Origin: Stomorhina lunata
Taxonomy: Eukaryota > Arthropoda > Insecta > Diptera > Rhiniidae
DNA: 64,000 nt
NCBI GenBank assembly: GCA_933228675.1
Contig: OW121743.1
Location: forward strand, 87,007,268 to 87,071,267
Direction of reading: 5' to 3'
The stretch's first letter is position 1. Every line of letters begins with the position of its first letter. The translations under genes and the position numbers were made by a program. This document shows positions 1-64,000 of this stretch, piece after piece. The notes beneath the pieces were generated by a model, which made no database searches, was not told where the DNA came from, and saw only the letters and a program-made list of their open reading frames with translations.

Positions 1-375
1 AGGTGTTTGATACTTTATTGAAACTATGTCCGATAAGGGGTAAAAAAGGGTGAAAATGGTTTTTTTGGTACTTTTTTAACCCACTCTTACATTTTAAACT
101 AAGGAATATAGAAAGAAACTTTTCAATAGATGTGAAAGAAACTTTAAACACGTATTTGGTGCTTTTTTGATTTTGGGGCCAAAATGGGTAAAAAAGGGAT
201 AAAATGATAACTTAACATCTCAAAAAGTAATATGATTAGAAACATTATGTTAACTGCGTTTTAATAAAATGTACCGAATTCAATTGGTACCACAGAAGTA
301 CCAAATATGCATGTGGAACTTTTTTGAAATTAGGGGATAAAAAGGGGAAAAAATTAGTAATGTTATACCTTTTTT
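1..375. repeat. Degenerate AT-rich repeat region
   Basis: A loosely repeated motif (GGGGTAAAAAAGGG and variants after a CTTTTTTG stretch) recurs near 35, 175 and 330. It looks like old tandem copies with a spacing of about 140-150 bp. No gene is seen. Confidence 0.35.
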
Positions 376-745
376 TAATCATGCTATAATCTTCAGCAAA
401 GTTGTTGCGGATAAGCCGACGAAGGTTTATGAATTGGAATGAGCAACGTCCGACAGGTGGCGCCACAGAAAATTACTCAAAGTGAATTAAATAGTAAACT
501 GTGCATTTTATCATGTTATAATCATAAGCAAAGTTGTTACGCATAAGCAATCGAAGGTTTCTTAGTTGGTATGAACAACTTCAGGTGGCGCCACTGAAAA
601 CTACTCAAAATGAATTAAATCGTAAACTGTGCATTTGATCAGACTATAATCTTTAGCAAAGTTGTTGCGCATGAGTCGACGGAGGTTTCTGTTGGTATGA
701 CCAATTTCCAAAATTATTAAAATGAGTTAAACTGTAAACTATGCA
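376..745. repeat. ~130-bp tandem repeat, about three copies
   Basis: The block containing AGCAAAGTTGTT followed by GGTTT and AGTAAACTGTGCAT recurs with starts near 386, 519 and 645 (spacings 133 and 126). The copies are diverged, so the array is old. No coding potential is seen. Confidence 0.65.
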
Positions 746-896
746 AACTATGTTTTGGTCGGACAAAATAAATAAAATAATTCAAAATTAACTTTATAAA
801 ATAAAATATATAAAAACTTTCAAATTTGCCTGAAAATGCTTATCATAAAGCTCCGACCAAGGCTCGGTCAACTATGAACATTAAATGATACAGTTA

Positions 897-1960
897 TTAT
901 ACCCACCATCAAAAAGAATGGGGGGTATATTGAGATTGTCATTCCTTTTGTAATTTCCTTAATATTGGCTCAAAAACCAAAATTGAAGTATATTCTGAAA
1001 TCTTATAAAATTCTGAGACGATTGAGCGATGTCCGTCTGTCTGTCTATCTGCTGTCTGCACGATCAAATTTTAACGAAAGGATATAGGTGACTGAAATTT
1101 GGCATAAATATTCTTCAATTCTTGGAAAATTTTTGTTTTGAAATCGGGCAAAATCGGTTCACATTTGACCATATATCCCGGATAATCTCGCCTATTCTAA
1201 TCGCTTATTTGCTAATAAGTAACAAACTATAATAGGTATGATTATACAATTTGGTATGTACTTATGCTAATAAGTAACAAACTATAATAGGTATACTTAT
1301 ACAATTTGGTATGTAGAAGCTTTACCTAAGCACTGGCCAGTTTATAAAATTTCATTGAAATCGTTTCACATTTACCCATAGTTCCCATACAAAAAACTTA
1401 TGGAAACAGCCTAAATTCCACCTAAAATACACTTAAATGCTAATAAATGATAAACTGAAATAGCTTTGGCCACTAAATTTAACACAAGGAAGTCTTATGT
1501 CAATGCCAACCAGTGTCCAAAATTTTGTCACAATCGGTCACCATTTGACCAGAGCTCCCATATAAAAAACTTACAGAAACACACAAAAAACAAAAGGAAA
1601 AGGGGTTTATGTCCGTCTGTCCGTCAGATAAAAGCGCGATAGTGCCTTAACGAAAAGAGGTAGACAAAGACAAAACTTTACAAAAGTATTTTCGATGTCT
1701 TGAAAAAGTTGTGTATTGTAAATGGGCGAAATCGGTTCACATTTACTTTGAGCTCCCATATAACCCCGCTCCGGGAATCACATTAATGCTGATAAATTGA
1801 ATACAATTGTAATAGCTATGATGACTTTATTTAGAATAGGGAAGTTGTATGCATTTATTGGCCAGTATATCAACTTTAATTGGAATCGGTCCATATTTGA
1901 CTATAATCCGACTTTGAACTCCGTCTACTCCTTCGGGTAACTCTTTTGGACCCCCATTTT
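897..1960 (+). mobile_element. mini-me-like non-autonomous element (GTCY type)
   Basis: It begins with a hairpin (TATACCCACCAT ... ATGGGGGGTATA), followed downstream by a GTCCGTCTGTCTGTC tract near 1030. A second copy of that tract lies near 1608. The TATACCC hairpin followed by (GTCY)n is the hallmark of mini-me/DINE-like elements of flies. An inverted relative lies in asp intron 2 (53880-54833), sharing the segment around AATATTGGCTCAAAAACCAA. It is probably two fused copies. No protein is encoded. Confidence 0.6.
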
Positions 1961-2725
1961 TATACCCTTCACCACCATAGGTGGAAAGGGTATATTGGGT
2001 TTGTGCTGATGTTTGTAAGGCATAGAAATATTGGTGTGAGACTAATCGACTTAGAATCACTCCCTGAGTTGTTTAAACGATGTCCGTCCGGCTGGCTGGC
2101 CGGTTATCCATGTAATCTTGTTATCACTCTACAGGTCGTAACTTTAAAGATAATTTGATGAAATTTGGCACAGGTTCATATTTTGTTCCAAGGACGATCC
2201 CCATACTTTTTGGGCACAATTGGATTACTATTTCGGGTACCTCCCATAGGGATGCTTTCCCAAAATAGAGTTTTTGGTCCTTTACAGCCACAAATTTAGT
2301 TGTATATTAATAATATTCAGCACAAATATTGCTTATTATAACCTTAATCAGTGCCCAAATTTGACCATACCTCCCATACAGACATATTCTCAAAAGACGT
2401 TTATAAGCACATAAAAGTGTAAAAATGTTAATAACTCTAAAGATAAATGCATTTGATTACTTAAACTTTGCACAGATAAATATTTTGTAAATATTAACCA
2501 ATAACCAAAATTTGGTAACAATCGGTTCACAATTGACAATAGCTCCCATATCAGGCCCTTAGCCGGAAATGATATAAATCTACAAATTTTGAAAAAATAT
2601 CACATACGTAGTATATGTATGTATGTCTCTAAAACTTAAGGATATCTTGTTTAATTGTTGGTTCATATTTGACCTTAGTAGTGAAGGGTATTATATAGTC
2701 GGGCTTGACCGACTATAGATTTTCT
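1961..2725 (+). mobile_element. mini-me-like element, second subtype
   Basis: It starts TATACCCTTCACCACC with a complementary GGTGGAAAGGGTATA arm, continues GTTTGTGCTGATGTTTG, and has a GTCCGTCCGGCTGGCTGGCC tract near 2080. It ends with AGTCGGGCTTGACCGACTAT. The same ends, diverged, occur at 11500-11845. Short open frames across it are not genes. Confidence 0.6.
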
Positions 2726-2734
2726 TACTTGTTT

Positions 2735-3930
2735 CACTTATTTTTCTTCTTAATGTATTACCCGCAATTTTCACTAGAATTTTACGAAAATCAGCACAAC
2801 TCTACTATTTGACCCAAAAAAGAGCTCCATTAGTTTTGGTTGAAATCCGTCAACTCCTTGGATTGCCTAACTTGGACCCCCATTTTTTCACTTATTTTTA
2901 TTATTAATGTATAAAACGCTATTTTCAATAGAATTTGATCAAATTTGATACACTTTCATTTTTTGATCCAAAATGAGCTCTAATAGTTTTGGTTGAAATC
3001 TGTCTACTCCTTGGGGTACCTCCCGTGGACCCCCATTTTTTCACTTATTTTCCTTTTCAATGTATAATCCGCAATTTTTAATAGAATTTTATCAAATTCG
3101 GTACACTTTTATTTTTTGATCCAAAAAAGAGCTGGGGCCAAATTACGGCATTCGATGTCGATCGAAATCTTAGATATTTTAAAAACATTAGTATAGCATA
3201 CTTTGGGGATAATCAAAATTATTTAAAAGATGTACAGTTTACTATACTTTTTTAAAGTTATTTACCAAAAGATGAACAATAGTGAAAGAGTTTTAAGTAA
3301 ACAAAATATATTTTTAAAAACGAATCAAAATGGATACCAAATATCAATAAACTTTTTGCATCGAAGTAACTTTGAACATCCCTAAAGTATACTTCACAAT
3401 ATTCGCTTAAAAGTCTGAGTGTTCGATCGATATCGAATGCCGTAATTTGGCCCCTGTACCTTTGGACCCCCATTTTTCACTTATTTTCCTTCTTAGTGTA
3501 TAAACCGCAATGTTCAACAGAATTTGATAAAATTGAGCACACTTCTATTTTTTTTTTCCAAAAAAGAGCACTACTAATTTTGGTTGAAATCCCATGACTC
3601 CTTGGGGTACCTCCCTTGGAACCACATTTTTTCACTTATTTTCCTTCTCAATGTAATACCCGCAATCTTCAATATAATTTGATAAAATTCGGCACACTCT
3701 TATTTTTTGATCCAAGAAAGAGCTCTACTAATTTTGGTCGACTTCTTCGGATACCTGCCTTGCACCCCCATTTTTTCATGTATTTTTATTCTCAATGAAT
3801 AAGGCAAATTTCTCAATAAAATTTTGTGAAATTCGTCACATGCCTATAAGTTGATCCATGAAAGAACTAAACTAATTTTTATTTAAATACGTAGACTCCT
3901 AGAGGTACTTTGTATATCTTAAGATAATGT
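2735..3930 (+). repeat. ~154-bp tandem repeats, five to six copies
   Basis: The unit includes CACTTATTTT, then CGCAATTTT, AGAGCTC and TTTTGGTTGAAAT, and ends GGACCCCCATTTTTT. CACTTA starts fall at 2735, 2889, 3042, 3478 and 3633, with a CATGTA variant at 3777. The larger gap is caused by the MITE at 3134-3454. Inverted copies lie at 5700-6200. Central ~150-bp tandem repeats are typical of Helentron/DINE-type elements, so this may be the core of one. Confidence 0.7.
3134..3454. mobile_element. MITE with 33-bp terminal inverted repeats
   Basis: The 321-bp element begins GGGGCCAAATTACGGCATTC and ends with its reverse complement; 32 of 33 terminal bases pair. It interrupts the ~154-bp repeat array. 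No clear target duplication is seen and about 40 bp of the host repeat is missing at the site, so the family cannot be assigned. It codes for nothing. Confidence 0.8.
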
Positions 3931-4189
3931 AATTTAAACTAATATTAGGATCAATAACTGCAATTTGATTAAAAATTTAAGCCCGAAGGTATGCAATACT
4001 TTTTTAGTATAAGCAATATTTCTTACTTTTTTGTACTAAATTTTGATTTTTTCAAGAGATTGACAAAAGTTGGTAATTTTTTAAGCTAATTCGCAATAAA
4101 AGCCTTTTGCCTTTCATCTCATTATACTGAGAGCACGGAGGTAAACCGAGCTAACTGAGATTTTCTCCAACGAAAACAGCCAATGCTGG

Positions 4190-4475
4190 GCCCTAATTAC
4201 CGCATTCGATATCGATCAAAATCTTAGATATTTTCAAAACATTTGTATAGCATACTTTAAGGATTATCAAAATTATTTAAAATGTGCACAGTTTACAATA
4301 TTTTTTTGTAGTTATTTGCCAAAAGATGACCAATAGTAAAAGAGTTTCAATTGAACTATATGTTTTTAAAAACGAATCAAAATGGATACCGAATTTTAAT
4401 AAACTTTTTGCATCGAAGTAACTTTGAACATCCCTAAAGTATACTTCACAATATTTGCTTACAAGCTTAAAGTAC
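4190..4475. mobile_element. Second MITE copy lacking its right terminus
   Basis: It is collinear with the element at 3134-3454 (GCATTCGATATCGATC at the left, then AAAACGAATCAAAATGGATACC and the CATCCCTAAAGTATACTTC block), but sequence identity stops near 4475 and the right inverted repeat is absent. Its left end is slightly altered. Confidence 0.7.
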
Positions 4476-4608
4476 ACTTTTGATGCGCTTATATCTCCCA
4501 AACTACGTACGCAATAAACTTTTTTTTGCTTTTAAACAAAAACAAGATCTCAGACATCAATAAAATTAATATCTACATTTTTCCAGTTAAAATTAAAATA
4601 AATACATA

Positions 4609-4910
4609 TAATTCCCCGACAACATTCCAATTGGAACAAGGGGTACTTCTCTCAGACAATGAGCTGCATCCGATTCTATTTTTAGACTCATTGAAAGGGA
4701 CCTACGTTTTAACGCCGGCTCCGAACGGCAAATGCATTAGTTAGAGAAGTTTTTCACAGCCTAATACTCAATAACCAGTGGCTAGCTGAGTTATGAGGTG
4801 AACCGCCGCTTTTTTTGAAAATTTATTTTTTCAAGTGAGTCTGGCCAGGGATCGAACTTGGGCCTCTGGTATGCTAGGCGGATGACTAACCTGCTATACC
4901 ACGGCGGTTC
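4609..4910 (-). mobile_element. tRNA-derived SINE, copy 1
   Basis: Read on the minus strand, the head resembles a tRNA: an A-box-like TGGTATAGCAGG and a B-box-like GTTCGATCCC about 45 bases apart, as in an internal RNA polymerase III promoter. A ~200-bp body follows and the element ends GGGGAATTAT plus an AT-rich tail. It is flanked by a 14-bp duplication with one mismatch (4595-4608 and 4911-4924). Other copies are at 49480, 50071 and, truncated, 32767. Confidence 0.85.
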
Positions 4911-4924
4911 AAAATTAATACATA

Positions 4925-5699
4925 AGTCTTTAAATTTCAATAATTTTACCATAAATTTTTGTTTCACAATTCACAATATTCAGCCGACTTCAACCGATTT
5001 TTTCTATATAAACATATCTTAGGCAAAAAAATACAGATTTTTCATTATCAGATTCTTCTCTATATAATGGCATTATTAGATTTTTGAAAAGTGATAGTCA
5101 AAAAATGTTTTATTTGCAACAGAAATACCATAGTAAAAAAGCCATTTTTTGACCACCGCTTTTGCAAAATCTAATGACGTAGTTCCATAAAGAAGAGTCT
5201 AGATATTAAGGATCAATAATTGTTTTTAAGAAAAATTGTATTATGTGTTATAAAAAAGGTATTGAAATGTGTTTAATGTTCTAAAACGAAAAGTGACGAA
5301 ATTTTTCATAAAACTCAGTAGCTCATGAATCAAATATAGTTTCACATCTTTAATCTTGATGTCCACATAGTTAAGACACAAAACCTTAACATTATTTTGT
5401 AGAAGAAAATAACTTAATCTCGTATATAGTTAAGGAGATATCAGGAAATCAAAAAAACTCTACAAAATTCAGTGCTTTCGTTTTTCTTTTAACAAAAACT
5501 AAGTTGCCTCGGTTTTTCCTGGTGCTTCCACCACAACCACGTGAAAGGCGAAAGTCTCTTTTTAAATTAACAGAAATTTACCGATCGTAGAACAAAGTTC
5601 AAATTCAAATCTGAAAAAAGTCAAGTTAATTGTCATTTATAATTTAAGCAAAAAGTGTTGCAGTCGTTTAGGCGTAAATTTGTAATGAAATTGCTTTTA
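4925..5699. other. AT-rich intergenic stretch, nothing recognised
   Basis: No open frame of note, repeat or RNA gene is seen here. Confidence 0.5.
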
Positions 5700-6200
5700 A
5701 GTGTAAGTCCAAGGCAGGTACCCCTAGGAGTTGACGGACTTCAAACAAAATAAGTAGAGCTCGTTTTTGGGTCAACTAGAAGATGTGTGCCGATTTCAAT
5801 CAAATTCTGTTGAGAATTGCGGCTTATATATTGAGAAGAAACTAAGTGAAAAAAGGGGTCCAAAGCAGGTACCCTAAAAAGTGGAGGGATTTCAATCAAA
5901 ACTAGTAGAGCTTTTTGTTGGATAAACTAAGTGACTTCTGCAGAACTCCATCAAATTTTGTTATACATAAAGAGTAAATATAAGTGAAAAAGTGGGGGTC
6001 CAAGGCAGGTACCTCAAAGAGTCAAGGGATCTCAAGAAAATTAGTATAACTCCTTCTTAAATGAATAAATAGACATATGCCGATTTTTTTTCAAATTCTA
6101 TCGAGAATTGCGGCATATACACTTTACAAAAAGGAGTTAACGAATTTCAACCAAAATTAATGAACTTTTTTTCGAAGTAGATACTAGACTTGTGTTAAAT
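5700..6200 (-). repeat. Inverted copies of the ~154-bp repeat
   Basis: Three to four copies of the 2735-3930 unit lie here in reverse orientation (AAGTGAAAAAAGGGGTCCAA, GGCAGGTACC). Together with the forward block they form a large, imperfect inverted repeat around the MITE and the SINE. Confidence 0.65.
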
Positions 6201-6642
6201 TTTATCAACTCTAAAATTCAATTTCATTTCATAAACAATTTTTGGAGCCATCCTAATACACGTACATTCATAAGACTCAAGAAATATATTTTTAAGAAAT
6301 ATAAAACGAGTGTTGTATGTTATAATCATTACATGTTATAAATGAACGTTGTAAGTAAAGACGACAACAAAAACCCGTTAAAAAGTCAAAAGCTTTATAT
6401 GATTTTAACAAGAAACTGCGAAAAGAAAAATACATACATTTTTTTAACACAAGAAATGAAAGCAGTTATTGCGTTTTCTTTAGCATCACAATTACACACT
6501 CCCCCAAATTCAAGGCGAAAAGGAAATGACATATTTATTTCCGGTTCTTTTGGGGAAAAAAACGAAGATGGACAAAAAACAAATAATAAAGTATAAAAGG
6601 TGGTAAAGCTCGATTCTTTGATACTGTATATCACAAAAATAT
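6201..6642. other. AT-rich stretch, nothing recognised
   Basis: Short overlapping frames on both strands near 6342-6634 show no recognisable protein. Confidence 0.4.
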
Positions 6643-7847
6643 ATTTTCTATAGAAAAATTTTCTATAGAAATATTTTTGAAAAAAAAATTTTCTATAAAA
6701 AATTTTCGATAGAAATATTTTTCTATAGAAAATTTTTCGACAAAAATTTTTTTCTATATATATATTTTCTTCTATAGAAAAATTTTCGATAAAAAAATTT
6801 TTCTACAGAAAAATTTTCAATAAAAGAATTTTTCTACAGAAAAATTTCTAATAAAAAATTTTTTTTTGTCGAAAATTTTTCTATAAAAAAAATTTCAATA
6901 AAGAAAATTTTTATAGAAAAATTTTCGATAAAAAATTTTTTCTATAGAAAAATTTTCGATAAAAAAATTTTTCTATAGAAAAATTTTCGATAAAAAAATT
7001 TTTCTATAGAAAAATTTTCGATAAAAAAATTTTTCTATAGAAAAATTTTCGATAAAAAAATTTTTCTATAGAAAAATTTTCGATAAAAAAAATTTTCTAT
7101 AGAAAAATTTTCGATAAAAAAATTTTTCTATAGAAAAATTTTCGATAAAAAAATTTTTCTATAGAAAAATTTTCGATAAAAAAATTTTTCTATAGAAAAA
7201 TTTTCGATAAAAAAATTTTTCTATAGAAAAATTTTCGATAAAAAAATTTTTCTATAGAAAAATTTTCGATAAAAAAATTTTTCTATAGAAAAATTTTCGA
7301 TAAAAAAATTTTTCTATAGAAAAATTTTCGATAAAAAAATTTTTCTATAGAAAAATTTTCGATAAAAAAATTTTTCTATAGAAAAATTTTCGATAAAAAA
7401 ATTTTTCTATAGAAAAATTTTCGATAAAAAAATTTTTCTATAGAAAAATTTTCGATAAAAAAATTTTTCTATACAAAAATTTTCGATAAAAAAATTTTTC
7501 TATAGAAAAATTTTCGATAAAAAAATTTTTCTATACAAAAATTTTCGATAAAAAAATTTTTCTATAGAAAAATTTTCGATAAAAAAATTTTTCTATAGAA
7601 AAATTTTCGATAAAAAAATTTTTCTATAGAAAAATTTTCGATAAAAAAATTTTTCTATAGAAAAATTTTCGATAAAAAAATTTTTCTATAGAAAAATTTT
7701 CGATAAAAAAATTTTTCTATAGAAAAATTTTCGATAAAAAAATTTTTCTATAGAAAAATTTTCGATAAAAAAATTTTTCTATAGAAAAATTTTCGATGAA
7801 AAATGTTTCTATAGAAAAATTTTCGATAAAAAATGTTTCTATAGAAA
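6643..7847. repeat. 31-bp minisatellite array (CGATA/CTATAG type)
   Basis: The unit alternates AAAAATTTTCGATAAAAAAA with TTTTTCTATAG and repeats exactly every 31 bp for most of its length. The copies in the middle are nearly identical and those at the left edge are diverged. TTTTTCTATAGAAAAA within each unit is a perfect 16-bp palindrome. The same family recurs at 46455-48350. Confidence 0.95.
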
Positions 7848-8990
7848 CAGCACATGAGTTTCATTCCAGTATTTCAAACCCATTAGACCGTCCCCTCTTT
7901 TAATGGTGTAGGGTATCAATAATAAGTCAACATAAGAAATTAATACAAATGTCAGATCATTAATGTACGAAAAGTATGTAGCAAATAAATAATTGCAAAA
8001 TAAAAATGTTCAACGAGTTGAGAGAAAGAAAAACTCTTTGCAAAATGATTTATTTTTATAATTTTGTACAAATGAAGCAGGATATTTTTATTCATATAAA
8101 TTAAACGAATGTTTTCTTATTTTACTTTTACCCTCAATGAAAGGATGTCTTTATTTTTTATAATAGAAATTTTTTAAAGATGCAATTAGTTTTAAAGGAG
8201 TAAAGGATAGTGGGAGTAACTGTCTTTAAAGTAAAAAAGGAGATTAATGTTTTAAAGGACATAATTCAGAGCAAGGATTTTCAGATCAACTTTCTTCTAT
8301 CTAAATGGTTATTTACTGTAAATTGCTGAAACAAATACAATTCATTCTAATTTTAACCTCAATTTAAACTTCCATCATTTAAATCATCATAAAATTTTTA
8401 ACTTTTGCCAAATTGTATCCTGCCACTATCCAAAACGGACTTTTAACAGACACTTTATATTTTTTGCAACTAAAACGAGACATAAATCAAAAACTTCCCC
8501 AAAGAATTTCTATAAATTTGTTTTAGGCTTCACTCCATTGACCATTTTCGGTAGTTAACATCTAAAAGGTCATGGCGCATAAAAAAGGAAAATCATATAA
8601 AACTAAAATATTTCAAATATCTTCAATGAATAGTAGCAATAGTGGCAAATATGTTGAAAGGAAAATTTTAGAAAAATCAAATAAATACTCACACACATAC
8701 ACACAATTTGATAGTCCAAAAGCCATCCAACAACTGATAGAAAAGTTGCCAAAAGAACAAATCGAACGAAATAAATGCTGAGTGGCCAGAAATATAAAAA
8801 ACGAGAGACCAGCATTTTAAAGTCTGAATATTGAGGGAATAAAAAATATTGAAATTCAGTTGGTTAAAACTGCTTTAATATAAAAGATAGAGGATAAAAA
8901 TTTATGCTATAGTCCATAATTTTGAGGCCAATAAAAATTGATTTTTTTTTTTAAGTATATATAAAAAACTTAATAATGATGATTTTTCAA
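7848..8990. other. AT-rich intergenic stretch, nothing recognised
   Basis: A 69-codon frame at 8572-8781 (+) has an ordinary lysine-rich composition but no recognisable family, no splice context and an opposing frame of equal length. I do not call it a gene. Confidence 0.4.
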
Positions 8991-10982
8991 AGGTTAGAAG
9001 GTTACTTCTATAAAATTTATTTACAATTTTTATAGGAAATTTTTCAAAAATTGTCTATTTCTATAGGAAAGTTTTCAAAAATATTCTATTTTTATAGGAA
9101 ATTTTTCACAAATTTTCTATTTTTTTTATTAGGAAATTTTTCAAAAATTTTCTATTCTTATAGAAAAATTTAATATTTTTATAGGAAATTTTTCAAAAAT
9201 TTTCTATTTTTATAGGAAATTTTTCAAAAATTTTCTATTTTTATAGAAAATTTTTCAAAAATTTTCCATTTTTATAGAAAATTTTTCAAAAAAGGTTAGA
9301 AGGTTACTTCTATAAAATTTATTTACAATTTTTATAGGAAATTTTTCAAAAATTGTCTATTTCTATAGGAAAGTTTTCAAAAATATTCTATTTTTATAGG
9401 AAATTTTTCACAAATTTTCTATTTTTTTTATTAGGAAATTTTTCAAAAATTTTCTATTCTTATAGAAAAATTTTCTATTTTTATAGAAAATTTTTCAAAA
9501 ATTTTCTATTTTTATAGAAAATTTTTCAAAAATGTTCTATTTTTATAGAAAATTTTTCAAAAATGTTCTATTTTTATAGAAAATTTTTCAAAAATTTTCC
9601 ATTTTTATAGAAAATTTTTCAAAAATTTTCTATTTTTATAGAAAATTTTTCAAAAATTTTCTATTTTTATAGAAAATTTTTGAAAAATTTTCTATTTTTA
9701 TAGAAAATTTTTCAAAAATTTTCTATTTTTATAGAAAATTTTTTAAAAATTTTCTATTTTTATAGAAAATTTTTCAAAAATTTTCTATTTTTATACAAAA
9801 TTTTTCAAAAATTTTCTATTTTTATAGAAAATTTTTCAAAAATTTTCTATTTTTATAGAAAATTTTTCAAAAATTTTCTATTTTTATAGAAAATTTTTCA
9901 AAAATTTTCTATTTTTATAGAAAATTTTTCAAAAATTTTCTATTTTTATAGAAAATTTTTCAAAAATTTTCTATTTTTATAGAAAATTTTTCAAAAATTT
10001 TCTATTTTTATAGAAAATTTTTCAAAAATTTTCTATTTTTATAGAAAATTTTTCAAAAATTTTCTATTTTTATAGAAAATTTTTCAAAAATTTTCTATTT
10101 TTATAGAAAATTTTTCAAAAATTTTCTATTTTTATAGAAAATTTTTCAAAAATTTTCTATTTTTATAGAAAATTTTTCAAAAATTTTCCATTTTTATAGA
10201 AAATTTTTCAAAAATTTTCTATTTTTATAGAAAATTTTTCAAAAATTTTCTATTTTTATAGAAAATTTTTCAAAAATTTTCTATTTTTATAGAAAATTTT
10301 TCAAAAATTTTCTATTTTTATAGAAAATTTTTCAAAAATTTTCTATTTTTATAGAAAATTTTTCAAAAATTTTCTATTTTTATAGAAAATTTTTCAAAAA
10401 TTTTCTATTTTTATAGAAAATTTTTCTAAATTTTTTTTTTCTTATAGGAAATTTTTCAAAAATTTTCTTTTTCTATAGGAAATTTTTCAAAAATTTTCTA
10501 TTATTATAAGAAAATTTTTCAAAACATTTCTATTTTTATACAAAATTTTTCAAAAATTTTCTATTTTTATATTATATTTTTATAGGAAATTTTTCAAAAA
10601 TTTCCAATTTGTATAGGAAATTTTTAAAAGTTTTCTATTTTTATAGAAAATTTTTTAAAAATTTTCTATTTGTATAGGAAATTTTTGAAAAATTTTCTGT
10701 TTGTATAGGAAATTTCTGAAAAATCTTCTATTTGTATAGGAAATTTTTGAAAAAATTTTTATTTGTATAGGAAATTTTTGTAAAATTTTCTATTTGTATA
10801 GGAAATTTTTGAAAAATTTTCTAATTGTATAAGAAGTTTTTCAAAAATTTTCTGTTTTTATAGGAAATTTTTGTAAAATTTTCTATTTGTAGAGGAAATT
10901 TTTGAAAAATTTTCTATTTGTATAGGAAATTTTTGAAAAATTTTCTATTTGTAGAGGAAATTTTTGAGAAATTTTCTATTTG
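8991..10982. repeat. 31-bp minisatellite array (CTATTTTTATAG type, minus orientation)
   Basis: The unit combines TTTTTCAAAAATTTTC with TATTTTTATAGAAAA. It opens with a leader (AGGTTAGAAGGTTACTTC) that occurs twice, at 8991 and 9293, because a segment of about 182 bp is duplicated. The central units are almost identical; the right end grades into a GGAAATTTTT variant. Its units are the reverse complement of those at 12255-20305. Confidence 0.95.
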
Positions 10983-11499
10983 ATGGAAAATTAAACGAAA
11001 CATCTTTTTTGTATTTTATGTATATTTACATATTCATTATCGTTTTCATTTCCCTCAAACTTTTCCATTATTTCCTCAAAAGAAACCGTATTTATGAAAG
11101 CCAAAAAATATTTCGAATAAAAGAATGCAATCAACATTTATAGCTCAATTTACAAGCACTTGAGAGATTTAAGGAAAATTTGTATTGAATGAAATAAATA
11201 AATCAATTTAATTCGACTTACATACTTATTCGCATAATAAAGGTCATCAACTCTGGCAACGTGTGGCATAAATGAAAATGTAAGTACTTAAGAACAAAAT
11301 CATGTTGTTTCCCTGTTTGAAAGAAGATTGTGAGGAAAAAAGGAAACACATTTAAATAAAAAGGAAAAGGTAAAAATATTCATCTTAAGCTAATAATAAA
11401 CAAACGTTTGTCCAACCACAATATGCACCACATGCTGCTGTATTATTTGAATATAAAGAGTAATAAAATTATTAATTTTTTTATATTATTTCGTTTTTT
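10983..11499. other. AT-rich intergenic stretch, nothing recognised
   Basis: No feature is supported here. Confidence 0.4.
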
Positions 11500-11845
11500 A
11501 CACCCTTCACCACTTTAGTTGGAAAGGGTGTATTGTGTTTGTGTTGATGTATGTAACGCTTAGAAATATTACTCTGATACCATTTTTATGTACAACGATC
11601 GAACTAGAATCACTTACTACGTAGTTGAGAAAACCTGTGGACCAAATTTTGTTGGAATCGAACCATATTTGACCATCAAACCATATTTGACGATCGAACC
11701 ATATTTGACCATTCCATACCATACCTGTGATAAGAACTTAAGCTTAGATATATTTGTATGAAAAAATGATAATTTTTTTGAAAAGTTGTCAACATCCTCT
11801 GTGGGAAGAGCTAGAAATAGTCGGACTTGACTGACTTTAGCACTT
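11500..11845 (+). mobile_element. Short mini-me-like element
   Basis: It begins ACACCCTTCACCAC with a complementary GTTGGAAAGGGTGT arm and GTTTGTGTTGATGTATG, and ends AGTCGGACTTGACTGACTT. These ends match the element at 1961-2725; the middle, including the GTCY tract, is deleted. It contains a small internal triplication of ATTTGACNATCNAACCAT. Confidence 0.6.
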
Positions 11846-12254
11846 CCTTATATGTTTTTTTTTTTATTTTATTTTTTTATTCTCTTTCTCATTTCGTTTT
11901 AAATTGCTGACAATACGTGAGTCCTGTTAAAATGTTTTTATTTTTTTGTGCCATGAACAATTTTACTGGGAAATAAAAAGGAATATATGAAGATATAAAA
12001 GAAATGAAGAAATATAACGATTATTTCCTTACCCTCGTACTTGGGCTTTAAGTACAATTTACAATAAGGATAAAGCTTTTTGCATGAATGTATTTTTTAA
12101 AATCATATGAATGTTAAGGATGAGTGGCAGTAAGTGTGTGTCTGTCCATGTTTTTATGGTGGTGTAAGTATGATTCCATACTTTTAGTCTCAAGATAGAG
12201 GTTAATAAATATAAATTAATGCCCATGAAATAATTGTTAATGATGTATTGGGTT
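11846..12254. other. AT-rich stretch, nothing recognised
   Basis: A T-rich tract is followed by unique-looking DNA without coding signal. Confidence 0.4.
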
Positions 12255-13772
12255 TTTAAAAAATTTCCTATAACTACAGAAAATTTTTGAAAAATTTCCT
12301 ATAAAAATAGACAATTTTTGAAAATTTTCCTGAAAAAATAAAAAATTTTTGAAAAATGTCCTAGAAAAATAGAAAATTTTTGAAAAATTTCCTATAAAAA
12401 TAAAAAATTTTTGAAAAATTTCCTATAAAAATAGAAAATTTTTTAAAAATTTCCTGGAAAAATAAAAAAATTTTGAAAAATTTCTTAGAAAAATAGAAAA
12501 TTTTGAAAAATTTCCATAAAAATAGATAATTTTTGAAAAATTTGCTATGAAAATAGAAAATTTTTGAAAAATTTGCTATGAAAATAGAAAATTTTTGAAA
12601 AAATTCCTACAATACTAGATAATTTTTGAACAATTTCCTATAAAAATAGAAAACTTTTCTATAAAAATAGAAAATTTTTGAAAAATTTCATATTAAAATA
12701 GAACATTTTTGATAATTTTCCTATAACAATAGAAAATTTTAAAAAAATTTCCTATCAAAATAGAAAATTTTTGAAGGAAAACAAAAACAAAATTTTTAAA
12801 AATTTCCTATAAAAATAAAGAACTTTCGAAATTTCCTATAAAAATAGAAAATTTTTGAAAAAATTTTATAAAAATAGAAATGTTTAAAAAAATTTCTATA
12901 AAAATAGAAAATTTTTAAAAAGTTCCTATAAAAAAAATTGTAGATTTTCCATAAAAATAATCTATTTTAAATCCTATAAAAATGGTAAATTTTTGAAAAA
13001 TTTTCTATAAAAATAAAAAATTTAAAAATAAATTTCAATAAAAATAGACATTTTTTAAAAAAATTCTATCAAAATAGAAAATGTTTAAAAAAAATTTTTA
13101 TAAAAATAGAAAATGTTTGAATAATTTTTGGAATAGACAATTTTATGAAATTTCAAAAAAAATTGTAAATTTTCTATACAAATAATAAATTTTAAAAAAT
13201 TTCCTAAATAGAAAATTTTTGAAAAATTTCCTAACAAAAATAGAAAATTTTTGAAAAATTTTCTAACAAAAAAAAAAGAAAAATTTTGAAAAATTTTCAT
13301 ATAGAAATTAAAAATTTTTGAACAATTTTCAATAAAAATAGGCAATTTTTGAAAAATTTCCTATAAAAATAGAAATTTTTTTAAAAATTTTCTATAAAAA
13401 TAGAAAATTGTTAAAAAATTTTCTTTAAAATAGAAAATTTTTTAAAAATTTCCTACAAATTTTCTATGAAAATAGAAAACTTTTGAAAAATTTCCTATAA
13501 AAATAGAAAATTTTTGAAAAATTTCATATAAAAATAGAAAATTTTTGATCAATTTTCTATAAAAATAGAAAAATTTTGTATAAAAACATAAAATTTTTGA
13601 AAAATTTCATATAAAAAACGAAAATTGTTGAAAAATTTTCTATAAAAATAGAAAATTTTTCATATAAAAATAAAAAATTTTTGAAAAATTTACTAAAAAA
13701 AAATAAAAATTATAAAAATTTTCTGCAAAAAATAAAAAAAAAATAAACAAATTTCCTATAATTATAAAAAAT
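12255..13772. repeat. 31-bp minisatellite, strongly diverged
   Basis: Units of the form TTTCCTATAAAAATAG + AAAATTTTTGAAAAA are still recognisable but carry many substitutions and length changes. This makes it the most decayed of the plus-oriented arrays of this type. Confidence 0.9.
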
Positions 13773-14711
13773 TACAATCAATGTAAATGTTTAATACGTT
13801 TAATAAAAAATAAAGGAAATATGTATAAATAAAACATTTTATACCATCTAAAAGTATGCAACAGGATTATCTTGAACTTTCTTAGAATTCAATTAGTTGT
13901 AAATGCCTTAAATCAATAAATAAAAATTATTGAAATACCAAATGTAGCCGTTTGGCTCCCCTATTTTCACAAAATATAAATACAAACATTTAAATATAAC
14001 AACATACTTCTTCCATCTCTTAAAAAACAATGTTTTTAAATACAAAGTAAGCATTCAACGTTTATTTCAACTTATTTTAAATGTGAATGTGTATTTTCTT
14101 AGATTTTTTCGCACTAAAAATACGAGATAAGAAAAATAAAAACCGCGCAATACCCCCTCATGAGTATGTATTGCTTTAATAGTACTTATTTATATGCAAA
14201 GTATACTTTTTGGCGAATGCAAAAAAAACTTTGCGAAGGTTGAAAAAATAACAACCGACTTCAGCCGGAATATTGTGATAAACAACAACTGATTTAATGT
14301 TAACATCAACAATAACAAAGAAGTGCTACTACTACTACACTTTCTGGCTTTAAAAAAACACATTCAAACCACCAAAAGTTTTTACTGCTTACTCCTAAAT
14401 ATGTGCTATAAGCAAGAGAACATGTAAATAGTTAGTAGTGCTTTAAAAACTGATTTTCAAACTATTTTCAAATTCGTGGCAGAAGAAATTTAGAATATAA
14501 AAGATAATCCTAACAACTAACTGTGTATATTATTTGCATTTGGAAATGGTGTTCAAGTACTTTCTCCAGTTGTTGTACAATGTATTTATAATGTTGGCAA
14601 TCTGTTTTATTTCTCCAGGGCTGATTAATGCCTTTAAGAAAACGTGAGAGATAAAATAGTTTTGCTTTAATGTACGATACCCTACTTAATGCTTAAACCG
14701 ACAATAATATT
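13773..14711. other. AT-rich intergenic stretch, nothing recognised
   Basis: No gene or repeat is supported. Confidence 0.4.
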
Positions 14712-17700
14712 TAGGAAAAATTTTCTATAAAAATATAACATTTTTAAAAATTTCCTATAAAAAAAGAAAAGTTTTGAAAAATTTCCTATAAAATTAGAAA
14801 ATTTTTTGAATAACTTCCTATAAAAATAAAAAATTTTTGAAAAATTTCCTGTAAAAATAGAAATTTTTTCAAAATTTTCCTATAAAAATAGAAAATTTTT
14901 GAAAAATTTCCTATAAAAATAGAAAATTTAAAAAAAATTTCCTATAAAAATAGTAAATTTTTGAAAAATTTCCTATAAAAATAGAAAATTTTTGACAAAT
15001 TTCGTATAAAAATAGAAAATTTTTGAAAAATTTCCTATAAAAATTGAAAATTTTTGAAAAATTTCCTATAAAAATAGAAAATTTTTGAAAAATTTCCTTT
15101 AAAAATAGAAAATTTTTGAAAATTTTTCTATAAAAATAGAAAATTTTTGAAAATTTTCCTATAAAAATAGAAAATTTTTGAAAAATTTCCTATAAAAATA
15201 TTAAATTTTTGAAAAATTTCCTATAGAAAAAGTAAATTTTTGAAAATTTTCCAATAAAAATAGTATATTTTTGAAAAATTTCCTATAAAGATAGTAAGTT
15301 TTTGAAAAATTTCCTATAAAAATAGTAAATTTTTTAAAAATTTCCTATAAAAATAGTAAATTTTTGCAAAATTTCCTATAAAAATAGTAAATTTTTGAAA
15401 AATTTCCTATAAAAATAGAAAATTTTTGACAAATTTCGTATAAAAATAGAAAATTTTTGAAAAATTTTCTATAAAAATTGAAAATTTTTGAAAAATTTCC
15501 TATAAAAATTGAAAATTTTTGAAAAATTTCCTATAAAAATAGAAAATTTTTGAAAAATTTCCTTTAAAAATAGAAAATTTTTGAAAAATTTCCTATAAAA
15601 ATAGTAAGTTTTTGAAAAATTTCCTATAAAAATAGTAAATTTTTGAAAAATTTCCTATAAAAATAGTAAATTTTTGAAAAATTTCCTATAAAAATAGTAA
15701 ATTTTTGAAAAATTTCCTATAAAAATAGTAAATTTTTGAAAAATTTCCTATAAAAATAGTAAATTTTTTAAAAATTTCCTATAAAAATAGTAAATTTTTT
15801 AAAAATTTCCTATAAAAATAGTAAATTTTTGAAAAATTTACTATAAATATAGAAAAATTTACAAAAATTTACTATAAAAATAGTCAATTTTTGAAAAATT
15901 TCCTATAAAAATAGTATATTTTTGAAAAATTTCCTATAAAAATAGTAAGTCTTTAAAAAATTTCCTATAAAAAAATAAATTTTTAAAAAATTCCTTATAA
16001 AAAAAAGTAAATTTTTGAAAAATTTCCTATAAAAATAGTAAATTTTTGGAAACTTTCCTATAAAAGTAGTAAATTTTTTAAAATTATCCTATAAAAATAA
16101 TAAATTTTTGAAAAATATTCTATAAAAATAGTAAATTTTTAAAAATTTCCTCTAAAAATAGTAAATTATTGAAAAATTTCCTATAAAAAAAGTAAATTTT
16201 TGAAAAATTTCCTATAAAAATAGTATATTTTTGAAAAATTCCTATAAAAATAGTAAATTTTTGAAAAATTTCCTGTAAAAATGTAAATTTTTGAAAAATT
16301 TTCTATAAAAATAATAAATTTTTGAAAAATTTCCTATAAAAATAGTATAAAAGTATTTTTGAAAAATTTGCTATAAAAATAGTAAGTCTTTAAAAAATTT
16401 CCTATAAAAAAATAAATTTTAAAAAAAATCCTTATAAAAAAAAGTAAATTTTTGAAAAATTTCCTATAAAAATAGTAAATTTTTGGAATTTTCCTATAAA
16501 AGTAGTAAATTTTTTAAAATTATCCTATAAAAATAATAAATTTTTGAAAAATATTCTATAAAAATAGTAAATTTTTAAAAATTTCCTCTAAAAATAGTAA
16601 ATTATTGAAAAATTTCCTATAAAAAAAGTAAATTTTTGAAAAATTTCCTATAAAAATAGTATATTTTTGAAAAATTCCTATAAAAATAGTAAATTTTTGA
16701 AAAATTTCCTGTAAAAATGTAAATTTTTGAAAAATTTTCTATAAAAATAATAAATTTTTGAAAAATTTCCTATAAAAATAGTAAATTATTGAAAAATTTC
16801 CTATAAAAATAGAAAATTTTTGAAAAATTTCCTATAAAAATAGTATATTTTTGAAAAATTTCTATAAAAATAGTAAATTTTTAAAAATTTCCTCTAAAAA
16901 TAGTAAATTATTGAAAAATTTCCTATAAAAAAAGTAAATTTTTGAAAAATTTCCTATAAAAATAGTATATTTTTGAAAAATTCCTATAAAAATAGTAAAT
17001 TTTTGAAAAATTTCCTGTAAAAATGTAAATTTTTGAAAAATTTCCTATAAAAATAGTAAATTTTTGGAATTTTCCTATAAAAGTAGTAAATTTTTTAAAA
17101 TTATCCTATAAAAATAATAAATTTTTGAAAAATATTCTATAAAAATAGTAAATTTTTAAAAATTTCCTCTAAAAATAGTAAATTATTGAAAAATTTCCTA
17201 TAAAAAAAGTAAATTTTTGAAAAATTTCCTATAAAAATAGTATATTTTTGAAAAATTCCTATAAAAATAGTAAATTTTTGAAAAATTTCCTGTAAAAATG
17301 TAAATTTTTGAAAAATTTTCTATAAAAATAATAAATTTTTGAAAAATTTCCTATAAAAATAGTAAATTATTGAAAAATTTCCTATAAAAATAGTAAATTT
17401 TTGGAAATTTCCTATAAAAGTAGTAAATTTTTTAAAATTATCCTATAAAAATAATAAATTTTGGAAAAATATTCTATAAAAATAGTAAATTTTTAAAAAT
17501 TTCCTATAAAAATAGTAAATTATTGAAAAATTTCCTATAAAAATAGTAAAATTTTGAAAAATTTCTTATAAAAATAATATATTTTTGAAAAATTCCTATA
17601 AAAATAGTAAATTTTTGAAAAATTTCCTGTAAAAAAAGTAAATTTTTGAAAAATGTTCCTATAAAAATAGTAAATTTTTGAAAAATTTCCTATAAAAATA

Positions 17701-18120
17701 ATAAGTTTTTTAAAAAATTTCCTATAAATATAGTAAATTTTTGAAAAGTTTTCTATAAAAATAGTAAATTTTTGAAAATTTTTCTATAAAAATAGTAAAT
17801 TTTTGAAAAATTTCCTATAAAAATAGTAAATTTTTGAAAAATATAATATAAAAATAGTAAATTTTTGATAAATTTCCTATAAAAATAGTAAATTTTTGAA
17901 AAATTTCCTATAAAAATAGTAAATTTTTGAAAAATTTCCTATAAAAATAGTAAATTTTTGAAAAATTTCCTATAAAAATAGTAAATTTTTTAAAAATTTT
18001 CTATTTTGATAAGAAATTTTTCCTGTAAATTAGAAAATTTTTGAAAAATTTCCTGTAAAAATACAAAAATTTTGAAAAAAAAATTGTTTGAATAAAAATT
18101 TTTAAAAATTTAAAAAAATG
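14712..18120. repeat. 31-bp minisatellite with higher-order duplications (3.4 kb)
   Basis: This is the longest array. Its unit TTTCCTATAAAAATAG + TAAATTTTTGAAAAA differs from its neighbours by a G-to-T change after ATA. From about 15940 to 17600, blocks of 8-14 diverged units are themselves duplicated: the marker AGTAAGTCTTTAAAA occurs at 15944 and 16381, and TTTTGGAA-TTTCC at about 16481, 17062 and 17399. Confidence 0.93.
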
Positions 18121-18989
18121 TTTGACCATTTCTTGAGCTGCCCTTATGACTGCTGGTGCTGATTCATAACCCATTTTATGTAAATTGTGTTTTATACTTA
18201 GTTATTGTATCATTCATCCTCATACTACAAGCACTTCCTCACCGGTTTAAAAAAATTCAAACTTTTCCTACATAAACTTACTGGATTTTTTATTCATTTT
18301 ACTACATTTCACTTCATTTTTCGATGGGTACTATTTATATTTCGGGAACTGGAAACAGAAATGTCCACAGCTTTAACTGTCAATACTATAGCAAAGCTTT
18401 AAATTTGTTTGTGTTTAATTTCACAAAAAATATAAACTTCACATACCAAACTCCTAAGAATTCCCCAAAGGTAGTCCAAAATGGGGTTTTCTGACACAAA
18501 ACATGAACTGATAACACTACTCATTTCATTTTACCCCTCGTACATTGTATACAATCGTTTGTATTGTAAACTTGCAACATTTTGTTTAATGTTTTTTCTG
18601 TTCTTTAGTTTCGCGTTGGCCATAAACAACATAAGAATTTTGTAGTCAAATTTGAACGAGCAAATAATAAATTTTGACCAGTTAAAAAAGTCAAGAAGTA
18701 GAGACGGAAATGTTATAAGAAAATATTTATGAAAAAGATACTCATCATAATCTTTTTTAAGTTTATGATAAATTTGTTTGTATTTTTTGCCATAAATTAT
18801 GAGTGGGAAATGTTAAGGAAAAATGGTTGGTTTGAAATGAAAGGGGTTTATGGTTAGAATTTTAAAGGATGTAGTTTTTGAGTTATTTCAAGATTAAGGA
18901 TGAAGTAATAATAATTTAAAAATGTGGAATTTTTTTTATGAAAAATTAAGTGAAGTTTATTCTTATAAAATGTAAAATATGGAATAAAT
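18121..18989. other. AT-rich intergenic stretch, nothing recognised
   Basis: A 65-codon frame near 18205-18402 shows no recognisable protein. Confidence 0.4.
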
Positions 18990-20305
18990 TATAAAAATAG
19001 AAAGTTTTAAAAAAGTTCCTATAAAAATAGAAAATTTTTGAAAAATTTCCTATAAGAATAGAAAATTTCTGAAAAATTTCCTATAAAAATAGAAAATTTT
19101 TGAAAAATTTCTTATAAAAATAGAAAATTTTTGAAAAATTTCTTATAAAAATAGAAAATTTTTGAAAAATTTCCTATAAAAATAGAAAAATTTTTGAAAA
19201 ATTTCCTATAAAAATAGAAAATTTTTGAAAAATTTCCTATAAATATAGAAAATTTTTTAAAAATTTCCTATAAAAATAGAAAAATTTTTTAAAAATTTCC
19301 TATAAAAATAGAACATTTTTGAAAAATTTCCCAGCAGATTAAAAAATTTTTGAAAATTTTGCAATAAAAATTGAAAAATTTTGAAAAATTTCCTATAAAA
19401 ATAGAAAATTTTTGAAAAATTCGTATCAAATAGACAATTTTTGAAAAATTTTCTATAAAAATACAAAATTTTTTAAAAATTTCCTATAAAAATAGAAAAT
19501 TTTTAAAAAATTTCTTTCAAAAATAGAAAACTTATGAAAAATTTCCCATTAAAATAGAAAATTTTTGAAAAATTTCCTATAAAATAGAAAATTTTTGAAA
19601 TATTTCCTATAAAAATAGAAAATTTTTGAAAAATTTCCTATAAAAATAGAAAATTTTTAAAAAATTTCTTATAAAAATAGAAAATTTTTGAAAAATTTCT
19701 TTTAAAAATAGAAAATATTTGAAAAATTTCTTATAAAAATAGAAAATTTTTGAAAAATTTCCTATAAAAATAGAAAAATTTCCTATAAAAATAGAAAATT
19801 TTTTAAAAATTTCCTATAAATATAGAAAATTTTTTAAAAATTTCCTATAAAAATAGAAAATTTTTGAAAAATTTCCTAGCAAATTAAAAAATAAAATTGA
19901 AAAATTTCTTATAAAAATAGAAAATTTTTGAAAAATTTCCTATAAAAATAGAAAATTTTTGAAAAATTTCTACAAAAATAGAAAATTTTTGAAAAATTTC
20001 TACAAAAATAGAAACTGTTTGAAAAATGTCCTATAAGAATAGAAAATTTTTGAAAAATTTCCTTTGAAATAGAAAATTTTTGAAAAATTTTCTATAAAAG
20101 TAGAAAATTTTTTAAAAATTTCCTATAAAAATAGAAAGTTTCTGAAAAATTTCCTATAAAAATAGAAAATTTCTGAAAAACTTTCTATAAAAATAGAAAA
20201 TTTTGAAAAATTTTCTATAAAAATAGAAAATTTCTGAAAAATTTCCTATAAAAATAGAAAATTTTTGAAAAACTTCTTTTAAAACTAGAAAATTTTTGAA
20301 AAATT
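18990..20305. repeat. 31-bp minisatellite (TTTCCTATAAAAATAG type)
   Basis: Moderately diverged copies in the same orientation as 12255-18120. The array stops sharply at 20305. Confidence 0.93.
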
Positions 20306-21394
20306 AGGCCCCAAAATAAGGCACGTCAGGCTCATAAATCACTTAAAATCATAAATAATTATTTAATATGACAATTATAATTGTCATTTTCCAACCAGGT
20401 AATTTATTTTAATTCAAGTTTTGTTAAAATAAAATTTCTTCAGACTACAAATAACGGATTGTTATTTTCAAAATAAACTTTATTTGAAACATAATTATCT
20501 GAGTTAAATCTAACACCAACACGAAATAATGTTTATTATTTTAACTAAACTTTTTTAAAACTTTATTTAACAAAAGCAACATTAAAAAACATTAATGTTT
20601 ATGTTCTCAAATATTTCCTTTTGACATTTGATGGAAAACTTTTTCAAACTAAATACAAACACTCTTACATATAATACAAATATTAAACAATTGAAAATGT
20701 CTTACGAAATTAATTTTTAAAGCACATTTATTATTTCCGTCCTTTTCTTTTTTTTTTTTTTGGGGAAAAGACATCATCATCATCGCCTTGTCGATTTTTC
20801 CTTGAGTCTTTCAGTGGAAGAAAGATCTGTAGCATCTAATTGGGTGTAATTGAATAAAATGCTAATTTTCTTTTACGAAATTATGTTAAAACAAAAATAA
20901 GCGCAAACAAAAACAGAAAATAAGTCAAATAATAACAACAACAACAAGAACAACAACAATATTGACTACAACAAAATTGAAAGTCATTTAAATTCCATTA
21001 TCGTTATTTCCTTAGTAAAATGCTCCTTTTTTTTGTTTATAAAAAATAGCGTAATCGGTCAAAAACAAAAAAGGAAAAAATCTCAGAACACAAGAATGGG
21101 AAATATAAAAAGTTAAAATTATATTAACAAAGTGGCTGAAATGGGGAAATTAAGAGGAGAAACTAAAAGAACAATAATGGCCAAATATTCATTATCAAAA
21201 AGCGATTTTTGGTGTTATAAGAAAAAAAAGTACAATAAAGACACTGATAAAATGGCTAAAGTTTAAGCAATAAAATTATTCAAAAGGAATTTGTAAAACT
21301 TAGTTGGAGACATTTTTAAAGATATAGTGAAAACTAAATCAAGTTTAGTTCACAAAAATCACTTTTTTTTAATTTTGATTTGATCATCGCTATA
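20306..21394. other. AT-rich intergenic stretch with an AAC microsatellite
   Basis: A run of AAC triplets lies at about 20933-20970. Nothing else is recognised. Confidence 0.5.
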
Positions 21395-22114
21395 CAGAGT
21401 TGCCGTTTTATATTCTTTTAACTAAAACTGATATTTTTTCAATGCGTAGTTCTGATGTTTTAAAAAGAAAAAGTTTTCAGCTACATCTTTTATAAATATT
21501 TTTATCGAAAATTTTTCTATAGCAAAATATTTCTATCGAAAATTTTTCTATAGAAAAATATTTTTCATATTTTCAAAAGAAAAATATTTTTATAGAAAAT
21601 TTTTCTATTGCAAAATATTTCTATAGAAAAATTTTTTTATAGAAAATTTTTCGATACAAAAAAAAAATTTTATCGAAAATTTTTCTATAGAAAAAAATTT
21701 CTATCGAAAATTTTTCTATAGAAAAAAATTTTTGTCGAAAATTTGTCTATAGAAAATATTTCTCTCGAAAATTTTTTTATAAAAAAAATTGTTATCTAAA
21801 ATTTTTCTATGGAAAAATATTTTTCTCGAAAAATTTTCTATAGAAAAATATTTTTCTCGAAAATTTTTCTGAAGACAAATATTTTTCTCAAAAATTTTTC
21901 TGAAGAAAAATATTTTTATCGATAATTTTCCTAAAGAAAAATTATTTTATTGAAAATTTTTCTATAGAAAAATATTTTTATCGAAAATTTTTTAATAGAA
22001 AAATATTTTTCTCGAAAAATTTTTCTATAAAAAATATATTTTTCTCGAAAAATTTTTGTCAAAAATTTTTCTATAAAAAAAATATTTAAATCAAAAATTT
22101 TTGTCAAAAATATA

Positions 22115-22161
<47 letters not shown>

Positions 22162-23783
22162 TAATAATTTTTATGTAAAGGAAAAAATGTTTATCTAAAA
22201 TTTTTCTGAAGACAAATATTTTTAAAATATTTTTCTTTTTCTATAGAAACATTTTTCTCCAGAAATTTTCCATAGAAAAAAATTTTTCTCCAAAAATTTT
22301 CTATAGCAACAAATTTTTCTCGAAAAATTTTCTATAGAAAAATATTTTTGTCGAAAATTTTTCTATACAAAAATATTTTTCTCGAAAAATTTTCTATAGA
22401 AAAAAATTTTTCTCGAAAAATTTTCTAAAAATAAAAATAATTCTCGAAAAATTTTCTATAGAAAAAAATTTTTCTCGAAAAATGTTCTATGGAAAAATAT
22501 TTTTGTCGAAAATTTTTCTATAGAAAAATATTTTTGTCGAAAATTTTTCTATAGAAAAATATTTTTCTCGAAAAATTTTCTATAGAAAAAAAATTTTTCT
22601 TGAAAAATTTTCTATAGAAAAAAATTTTTCTCGAAAAATTTTCTGTAGAAAAATATTTTTCTCGAACATTTTTCTATAAAATATATTTTTATTGACAATT
22701 TTTCAATTATCGAAAATTTTTTATAGAAAAATATTAAATACATTTTTCTATAGAAAAATATTTGTATCAAAAATTTTCCTATGGAAAAATTTTGTTATCA
22801 AAAAAAATTTTATGGAAAAATATTTTTTATCAAGAATTTGTATAGAATAATAATTTTATCGAAAATTTTTTTATAGAAAAAATTTTTATTGATAATTTTT
22901 CTATCGAAAATTTTTCTAAAGAAAAATACTTTTATGGAAAATTTTGCCAAATAATTTTATCGAACATTTTTCTATAGAAAAAAAATTTTATCGTACAAAT
23001 TATTTTTTTCTAAAATTTTTCTATAGAGAAATATTTGTGTCGAAAATTTGTCTATAAAATATAATTTTATCGAAAATTTTTCTATAGAAAAATATTTCTG
23101 TCGAAAATTTTTCTATAGAAAAATATATTTATCTAAAATTTTTCATAGAAAAATGTTAAATAATTTTTTCTATAGAAAAACATTTTTATCAAAAATTTTT
23201 TTATTAAAATTTTTTTTATGGAAAAATATTTTTATCGATAATTTGATAGAAAAATAATTTTATCGAAAATTTTTCTATAGAAAAATATTTCTATCGAAAA
23301 TTTTTCTATAGAAAAATATTTCTGTCGAAAATTTTTTTATAGAAAAATATTTTTATCGAAAATTTTTCTAAAAAAAAATATTTTTATCGAAAATTTTTCT
23401 AAAGAAAAATATTTTTATCGAAAATTTTTCTAAAGAAAAATATTTTTATCGAAAATTTTTCTAAAGAAAAATATTTTTATCGAAAATTTTTCTAAAGAAA
23501 AATATTTTTATCGAAAATTTTTCTAAAGAAAAATATTTTTATCGAAAAATTTTCTAAAGAAAAATATTTTTATCGAAAATTTTTCTAAAGAAAAATATTT
23601 TTGTCGAAAATTTTTCTATAGAAAAATATTTTTGTCGAAAATTTTTCTATAGAAAAATATTTTTGTCGAAAATTTTTCTATAGAAAAATATTTTTGTCGA
23701 AAATTTTTCTATAGAAAAATATTTTTGTCGAAAATTTTTCTATAGAAAAATATTTTCTTCGAAATTTTTTAGAAAATATAACA
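21395..23783. repeat. 31-bp minisatellite with leader and trailer
   Basis: A leader of about 90 bp (AGAGTTGCCGTTTT ... AGTTCTGATGTTTTAAAA) precedes units of ATTTTTCTATAG + AAAAATATTTTTATCGAAA. The left two thirds is diverged and the right third (23280-23750) nearly uniform, with two sub-blocks (CTAAAG and CTATAG variants). It ends TTTAGAAAATATAACAA. The same leader precedes the arrays at 25360 and 33155. A TA microsatellite lies at about 22117-22165. Confidence 0.9.
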
Positions 23784-25299
23784 ATGATCACATAAACTTA
23801 AAGGAAAGGTTGGTCCCACCAACATTTTTTGGTTGTATTAAAAAACTATTTATTTATTACAATTATGAGTAATTGTAATAAATTTTTATATGATATTTTT
23901 TAAGTTTACAAGTTAAAAAAATCACCTCCGAATCATGGATTTTTAATGCTTCAATGAGATGTGTGTGATTTGATAATAAATTGCCATATTTCTACTAATA
24001 TAAGTATCAATTAACATTTAACTAACCTATTATCATCCGATCTGGCTGTCATAGACATTTACTAACTTAAGAGCTTTTTGGTAGTAGTGGTAGTAGTAGT
24101 AGCAAAACAATGAACTTCAAAGTTTAAGTGATTCTGATCGCCATACTGACACGGATTTAATCATAAAAGCGTTTCGTTAAATGTCGACAGAGATTCTTTG
24201 GAATCACTATATGAATGAATGTTCTTATAGGCAAAGTTGTTTATTTTTTTTCGGACAAACAAAAATAAATGATTACAGTAGTTATGTATTTATGTAAGTA
24301 TGTAAACTTTAATACAAAAGTAACAGATGATAAAGAGATGAAGTGAAAAGTTGATGGATAGACAGAAAGACGGACGGATGCTGGTGATACTGATGATGGA
24401 ATGATGAAGTTAAAGAAAAAGAGGATTGCAATATTAAAAACAAAAAAAGATAATGAACAAATTCATTTGTTTGAAGTTTTTGCATGATGGACTGAATAAA
24501 AATAAGATAAATTAATAAAACATCTTACATACATTTTGTTTAATAATTCAATTTAATGTGCAAAATATAGTATTAAAAAATTAATCAAATACAGCTGACA
24601 GCTGAGGGTAAGGGGAAAAAGCAAACAATTGTACTAGATAAAATATTACAAACTGAGATACGATTTGAAATTAATTACAAAGGAGCTATAAAATATGGAA
24701 ATTTTGGATACTTAAGCCGGACTAATGATATTTTCTAAATATAATTTGAATGTACCTTTAGTTATTTTCCACTGTATATAATTCAATTACCATTAGCGAA
24801 ACAATGTTGGATGAATTTAAATGAAAAGAAGGATCAAATTAAAGGAAAACAACAGCAAATAACGAAAAACTCATTAATATTTTTTACATTGAATTACAAC
24901 TATTTAAAAAGCTAAAGATTAACACACTTTTATAAGGAAGTTTTTTAAATATAAAAATTTTTTAATATTCTGATTTAATTCATTACTTAAGGGCTAAAAA
25001 AGAGAAAAGTTTTTAATATTTTTTGAATTGAAAAAAAGTATTTTAATTACATTTTTTTAATGAAAAGATACGGATATAAATTATACAATCAGTTTAGGGC
25101 AAATTTTTAGCTTGACAATAAAAAAAATTACTACATTTTTTTATGTACAAAATCACCCGAAATTTTAATTTTTTTTAAAGATTGTATTTAGTTTTCTATA
25201 TACTATCGTGTCCAGTTAGTTTTTAAATTAAAGAAAAATACACCAATTTATTTTGAAATTGACCTTAAGTCGTGCTAGCACAAGTACCAAAATAGATAT
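23784..25299. other. AT-rich intergenic stretch with short repeats
   Basis: At 23830-23895 there is a hairpin (TTACAATTATGAGTAATTGTAA) similar to one beside the ribozyme repeat at 27340. A GTA-rich tract is at 24079-24105. No gene is seen. Confidence 0.4.
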
Positions 25300-26245
25300 C
25301 TTTTCAATGTTAAGTTTTGATGTTTTAAAAAGAAAAATTTTCTACTCCAGTTTTATAAATATTTTAGTCAAAAATTTTATTAGCCAAAATTTTTCTATAG
25401 AAAATTTTTGTATCAAAAATGAAAAATTTTTTATCAATAATTTTTTATAGAAAATTTTTTAATAAAAATTTTTTTTCCAAAATTTTTCTAAAAAAAACTT
25501 TTTTATCCAAAATTTGAAAATTTTTTTATCCAAAATTTTTCTATAAAAAATTTTTTATCAAAACTTTTTCTATAGAAAATATTTTTTTCAAAAATTTTTC
25601 TATAGAAAATTTTTTTATCAACAATCTTTCTATAGAAAAATTTTTTATCAATAATTATTTATAGAAAATTTTTCTATAGAAATTTTTTTATACAAAATTT
25701 TTCTATAAAAATTTTTTTTAACCAAAATTTTTCTGTAAAATACTTTTTTATCTAAAATTTTTCAGAAGAAAATTTGTTTATCAAAAATTTTTTTATAGAA
25801 AATTTTTTTCTAGAAAATATTTTTATCAAAAATTTTTCTATAGAAAAATTGTTTATCAATAACTTTTTATTGAAAATTGTTCTATAAAAATTTTGTATCC
25901 AAAATTTTTCTATAGAAAATTTGTTTATCCAAAATTTTTCTATAGAAAATTTTTTTATTTCTTTCTATAGAAAAATTTTTTATCAATAATTATTTATAGA
26001 AAATTTTTCTATAGAAATTTTTTTATCCAAAATTTTTCTATAAAAATTTTTTTTAACCAAAATTTTTCTGTAAAAAATTTTTTTATCTAAAATTTTTCGG
26101 AAGAAAATTTGTTTATCAAAAATTTTTTATAGAAAATTTTTTTCTAGAAAATATTTTTATCAAAAATTTTTCTATAGAAAAATTTTTTATCAATAACTTT
26201 TTATTGAAAATTTTTCTATAAAAATTTTGTATCCAGAATTTTTTA
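25300..26245. repeat. ~30-bp minisatellite with leader, diverged
   Basis: The leader (AAGTTTTGATGTTTTAAAAA, 25300-25360) matches that of 21395. Units of TTTTTCTATAGAAAATTTTT + TATCAAAAA follow, with many indels. Part of the array (about 25640-25860) is repeated at about 25960-26200. Confidence 0.85.
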
Positions 26246-26279
26246 ATTTAAAAAGTATTGTTTGTAAATAAGTATTAAT

Positions 26280-26455
26280 GCGAGGTTTTCGGTCTGTCTA
26301 AATTGGGGATAATCCTCCTGAAGAGATGGCCTAACCAACCATCGAAACGCGTCGAGGAATTTTGGTTTCTCCGCAAACAATTTTTGGCTTTTTATCAATA
26401 AATTGGTCTGTTACATTAATAAATAAATGTAACATATTTGGGATCAAATGCGAAT
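26280..26455 (+). mobile_element. Hammerhead-bearing repeat, Penelope-like relic, copy 1
   Basis: A short unique block interrupts the minisatellite. It holds GTTTTCGGTCTGTCTA, then the hammerhead at 26313-26358 and, further on, a hairpin (GTTACATTAATAAATAAATG and its complement). A similar block in reverse lies at 27300-27590 and a remnant at 55440-55620. Short-stem-III hammerheads of this form are known from Penelope-like elements; that origin is inference, as no reverse transcriptase is present. Confidence 0.55.
26313..26358 (+). ncRNA. Hammerhead ribozyme, type I, minimal stem III
   Basis: Stem I is TCCTC (26313-26317) with GAGGA (26354-26358). The core CTGAAGA (26318-26324) fits CUGANGA. 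Stem II is GATGG with CCATC around a 9-base loop. Then comes GAA (26344-26346). Stem III is ACGCGT, that is two pairs with a two-base loop, followed by C17 at 26353, so cleavage is predicted after 26353. All core bases known to be needed (C3, U4, G5, A6, G8, A9, G12, A13, A14, the A15.1-U16.1 pair, H17) are present. A stem III this short usually needs dimerisation. Confidence 0.75.
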
Positions 26456-26459
26456 AGTC

Positions 26460-27299
26460 ATTCTTTTTGAAAATTTTTATATTGAAATTTTTTTTTAAAT
26501 ATTTCAATAAAAAAGTTTTTATGAAAATTTTTTCTGTAGAAAATATTTTGAACAATAATTTTTCTATAAAAATTTGTTTATCAATAATTTTTTATAGAAA
26601 ATTTTTATATAGAAATGTTTTTTTCATCTTTTTATCAGAAATTTTTCGATTTTTTGATCGATCCATAATTTTTCTATAAAAAAATTGTTTATCCTAAATT
26701 TTTCTATAGAAAATTTGTTTATCAAAAAGTTTTTATAAAAAATACTCTAATCAAAAATTTTTCTATAAAAATTTTTTTTTATCAAAAATTTTTTTTATCA
26801 AAAATTTTTTATAGAAAATTTTTTTATCAGAAATTTTTCGATACAAATTTTTTTTATCCAAGATTTTTCTATAAAAAATTTTGTTATCCAAAATTTTTCT
26901 ATGGAAAATATTCTAATCAAAAATGTTTCTATAAACAAAATTTTTTGTCAAAAATTTTTTATAGAAAAATGTTTCTATAGAAAAATTTTCTTTACAAAAA
27001 ATTGTTTATTGAAAATTTTTCTTAGAAAAAATTTTTATTTATGTTTAAAAAATATAACAATATATACAATATCTATTAATATAACAGTCTAAATTATTTT
27101 AATATTATAGTTTTCTATTCAATTTTAAATATTTTTATCAAAAATTTTTCTATAGAAAATTTTCTTATTAAAAATTTAAAAATTTTTTTTATCAAAAAGT
27201 TGGAAAATTTCTTTATCAAAAAGTTTTCTATAGAAAAATTTTTTATGAAGAATTTTCATAGAAAATTTTTCTATTGCAATTTTTTTATCCAAAATTTTA
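26460..27299. repeat. ~30-bp minisatellite, diverged
   Basis: Irregular units of AAATTTTTCTATAGAAAATT with TTTATC continue on the far side of the ribozyme block. There is a break near 27040-27110 where the trailer-like TTTAAAAAATATAACAA appears. Confidence 0.8.
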
Positions 27300-27589
27300 A
27301 ATTTATTAACAAGTTTTACTATAGTGTATTGCACTAAGGTCCCAATTTATTACAATTATTTATTATTGTAATAAATCATTTTTTGATAAAATCAAAAAAT
27401 TTTGGTGGGGAAACCTTTTCTCGACGCGTTTCGATGGTTGGTTAGGCCATCTCTTTGGAAGAATTATCCTTTATTCTAGACAAAGAGCGAAAACCACACA
27501 TTATATCTTATTTGAGGGACAGAATAAATACAAATTATTATTGTGTCCAACAAATATCAACATAAAGCGCAGATTATCATCTGAACAGA
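27300..27589 (-). mobile_element. Hammerhead-bearing repeat, copy 2, inverted
   Basis: On the minus strand it contains ATAAGATATAATGTGTGG, then TTTTCGCTCTTTGTCTAG, the decayed hammerhead (27418-27463) and a TTACAAT...ATTGTAA hairpin near 27340-27375. It faces copy 1 across about 1.1 kb. Confidence 0.55.
27418..27463 (-). ncRNA. Decayed hammerhead ribozyme copy
   Basis: Stem II (GATGG/CCATC), the GAA core and ACGCGTC are intact. The core CTGAAGA has become CCAAAGA, changing both U4 and the essential G5, so it should not cleave. Stem I is TTCTT with GAGAA and still pairs, with one C-G pair of copy 1 replaced by T-A. Confidence 0.6.
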
Positions 27590-27990
27590 TCCAAAATTTG
27601 TCTATGGAAAATTTGTATATCAAAAATTTGTCTATAGAAAATATTCTAATCAAAAATTTTTCTATAAAATTTTTTTTTATAAAAAATGTTTCTATAAAAT
27701 GTTTTTTTTTATAAAAATTTTTTTATATATTTTTTTTATATTTTTCTAGAGAAAATTTTTTTATCAGAAATTTTTCTATAGAAAATTTTTTTATCAGAAA
27801 TTTTTCTATAGAAAATTTTTTTATGAACAAATTTTTTATAGAAAGCTTTATTGTCAAATTTTTTTTACAGAAAAATATTTTTTTAGAAAAATATTTTTAT
27901 CGAAAAATTTTCTTTAGAAAAAATTTTTATAGAAAATTTTTCGATAGAAAAAAAATATTTTTTTATATCTAAAAAATATAACAACCTAAA
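27590..27990. repeat. ~30-bp minisatellite with trailer
   Basis: A few irregular units end at AAAAAATATAACAACC, the same kind of trailer as at 23770 and 31160. Confidence 0.75.
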
Positions 27991-28250
27991 ATTTTTTAAT
28001 ATAAGAATTTATTTATGTTTCGAAAAATATTCCCAATTCGGTTGGCAACAATGTTCGAGATTATATTTTTTTGTTCTCTCGAATCATGAATTTTGTTGCT
28101 GTTATTTGGATTTGATTTTGTTTCTTGTCTTTTCTTTAAAACTCATTAAGCTCCAACTGAATGCTTTTAGTACTGATTTTCACGAGTTGCATTAATGCTC
28201 GTCATATTTACGAAAATTACAAAAAGTCGTCGGCTTTTGGTGGTATTGGT
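27991..28250 (+). repeat. Array-flanking duplicated segment, copy A
   Basis: The run GGCAACAATGTTCGAGATTA, then GTTCTCTCGAA and CTCCAACTGAATG is repeated at 31195-31510. Both copies directly follow a 30-bp array and trailer, so array and flank were copied together. Confidence 0.75.
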
Positions 28251-30124
28251 CTGCTTATAAAAGATATGAAACTAGTTTTTTTCTAAAAAAAATCCTTTCT
28301 ACAATCTCTTTTCTAATAACATACATAATTTCTAATAACATACATACTTATCACAAATATTTTTGAAACCCACAAAACAAACACCAAAATATCTAAACTT
28401 TTTGCACTTTTCATAAGAGTTTTAAAGATTTTTTCCTCCAAAAAAAAAACAACAATATCATTTTAACTGCAAGTAAAACTTCTTTAACTCTCATAAAATA
28501 TTCTAAGCTTCTCACATACGTACTTAAAGATATAATATAAAAGTATGAATAAAAGATTTCCTTAGTTTATTCCCGATTCAGCGAATTTTAGTAGCTAACA
28601 TAAAAACTTGCACTAAAAAAGATCTAAGAAATATGTATTTATGCGCATTAGGGTGGGTCGTTTTCTAAATTTTCTTTGATGGAATTCTAATAGTGAAATG
28701 ATATCAATTATAATTAAATCAATAATATATTTATTTAAAGGGTACAGGCCCGCTCAAGGGGGCCCAACTTTAATTTTTTTTATAGTATGTTCGACTGTAT
28801 CAAAAGACATTCCTGGTATCAATTCCCACTAGGTATAAACATAACGACCCATAACCACAAAAAAAGCTTAAGTGCAATTTTACAAACTTTACTTCAAAAT
28901 TTTGCAAGTGAGTATTATTTCGTCTGAAAATTATATTAAATTAACCTAATTTAAATATTAGCGATATACCCTTTTTATATTAAGCTATCGACACAAAATT
29001 TAGAATATTATTACAAGTTTTAGCACTTATTTTCTTTTGAATGTTTAAGATTTATCTTATCTTAAGTAACAAGTTGTTGACACAAAAAGTATAAACAAAT
29101 AACCAATACACACTTAAGCTTAAATTGTTTTTAAAATTGGTAACATTTTTAGAACTGGGTCTAAATTAGCATGGGCAATTAATTTTCATAAAAAACGCTA
29201 ATTTGAAAATCATGTTACTAAAGCTTTTTCTGCGGTTATGGCTCGACGTATACGAGTATGTGTGCACTTGTTAGGTTACTCAAGCAGACATAAACTGTAA
29301 AAAGTACAAAAATGCTAATGTAAAATGTCTTCTTCCTTTTTTCCTAATATCGAAGTTAATTCCTAAAAGTAAATCAAGTCAAGCCGGAAAAAGAGAGCAA
29401 ATCGTGAATAAAATGGAGCAATGGAAGTGTAAATGGAAGTGAATGTTAAGAAAAGGTTAAAGTTGAAATGTATAAAAGTTACGTAAAAAAAAAATAAAAA
29501 TTTAAAAGTATATGTTAATGTAAATGTGTGTGCGGTTAAGATGAATTGTATGTAAGCCTAAAATATTTCTTTTAAATATTTTTTAAAAGATAAATGTCAT
29601 TTCTTTCGTTTGACACTTACAGCCTCTGAGCAAACTTATATTAAATTAATGAAGGAAAGATTGAAAAATACTTTTAACGATAACATTTTGGTAATATTGA
29701 TTTTCTATTATACTTAAAGGTTTATTTATACATAAAGTCGTTTAAATATTAAGAAACAAAATCTTTTAAAATAAATTTTAAAAAAAAGTTACCATTTCCC
29801 ATCAATGGGATTCAGGCTTCGATTGAATTTAAAATGCGCAACTAAAACTATTTGAGCTTTAGATTTTACGATAATACTATGTATCTACACTCAGAATATT
29901 ATGTAACTAACATTCAAGTGGATAAAGAACAATGAAAAACAAATGAACGCACACACAAACATACATTTCATGAGCTCGTGTGTGTACCTTAGCTGTCTCT
30001 CATTGGATAATCGTATACATTACTTGTTTTAAAAATTATGGGACTTTTCAAAAGGACCATACGGCAAATCAATGTATGAAAGAGCAATATCTTTATATTG
30101 TCACTAATTTTAAGTTATCAGCCA
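28251..30124. other. AT-rich intergenic stretch, nothing recognised
   Basis: No gene is supported. A short block at 30035-30100 (ATGGGACTTTTCAAAAGGAC) is repeated, diverged, at 32087-32150. Confidence 0.4.
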
Positions 30125-31165
30125 AATTGTGAAAATTTTTTTTTATCAAAAAATTTTCTATGGAAAACTTTTTTATCAAAATTTTTCATCGAAAATTTTT
30201 CTATAGAAATTTTTTTTCAAAAATTTTTCTACAGAAGAGTTAGACATTTTTTGATATAAAAATATTTTAATTATACTCTATTTTCTTCTAATATTTTTAT
30301 CAAAAATGTTCTATAGAAAATTTTTTTATCACAGATTTTTCTACAGAAATTTCTTTATCAAAAATTTTTCTATAGAAAATTTTTTCTATAGAAATTTTTT
30401 TATCAAAAAGTTTTCTATAGAAATTTTTTTTAACAAAAATTTTTCTATAGAAAATTTTCTTATCAAAAATTGTTCTACAAACATTTTTTTATCAAAAATT
30501 TTTCTATAAAAATATTTTTAACAAACATTTTTCTAAAGAAAATTTTTTTATTAAAAATTGTTCTATAGAAAATTTATTTATCAAAAAATTTGTTCATCAA
30601 ACATTTTTCTATATTTTTTTTATCAAAAAGTTTTCTATAGGAAATTTTCTTATCAAAAATTTTTTATAGAAAATTTTTCTATAAAAAATTTTTTTCAAAA
30701 ATTTTTCTATAGAACTTTTTTTTTCTAAATTTTTCTTTTTATAGAAAATTTTTTAACAAAAATTTTTCTATAGAAAACTTTTTGTAAAATTTTTCTATAG
30801 AACTTTTTTTTTCTAAATTTTTCTTTTTATAGAAAATTTTTTAACAAAAATTTTTCTATAGAAAACTTTTTTATTAAAAATTTTTTTATCAACAATTTTT
30901 CTATAGAAACTTTTTTATAGAAAATTTTTTTTAAAGAAATTTTTTTTATCAAAAATTTTTTTTAGAGAATTTTTTCATCTAAATTTTTTCCATAGAAGAT
31001 TTGAAAATTTTTTGATATAAAAATATTTTAAAAGAAAAATATTTTTATCGAAAATTTATATAGAAAAATATTTTCATCGAAAAAATTTCTATAATTTTTA
31101 TCGAACAAAGAAAAATATTTTTATTAAAAATTCTTCTTTAATGAATTTTTGGATCAAAAATATCT
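30125..31165. repeat. ~30-bp minisatellite, diverged
   Basis: Units of TTTTTCTATAGAAAATTTTT + TATCAAAAA contain an exact internal duplication around TAGAACTTTTTTTTTCTAAA (about 30710 and 30800). It ends TCTAAAAAATATTAAAATC, a trailer variant. Confidence 0.85.
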
Positions 31166-31194
31166 AAAAAATATTAAAATCTAAATTTGTTTAA

Positions 31195-31510
31195 TATTAG
31201 AATTTATTTTTGTTTTGAAAAATATTCCCAAAATTTACGAAAATATTTCCATTGTTTACAAAAATAATAGTGTCGTGGCAACAATGTTCGAGATTATATT
31301 TCATTGTTCTCTCGAACCATGTATTTTGTTGCTTTATCGGATTTTCGTTTCTTGCCTATTCTGTTTTTCTTTTTTCTTTAACAAAGCGGCAACAACCAAC
31401 ACTGTTAACATCCAAATTCCAACTGAATGATTTTAATACTCATTTTCACGAGTTTTATTAATGATCGTGGTATTTACAAAAATTAAAAAAAAAATCATCG
31501 GCTATTGGTG
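31195..31510 (+). repeat. Array-flanking duplicated segment, copy B
   Basis: Similar to 27991-28250, from GAAAAATATTCCC through the GTTCGAGATTATATT block to CATCGGCTATTGGTGG. Small frames across it are non-coding shadows. Confidence 0.75.
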
Positions 31511-32766
31511 GTATGGGTTGCCTACTCCTGCCTATAATTCTTCCCCTAGTTTTCTAGAATGTTTCTGTTGGTATAGTTGTTGTTCTGTTTGTAAGCAACC
31601 TTTTTCTCTTAATGTTTTGCTGTAAGAGTAGAGCAACATTTTTCTCTTTATCTACACTCTCTCCCTGTGGCTGTTAACTTCAGATAATCCATTTGTACAA
31701 CGTATCGGTGAGTGTGTTCTTGATCATGTGAGAATGTACTGAAACATGCATGAACTCTTTGTCTACATTCGTAGAAAATACCAGAAATATTATTCTCTAC
31801 TATAAAAGCTTGACGAACTGATGTCGTGGCAGAGTTTTAATTGAGACGCGTAAAAGAGAACAGTGAAACTAAGAATATTTGTAAAGCAATTTTATGAAGT
31901 GTGTTTAAGCGATTAACTCTAAGGTTAATGAAGATATATCTTTGTAAAAACGACATAAAGTGTTTTAATTTTGTTTTCGGTTGTTTGCAAAAAGAATTCC
32001 TTCCACGTTCTTAAAGGAAAAACGTTACAATATTAGGTAGTCTTTAGAGTCTTAGTCTTAGAATAAAAGCGGTATACTCTCTTTTTTATGGGATTTTTCA
32101 AAGCGACCATACAGAAAATCAATATATGGAAGTGCAATATATTTTTATTACAGAGCCTTTGCTTTGAGTGTACAAAAGACAATCGCAACAATTTTTTGCT
32201 AAAACTTTGAAGAAAACTTTAAAATACTTGGATTACGAGTGCAGACAAAAAAAGACAAAACACATAAATTTCTAATGCACTAAGAAATGTTACAATTTTT
32301 TTTTTGTTTTCAGAACAGAACATTATCATATGAGAATTTTAAATAAACAAAAGGAGTATTATATTTCAGCATGAACATGTTATGCATGAACATTCATGCA
32401 AGCACATGTGTAAATGCAGGGGGCAAATATGTTGGAGTCGAAAAGAAAGTGTTCTATATACTATTTAAACCCGTAGGGATCAACTTCAAACATGAAACGA
32501 ATGCAGAAACTGTGACAAAACGGCACAAAACGAATGTAATATTGTATGCATAACGGTTTTTGTTTACACACATACGAGGGTAGTTCAAAAATATGAGCTG
32601 TATAATTATATCGGAGACTCCTTTTTATTTTAATGATACCAAAGTGTTCAGTCTTCCGATGTTATGGAAGGAATACTATAAGAACGTCACTTAACTGAAA
32701 ATGCCAATCAACCGACTATTCTAGTATTTCTATTTCGGTAATAAACATTTTTAATCAAAATGACTT
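31511..32766. other. Intergenic stretch with a possible TATA promoter
   Basis: Apart from the candidate promoter at 31801 there is no gene. A mariner-like end sequence (CGAGGGTAGTTCAAAAATA after a TA) occurs near 32575 but has no partner. Confidence 0.35.
31801..31832 (+). promoter_or_regulatory. Possible TATA-box promoter
   Basis: TATAAAAG (31801-31808) lies 29 bases before CAGAGTTTT, spacing suited to a TATA/initiator pair. Degenerate heat-shock-element-like GAA/TTC modules lie upstream (about 31720-31795). The downstream ~200 bases look like a 5' leader, but no coding exon follows. It could be an orphan promoter or part of an old LTR. Confidence 0.25.
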
Positions 32767-32886
32767 GTGAACGGCAGTGGTATAGCAGGTTAGTCATAAG
32801 CCTAGCATACCAGAGGTCCTCAGTTCGATCCCTGTCCAGACCCATTTGAGAAATAAAAAATCAAAATTTTCAAAAAAAGTGGTTCA
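32767..32886 (+). mobile_element. tRNA-derived SINE, copy 4, 3'-truncated
   Basis: GTGAACGGCAGTGGTATAGC is followed by the A-box, the B-box (AGTTCGATCCC) and the AAAATTTTCAAAAAAAG segment, ending after GGTTCA. The ~200-bp body is missing. It is more diverged than the other three copies and no target duplication is clear. Confidence 0.75.
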
Positions 32887-33154
32887 ACAAATTTTAAAAA
32901 ATTATCTTGAAACATACCTGAGAAAAATGTACCATCTGACAACATAACAAACTAAGTAAATTTGATCATATTTTAACAAAATTGAACTATTTAGTACTTA
33001 AAAGTTATTAAATGATAAACAGAGGCCGGCACAAAGAGAACACAACAAACAAATCGTCGGCAGAGTTGCCGTTTTTTACGTTTTTAACTAAAATAGTTTT
33101 TTTTTTAATGTGCAGTTCTGATGTTTTAAAACGAAAAAGTTTTCTCCTACATTT
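32887..33154. other. Spacer and array leader
   Basis: From about 33062 the leader AGAGTTGCCGTTTT ... CAGTTCTGATGTTTTAAAA matches those at 21395 and 25300. Confidence 0.6.
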
Positions 33155-33936
33155 TTTATCAAAAATTTTTCACAAAATTTAAAAATTTCAAAATTTTTTA
33201 TCAAAAATTTTTCTATACAAACATTTTTTTCAAAAATTTTTCTATATAAAATTTTTTTTATCAAACATTTTTCAATAAAAAATTTTTCTATAGAAAATTT
33301 TTTTATCAAAAATTTTTCCATAAAAAATTTTTTTATCAAAAAGTTTTCCATAAAAAATTTTTTTATCAAAAATTTTTCTATACAAAATTTTTTTAACAAA
33401 AAATTTGAAGTTGAAGTAAATTAGAAAATTTTTTATCAAAAATTTTTCTATAGAAAATTGTTTTATCAAAAATTTTTCTATACAAAATTTTTCTACAGAA
33501 ATTTTTTTTATCAAAAATTTATCTATAGAAAATTTTTTTATCAAAAATTTTTCAATAGAAAATTTTTTTATCAAAAATTTATCTATAGAAATTTTTTTTT
33601 TTAATTTTTCTATAGAAATTTTTTTTATTAAAAATTTTTATATAGAAAATATTTTTATCAAAAATTTTTATATAGAAAATATTTTTATCAAAAATTTTTC
33701 TATCAAAAATTTTTCTATAGAAAATTTTTTTATCAAAAATTTTTCTATAGAAAATTTTTTTATCAAAAATTTTTATATAGAAAATTTTTTTATCAAAATT
33801 TTTTCTATAGAAAACTTTTTATAAAAAATTTTTCGATGGAAAATTTTTTTATGAAAAATTTTTCTATAAAAAATTTTTTTATTCAAAATTTTTCTATAGA
33901 AAATTTTTTTATCAAAACTTTGTCTATAGAAAATTT
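33155..33936. repeat. 30-bp minisatellite, left part
   Basis: Units of AAAAATTTTTCTATAG + AAAATTTTTTTATC, here exactly 30 bp, so they stay in frame and create spurious reading frames of about 100 codons with a ten-residue period. The array is interrupted at 33936 by the 570-bp satellite and resumes in the same orientation at 39305. Confidence 0.92.
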
Positions 33937-33996
33937 AGCAGTGTGGAATGCTGCATTTTCTGTCCCGCTACGGACTTCATCAGCACACTGTGTCAC
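33937..33996 (-). ncRNA. Satellite hammerhead, unit 1 (outer stem I missing)
   Basis: The array boundary cuts the outer part of stem I. The inner 7-bp stem I, core, stem II and stem III are present. Confidence 0.6.
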
Positions 33997-34497
33997 CAAC
34001 TGTTAGATGCCAGTAGTTAAGATCATCTATTTAACTGAATTCTTAAGCGAAATTGAAAACGAGAATTATATTAACACTCATTTCCATTTCACCTATGACC
34101 ATATGATCGATTCAGTGAGACGAACTTATCCACCATAGTTTTTTCCTTTATGTTTTTTATTCCTATCCTTTATTAATCTACATTTACTTTGTACTTTAAC
34201 CAACTGTCAGCTGGTAATGAAGACAAAGATTTTTGTTTTGACAAGTTTTGTTTTATTCTTTACGTTAATGCAAATTTTGAATTTAGTATCAACTTGAAAG
34301 AGTTAATGAAAACATGTAAATCGCGGTGCCCATGCAATTTAATTGAAAGAAATTAATTTTAGTTGAACCAGAATTTATGTTGATGGTCGTGGGTTCGAGT
34401 CGGGCTCAGGTTCATGTCATAAATTATTTTTTTAATTTATGATTTTTTTTTTTTTTAAATTAGATGAATAAATTTTTAGGAATACTGAAAAAACTAT

Positions 34498-34566
34498 GTG
34501 ACACTTAGCAGTGTGGAATGCTGCATTTTCTGTCCCGCTACGGACTTCATCAGCACACTGTGTCAC
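34498..34566 (-). ncRNA. Satellite hammerhead, unit 2
   Basis: On the minus strand: outer stem I GTGACA with TGTCAC; inner stem I CAGTGTG with CACACTG; a CTAAG bulge between them; core CTGATGA; stem II GTCC with GGAC; core GAA; stem III AATG-CAG-CATT; and C17, with cleavage predicted before CACACTG. All invariant core residues are present. The one oddity is an A-A mismatch between the core and stem II (positions 10.1/11.1), where G-C is usual; this may slow cleavage. Confidence 0.7.
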
Positions 34567-35067
34567 CAACTGTTAGATGCCAGTAGTTAAGATCATCTAT
34601 TTAACTGAATTCTTAAGCGAAATTGAAAACGAGAATTATATTAACACTCATTTCCATTTCACCTATGACCATATGATCGATTCAGTGAGACGAACTTATC
34701 CACCATAGTTTTTTCCTTTATGTTTTTTATTCCTATCCTTTATTAATCTACATTTACTTTGTACTTTAACCAACTGTCAGCTGGTAATGAAGACAAAGAT
34801 TTTTGTTTTGACAAGTTTTGTTTTATTCTTTACGTTAATGCAAATTTTGAATTTAGTATCAACTTGAAAGAGTTAATGAAAACATGTAAATCGCGGTGCC
34901 CATGCAATTTAATTGAAAGAAATTAATTTTAGTTGAACCAGAATTTATGTTGATGGTCGTGGGTTCGAGTCGGGCTCAGGTTCATGTCATAAATTATTTT
35001 TTTAATTTATGATTTTTTTTTTTTTTAAATTAGATGAATAAATTTTTAGGAATACTGAAAAAACTAT

Positions 35068-35136
35068 GTGACACTTAGCAGTGTGGAATGCTGCATTTTC
35101 TGTCCCGCTACGGACTTCATCAGCACACTGTGTCAC
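35068..35136 (-). ncRNA. Satellite hammerhead, unit 3
   Basis: Identical to the unit 2 motif. Confidence 0.7.
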
Positions 35137-35638
35137 CAACTGTTAGATGCCAGTAGTTAAGATCATCTATTTAACTGAATTCTTAAGCGAAATTGAAAAC
35201 GAGAATTATATTAACACTCATTTCCATTTCACCTATGACCATATGATCGATTCAGTGAGACGAACTTATCCACCATAGTTTTTTCCTTTATGTTTTTTAT
35301 TCCTATCCTTTATTAATCTACATTTACTTTGTACTTTAACCAACTGTCAGCTGGTAATGAAGACAAAGATTTTTGTTTTGACAAGTTTTGTTTTATTCTT
35401 TACGTTAATGCAAATTTTGAATTTAGTATCAACTTGAAAGAGTTAATGAAAACATGTAAATCGCGGTGCCCATGCAATTTAATTGAAAAGAAATTAATTT
35501 TAGTTGAACCAGAATTTATGTTGATGGTCGTGGGTTCGAGTCGGGCTCAGGTTCATGTCATAAATTATTTTTTTAATTTATGATTTTTTTTTTTTTTTAA
35601 TTAGATGAATAAATTTTTAGGAATACTGAAAAAACTAT

Positions 35639-35707
35639 GTGACACTTAGCAGTGTGGAATGCTGCATTTTCTGTCCCGCTACGGACTTCATCAGCACACT
35701 GTGTCAC
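35639..35707 (-). ncRNA. Satellite hammerhead, unit 4
   Basis: Identical to the unit 2 motif. Confidence 0.7.
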
Positions 35708-36206
35708 CAACTGTTAGATGCCAGTAGTTAAGATCATCTATTTAACTGAATTCTTAAGCGAAATTGAAAACGAGAATTATATTAACACTCATTTCCATTT
35801 CACCTATGACCATATGATCGATTCAGTGAGACGAACTTATCCACCATAGTTTTTTCCTTTATGTTTTTTATTCCTATCCTTTATTAATCTACATTTACTT
35901 TGTACTTTAACCAACTGTCAGCTGGTAATGAAGACAAAGATTTTTGTTTTGACAAGTTTTGTTTTATTCTTTACGTTAATGCAAATTTTGAATTTAGTAT
36001 CAACTTGAAAGAGTTAATGAAAACATGTAAATCGCGGTGCCCATGCAATTTAATTGAAAGAAATTAATTTTAGTTGAACCAGAATTTATGTTGATGGTCG
36101 TGGGTTCGAGTCGGGCTCAGGTTCATGTCATAAATTATTTTTTTAATTTATGATTTTTTTTTTTTAAATTAGATGAATAAATTTTTAGGAATACTGAAAA
36201 AACTAT

Positions 36207-36275
36207 GTGACACTTAGCAGTGTGGAATGCTGCATTTTCTGTCCCGCTACGGACTTCATCAGCACACTGTGTCAC
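36207..36275 (-). ncRNA. Satellite hammerhead, unit 5
   Basis: Identical to the unit 2 motif. Confidence 0.7.
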
Positions 36276-36776
36276 CAACTGTTAGATGCCAGTAGTTAAG
36301 ATCATCTATTTAACTGAATTCTTAAGCGAAATTGAAAACGAGAATTATATTAACACTCATTTCCATTTCACCTATGACCATATGATCGATTCAGTGAGAC
36401 GAACTTATCCACCATAGTTTTTTCCTTTATGTTTTTTATTCCTATCCTTTATTAATCTACATTTACTTTGTACTTTAACCAACTGTCAGCTGGTAATGAA
36501 GACAAAGATTTTTGTTTTGACAAGTTTTGTTTTATTCTTTACGTTAATGCAAATTTTGAATTTAGTATCAACTTGAAAGAGTTAATGAAAACATGTAAAT
36601 CGCGGTGCCCATGCAATTTAATTGAAAGAAATTAATTTTAGTTGAACCAGAATTTATGTTGATGGTCGTGGGTTCGAGTCGGGCTCAGGTTCATGTCATA
36701 AATTATTTTTTTAATTTATGATTTTTTTTTTTTTTAAATTAGATGAATAAATTTTTAGGAATACTGAAAAAACTAT

Positions 36777-36845
36777 GTGACACTTAGCAGTGTGGAATGC
36801 TGCATTTTCTGTCCCGCTACGGACTTCATCAGCACACTGTGTCAC
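36777..36845 (-). ncRNA. Satellite hammerhead, unit 6
   Basis: Identical to the unit 2 motif. Confidence 0.7.
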
Positions 36846-37347
36846 CAACTGTTAGATGCCAGTAGTTAAGATCATCTATTTAACTGAATTCTTAAGCGAA
36901 ATTGAAAACGAGAATTATATTAACACTCATTTCCATTTCACCTATGACCATATGATCGATTCAGTGAGACGAACTTATCCACCATAGTTTTTTCCTTTAT
37001 GTTTTTTATTCCTATCCTTTATTAATCTACATTTACTTTGTACTTTAACCAACTGTCAGCTGGTAATGAAGACAAAGATTTTTGTTTTGACAAGTTTTGT
37101 TTTATTCTTTACGTTAATGCAAATTTTGAATTTAGTATCAACTTGAAAGAGTTAATGAAAACATGTAAATCGCGGTGCCCATGCAATTTAATTGAAAAGA
37201 AATTAATTTTAGTTGAACCAGAATTTATGTTGATGGTCGTGGGTTCGAGTCGGGCTCAGGTTCATGTCATAAATTATTTTTTTAATTTATGATTTTTTTT
37301 TTTTTTTAATTAGATGAATAAATTTTTAGGAATACTGAAAAAACTAT

Positions 37348-37416
37348 GTGACACTTAGCAGTGTGGAATGCTGCATTTTCTGTCCCGCTACGGACTTCAT
37401 CAGCACACTGTGTCAC
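37348..37416 (-). ncRNA. Satellite hammerhead, unit 7
   Basis: Identical to the unit 2 motif; it is the last before the inversion. Confidence 0.7.
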
Positions 37417-37942
37417 CAACTGTTAGATGCCAGTAGTTAAGATCATCTATTTAACTGAATTCTTAAGCGAAATTGAAAACGAGAATTATATTAACACTCA
37501 TTTCCATTTCACCTATGACCATATGATCGATTCAGTGAGACGAACTTATCCACCATAGTTTTTTCCTTTATGTTTTTTATTCCTATCCTTTATTAATCTA
37601 CATTTACTTTGTACTTTAACCAACTGTCAGCTGGTAATGAAGACAAAGATTTTTGTTTTGACAAGTTTTGTTTTATTCTTTACGTTAATGCAAATTTTGA
37701 ATTTAGTATCAACTTGAAAGAGTTAATGAAAACATGTAAATCGCGGTGCCCATGCAATTTAATTGAAAGAAATTAATTTTAGTTGAACCAGAATTTATGT
37801 TGATGGTCGTGGGTTCGAGTCGGGCTCAGGTTCATGTCATAAATTATTTTTTTAATTTATGATTTTTTTTTTTTTAAATTAGATGAATAAATTTTTAGGA
37901 ATACTGAAATAGATGATCTTAACTACTGGCATCTAACAGTTG

Positions 37943-38011
37943 GTGACACAGTGTGCTGATGAAGTCCGTAGCGGGACAGAAAATGCAGCATTCCACACTG
38001 CTAAGTGTCAC
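37943..38011 (+). ncRNA. Satellite hammerhead, inverted unit 1
   Basis: The same motif now on the plus strand, so transcripts from either direction across the block contain hammerheads. Confidence 0.7.
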
Positions 38012-38512
38012 ATAGTTTTTTCAGTATTCCTAAAAATTTATTCATCTAATTTAAAAAAAAAAAAAATCATAAATTAAAAAAATAATTTATGACATGAACC
38101 TGAGCCCGACTCGAACCCACGACCATCAACATAAATTCTGGTTCAACTAAAATTAATTTCTTTCAATTAAATTGCATGGGCACCGCGATTTACATGTTTT
38201 CATTAACTCTTTCAAGTTGATACTAAATTCAAAATTTGCATTAACGTAAAGAATAAAACAAAACTTGTCAAAACAAAAATCTTTGTCTTCATTACCAGCT
38301 GACAGTTGGTTAAAGTACAAAGTAAATGTAGATTAATAAAGGATAGGAATAAAAAACATAAAGGAAAAAACTATGGTGGATAAGTTCGTCTCACTGAATC
38401 GATCATATGGTCATAGGTGAAATGGAAATGAGTGTTAATATAATTCTCGTTTTCAATTTCGCTTAAGAATTCAGTTAAATAGATGATCTTAACTACTGGC
38501 ATCTAACAGTTG

Positions 38513-38581
38513 GTGACACAGTGTGCTGATGAAGTCCGTAGCGGGACAGAAAATGCAGCATTCCACACTGCTAAGTGTCAC
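38513..38581 (+). ncRNA. Satellite hammerhead, inverted unit 2
   Basis: Plus-strand copy identical to its neighbour 570 bp upstream, so a plus-strand transcript would release a unit-length RNA between them. Confidence 0.7.
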
Positions 38582-39081
38582 ATAGTTTTTTCAGTATTCC
38601 TAAAAATTTATTCATCTAATTTAAAAAAAAAAAAATCATAAATTAAAAAAATAATTTATGACATGAACCTGAGCCCGACTCGAACCCACGACCATCAACA
38701 TAAATTCTGGTTCAACTAAAATTAATTTCTTTCAATTAAATTGCATGGGCACCGCGATTTACATGTTTTCATTAACTCTTTCAAGTTGATACTAAATTCA
38801 AAATTTGCATTAACGTAAAGAATAAAACAAAACTTGTCAAAACAAAAATCTTTGTCTTCATTACCAGCTGACAGTTGGTTAAAGTACAAAGTAAATGTAG
38901 ATTAATAAAGGATAGGAATAAAAAACATAAAGGAAAAAACTATGGTGGATAAGTTCGTCTCACTGAATCGATCATATGGTCATAGGTGAAATGGAAATGA
39001 GTGTTAATATAATTCTCGTTTTCAATTTCGCTTAAGAATTCAGTTAAATAGATGATCTTAACTACTGGCATCTAACAGTTG

Positions 39082-39150
39082 GTGACACAGTGTGCTGATG
39101 AAGTCCGTAGCGGGACAGAAAATGCAGCATTCCACACTGCTAAGTGTCAC
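39082..39150 (+). ncRNA. Satellite hammerhead, inverted unit 3
   Basis: Plus-strand copy in the last, partial monomer; the hammerhead itself is complete. Confidence 0.7.
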
Positions 39151-39304
39151 ATAGTTTTTTCAGTATTCCTAAAAATTTATTCATCTAATTTAAAAAAAAA
39201 AAAAAATCATAAATTAAAAAAATAATTTATGACATGAACCTGAGCCCGACTCGAACCCACGACCATCAACATAAATTCTGGTTCAACTAAAATTAATTTC
39301 TTTC

Positions 39305-40255
39305 TATAGAAAATTTTTTATCAAAAATTTTCTTTAGAAAATATTTTTATCAAAATGCAATAGAAAATTTTATTATCAAAAATTTTTCTATAGAAAACTT
39401 TTTTATCAAAAATTTTTCTATAGAAAATTTTTTTATCAACGATTTTTCTATAGAAAATTTTTTTATCAAAAATTTTTGTATAGAAAATTTTTATATAGAA
39501 AATTTTTATATCAAAAATTTTGCTATAGAAAATTTTTTTATCAAAAAATTTGAAATTTTTCTATAGAACATTTTTTTATCAAAAATTTTTCTATACAAAA
39601 GTTTTTTTTTAATTTTTCTATAGAAATTATTTTTATCAAAAATTTTTTTATAGAAAATTTTTTTATCAAAAATGTTTCTATAGAAAATTTTTTTATCAAA
39701 AATGTTTCTATAGAAAATTTTTTTTTTCAAAAATTTTCTATAGAAAATTTTTTTATCAAAAATTTTTCTACAGAAAATTTTTCCATCAAAAATTTTTCTA
39801 TAGAAAATATTTTTATCAAAAATTTTTCTATAGAAAATTTTTTTATCAAAAATTTTTCTATAGAAAATTTTTTTATCAAAAATTTTTCTATAGAAAATTT
39901 TTTTATCAAAAATGTTTCTATAGAAAATTTTTTTATCAAAAATGTTTCTATAGAAAATTTTTTTAGCAAAAATTTTTCTATAGAAAATTTTTTTATCAAA
40001 AATTTTTCTATAGAAAATTTTTTTATCAAAAATTTTTCTATAGAAAATTTTTTTATCAAAAATTTTTCTATAGAAAATTTTTTTATCAAAAATTTTTCTA
40101 TAGAAAATTTTTTTATGAAAAAATTTTTAATAGAAAATTTTTTTATGAAAGATTTTTCAATAGAAAATTTTTTTATCAAAAATTTATCTATAGAAAATTT
40201 TTTTTATCAAAAATTTTTCTACAGAAAATTTTTTTATTAATAATGTTTCTAAGGT
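39305..40255. repeat. 30-bp minisatellite, right part
   Basis: Continuation of 33155-33936. Units between about 39780 and 40110 are nearly perfect. The exact 30-bp period gives a 150-codon minus-strand frame with a repeated KKFSIEKFLI pattern, which is a by-product of the repeat and not a gene. Confidence 0.94.
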
Positions 40256-41424
40256 ACTTTTTTTGATAAAAAAATGCTTCAAAAAGTGGTAGAGTGTAAA
40301 AAGATACCCAAAAGTGGTAGATCTACTACAAAAGTAGTAGAGTTGACATCGCTGGGATGGGCTGCCTACGACTGATAATAAGTCATATCTAACTGGAATT
40401 TCTTTATTTACAAAAAAAAATGTTCGGTGCATATTCTTAGGCGCATTTTTAGGGACATCAATTTTCTTGAGAAAATTACAATAACTCCATAACTACTTAG
40501 TGGATTTTTGTTTTTGACTATTTGAAGCAAAGCTCTTTAATATTTCATTATTTTTACTTGTATTTTGGATCCGATGAGCGATTTGACTCAAATTTTTAGA
40601 GCTAAACTTTTAGATCTATTGTAACAATATTCCGTTGAAAAAACGTTATATACAAACCATTGTGAGCCTAATGTGCTCGTACATTGTACATATTTTGTAT
40701 TTTACATTTCTGTATATAAGAGAATTTCAAAATAAAGACAAAAATCCTTGGACTGAAGTTTTATAAATGATGCTCTTAAAACTTTACGAAAAAAAAAATA
40801 AAGTTTGTGGGCATGTTCAGATGTTCATACACATATACTATGAGCTTTACTTTATGCGAATATGATATTTTATATCAATGAAAATTTGCAAGTGTACTAG
40901 GGTATTTAGTTGTTTGATCATTAGGGACTCAAACAATACAAGAACTTGTTGGATGAAAACTTCGGAATATGTATAAGATGATATAATGATATCTCAAAAA
41001 AATAAACTTTTTTTAACACTTATGCTATTAGGTTTAATTTAACAAGCAGAGTAATCGATGAATACCCTAATGTTTATACATACATATATCCAGATAAATG
41101 CGAAAATAAATCCTTCATCGAATTGAATATTTTCTGTATTAATGTTATTTTCTTTTTGCATTTCTTGAAGCAACGCGAAAAATATATTCCAATGCCACAA
41201 ATACTAGAATAGGCATAAATAAGTTCATATGCAAAATGTTGACTATTTCTTGGGGCGTAGATGAAAAAAAAATAAACATGTATTTTACGATTTCAGAGTT
41301 GCAAAATAAAAAAGCAAGTTGCAATTTACTATTCGAATACATATATACATATAATATGTACATTAGGGGCACCTTATTTTACGAAAGTGCGAAATTGAAC
41401 AGTAAATCCCCCTAGTAATGTTCT
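40256..41424. other. AT-rich intergenic stretch, nothing recognised
   Basis: A small palindrome-like GTGGTAGATCTACTAC lies near 40312. No gene is supported. Confidence 0.4.
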
Positions 41425-42840
41425 ATAAAACAATAAAAATTTTTGATACAAAAATTTTTCTATATAAAAATTTTTGATACAAAAATTTTTCTATATAAAA
41501 ATTTTTGATACAAAAATTTTTCTATATAAAAATTTTTGATACAAAAATTTTTCTATATAAAAATTTTTGATACAAAAATTTTTCTATATAAAAATTTTTG
41601 ATACAAAAATTTTTCTATATAAAAATTTTTGATACAAAAATTTTTCTTTATAAAAATTTTTGATACAAAAATTTTTCTATATAAAAATTTTTCATACAAA
41701 AATGTTTCTATATAAAAATTTTTGATACAAAAAATTTTCTATATAAAAATCTTTGATACAAAAATTTTTCTATATAAAAATTTTTGATACAAAAATTTTT
41801 GTATATAAAAATTTTTGATACAAAAATTTTTGTATATAAAAATTTTTGATACAAAAATTTTTCTATATAAAAATTTTTGATACAAAAATTTTTCTATATA
41901 AAAATTTTTGATACAAAAATTTTTCTATATAAAAATTTTTCTATATAAAAATTTTTGATACAAAAATTTTTGTATATAAAAATTTTTGATACAAAAATTT
42001 TTGTATATAAAAATTTTTGATACAAAAATTTTTGTATATAAAAATTTTTGATACAAAAATTTTTGTATATAAAAATTTTTGATACAAAAATTTTTCTATA
42101 TAAAAATTTTTGATACAAAAATTTTTCTATATAAAAATTTTTGATACAAAAATTTTTCTATATAAAAATTTTTGATACAAAAATTTTTCTATATAAAAAT
42201 TTTTGATACAAAAATTTTTCTATATAAAAATTTTTGATACAAAAATTTTTATATATAAAAATTTTTGATACAAAAATGTTTCTATATAAAAATTTTTGAT
42301 ACAAAAATGTTTCTATATAAAAATTTTTGATACAAAAATGTTTCTATATAAAAATTTTTGATACCAAAATTTTTCTATATAAAAATTTTTGTATCAAATA
42401 TTTTTATATAGAAAAATTTTTGATACAAAAATTTTTGATACAAAAATTTTTCTATATAAAAATTTTTAATACAAAAATTTTTCTATATAAAAATTTTTGA
42501 TACAAAAATTTTTCTATATAAAAATTTTTGATACAAAAATTTTTCTATATAAAAATTTTTGATACAAAAATTTTTCTATATAAAAATTTTTGATACAAAT
42601 ATTTTTCTATGTAAAAATATTTGATACAAAAATTTTTCTATATAAAAATTTTTGATACAAAAATTTTTCTATATGAAAATTTTTGATACAAAAATTTTTC
42701 TATATAAAAAATTTTGATACAAAAATGTTTCTATATAAAAATTTTTGATACAAAAATTTTTCTATATAAAAATTTTTGATACAAAAATTTTTCTATATAA
42801 AAATTTTTGATATAAAAATTTTTGATACAAAAATTTTCCT
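41425..42840. repeat. 31-bp minisatellite (GATAC/CTATAT type)
   Basis: Units of AAAAATTTTTGATAC + AAAAATTTTTCTATAT repeat about 45 times with few changes. Here the palindromic CTATAG is replaced by CTATAT. A local inversion-like variant (TTTTTGTATCAAATATTTTT) occurs near 42390. Confidence 0.96.
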
Positions 42841-44099
42841 TAAGTGATGATTATTTAATTTTGGACCCCCCTAATACAATTTTGTTCAGAGCCAAGTAAG
42901 TGAGCGTCGAATTGCCATGAAAGTTACTTATAAGTTCTTTAAGTTTTCCTTCAAGTGAGATAAATAAATAGTAAATTAAATGTTTCAAAGAAAGTTTGTA
43001 AAAATATTTTTTACTGTATATGTGCAAATATTGATACAATATTGTATTGAAAAAAAGTCTACAAAAATAAAGTTATTGATGTTCTGTGTTTTTTTTTTTT
43101 TTTTTGTTTTCTTTTTTTTGTAACTCAGAATCAATTGAGCTATAAAAAAGTATTTTAGTATTTCCGTTTCCTTTCCACATAAATCTATAATTAATTACAG
43201 TCTTACCTAATCGATTGAATTGTCACTATTTATCTCTATTAAATTGATATTAAATCTTAGGAGTAAATTCAATTGAGGAATATTATAACACCCACTTCAT
43301 TCTATCAAATACATTGAGTAATTATTTTGATATAATGACCAATTTATTGCTTAAAGTATGAGGGAAATGAAGTAGGAAATCAAAGAAAGAAGGATTTAGT
43401 GTCTTTATTAATTGACAACTGAAGGCAATGAAATAATATGAGGACAAAGCAGTATCAAGTCTAAGCCATTTATATCATAGAAGTGTTACTCTAATACTTA
43501 TCGATCTGCAAGGCTAAGGGAAATGTTGGCCTCAACATATCTTAATAAAAAGCTAGGTGTGATTTTTATATGAAAGCAATGATTAAATGTAGACCTATTC
43601 ACGCACTGTCTGATAGCCATAAAAAACTGATTATTACTTCACTGGCTCTTTAAAAAATAAGTTATCGAAAAACGACTCTTTGTGACCTCATTCGTACCCA
43701 CCCTTGTTTTATACCATAGAGCTTTCTTAAGGATTACAAATAAATTACACACGAATATCCGAAAACCAAAGTTTATCAGCGTGAAATTTAATGAGGTTAT
43801 TTTCCTCTTGTCTAAATATTATTTTAAGTTTCAAATGATTTTCCTTTATTCTATTTATTTAATTTATTTGATTGGATGGTGTTTGTTATTTTTAGTTTAT
43901 TTCGATATCTTCTTATATATCGTCGGTCGCATGTAGAAAGGCACTAACTCACACTTTTTTCTTGATTCCAATGCTTTTAACGCAAATACACGTACACACA
44001 AAAATTAAAGGCAATTTCATCAAAATTTGGGGTTATTCAAGTAATTTTCTAAAAAGCCCTAACTTATTCAATATGTGGTTGCATCTACAAATAATAGAA
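42841..44099. other. AT-rich intergenic stretch, nothing recognised
   Basis: Small frames such as 43682-43936 (+) show no recognisable protein. Confidence 0.4.
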
Positions 44100-44484
44100 A
44101 ACTTTAAATAATGATTTCTTATAAAAAACTTTTTTCAACAAAATATTTCAACTAGACAACTTTTCTATAGAAAACTTTCAATATCAAAAGATATGCTATA
44201 TGTAACTTTTAATTTTCCTTCAGGTAACTTTTAATATCTTTCTACTAAAAACATTACACATCATAAGCTTTCCAATAAAAATTGCCATTAACTAAATATC
44301 CTATATAAAACTTTCGATATTAAAAGATTTCTTATATAAAACTTTTTTATAGAAATCTTGGAATATCAAAAGCTTTTCTATAGGCAAATTTTTATGTAAA
44401 AAGCTTTCAATTAAAACCATTTAATATCGAAAGCATTCTAATAAAACATATTTCCTATATACAACTTCCGATAGATTCAAAAAT
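44100..44484. repeat. Decayed edge of minisatellite
   Basis: Degenerate ~30-bp units (CTTTCGATATTAAAAG, TTTTCTATAG) mark the old left shoulder of the next array. Confidence 0.55.
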
Positions 44485-45965
44485 TTTCCCATAAAAAAAT
44501 ATCTTTTTCAAAAATTTTTCTATAGAAAAATATTTTTTTCAAAAATTTTTCTATAGAAAAATATTTTTTTCAAAAATTTTTCTATAGAAAAATATTTTTT
44601 TCAAAAATTTTTCTATAGAAAAATATTTTTTTCAAAAATTTTTCTATAGAAAAATATTTTTTTCAAAAATTTTTCTATAGAAAAATATTTTTTTCAAAAA
44701 TTTTCTATAGAAAAATATTTTTTTTAAAAATTTTTCTATAGAAAAATATTTATTTCAAAAATTTTTCTATAAAAAAATATTTTTTTCAAAAATTTTTCCA
44801 TAGAAAAATATTTTTTTCAAATATTTTTCTATATTTTTCTATAGAAAAAAAATATTTTTTTCAAAAATTTTTCTATAGAAAAATATATTTAACGAAAATT
44901 TTTCTATAGAAAAAATATTTTTAACGAAAATTTTTCTATAGAAAAAAATTTTTAAAGAAAATTTTTCTATAGAAAAATATTTTTAACGAAAATTTTTCTA
45001 TAGAAAAATATTTTTAACGAAAATTTTTCTATAGAAAAATATTTTTAACGAAAATTTTTCTATAGAAAAATATTTTTAACGAAAATTTTTCTATAGAAAA
45101 ATATATTTAACGAAAAATTTTCTATAGAAAAATATTTTTAACGAAAAATTTTCTATAGAAAAATATTTTTAACGAAAAATTTTCTATAGAAAAATATTTT
45201 TAACGAAAATTTTTCTATAGAAATATATTTTTAACGAAAATTTTTCTATAGAAAAATATTTTTAACGAAAATTTTTCTATAGTAAAATATTTTTAACGAA
45301 AATTTTTCTATAGAAAAATATTTTTAACGAAAATTTTTCTATAGAAAAATATTTTTAACGAAAATTTTTCTATAGAAAAATATTTTTAACGAAAATTTTT
45401 CTATAGAAAAATATTTTTAACGAAAATTTTTCTATAGAAAAATATTTTTAACGAAAATTTTTCTATAGAAAAATATTTTTAACGAAAATTTTTCTATAGA
45501 AAAATATTTTTAACGAAAATTTTTCTATAGAAAAATATTTTTATCGAAAATTTTTCTATAGAAAAATTTTTTTATCGAAAATTTTTCTATAGAAAAATAT
45601 TTTTTACGAAAATTTTTCTATAGAAAAATATTTTTAACGAAAATTTTTCTATACAAAAATATTTTTAACGAAAATTTTTCTATAGAAAAATATTTTTTAC
45701 GAAAATTTTTCTATAGAAAAATATTTTTAACGAAAATTTTTCTATAGAAAAATATTTTTAACGAAAATTTTTCTATAGAAAAATTTTTTATAAAAAATTT
45801 TTCTATAGAAAAATTTTTTTATCGAAAATTTTTCTATAGAAAAATTTTTTGATCGAAAATTTTTCTATAGAAAAACTTTTTTATCGCAAATTTTTCTATA
45901 GAAAAATTTTTTTATCGAAAATTTGTCTATAGAAAAACTTTTTCTATAGAAAAATTTTTTTATAC
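44485..45965. repeat. 31-bp minisatellite in variant blocks
   Basis: The unit is ATTTTTCTATAGAAAAATA + TTTTTTTCAAAA at the left (44485-44870), switching to TTTTTAACGAAA from about 44880 and TTTTTTATCGAAA at the right end. Each block is internally homogeneous, as expected from unequal exchange. Confidence 0.95.
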
Positions 45966-46160
45966 AGAAAATATTTGATGTCAAACTTTTAATATCGAAA
46001 GCTTACCTATAGAAAGAAAACTTTCATACCGAAAGATTTCCTATAGAAAATATTCGCTATAGAAAGATTTCCTATAGAAAACATTGACTATCAAAAGCTT
46101 TCCTATAGAAAACGTTCGCTATCGAAAGCTTTTCTTAAAAAAAAAATTTACTATAGAAAA
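45966..46160. repeat. Decayed right shoulder of minisatellite
   Basis: Degenerate units (GAAAGCTTTCCTATAGAAAA) resemble those at 44100-44484. Confidence 0.55.
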
Positions 46161-46454
46161 CTTTTTATTATTATGTTTAAATATGCCAGTTAGGTCTTTC
46201 CTCAATGAGACTAACGATATGTATGTATTTCCATCTATCTTCATCTTTTTTACTACATCTAACGATGGTTTTTTGTTCATTAAAAGTAAATTTTCCCTTG
46301 TATTATTTTTTACTTCACTTGTTATTTTCTCGTAAAATCTCATAAATAGTTCTCTATAAATTTTATTTCATTTTCCCTGAGGCGTTGAAAAGGCGATAAT
46401 TTAATTTACTTTTGTGGGTTTTTAAGTGAAATCAACTGTTGGGTGAGGGGAAAT
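46161..46454. other. Short AT-rich spacer
   Basis: Nothing recognised. Confidence 0.4.
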
Positions 46455-48350
46455 TTCTATTGACAAATTTTCGATAAAAAAATCTTTCTATAAAAAATTT
46501 TTCGATAAAAAAATTTTTCTATAGAAAAATTTTCGATAAAAAAATTTTTCTATAGAAAAATTTTCGATAAAAAAATTTTTCTATAGAAACATTTTTTTAT
46601 CGGTAAAAAAAATTTTTCTATAGAAAAATTTTCGATAAAAAAATTTTTCTATAGAAAAATTTTCGATAAAAAAATTTTTCTATAGAAAAATTTTCGATAA
46701 AAAAATTTTTCTATAGAAAAATTTTTCTATAGAGAAATTTTCGATAAAAAAATTTTTCTATAGAAAAATTTTCGATAAAAAAATTTTTCTATAGAAAAAT
46801 TTTCGATAAAAAATTTTTCTATAGAAAAATTTTCGATAGAAAAATTTTTCTATAGAAAAATTTTCGATAGAAAAATTTTTCTATAGAAAAATTTTCGATA
46901 AAAAAATTTTTCTATAGAAAAATTTTCGATTAAAAAATTTTTCTATAGAAAAGTTTTCGATAAAAAAATTTTTCTATAGAAAAATTTTCGATAAAAAAGT
47001 TTTACTATAGAAAAATTTTCGATAAAAAAATTTTTCTATAGAAAAATTTTCGATAGAAAAATTTTTCTATAGAAAAATTTTCGATAGAAAAATTTTTCTA
47101 TAGAAAAATTTTCGATAGAAAAATTTTTCTATAGAAAAATTTTCGATAAAAAAATTTTCGATAGAAAAATTTTCGATAGAAAAATTTTCGATAGAAAAAT
47201 TTTCGATAGAAAAATTTTCGATAGAAAAATTTTCGATAGAATAATTTTTCTATAGAAAAATTTTCGATTGAATAATTTTTCTATAGAAAAATTTTCGATA
47301 GAAAAATTTTTCTATAGAAAAATTTTCAATAAAAAATTAAGAGTACTTACCACAAAGAAAAATTTTCGATAGAAAAATTTTTCTATAGAAAAATTTTCGA
47401 TAGAAAAATATTTCTATAGAAAAATATTTCTATAGAAAAATTTTCAATAGAAAAAATTTTCTATGGAAAAATTTTCGATAGAAAAATTTTTCTATGGAAA
47501 AATTTTCGATAGAAAAATTTTTCTATGGAAAAATTTTCGATAGAAAAATTTTTCTATGGAAAAATTTTCGATAGAAAAATTTTTCTATAGAAAAATTTTC
47601 GATTGAAAAATTTTTCTATAGAAAAATTTTCGATTGAAAAATTTTTCTATAGAAAAATTTTCGATTGAAAAATTTTTCTATAGAAAAATTTTCGATAGAA
47701 AAATTTTTCTATAGAAAAATTTTCGATAGAAAAATTTTTCTATAGAAAAATTTTCGATAGAAAAATTTTTCTATAGAAAAATTTTCGATAGAAAAATCTT
47801 TCTATAGAAAAATTTTCGATAGAAAAATTTTTCTATAGAAAAATTTTCGATAGAAAAATTTTTCTATAGAAAAATTTTCGATAGAAAAATTTTTCTATAG
47901 AAAAATTTTCGATAGAAAAATATTTCTATAGAAAACTTTTCGATAGAAAAATTTTTCTATAGAAAAATTTTCGATAGAAAAATTTTTCTATAGAAAAATT
48001 TTCGATAGAAAAATTTTTCTATAGAAAAATTTTCGATAGAAAAATTTTTCTATAGAAAAATTTTCGATAGCAAAATTTTTCTATAGAAAAATTTTCGATA
48101 GAAAAATTTTTTTATAGAAAAATTTTCGATAGAAAAATTTTCGATAGAAAAATTTTCGATAGAAAAATTTTCGATAGAAAAATTTTCGATAGAAAAATTT
48201 TCGATAGAAAAATTTTCGATAGAAAAATTTTCGATAGAAAAATTTTCGATAGAATAATTTTTCTATAGAAAAATTTTCGATAGAATAATTTTTCTATACA
48301 AAAATTTTAAATAAAAAAATTTTTCTATAGAAAAATTTTAAATAAAAAAT
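46455..48350. repeat. 31-bp minisatellite (CGATAG/CTATAG type) with 15-bp sub-blocks
   Basis: Units of AAAAATTTTCGATAG + AAAAATTTTTCTATAG, the same family as 6643-7847. At about 47145-47240 and 48115-48250 only the first half is repeated, giving a pure 15-bp array. The flank AAGAGTACTTACCACAA appears inside the array near 47340 and again at its right end near 48351. Confidence 0.96.
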
Positions 48351-49467
48351 TAAGAGTACTTACCACAATGTATTAAGTTACGAATTTTTAGATAACTTAC
48401 TTATGGATGCGTTCGTAATATTTTGACTAAGTACAAATAACTCTTATTTTTCACCCACCCAATATATAAAATTAGTTCAATAAATTTCACACCCCAAATA
48501 TTTATACACAATTTTCGTTTTTGGTGTCTGTGGCTTTTGTGCGAATCTATGTGAGTAATAATAATATTAGTATTTTATATTGGAAAGCTCGTGGGCGAGT
48601 AAAAGCGCGAATGTATTTAAAATGTAATATTTATGTCTGAAACGTCTCCTTAGCCATGGCAGGTACTTGTACCTTTCAGGGTTTAGGGTGTAAAATATGA
48701 GAAACTAAATAACTAGAGGCATTTTAATGTTAACATGATAATCGTGCTGTAAATTTAGAAATTGAAAGTACAAATACCAAATATCGCTACTAAAGATAAG
48801 TGCATTTATAAGCAAAGGATATCTTAACCTTAAATGTTAAATAAAATTCTCAATAATTTAGAAGACCGATTAAAGGGCGGGTGAAATAAAAAGTTGCAAT
48901 ATAGACTTATATTAAATTTAATTTATATAGTAGACGAAGGGCAATTTATAAAAAAAAAATAAAATTTATTTTATTTGTTTTAATGAAATATTTTTTATGA
49001 CTCCAAGGCAATGTAATGGAATTTAAGAGGATTTATTTTTCGAAATTTTTCATAAGTAGTTTTTATGTGTGATTTTTACTTTGTTTTTTATTTTAAACTT
49101 TTATTTTAAACTTTTAATTTCAATTTAATTGATATTTTTTAACTTTCCAAAAAATGCAGGGCATACATTTTGACTTGAATTGAAATTAAAGAGATTTTGT
49201 TGTAGCCCAGGAATGCGGACGGTCACTTCTAGTTTAATATAAACAAATAAAATTAAAGCTAACCTAAAATCAACTACTGAATTAGTACCAATTTTTGGCG
49301 ATTTTAAACCAATGTGAGTCATTAATAATCAAAAATTTATTAAACGTAAAGAAAGTTTTGTCACATACTTTTAGGAGGCTATATAAAAAATTGTTTAAAA
49401 TCAAATTAAATTAAATCTATGGACGAGATTCCACTTAGGGTTAGGTTCAATATTCTTGTCTTCTCTA
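48351..49467. other. AT-rich intergenic stretch, nothing recognised
   Basis: No gene or repeat is supported beyond the short array flank at the left edge. Confidence 0.4.
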
Positions 49468-49479
49468 AAGGATATACTA

Positions 49480-49756
49480 TATATTTATAATTCCCCGACA
49501 ACATTCCATTTGGAACAAGGGGTACTTCTCTCATTGAAAGGGACCTACGTTTTAACGCCGGCTCCGAACGGCAAATGCATTAGTTAGAGAAGTTTTACAT
49601 AGCCTAATACTCAATAACCAGTGGCTAGCTGAGTTATGAGGTGAACCGCCGCTTTTTTTGAAAATTTATTTTTTTCAAGTGAGTCTGGCCAGGGATCGAA
49701 CTTAGGCCTCTGGTATGCTAGGCGGATGACTAACCTGCTTTACCACGGCGATTCAC
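49480..49756 (-). mobile_element. tRNA-derived SINE, copy 2
   Basis: A full-length copy with an internal deletion of about 40 bp in the body. It is bounded by a perfect 12-bp target duplication, AAGGATATACTA, at 49468-49479 and 49757-49768. Confidence 0.92.
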
Positions 49757-49768
49757 AAGGATATACTA

Positions 49769-50057
49769 GAGCTTCTTCAGTAACCAGAACCTTCCTGTTC
49801 AAGACCAGAAGATAAAAGTAAAATGTAATAACAAGAGGTTTCTGAACCTAAAGAAACTCTTAGAATAATAAATGTGGTGCTGATACAGGAATCCTAGGTT
49901 CAACAACACGACTTGAGCTAAAAAAAATTAAATATTAGAATGTCGGAATCATTTTTCAGCAACGGTGAAGGTTTGTACATGAAGTTGACGAGGAATCCCT
50001 TCTGATGACTTCAACTTCACAACTTTTTCGATAACGGATATTGATGAAGATTATACA
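49769..50057. other. Spacer between two SINEs
   Basis: Unique-looking DNA; nothing recognised. Confidence 0.4.
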
Positions 50058-50070
50058 AATGAAACTTCAT

Positions 50071-50385
50071 ATATATAATATATATAATTCCCCGACAACA
50101 TTCCAATTGGAACAAGGGGTACTTCTCTCAGACAATGAGCTGCATCCGATTCTATTTTTAGACTCATTGAAAGGGACCTACGTTTTTACTCCGGCTCCGA
50201 GCGGCAAATGCATTAGTTAGAGAAGTTTTTCATAGCCTAATACTCAATAGCCAGTGGCTAGCTGAGTTATGAGGTGAACCGCCGCTTTATTGAAAATATA
50301 TTTTTCAAGTGGGTCTGACCGTGGATCGAACTTGGGACCTAGTATGCTAGGCGGATGACTAACCTGCTATACCACGGCGGTTCAC
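50071..50385 (-). mobile_element. tRNA-derived SINE, copy 3
   Basis: Full length, ending in an AT-rich tail, with a perfect 13-bp target duplication AATGAAACTTCAT at 50058-50070 and 50386-50398. It lies in the same orientation as copy 2, about 0.3 kb away. Confidence 0.93.
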
Positions 50386-50398
50386 AATGAAACTTCAT

Positions 50399-52381
50399 CA
50401 CTCCATGCTAATAGGGGAGAGAAGCAGGAGATGTCTATCTTGGAACCATGTATCGTGGTACGAGTAACTAAAAGGCTATAAGCTAAAACATGCCAGTGGA
50501 TCAGTTACTTTAAGGGCTTGTATTCAGTATTTCTGATTACAGCGTTAAATATAATAGCAGCTTGGGATGTAATTGATATTGAAAACCCTGGTCTTAACTT
50601 GGTAAGCCCAGACTTATCTTAGTTATCCTTCATCTCAACTGTGGACGCTGACCTCCGTTAACACCCGTTAATTTAGGGAGCTAGTATGTTTCTCGAGTTC
50701 AGGACGTCGAGCTCGTAACCCACTCTTGGAAACCACAATTACTATGAAAAATCTTAAACTAGAATAAAAACGGCCCTTTTTAGTGTTAATAAAGGTCTTC
50801 CGAAACTTCGATGGAAAGAACGAGTAGAGGAAATCGTTTAAAGCTTGGCCTACGAAATTGAAGAATATGCTCGGTCTTTGATAATAACAGGTTATAAATA
50901 AAGGCAGGATTTTCTTGACATTACGCTAGTAAGTTTTAAGCAGTTAACTTTGACCAGGAGCTGGATGACTCGAATGACTGCTTCATGGATATTTCTGTAC
51001 TTTTCCTTCTGTAGCTACTTCTTTTGTAAATAGGAAAAGAACGAATTAGGATATTCAACTTGTACTCCCCTACTGAGTACTTACGGTCGTTACGAGATCG
51101 ATCATGCGGTGGATTTGTTAACTGAACCCTGCAGCAAGTTACGGTCTTAGCTTGTAAACCTACCACTAGGAAAGACAAAAAAGATACTGGGAATGAAATG
51201 TCGTCGTATGTTCAATGAAGCTTAAAGGTCCACAAACTGGGCACCATTCATTTGAATTATTTATTAAATGATTTAATAGCTTTTCAGGAAAAGCAGTTAT
51301 CTGAAATCAGCAGTTTTAGAAACAACTGACAACATCACTATTGCATTCATTTTATTTGATATTGAAAGGGCTTGCGGCAGTTTTAGACGACCAGTGGATT
51401 TGAAACTCTTAAAATCCTCATGATTTCCAGTTGTGTACAGGTTCCAATAATGAAATTACAACCACTTATCCTAATGTTTATGAATTTACCCTGATATCTA
51501 TAAATATAAAAAAAGTAAATAGGCTCTAAACGGTCTTAATCCGTATGAAGCTGACTTGCAACATAATGCTGATCTAATGATGCCCTGGCTGATTTCGAGA
51601 TGCCTTAAGTTATGTTATATACCCAAATCATGAGCCACTTTCAAGTTAGTCTTAATTCCGAGAGCAGCAGCTACTCTTATGAAACCGACTGACTTTAGAC
51701 CATTAGTCTTAGCTACTTCCTTCTCAAAATCATGGATTCTTTCTGTTCACAGTATGCCTATATATTTTGGATAGAAAAGAGTTAAGTATTTCATTTTGTA
51801 TATAGCCAACCTTTTTAACTTAAAACATATTGGCAGCTTCAAATCTAGCAAAGCCATAAACCAATGACTAGACATCAAAACTACCAGATCTGGCTTACGA
51901 CTAGCAATTGCTATGCATCTGGCAACAGTCGATTTTCGAACATACAAAACATATGGCATCTCAAGGCGGTACTTCGACAAATTTGACAGCTGCTTTCAAA
52001 AAGAACTTCGAACAATTGAAAATACGAACGCCAACTAACGGCATTTGAATAAAATTTTGTTTTGTGAAAAAATTGTGTTGACTGAAGGAATTTCTAGTCT
52101 TTTTGTTGCTAAAAAAAAAGAAATTGATTCAAGTGCCAAATGTTAAAAAGAATTTTCCATTCAAAGCATTAATTCGAAAATAATTTAAAGGCGTAAAAGT
52201 AATAAAAGACATTTAACAAAAGGAACAAAAAACAGAATAATTAAAAATACTTGTTCCAGCGCTTTGTTTTTCTATCTATCTTTGTTCGTTGTCTGGCTGT
52301 GTGCATGTTGGGCGCTTAACAAAAAGCCAGAAAAAAAAGAAGGAACAACCAACATCATCTGCTGCTGCAGCAACAAGAAAA
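50399..52381. other. Intergenic DNA upstream of asp
   Basis: This stretch is less AT-rich than the minisatellite region but has no recognisable protein on either strand. It should hold the asp promoter and 5' UTR. I could not place a transcription start. Confidence 0.45.
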
Positions 52382-52396
52382 ATGAGTGCATTTGAG
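52382..52396 (+). CDS. asp: asp exon 1 (coding part, five codons)
   Basis: This tiny first coding exon reads MSAFE and is followed by a GTATTT donor. It joins in phase 0 to the exon at 52554, giving the N-terminus expected for fly Asp. Without the known protein it would be missed, because the frame closes soon after in the intron. The intron behind it is 157 bp and ends in a pyrimidine-rich CAACCAG acceptor. Confidence 0.88.
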
Positions 52397-55300
52397 GTAT
52401 TTACAATTTGCTTCCGAACAATTTTTAATTTACATTTGGAATTTGCATTTATTTGAGATTCTTTTTTCACTCTTCCCTTTACCGCTGCTGCTGCATTAAA
52501 CATTTAAATGTGTTACTTTTTATCCTCCTATTCCTCCGGCTGGCGTCAACCAGGTTAAAGTCACACCAACACGATGTAAAAACAAAAAACTGTCAGAATC
52601 TCGAGAACCTACGGAGGTAATAATGGCGCCATTTTCCGGCAAATCTATAGTTCTTTTCGAGGATGTGCCGGTAACAAAGACAGCCAAACGTCTTTTGAGG
52701 ATTATAAATCCCTCAGATGATGATATTGAGGTAAGAGGTTTAAAGTTTTTTTTCTAAAGCCAGAGATCTATACCCCATCCTCCTGTTGACTACCTCCTAC
52801 CTTTGTTATATAACTAACACACAATCCCTTAAAGTTTTCCTTCTTTCAATCCACCAAACCAAATACAAAAAATCCTAAAACACAAAAAAACTTTTCAACA
52901 TTCCCTTGGTTTCGTTCGGTCGCCAGACACTTTTTTTTTGAAAATAGGACAAAATAAAACTAAGGATAAAACTAGTTCATTATTGATCCAACAATTAAGA
53001 GATTCTTAATGCCAAAGCGCTACCTAAAATATTTAAACCATTTAAAAATGGAGTGCTTTTGGTTGCCAAGTGAGTGACTTGAGTTGTCGTCGTCGGTTAC
53101 TTGGCTTCCTGATAATTTACTTTGATAAAGTCATGCACATCTTTTTTAATTGGAAATTGGAATAGTTTTTATCATTTTGTGTGTCGTGTCATTTAGAGAC
53201 TTTTACGTTTTTTTATCCTTTTTTCAAAATTGTGTGTGCAACTTTCATAAGTGTTTGAGGGGGGTTGTTTTCAATTTATCCAAATTAAATTTGTGATGAA
53301 ATTCCATTTGAAACGAAAATAATGATATTGCAAAATAAAGATAATTTTGTTTGCATCTAGCATTTTTTAAAAGTAATTTAAATGTTAAACATTTTAATAA
53401 AAAGGTTTAATGAAACCCTTGAGAAATCAACAAAATTAAGCTGGATAATCAAAACAATTGTAGTCTTTGTCGTTGCGCAAATTTATGAGATGACTTACCG
53501 AGTTCTAAAGGCATCTATGGCTAACGTTAGAATAGAGTTATGACCAAATCATGAACTATTTAGGAAAAATTAGAAAATAAAAAAATTTTTACGCTTGTTG
53601 GTATTGTTAGTAAAATATTTGTACTAAATTCGGTTGTAGGAGCTTTACAGTTCAACATTTAAAATTATGTAAGTGGTTTCCTGAGGCCCTATGCTCCACG
53701 GGGAGTCAAGGATAACAGAGAGTGGTTTCCTTAGAATTTACTTTGAACAAAATTCGATATTGTATCCTGGTTTGGTTTTACATTAATACGTCGTTAAATG
53801 CTTTTCGTTTTGCTTGATATTTAACGACGATATACTACTTGTACCTCCGATTTTTTTTTTTTTTTTGATTGTAGATATAAAAAGGGTATGTTTTATAAAT
53901 ATAAGATTTATAGCCAAATGTTGACCGATTGTAACAAAATTTTATACACTGACTGATTTTTATATAGTGGCCATAGCTGCCATAGTTTCTAATTAATTAG
54001 ATTTTAACTGGCCTTTGCTACATTTTTGTTTTGGTTTTCGGGAGTGTTTTTTATATGAAAGCTATAGTCAAATATGGATCGATTCCTATAAAATTTGATA
54101 TACTGACCAATAGTTGCACAAAACTTCTCTATTCTAAATTTAGTCGTCATAGCTATTACAATTATATTCATTTTATCAGCAATTATGTGTTTCCGGGATC
54201 GGTGTTATATGGGAGCTCTAACTAAATGTGAACCGATTTTGTCCATTTTCAATACACACCTTTTTCAAGATATCGAAAATACTTTTGTAAAATTTTGTTC
54301 CTTTAGCTCTTTTTGTTAAGTCGCTATCGAGCTTTTATCTGACGGACATAAACCCCCTTTTTTGTATTCTTGACAAAATTTTGCGGTGTATTTTAGGTGG
54401 AATTTAGGCTGTTTTTTTGTACGAGAGCTAGGTTAAATGTGAATCGATTTTTATGAAATTTTATATGCTGTCTAGTACTAAACTTCTATATACCAAATTT
54501 TATCATCATAGCTATTATAATTTGTCATTTATTAGCAAATAAGTAATTAGTCTAGACGAGGTTATACGTGGAGGCCCTATGCTCCACTGGGAGTCAAGGA
54601 TAATAGAAGAAGAAGGTTATACGGGAACTATGGTCAAATGTGAACAGTTTTTGGCCAATTTCAATACCAAAATTTTCCAAGAAATAACTTCGTTCAATCG
54701 TCTTAGAATTTCATAAGGATTCAGAATATACTTCAATTTTGGTTTTTGAGCCAATATTAAGGAAATTACAAAAGGAATGACAATCTCAATATACCACCTA
54801 TTCTTTTTGATGGTGGGTATAAAAAGATATAACTTTAACTTTTTTCAGTATACCTCATATTTTATTGGTACGACATTTAGCCCACTTCTATTTTCACATA
54901 TGATTATATTTTTAGAGCGCTCCATTTGGATCTATCACGAATTTCCTTATATTATTAACTCAACATATCGTCGTGCGGGAGTTGATATGCTCTATCTGCC
55001 ATTTTACAAATTTTGAGTTAATGATGCCACTTTAGTTTTTCGACCCTAAATTTTTCTATATATTTGTACATCCTACTAAAAAAAAAATGCGTATTTTATA
55101 CCGAAATTTGTTTCCAGGATGGTTTAGGCAAAGGTGTATATTTTGTAATTTTACCAAAATTCCAAAATTGTACCTTTTGTAAATTAAGTTATTGGGAGAG
55201 ACCAGGGCAGATTCAGCAATTTTTGTTAGGAGCTCTATACTTAGATTTTGTGAACAGATACAAAGTATAAATTACTAGTTTTTAGAGTTAGTCAGATTCG

Positions 55301-58300
55301 CCGAAAGTGCACGAAGTAGCATTGGCATCTGAGAAATAATATCGCTAGTAGACTTGTTTGAATTAAATTTTTTTAATACGATTTTCAATTCTTTGGCGTT
55401 AATATCATGGTAAATTATCCATATACTGACACCGTAATAAAATAAACCCGTGCCATCCAGCTTTGCCTTAAGTCATGCACCGGTTGTTTAGGCCATCATC
55501 ATTAGGAGGAGTATCCCTAATTCTATACAGATCACACATTATATCTTATTAGCGAGACAGAATAAATACGAATTATAGTGTCTTTTAAATATTAATATAA
55601 AGCAAGAATTTTCATCTCAACTGAAACACACAACCCAAACTTTTGTTGTTGCTTTTTTTGGTGACTAAGAAGCTATTAAGGGGATTAAAAAAATAAAATA
55701 TACAAAAGTCTATTTTGAAAATTTTGAGCAGGTGCAGCCAGATTTATTAAAAGCATTTTTCAAATATTATGGGATGTCAAATATTTTATTAACAAGTTTT
55801 ACAATAGGATTTTAATTTTTTACAATTATTTAATTTTGTAATAGTTTTTTGAGAAAAACAAAAAATTTCATTGCTTGAAGAATTAAGTTTTTAGCCATCA
55901 GATTCCTTTCAAAACTTTAAAAGGTGAACATACAGCCCCAACAAATTAAGACATACATTATTCCGGTATGTGATGGAAATCGATCGTTTTCAAATCGATC
56001 GAAATCAGATATATTTTTGAGATAATTTTCGGTTATTTTCCCCAAAAAAAATTAAATTAAATATTTTTGACTGATATCTTTGGTTAAATTTTTTTGTGGA
56101 AATAGGGAAACTTTCTCTAAAATATATCTGAAATCAATCGATTTAAAAACTATCGATTTCCATCACATACCGGAATATCATATACAGGATGTGTAATTTT
56201 GAGGTTAGAAAGCAAATTGGATGTTAAATGATGAAAGTTTATCTATCTTTTGACATTTATTAAGTAAAAAGTTGGAAAATTTCTAAAACTTGAATAAAGA
56301 ATCTTATCGCATATGGCTCCCACAAAATTCACAAAAATCCCTTAAAAACCATTACATCCAAAGAAAATGACCGTATGTTGGTATGGTTTATGGTCTGAAG
56401 GCATCATTTTGTTTTTTTATTTTTTGTGGATAGAATTGGCTTATATTGTCATCAGTGACCTTTGCATGAACTCAAAAACTTGCTACCCTGTAAAAAATTT
56501 CTCACGAATGAAGAGGTTATCACTGAAAATGAGGCAAAATCATATTATAAAAGAGGTACTAATATGTTAGATAGATCATGAAATAATGTCGTTGGTCTTA
56601 GAGAAGGTAACGTTAATGAATAAAGCTAATTTTGAACAAAAAATCGTGTTTTCTTTGTAAGACCCTTTGAAAAATTGACCTGTATTTTCAAACACATGTG
56701 AGTATTGTATGGTATCACATGCGGGCTTGACCGATTTTAATATTTCGAATTTTCACCATCAGATGATTCCTCTAGTAGTAAAAAAATAAATTTTTGTCAA
56801 AAAATAATTTTATTCCACAGGTGACAGTAAGTAAATCAATTAATCCGGAACACAATATCAGCTTAGAATGGCTGGAAAACTCTGTGCCGGCACAGAGAGA
56901 AATTACTATGGAAATGGTGTGGTCGCCACAAATGGATGTTGCCTGCAAAGAGACATTACAATTCACTGATAATCGCAATTTTCGCAAAGATGTAATGGTC
57001 ATATTAAAATCTAAACCCATTAAACAAGTAAAGGTAAGTAAGCGAACATTTTACGCATTTCACATTACATTTTTAGTCTGTTTCTAATGACACTAATACG
57101 AATTTATGGCAATTTCTTCATTACTAAACACAATTACGCTTTCGCGCACAACACACATTCAGAGTGTACGAAAATTTCCCACCATCTCTTCTGGAAATAA
57201 TACACATGTCAAAACTCTACGATTAAAATCACCAACAAGTGCTGCCAACAAAGTTGTAAGTAGATTAACACAACAGCAACATCATCAACAGCAACAACAA
57301 CAACAGCAGCATCAGTTACAGCATCTAGCACAAATGCAAAAGAAACGTTTAACAGCCCATGATGCAGCCGCAAAACGTGAAGCTATGGACAAAAATAAAC
57401 AGCAGTTGCATCCTCATTGGAATAGTAGTATTCACGTTAACAATAAAAAGTCTCAACATTCTGTAAAGGAAGTTGCTCAGGCCTCCAAAACTACTTTACC
57501 TAATCACACATCGCCTTTAATGGAACGCAATGTATATGCCGCTAATAAGGAAGAGACCACAGCCTCTAATTTATCACCTCATATCATGGCCCTAGAAAGT
57601 GAAAATCTGAAAGAAAATGTTAGCCCTTTGGCTTTAACAAATGTTTTAAATATGATCGATGAGCTTAAGTTTACTCCAGCTACGGTAACTCTTTCCCAGC
57701 ACAATCAATCCAGATTGGAAAGCTTGGCTTTATTGCCTACTCCTGTGGGTCCAAATGCTATTTCTGTTACAGTAACTCCTGAAATGCAAGGCAATCATGT
57801 AAGGGAATTAAAGCCCAGATGTTTATCTATTGAATTACTGGATGAGGCCCTTTCTAATGAGGACATACACAATGATACCAAAGGCACAACCATGGTCATA
57901 ACAAACAAAACATTCGATGTTAAAGTTAATGAGAGTTTAGAAAATTCTTGTGAAAATTTAAATAGTACCAATGAAGGACGGTTAAGTAACGCTAATAATT
58001 TGAATATAAATAATAAGACCACCGTTATAAGCACTACTCCAGTGGCCAGACCTTTAGAAATTATACAAGAGGAGGAAAACAGTATAACTGGTTTAAATGT
58101 CGTAACAAATGTCGACTGCCAAACAGATGTGAAAACTCCTAAAAGAGGTGATGAAGATCTTAAAAGAGATATAAAACTTATAGGTACTCCCTTGCGTAAA
58201 TATTCCGAATCCATGAAGGATTTGTATCAGAAATCTCCGCAATCTATTGTAATAACACAAGGATCTTTACCAAATCTCAATGAAATGGAAACCATAAAAT

Positions 58301-61300
58301 CTTTTGAACAAAATCGTTATTTTATACAAGCTACTTCCCGAACAGATGTTAAAGCCTCTATCCATACCACACCCGCAGCTAATCCAGATAACAAATTCAA
58401 AGTTGAACAACTTAATGAATCCTCTGATCAATTAGATTGTAGTCGCATGAGTTTGGTTTCCCAGCCAGATCTACATTTCAATCAAAATGAGATTTTAGCC
58501 CAATCTAGTCGTTTCAACCTGAATGAAGTTGGTTTAAAGTATCGTAAAAATAGTCCGAATTTAACAAAAACTAAAAATAGTAGTACAACTAAACTAAATC
58601 CCACACCACCTAAGGCCGGAAGAAAGTTAAACTCAGTACCTGAAGGCAACAAGCGAAGATCTACTGACTTATCCTTTTCGGATTCACAAAGTATGGATTC
58701 TGTTATAAGTACCGCTAGTAGTACGACTAGTTTAAGAACCAATTCAACCAAGTCTAGTTCTATTACCGTGTCACCACCTAAACGTCAAAGACTCGATATA
58801 GACACGAGTGTAAACAAGCAAAAAACTCCCACCAATGCCTCGGCCTCGGTTAAGGTTAAAAATTGGGCACAAACGCAACCGAAAAAATTCAAATTGGCTA
58901 AAACTTTGTGTTTGGCAAAGAAGCCATTGACACCGCGTAAAGTTAAAGAAGAGCCACGCATTAAACTTTACGAAGCTGATTTATACCTGCAGCCCTATAT
59001 TAACCCAGATCCTTTTGCAGCCACCACCACTTGTGACCCTTTTCTGGCCTCCACTATGTATTTAGATGAGGCTTCCGTGGATAAACATCAAACAGACTTC
59101 AAAAAATGGCTCAATGCTTTGGTCACCATGCCGGCAGATCTTGATACTGATTCAAATGCCAAAATCGATGTGGGAAAGCTATTCAATGAAGTTCGCCATA
59201 AAGATCTTATCTTAGCACCCACTAAAGAGGAACAGTCTATAAATTATTTAACCAACTTTCGCTTGGAATCCTTAAGACGTGCTGCTGTAGAACTTTTCCT
59301 TAGTGAGGAGATGCGTGCCCCATGTTCCAAAGTTGCTGTCTATGTTCAAAAAAGTGCTTTACGTATACGTAGTGATCGAAATTTGCATTTGGATGTGGTC
59401 ACACAGCGTGAAATATTGGAATTACTTTTGTGTTTTAATCCTTTATGGCTGCGTTTGGGTTTGGAGGTTGTGTATGGTGAGAAAATTCATTTGCAGTCTA
59501 ACAGGGATATTGTGGGATTGAGTTCTTTTATATTGAATCGGTAAGTTGAAAAAAAATTTATGGTATTTGGCATTTATAATACTCTTGATATAATTTAATT
59601 TTGATAAAAATAACTTTATAAAGAGTAACAGGTGGTGTAGACTTTGTAATTTGTTATTAATAATTAAAAATTTGTTTTTAAGTACTTTCAGAAGAATGAG
59701 CACTATTTTACTCTGAATATTCTATAAGCTCTGTCATTAATTAGGCTTTACAATTCTATATAGTCTATTGTTCAGCGTCCAATTGTAAGTCGAAAAACGT
59801 GTCAGGTTCTTTTGATTCTTCCTTCTTTAGTCAGGCCGGGAGTCGAGATCCTGTCCACGTTAGTTTAATTGAGAATATCGTTTATGGACTACAAACACAA
59901 GCTTGAGGTTGCGTTCCAGAAAGAGTGAAATTAGGTTGTTGAATTTTGGTAGTTGCTATTACTCTATCACGCAAATCATTGTAACTTGGAAAGTAGGAAA
60001 GTAAGTTGTTAGGAACCCCTCAGGGGAACCTAATCCCTAAACTGCGCGTCCCCGGGAGGCGGAACCAGCCACATAAATAGGTCGATGAAAAATCAAATAT
60101 CTCTCGCTTACCCAACAGGTAGTAGGTAGTGTTATTACTTTAAACTAACCCACCCAAGCTTCGATGTTGAGAGATATCCTGTCAGGGGCTTTCGGTCCGC
60201 AGTTGGGGGTAAAAATTTCTCATTTTCAATTGAAAATTTCCTAATTTCAATTAAAAAATTCAACCTCATTTTCAATTGTGCTTTTCTCAATTTCAATTGA
60301 AAAATTCTCAATTTAAATTTGAAAATTCTCAATTTCAATTGAAAATTTCTCATTTTAATTGGGCTTTTCTCAATTTCAATTTTAAAATTATCAATTTCAA
60401 TTGAAAATTTCTCAATTTTCAATTAGGTTTTTCTCGATTTTTTTTGAAAATTTTTCATTTTTAATTTAAAATTCTCAATTTCAATTGAAAATTTATCAAT
60501 TTCAAATGAAAATTCTTAACTTCATTCTTACGTTAAAGGGCCAATGTGCCCTAAACTCTAGGCTAAACAGCTGGGATTTTCGCAGACTGTGCTAAGATAG
60601 GGACTCTTTCGAATCGGTGGAACACATTCTCTGTCGCTGTCCACAGCTCCAAAATCAGAGGCTTAGAAATCTTGGTAATAGATTCTATGACGAACTTCAG
60701 GACTTACAGCAGTGCAAACTAAGTAATCTTGTAAGTTTGAGAACTCGACTTTTATGATTTATATAAGCCATTACTTTTCTAGGTAGCACTAAGTTGCTAC
60801 CTTCAAAACCATTAATATTATTGCTCTATCATTTAAGACACCAGAAGTCTCGGAGTGAAGATGTCATTTAACACCACTTTTAAAACTAGCATAAACAAAT
60901 CCAGTGGCAATCGGTCAATTTCAAGAAAATAACTACTTACGTGCCCATAGAAAATAAAATAGGATTTGTAATCGCAATCTTTCGAATATTTTAAACCAGC
61001 AACTGACGAAGGTTAGGTTAGGGTTGAAAGGCGGTGTCAAAACGATACCTTTACTCGGAGATTAACGAAAGCGGAGAACCATGAAGAATTTCTTTATCAT
61101 AAGCATTAACATACGACTTTACGATACATTATAACAAAAATATTTATTTCTTTATATATTTTTTCATTCCTATCTATTTCAGTCTCTTCCGCGATAAATT
61201 CTTGGAACAAAAATATTCCAAAGCCTACACCCTATCCGAAGAATATGCTGAGCATATCAAAAAATTTACACTACAAAAGTTTTTCTTTCTTCTGCTCTTC

Positions 61301-64000
61301 TTGGATAGAGCCAAAGAGAAACGTATGATAGCCCACAATCCTTGTCTATTTATGAAGAAATCGCCACACAAAGAAACACGTGAAATACTTTTGCGTTTTT
61401 CTTCCGAATTATTGGCAAACATAGGCGATATAACCAGAGAACTTAAACGTTTAGGTTATGTTTTAACGCACAAACAAAATTTTCTGGACGAATTTGATTA
61501 TGCTTTTAACAATCTAGCCGTGGATTTAAGGGATGGCATACGTTTGACTCGGGTAATGGAAATTATTCTACTAAGAGATGATTTAACTAAGCTATTGAGA
61601 GTACCGGCTATTTCTCGTCTGCAAAGAATATATAATGTTAATTTGGGTTTAAAGGCCTTGGCTGAGGCAGATTTCCAATTGAAAGGAGAAATTGGAGCTA
61701 ATGATATTGTAGACGGGCATAGGGAAAAGACACTTTCGTTGTTGTGGCAAATTATCTATAAATTTAGATCACCTAAATTTCATGCCGCCGCTCGGGCCAT
61801 ACAAAAGTGGTGGAGAAATTCTTGGCTTAAGGTGGTCATACAAAGAAGAATACGTTTTAAGGAGGAACAAAGACGTGAAGCTGCAGCTGTTGTAATACAA
61901 TCGTTTTATCGCGGTTTTATTACTAGGATATATGCAAAGGACTACAAGAAAAAACGTACCCAAGCAGCTGTTGTATTCCAAAAATGTATACGCTCTTATT
62001 TGTCTCGCCAAAGATATGTTAAAACCGTACAAAGCACGGTTATAATACAAAAATGGCTGAGATCTTCTCTGTTGGGCAGAGAATGTCGTAAGAACTTTTT
62101 GCTGTGGCGTAAAAGTGCAATATGCTTGCAACAGCATTGGAGAAAAAGAAAACAAGCTAGACTCTTACGAGAGCAAGCTGCTTTAGCAAAATGTAAATAT
62201 CATCAGCAAAGAAATAAAGCAGCCTGTCTAATTCAGGCTGCTTGGAAGGGCTATAAGGACAGAAAACAATTTTTACAAATCAAAAAAGCTGTGTTGGTGT
62301 TCCAAAGAGCTTTTAGAGCACGACAGCTAATGAGAGAACATCATAAAAACTATTTGCAGTTGCGAAAGGTAACTCTCTTTGTGCAGCAACGTTTTAGAGC
62401 TAAAATGGCTATGAGAAAACAAAGAAAGCATTATCAATCAATACGCTACAGTGTTATTTACATACAGCGTTTATACCGTGCCACGATTTTAATGCGTAAA
62501 AAGCGCGAAGAATATTTAAATATACGCACAAAATTAATATGCATACAACGGAAATGGAGAGCTACTCTATTGACCCGTAAAATCAGAGTTGAATATCTGA
62601 CTTTGCAATATAATACCTTGATAATCCAACAAAAATTCCGAGCCAAGAAACTGATGCAAATAGAACGTAAACAATATTTAGATTTCAAATCATGTGTCAT
62701 CAATGTCCAAAGACGTTTTAGAGCCAAATTGGAAATGCGTTCAGAATATGCCCAATTCCAAAAGAAACTGCAAGCCATTAAAACGATACAAACCCGCTTT
62801 AAAGCTTATAAAACCATGCGTTATCAAAGAGCCAAATATCAGGGTACCAGAGAAGCTGTTTTATGTCTTCAGGAACATTTCAGAGGATTCCTTAAAATGA
62901 AAGAAGAACGAAAGAAATTCTTGCAACAAAAGTCAGCTGCCACAGTTATACAGAAAGCTTTCAGAACCTATAAACTTATGAAAATGCAGAAAGGAGATTA
63001 TCAAAGAATTAAAGAAGCTGTTGTTTGTATACAGAGACGTTTAAGGGCCACTTTGGCCATGAGGGTCCAAAGACAGAAATATATCAGAGAACGCCAATTA
63101 ATTATATCAATACAAAGACGTTACAGAGCCACACTTTTGGCGAGGAAGGTACGCCAGGAATACCTGCAGCAACGCAAACTAATCATTGCTCTACAAAGAA
63201 GATATCGAGCCCAGAAATTAATGGTAAAAGAACAGCAACATTATCAAGTGATACGTTCACATGTTATTTCTATACAAACCCACTATCGTTCCCATTTGAT
63301 GAGAAGGCAGTGCCAGGCGGCCTTTAAACAGCAAAGGTCCTCGGCTATAAAAATACAAACCTGGTTTAAGGGCATATTGCAAATGAGACTAGAGAAACAA
63401 ACGTTCCAGCGAGTACGTTCATCCAGCGTAACAATTCAGCAAAAATGGCGAGCCACTAGGGAGGCCAAGAAACAAAGAACCATATTCCTTAAGACCATAC
63501 AGAAAATTATATATTTACAGCGTTTAGTTAGAGGCACACTGGCAATGAAAGTGGAACGTGAACGTTATGAAAAGCTTAAATCAGCTGCCCTCGTGGTACA
63601 GAAACGTTATCGGGCCCAGCGTCAAATGTTACAAATACGCTCACAGTATCAACTCATACGTTCTCTCATCATTTGTATACAACGTCATTTCCGGGCCAAA
63701 AAAGCCATGCAGAGGGAACGTAATGATTTTCATTTACTCAAATCCACCGTTGTGCATCTTCAACAGAAATTAAGAGGGCGACAAAAAATGCGCATAGATC
63801 GTGAACATTTCTTGCAGTTGAAAAATAACATTGTAGAGTTTCAGGCTCATGCTAGAGGTCTGTTAGCACGCCGCCGTTATCAGGCTCTCATGACACCCGA
63901 AATGATGGAATTGCTGAAGCAAAAAAAGGCAGCTAAAATTATACAACGTTTTTGGCGTGGCTATCGTACACGTAAACGTTTGAATAATGTACGTATCAAA
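52382..64000 (+). CDS. asp: Abnormal spindle protein (Asp/ASPM orthologue), five exons, 3' end outside window
   Basis: Asp binds microtubule minus ends and calmodulin and focuses spindle poles and central-spindle microtubules in mitosis and meiosis. I join exons 52382-52396, 52554-52730, 56821-57033, 57163-59540 and 61183-64000. All junctions are GT-AG, and the joined frame stays open for 1867 codons to the window edge. Fly Asp is about 1950 residues, so the C-terminal armadillo-like part is missing here. The domain order is diagnostic: N-terminal ASH domain, disordered Ser/Thr-rich region, two CH domains, then a long IQ array. The start MSAFE followed by a V-x-V-T-P segment matches the fly Asp N-terminus, and the ATG sits in an AAAATG context. 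The 5' UTR and promoter were not located. Introns are 157, 4090, 129 and 1642 bp; the two long ones carry mobile-element relics. Identification is from family knowledge and is nearly certain; exact splice sites are inferred. Confidence 0.96.
52554..52730 (+). CDS. asp: asp exon 2, first half of ASH domain
   Basis: These 59 codons begin VKVTPTR and end INPSDDDIE just before a GTAAGA donor, phase 0. The stretch from about residue 28 (MAPF...) onwards, with VLFEDVPVTKTAKR and the NPSD turn, is the start of the ASH (ASPM/SPD-2/Hydin) immunoglobulin-like fold. This fold is found in centrosomal and ciliary proteins and is linked to spindle-pole targeting. Confidence 0.93.
53880..54833 (-). mobile_element. 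mini-me-like element in asp intron 2
   Basis: Reading on the minus strand it begins TATACCCACCATCAAAAAG, and carries AATATTGGCTCAAAAACCAA and a short GTCCGTCAGATAAAAGC tract. It is collinear with 897-1960. Confidence 0.6.
55440..55620 (-). mobile_element. Remnant of hammerhead-bearing repeat in asp intron 2
   Basis: The minus strand shares ATAAGATATAATGTGTG, GGGATACTCCTCCTAATGA and GATGGCCTAAACAACC with the blocks at 26280 and 27300. The second core half (GAAACGCGTC) is lost, so no ribozyme can form. Confidence 0.55.
55961..56175. mobile_element. 215-bp MITE with ~60-bp inverted repeats and TA duplication
   Basis: The ends TTCCGGTATGTGATGG...CCATCACATACCGGAA pair for about 60 bases each and are flanked by TA on both sides (55959-55960, 56176-56177). 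This fits a non-autonomous Tc1/mariner-type element inserted in asp intron 2. Confidence 0.82.
56178..56820. other. End of asp intron 2
   Basis: Nothing is recognised except CGGGCTTGACCGATTTTAAT near 56727, similar to the end of the mini-me-like elements. Confidence 0.4.
56821..57033 (+). CDS. asp: asp exon 3, second half of ASH domain
   Basis: These 71 codons follow a TATTCCACAG acceptor and end with AAG before GTAAGT. They contain the conserved LEWLENSVPA and DNRNFRKDVMVILKS segments, which complete the N-terminal ASH domain near residue 135. Reading on past the donor gives only about 18 further residues before a stop, which supports the splice site. Confidence 0.94.
57163..59540 (+). CDS. 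asp: asp exon 4, disordered region and start of CH1
   Basis: I start the exon after the CAG at 57160-57162. A good branch-point sequence (ACTAAAC, 57123-57129) lies about 35 bases upstream and the phase then fits exon 3, so the in-frame ATG at 57106 lies in the intron and is not a start. The exon runs to AATCG before GTAAGT and leaves two bases of an Arg codon. Residues about 172-192 are a Gln/His tract. Residues to about 760 are low-complexity, rich in Ser, Thr and Asn, with many S/T-P sites such as TPLRK and PLTPRK, plausible targets of mitotic kinases (inference). A basic KRQRLD cluster near residue 672 could be a nuclear signal. From about residue 884 the LLLCFNPLWLRLGLEVVYGE segment begins the first calponin-homology domain. 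Confidence 0.96.
59541..60214. other. First part of asp intron 4
   Basis: It includes a GC-richer patch (GCGTCCCCGGGAGGCGG near 60048) that may be older mobile-element sequence. No gene is seen. Confidence 0.4.
60215..60530. repeat. ~21-bp palindromic minisatellite in asp intron 4
   Basis: Repeats of TCTCAATTTCAATTGAAAAT, about 13-15 imperfect copies, with the palindrome TTTCAATTGAAA in each unit. The sequence is unrelated to the 30/31-bp arrays but of similar design. Confidence 0.8.
60541..60756 (+). pseudogene. LINE retrotransposon C-terminal relic
   Basis: The plus-strand frame reads ...ESVEHILCRCPQLQNQR then LRNLG and ends at a TGA at 60754. This is the cysteine/histidine segment after the RNase H domain of insect non-LTR elements of the jockey/R1/LOA group (family knowledge). 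An in-frame TAA near 60593 and the missing upstream part show it is dead. It lies in sense orientation in asp intron 4. Confidence 0.6.
61183..64000 (+). CDS. asp: asp exon 5, CH domains and IQ-repeat array (open at window end)
   Basis: The exon follows a TTTCAG acceptor and is open in one frame for all 2818 bases. It finishes CH1 (to about residue 977, with FLLLFLDRAKEKR) and carries CH2 at about 1010-1120, with the signature DLRDGIRL near 1042 and DIVDGHREKTLSLLW after it. From about residue 1127 the protein is a run of some 30 IQ-like helices (repeating patterns such as IQRRYRA, VQKRYRA and IQRFWRGY), the calmodulin and light-chain binding neck of Asp/ASPM. Most units follow a ~23-24-residue spacing. 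The window closes shortly after the conserved LMTPEMMELL segment, so roughly 200 or more C-terminal residues are missing. Confidence 0.96.

Follow-up and report, generated by a model that had tools for sequence, protein, structure and literature searches.

A dispersed hammerhead-bearing tandem repeat of the fly Stomorhina lunata, probably a retrozyme moved by Penelope-like elements

A stretch of 64,000 nucleotides of the Stomorhina lunata genome (the window) contains an array of tandem repeat units, each of which encodes a hammerhead ribozyme (HHR) motif. The best explanation of this repeat, to which we assign a probability of roughly 0.7, is that it is a non-autonomous, non-coding retrozyme of the animal type, moved in trans by the Penelope-like elements (PLEs) of the fly. 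A first-pass annotation had called it a satellite. It behaves instead like the animal retrozymes, as a retroelement interspersed in the genome, since its copies are dispersed, their ends are fixed, they are flanked by target-site duplications, and each array carries a single variant of the unit.

The repeat period in the window array is 568–571 bp, in agreement with the ~570 bp reported earlier. The parts of the array are as follows.

33935–39304, no strand: whole insertion, two inverted arms of the 568–571 bp unit, about 9.6 units; left edge at 33935/33937
33925–33936, plus strand: probable target-site duplication TATAGAAAATTT, left copy, identified by eye
33937–37909, minus strand: left arm, about 7 units, hammerhead sense on the minus strand; ends outward at unit position ~95, which is neither of the usual start sites
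33937–33996, minus strand: hammerhead copy, outer stem I lost at the array end
34494–34566, minus strand: hammerhead copy
35064–35136, minus strand: hammerhead copy
35635–35707, minus strand: hammerhead copy
36203–36275, minus strand: hammerhead copy
36773–36845, minus strand: hammerhead copy
37344–37416, minus strand: hammerhead copy
37907–37912, no strand: head-to-head centre junction 37909/37910, with AAA common to both sides
37910–39304, plus strand: right arm, about 2.5 units, hammerhead sense on the plus strand; ends outward in ..TTTCTTTC, the usual long end
37943–38015, plus strand: hammerhead copy
38480–39048, plus strand: complete unit, used as the query for searches
38513–38585, plus strand: hammerhead copy, with predicted cleavage at 38563/38564
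38660–38737, plus strand: putative reverse-transcription start module of the query unit
39082–39154, plus strand: hammerhead copy
39305–39316, plus strand: probable target-site duplication TATAGAAAATTT, right copy, identified by eye

Seven HHR copies lie on the minus strand (33937–37909) and three on the plus strand (37910–39304). The inverted two-arm layout is absent from the first-pass annotation. That annotation had placed the repeat at 33937–39150; its left edge stands (33935/33937), whereas on the right the array reaches 39304. The duplication TATAGAAAATTT sits in an AT repeat, where chance could produce the same match. The fly host proposed earlier is borne out by the best named SLX1 homologues, which come from Cochliomyia, Stomoxys, Musca and Haematobia. 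The sole ATG frame of at least 50 aa that touches the array is 56 aa long and spans its left edge, and the unit holds no long frame, reverse transcriptase or GIY-YIG endonuclease. A B-box-like stretch of the start module was rejected as a tRNA candidate: ARAGORN found no tRNA within the window.

The hammerhead in the fly repeat is real and above chance; 20,000 shuffled versions of the unit that kept its dinucleotide composition, scanned as circles on both strands with any bases allowed at the foot, never reproduced its architecture. The core (CTGATGA, stem II, GAAA, stem III, stem I) is invariant across the ten window copies, with the residues in the order that had been described for all ten. 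Stem III consists of 4 bp with a CAG loop in each copy, and stem I of 7 bp, a 5-nt bulge and 6 bp more, except in the left-edge copy (CTGATGA from 33983, minus strand), where the array stops short of the outer 6 bp. C3UGANGA9, G12AAA15.1, U16.1 and H17 follow one another in order among three stems, and the motif is of type I, with stems II and III closed by hairpins and stem I open. Variable sites number 2/73 in the HHR and 33/489 in the remainder of the unit, a difference that is not significant (p 0.30).

The foot of stem II (10.1–11.1) is unpaired. The A·A mismatch noticed there in the first reading was found in 10/10 window copies and is a family trait, being present in 112/112 full units; five otherwise exact cores genome-wide carry another base at 10.1 (one G, four T). 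Because a natural U·U has been described at this foot (PMC3088659), we regard the A·A-footed motif as a variant rather than as excluded from type I. The same source states that U·U cleaves better than any other mispair at this position, from which it follows that A·A should cleave worse; as a putative ribozyme, the A·A-footed hammerhead is probably slow. In predicted folding, a lone motif favours a misfold (−23.2 versus −20.1 kcal/mol), and for two copies together the best predicted structure is a double hammerhead (−53.0 versus 2 x −23.2 kcal/mol alone).

The covariance-model search that had been proposed as a check on the hammerhead gave no Rfam hammerhead match, which is one half of what the first-pass annotation would have counted as refutation. 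No hammerhead family matched the 64-kb window at the gathering threshold, or positions 33900–39300 with E up to 10; the 86-base motif returned no HHR family and only two snoRNA matches near E 7–9; one PLE fragment and one viral contig gave no HHR family at its cut-off; and a genome search with RF00163 gave no matches, its controls being likewise silent. This silence is weak evidence, because an A·A-footed HHR of the viral contig also reaches only 15.3 bits (cut-off 48.5). Pattern scans of viral contigs for A·A-footed HHRs yielded one locus in one scan and at least 120 in another. A stem filter was passed by two of the 121 listed viral loci, one convincing by eye (L051) and one with the bare minimum for stems II and III (L086).

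Across the genome, 1,651 HHR copies (at most 3 mismatches) are scattered. The first 100 matches listed, all exact and on one contig, fall into 67 loci, 50 of which hold a single HHR; unit length among the copies measured is 559–582 nt. This distribution bears on the reading that the repeat is a classical satellite, shaped by unequal exchange and local homogenisation, with the hammerhead as a relic. That the arrays are tandem, AT-rich and homogeneous would agree with such an origin, but the dispersal, the predominance of single-HHR loci among those first 100 copies, the fixed ends, the target duplications and the constant polarity make it scarcely credible.

Insertion structure was determined in 42 clusters, among which young copies are over-represented because the clusters were drawn from the best matches. 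Matches shorter than 32 nt or below 85% identity, and clusters shorter than 150 nt, were dropped before counting, and an isolated long-end fragment in L011 was left out. Two inverted arms were found in 34 of the 42, with the HHR strand directed outward in 34/34 and the opposite arrangement in none; the remaining eight are single-armed, and two of these, both in L037, are probably parts of one array interrupted by about 1.2 kb. Neighbouring copies among the first 100 listed on the same contig were oriented '-+' in 16 cases and '+-' in one, and that lone pair falls between two adjoining insertions of L017. In all 24 clusters with readable ends, one arm begins at ~246 and the other at ~208 of the unit; the start sites are thus ~38 nt apart, so that one end is long and the other short. 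All 24 are flanked by target duplications of 11–15 bp; among mismatched flank pairs, 17% reach 10 bp. The window's cluster is one of 10 two-arm clusters (of 34) that have one end elsewhere, and these 10, one end of which shows neither motif, were omitted from the end and duplication test. Centre junctions, counted with a doubled unit, share at least 3 bases in 15/34, as against 7% for random joins.

At most loci examined the arms are inverted and built of tandem units, a layout that a foldback-type DNA transposon with a chance or passenger hammerhead would also present. A comparable case is Tetris of Drosophila virilis, a foldback element linked to tandem repeats (PMC4079207); it is a DNA transposon, unlike the retrozyme that we propose. 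We consider a foldback origin highly improbable. The outer ends are ~38 nt apart and never equal in the 24 readable cases, duplication length is not constant (11–15), eight of the 42 clusters are one-armed (with the proviso on L037 given above), the inner ends are scattered over the unit, and every array went through one unit.

The PLEs of the same genome allow the insertion scars to be compared directly. Among 150 scored matches to the PLE endonuclease, eleven lie in open frames of 830–864 aa. Eleven PLE pairs were considered, of which two (L191/L192 and L197/L198) were not readable, one arm being truncated before the module. The nine readable pairs each have one long and one short end (assigned by eye), with duplications of 11–17 bp and starts 33–48 nt apart; the duplication search was run with the ends confined, since AT repeats confuse it, and start positions are accurate to within a few bases. 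In the PLEs, a 5-bp stem is conserved, and the long-end start lies 19–26 nt past its 3′ strand. The module of the query unit could form a corresponding stem, GAACC (38665–38669) with GGTTC (38709–38713), with the short end starting after 38696 and the long end after 38733; in the retrozyme, the starts are 38 nt apart and the long-end start is 20 nt past the 3′ strand of the stem. The occurrence of the same insertion scars in the retrozyme and in the fly's own PLEs supports the suspected link between the two.

L1 twin priming also yields head-to-head inversions with target duplications, and one could envision the same retrozyme being mobilised not by a PLE but by a LINE-type non-LTR retrotransposon. 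LINEs are indeed named beside PLEs as possible mobilisers (PMC7229834). We think this improbable, given that both starts are fixed, ~38 nt apart in 24/24 readable clusters as in the 9/9 readable PLE pairs, and that internal starts without target homology are called unique to PLEs (PMC11167929).

At the sequence level, the start modules of the retrozyme and of the PLEs show no clear homology, which counts against the proposed role of PLEs. A model built from PLE modules only gave the retrozyme module a score of 15.2 bits, with an E of 1.5 over the whole 64-kb window, listed seven of the ten module copies of the window and ranked another place, 2647–2718, higher (15.9 bits). Restricted to 1,401 bases, it placed the retrozyme as the top match (E 0.033). 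Over nine further loci, it listed one copy in L014, two copies in L018 and none in L009. When three PLE families were withheld from the model, two were recovered (22.4 and 16.3 bits) and one was missed. In the pairwise comparison, one of nine PLE modules beat the shuffles (2 of 1,000), the score summed over the nine was not above shuffles (187 of 1,000), and the longer segment from the HHR to the end was significant against the PLEs for 0/10. A 16-nt resemblance that was convincing by eye in one family was rejected as evidence of homology, as such comparisons failed against shuffles except in that one-of-nine case. A second PLE module alignment was made without L200, L201 and L203, the longer loops of which were misaligned.

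Units within an array are nearly identical. Differences average 0.18 within arrays (203 unit pairs, maximum 2) and 4.96 between arrays, and units of opposite arms in the same array differ by 0.16 (86 pairs). Each of the 52 variants shared with other arrays is carried by all units of its own array, none being mixed; among private variants, nine are fixed in every unit and 10 segregate, eight of these in one unit. The fixation of variants in each array therefore implies a one-unit bottleneck per insertion. The arms continue through and beyond the predicted HHR cut site, and the inner ends are scattered over the unit, with 3/68 within 8 nt of that site, about the chance level; hence, a linear monomer that stopped at the cut site was not the template.

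We propose the following sequence of events for a PLE-driven retrozyme. Multimeric RNA would be transcribed outward from an arm, and the type I hammerhead, probably acting as a dimer of adjoining units, would cut it to unit length, after which we infer that the monomer is closed into a circle. The PLE enzyme would make a staggered break of about 12 bp in AT-rich DNA, and its two 3′ ends would prime reverse transcription at two fixed internal RNA sites ~38 nt apart, one per side; the ends at these sites are observed, and priming there would account for them. Each cDNA would be made by repeated passage round the circle, or by copying of a uniform multimer, which would yield the tandem arms; the inner ends of the arms would then be joined, frequently where a few bases are common to both.

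In a variant of this scheme, the template is a long linear multimer rather than a circle and the hammerhead has no role in insertion. In vitro, the Anolis PLE still inserts normally when its ribozyme is mutated, and it uses mainly unprocessed RNA as substrate (PMC11167929); a source array that was already uniform would likewise yield uniform daughters. The lack of any mixed array among the 52 recurrent variants requires a one-unit bottleneck at some step, and we regard the linear variant as rather unlikely, though worth serious consideration.

That PLEs drive the animal retrozymes has been suggested on the grounds that the two kinds of element co-occur, are both tandem and both bear type I HHRs (PMC7229834, PMC7761336). 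The Anolis PLE enzyme cuts and extends both strands, with a preference for AT-rich DNA, and has two internal start sites, which bound a genomic 'tail' (PMC11167929). Like the fly repeat, PLEs have head-to-head inverted ends with an optional 30–40 nt tail on one, short target duplications (8–10 bp in rotifers), AT-rich targets and an HHR upstream of the start module (PMC3846280, PMC11167929). They differ in that the fly unit has no reverse transcriptase or endonuclease, its HHR has a stem III whereas PLE HHRs are minimal (PMC3846280, PMC11167929), and its start-module sequence is not clearly homologous to theirs.

With its tandem units each holding one type I HHR, its lack of coding capacity and its dispersed insertions with target duplications, the fly repeat to this extent conforms to the metazoan retrozymes. 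The non-LTR retrozymes of metazoans (Cervera and de la Pena 2020, PMC7229834) share with it the type I HHR, short tandem repeats, low GC, target duplications of >4 bp and coexistence with PLEs, and axolotl retrozyme HHRs have a weak stem III and act as dimers, as is predicted for the fly. The fly differs in unit length (559–582 nt, versus genomic repeats of 150–450 bp and circRNAs of ~170–400 nt), in its A·A foot (U·U in axolotl HHR_Amex2) and in its head-to-head two-arm insertions with two fixed starts, which go unmentioned for metazoan retrozymes in the available part of PMC7229834. By their descriptions, Dolichopoda pDo500 and the newt and Schistosoma repeats likewise have an HHR per tandem unit (PMC2837043, PMC7229834), and the repeat of another dipteran, the mosquito Aedes aegypti, has a putative HHR drawn as a dimer (PMC3088659). 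The first-pass annotation knew of no description of a fly satellite with this sequence. HHR repeats as such have precedents among insects: a putative one is named for that mosquito (PMC3088659) and insects are among the carriers of retrozyme-like repeats (PMC7229834). None of the papers listed in our literature search concerned an HHR repeat in a higher fly.

In the Stomorhina lunata genome, 1,651 HHR copies exist beside PLEs with long open frames, and the scars of the two can be compared site by site. It is thereby possible to test what enzyme mobilises retrozymes, whether a circle serves as the template and why both kinds of element keep a hammerhead. We hold it an even bet that circular retrozyme RNA is rolling-circle copied by the PLE enzyme on both sides of one staggered break from two fixed internal sites; each array would then record two copyings of one circle, and the hammerhead 'satellites' of animals may generally be the frozen products of this reaction.

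The window holds an array of the retrozyme, a non-coding element with one hammerhead ribozyme (HHR) per unit, and AT-rich repeats of about 15/31 bp (AAAATTTTTCTATAGAAA-like), which form large arrays in blocks over much of the window (6643-48351).

Features from the repeat analysis of the window
about 33935 to 39304, two strands: retrozyme array, 568-571 bp unit
14715-20305, strand not given: AT-rich repeat block (example)
44511-48351, strand not given: AT-rich repeat block (example)

The first-pass annotation had claimed, from the sequence alone, a fly satellite encoding a hammerhead in every monomer of about 570 bp. The hammerhead was borne out: all ten copies in the array (10/10) carry the core CTGATGA-AGTCC-GTAGCG-GGACA-GAAA-ATG-CAG-CATTC, and the arrangement did not arise on either strand in any of 20,000 shuffled units with preserved dinucleotides (stem minima 4, 4 and 6 bp). 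Stem I has a flanking 7 bp, then a 5-nt bulge and 6 bp more; in the leftmost copy, the outer part of this stem is missing. The covariance-model check proposed by that annotation turned out differently, as an Rfam search of the window, the array and the motif found no hammerhead family at the array, a silence that is consistent with the unusual A·A foot of stem II. Conservation of the HHR showed no measurable excess over the remaining unit, and the only ATG frame of at least 50 aa that touches the array has 56 aa and spans its left edge. The satellite part of the claim was not upheld, given that the copies are dispersed. A pattern search of the 728-Mb genome with up to 3 mismatches found 1,651 HHR cores, versus 0 for the reversed pattern. 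The first 100 copies listed, which are all exact and all come from contig C1, make up 67 loci, 50 of which hold a single HHR; scaling from these 100 copies, we estimate about 1,100 retrozyme loci genome-wide.

The architecture of the insertions was compared in 42 clusters, namely the window's and those in 39 further loci taken from the best matches. Locus L037 contributes two of these clusters, which probably derive from a single array interrupted by about 1.2 kb of other sequence (L037:3983-5200), perhaps a nested insertion; 7 nt of the unit occur on either side of the interruption. Two arms, the inverted tandem halves of one insertion, were present in 34/42 clusters, and the HHR strand ran outward from the centre in 34/34 and the opposite way in none. 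Among the first 100 copies listed on C1, 16 neighbouring pairs were of the outward type versus one of the other kind, which sits between two adjacent insertions of L017. Outer-end motifs were recognisable at both ends in 24 clusters. In each of these, one end is long and finishes in ..TTTCTTTC at unit position 246, and the other is short and finishes in ..GACCATC at position 208, both to within a few bases; the order was long-short in 13 and short-long in 11, and two alike were never seen. Target duplications of 11-15 bp flank all 24; a match of 10 bp also arises in 17% of randomly paired flanks, owing to the similarity of the AT-rich targets. One outer end had neither usual motif in 10/34 two-arm clusters (window 33937, about 10 nt past the predicted hammerhead cut site, and loci L009, L010, L016, L032, L035, L036, L038, L039 and L047); such ends may stem from additional start sites, from subsequent loss or from mutation of the motifs. 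The inner ends of the 34 two-arm clusters are spread over the unit, and the arms share at least 3 bases at 15/34 joins, versus 7% for random joins, with 1-18 extra bases at 9/34.

Full units within one array differ by a mean of 0.18 substitutions (203 pairs, maximum 2) and those from opposite arms of one array by 0.16 (86 pairs), whereas units from different arrays differ by 4.96 (6,013 pairs). Among the 22 arrays with at least two full units, every variant also present in other arrays (52/52) was fixed within its own array; among private variants, 9 were fixed and 10 segregated, 8 of the latter in a single unit. Because the arrays are uniform and recurring variants are always fixed, we infer that each array passed through one unit, for which a circular RNA template would be a simple account. 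A linear multimer would serve as well if the array it came from was already uniform, with the one-unit step then required at an earlier stage. A linear monomer ending at the HHR cut was rejected as the template, since the arms extend through the predicted cut site and the inner ends come within 8 nt of it in just 3/68 cases. If the template is a circle, then the HHR may serve only in making it, by analogy with the Anolis Penelope-like element (PLE), whose ribozyme mutants still insert in vitro (PMC11167929).

Two sequences emerged from a GIY-YIG search: SLX1, with its best named homologues in Cochliomyia, Stomoxys, Musca and Haematobia, and a putative Penelope-like endonuclease fragment, whose motifs we take to be those of Penelope. 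Used as a query, the fragment gave 150 scored matches from several families, often adjoining on opposite strands, and 11 of the 150 lie in open frames of 830-864 aa. The PLE sequences compared are mainly 3′ parts, most of whose 3′ ends, as read from the sequences, carry a minimal HHR-like motif. Inverted-end pairs were readable in 9/11 cases; in each, a long end stands opposite a short one at an offset of 33-48 nt, and the target duplication measures 11-17 bp (9 bp is attained by 17% of mismatched pairs). Such ends match the inverted, tailed ends of PLEs (PMC3846280), and their offset corresponds to the 'tail' that the Anolis PLE enzyme produces in vitro by two internal starts (PMC11167929). 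At L031:3330-3464, a Penelope fragment starts with a perfect 61-nt inverted repeat with a 13-nt spacer, which may have arisen by self-priming or by a switch of arms.

In the start module, the putative region where reverse transcription begins, a 5-bp stem is paired in 13/13 aligned PLE modules, with compensated changes at two pairs, both of them in a single sequence. Relative to the 3′ strand of the stem, short starts lie 9-17 nt before and long starts 19-26 nt after; the retrozyme counterpart is a GAACC/GGTTC stem with starts 13 before and 20 after, 38 apart. The geometry agrees between the two; common descent is not proven by sequence. Over 1.4 kb, the top match of a covariance model built on the 13 PLE modules was the retrozyme (E 0.033), in the correct position and on the correct strand; over the whole window, the retrozyme reached E 1.5, with 7/10 module copies listed and another place higher. 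The best match of this model in the window (15.9 bits, E 1) lies at 2647-2718 on the minus strand and is not part of the array. Retrozyme modules scored 15.1-17.4 bits where found, and of three PLE families withheld from the model, two scored 22.4 and 16.3 bits and the third had no match. Against shuffles, 1/9 families stood out when PLE modules were compared with the retrozyme, and 0/10 did for a longer segment. On the strand opposite the hammerhead, the start module at 38670-38695 reads GTGGGTTCGAGTCGGGC, which is close to the tRNA B box consensus; ARAGORN found no tRNA in the window.

The A-A mismatch at the foot of stem II, also pointed out in the first-pass annotation, holds throughout, with both bases A in 112/112 full units. 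Genome-wide, another base stands at 10.1 in five otherwise exact cores (G once, T four times), and 11.1 is unchanged in all five. On both counts, the A·A foot is not recent decay. Natural U·U feet exist, and U·U gives more cleavage than any other mispair at this position (PMC3088659), so that cleavage by the A·A-footed HHR is expected to be slow. By in silico folding, a misfold of the single motif is favoured by 3.1 kcal/mol, and a pair of motifs folds together into a double hammerhead in which a stem III of 5 + 5 bp is common to both, 6.6 kcal/mol better than two monomers. In this predicted monomer misfold and dimer preference, the retrozyme HHR resembles those of newt and axolotl, which are poor as monomers and cut in multimers (PMC7229834). 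An HHR with an A·A foot, under the Rfam cut-off, is also present in L051, an IMG/VR viral contig (2240-2400); a script gave 4 bp for stem II, 8 for stem I and 3 for stem III, and by eye stem III goes on past a small interruption.

The AT-rich repeat seems to be a target common to the retrozyme and the PLEs, since CTATAG occurs within 200 bp of 29/42 retrozyme clusters and many PLE ends sit in similar DNA. The Anolis PLE enzyme cuts both strands in AT-rich DNA (PMC11167929). Elsewhere in the window, sequences resembling CCTCTGGTATGCTAGGC..ATGACTAACCTGCT lie at about 32740-32823 and, the other way round, at about 49690-49780; they may be copies of a short interspersed repeat.

The array belongs to the metazoan non-LTR retrozymes as characterised in PMC7229834, whose genomic repeats are 150-450 bp; the fly unit is longer. 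As far as the literature surveyed, in part, shows, four things are new: a retrozyme family in a higher fly, a unit above 150-450 bp, an A·A foot throughout the family, and insertions of two arms whose two fixed starts match those of the host PLEs. PLEs have been proposed as retrozyme engines from HHRs in both, tandem copies and co-occurrence (PMC7229834, PMC7761336), and the PLEs of this fly are likely the engine that moves its retrozyme.
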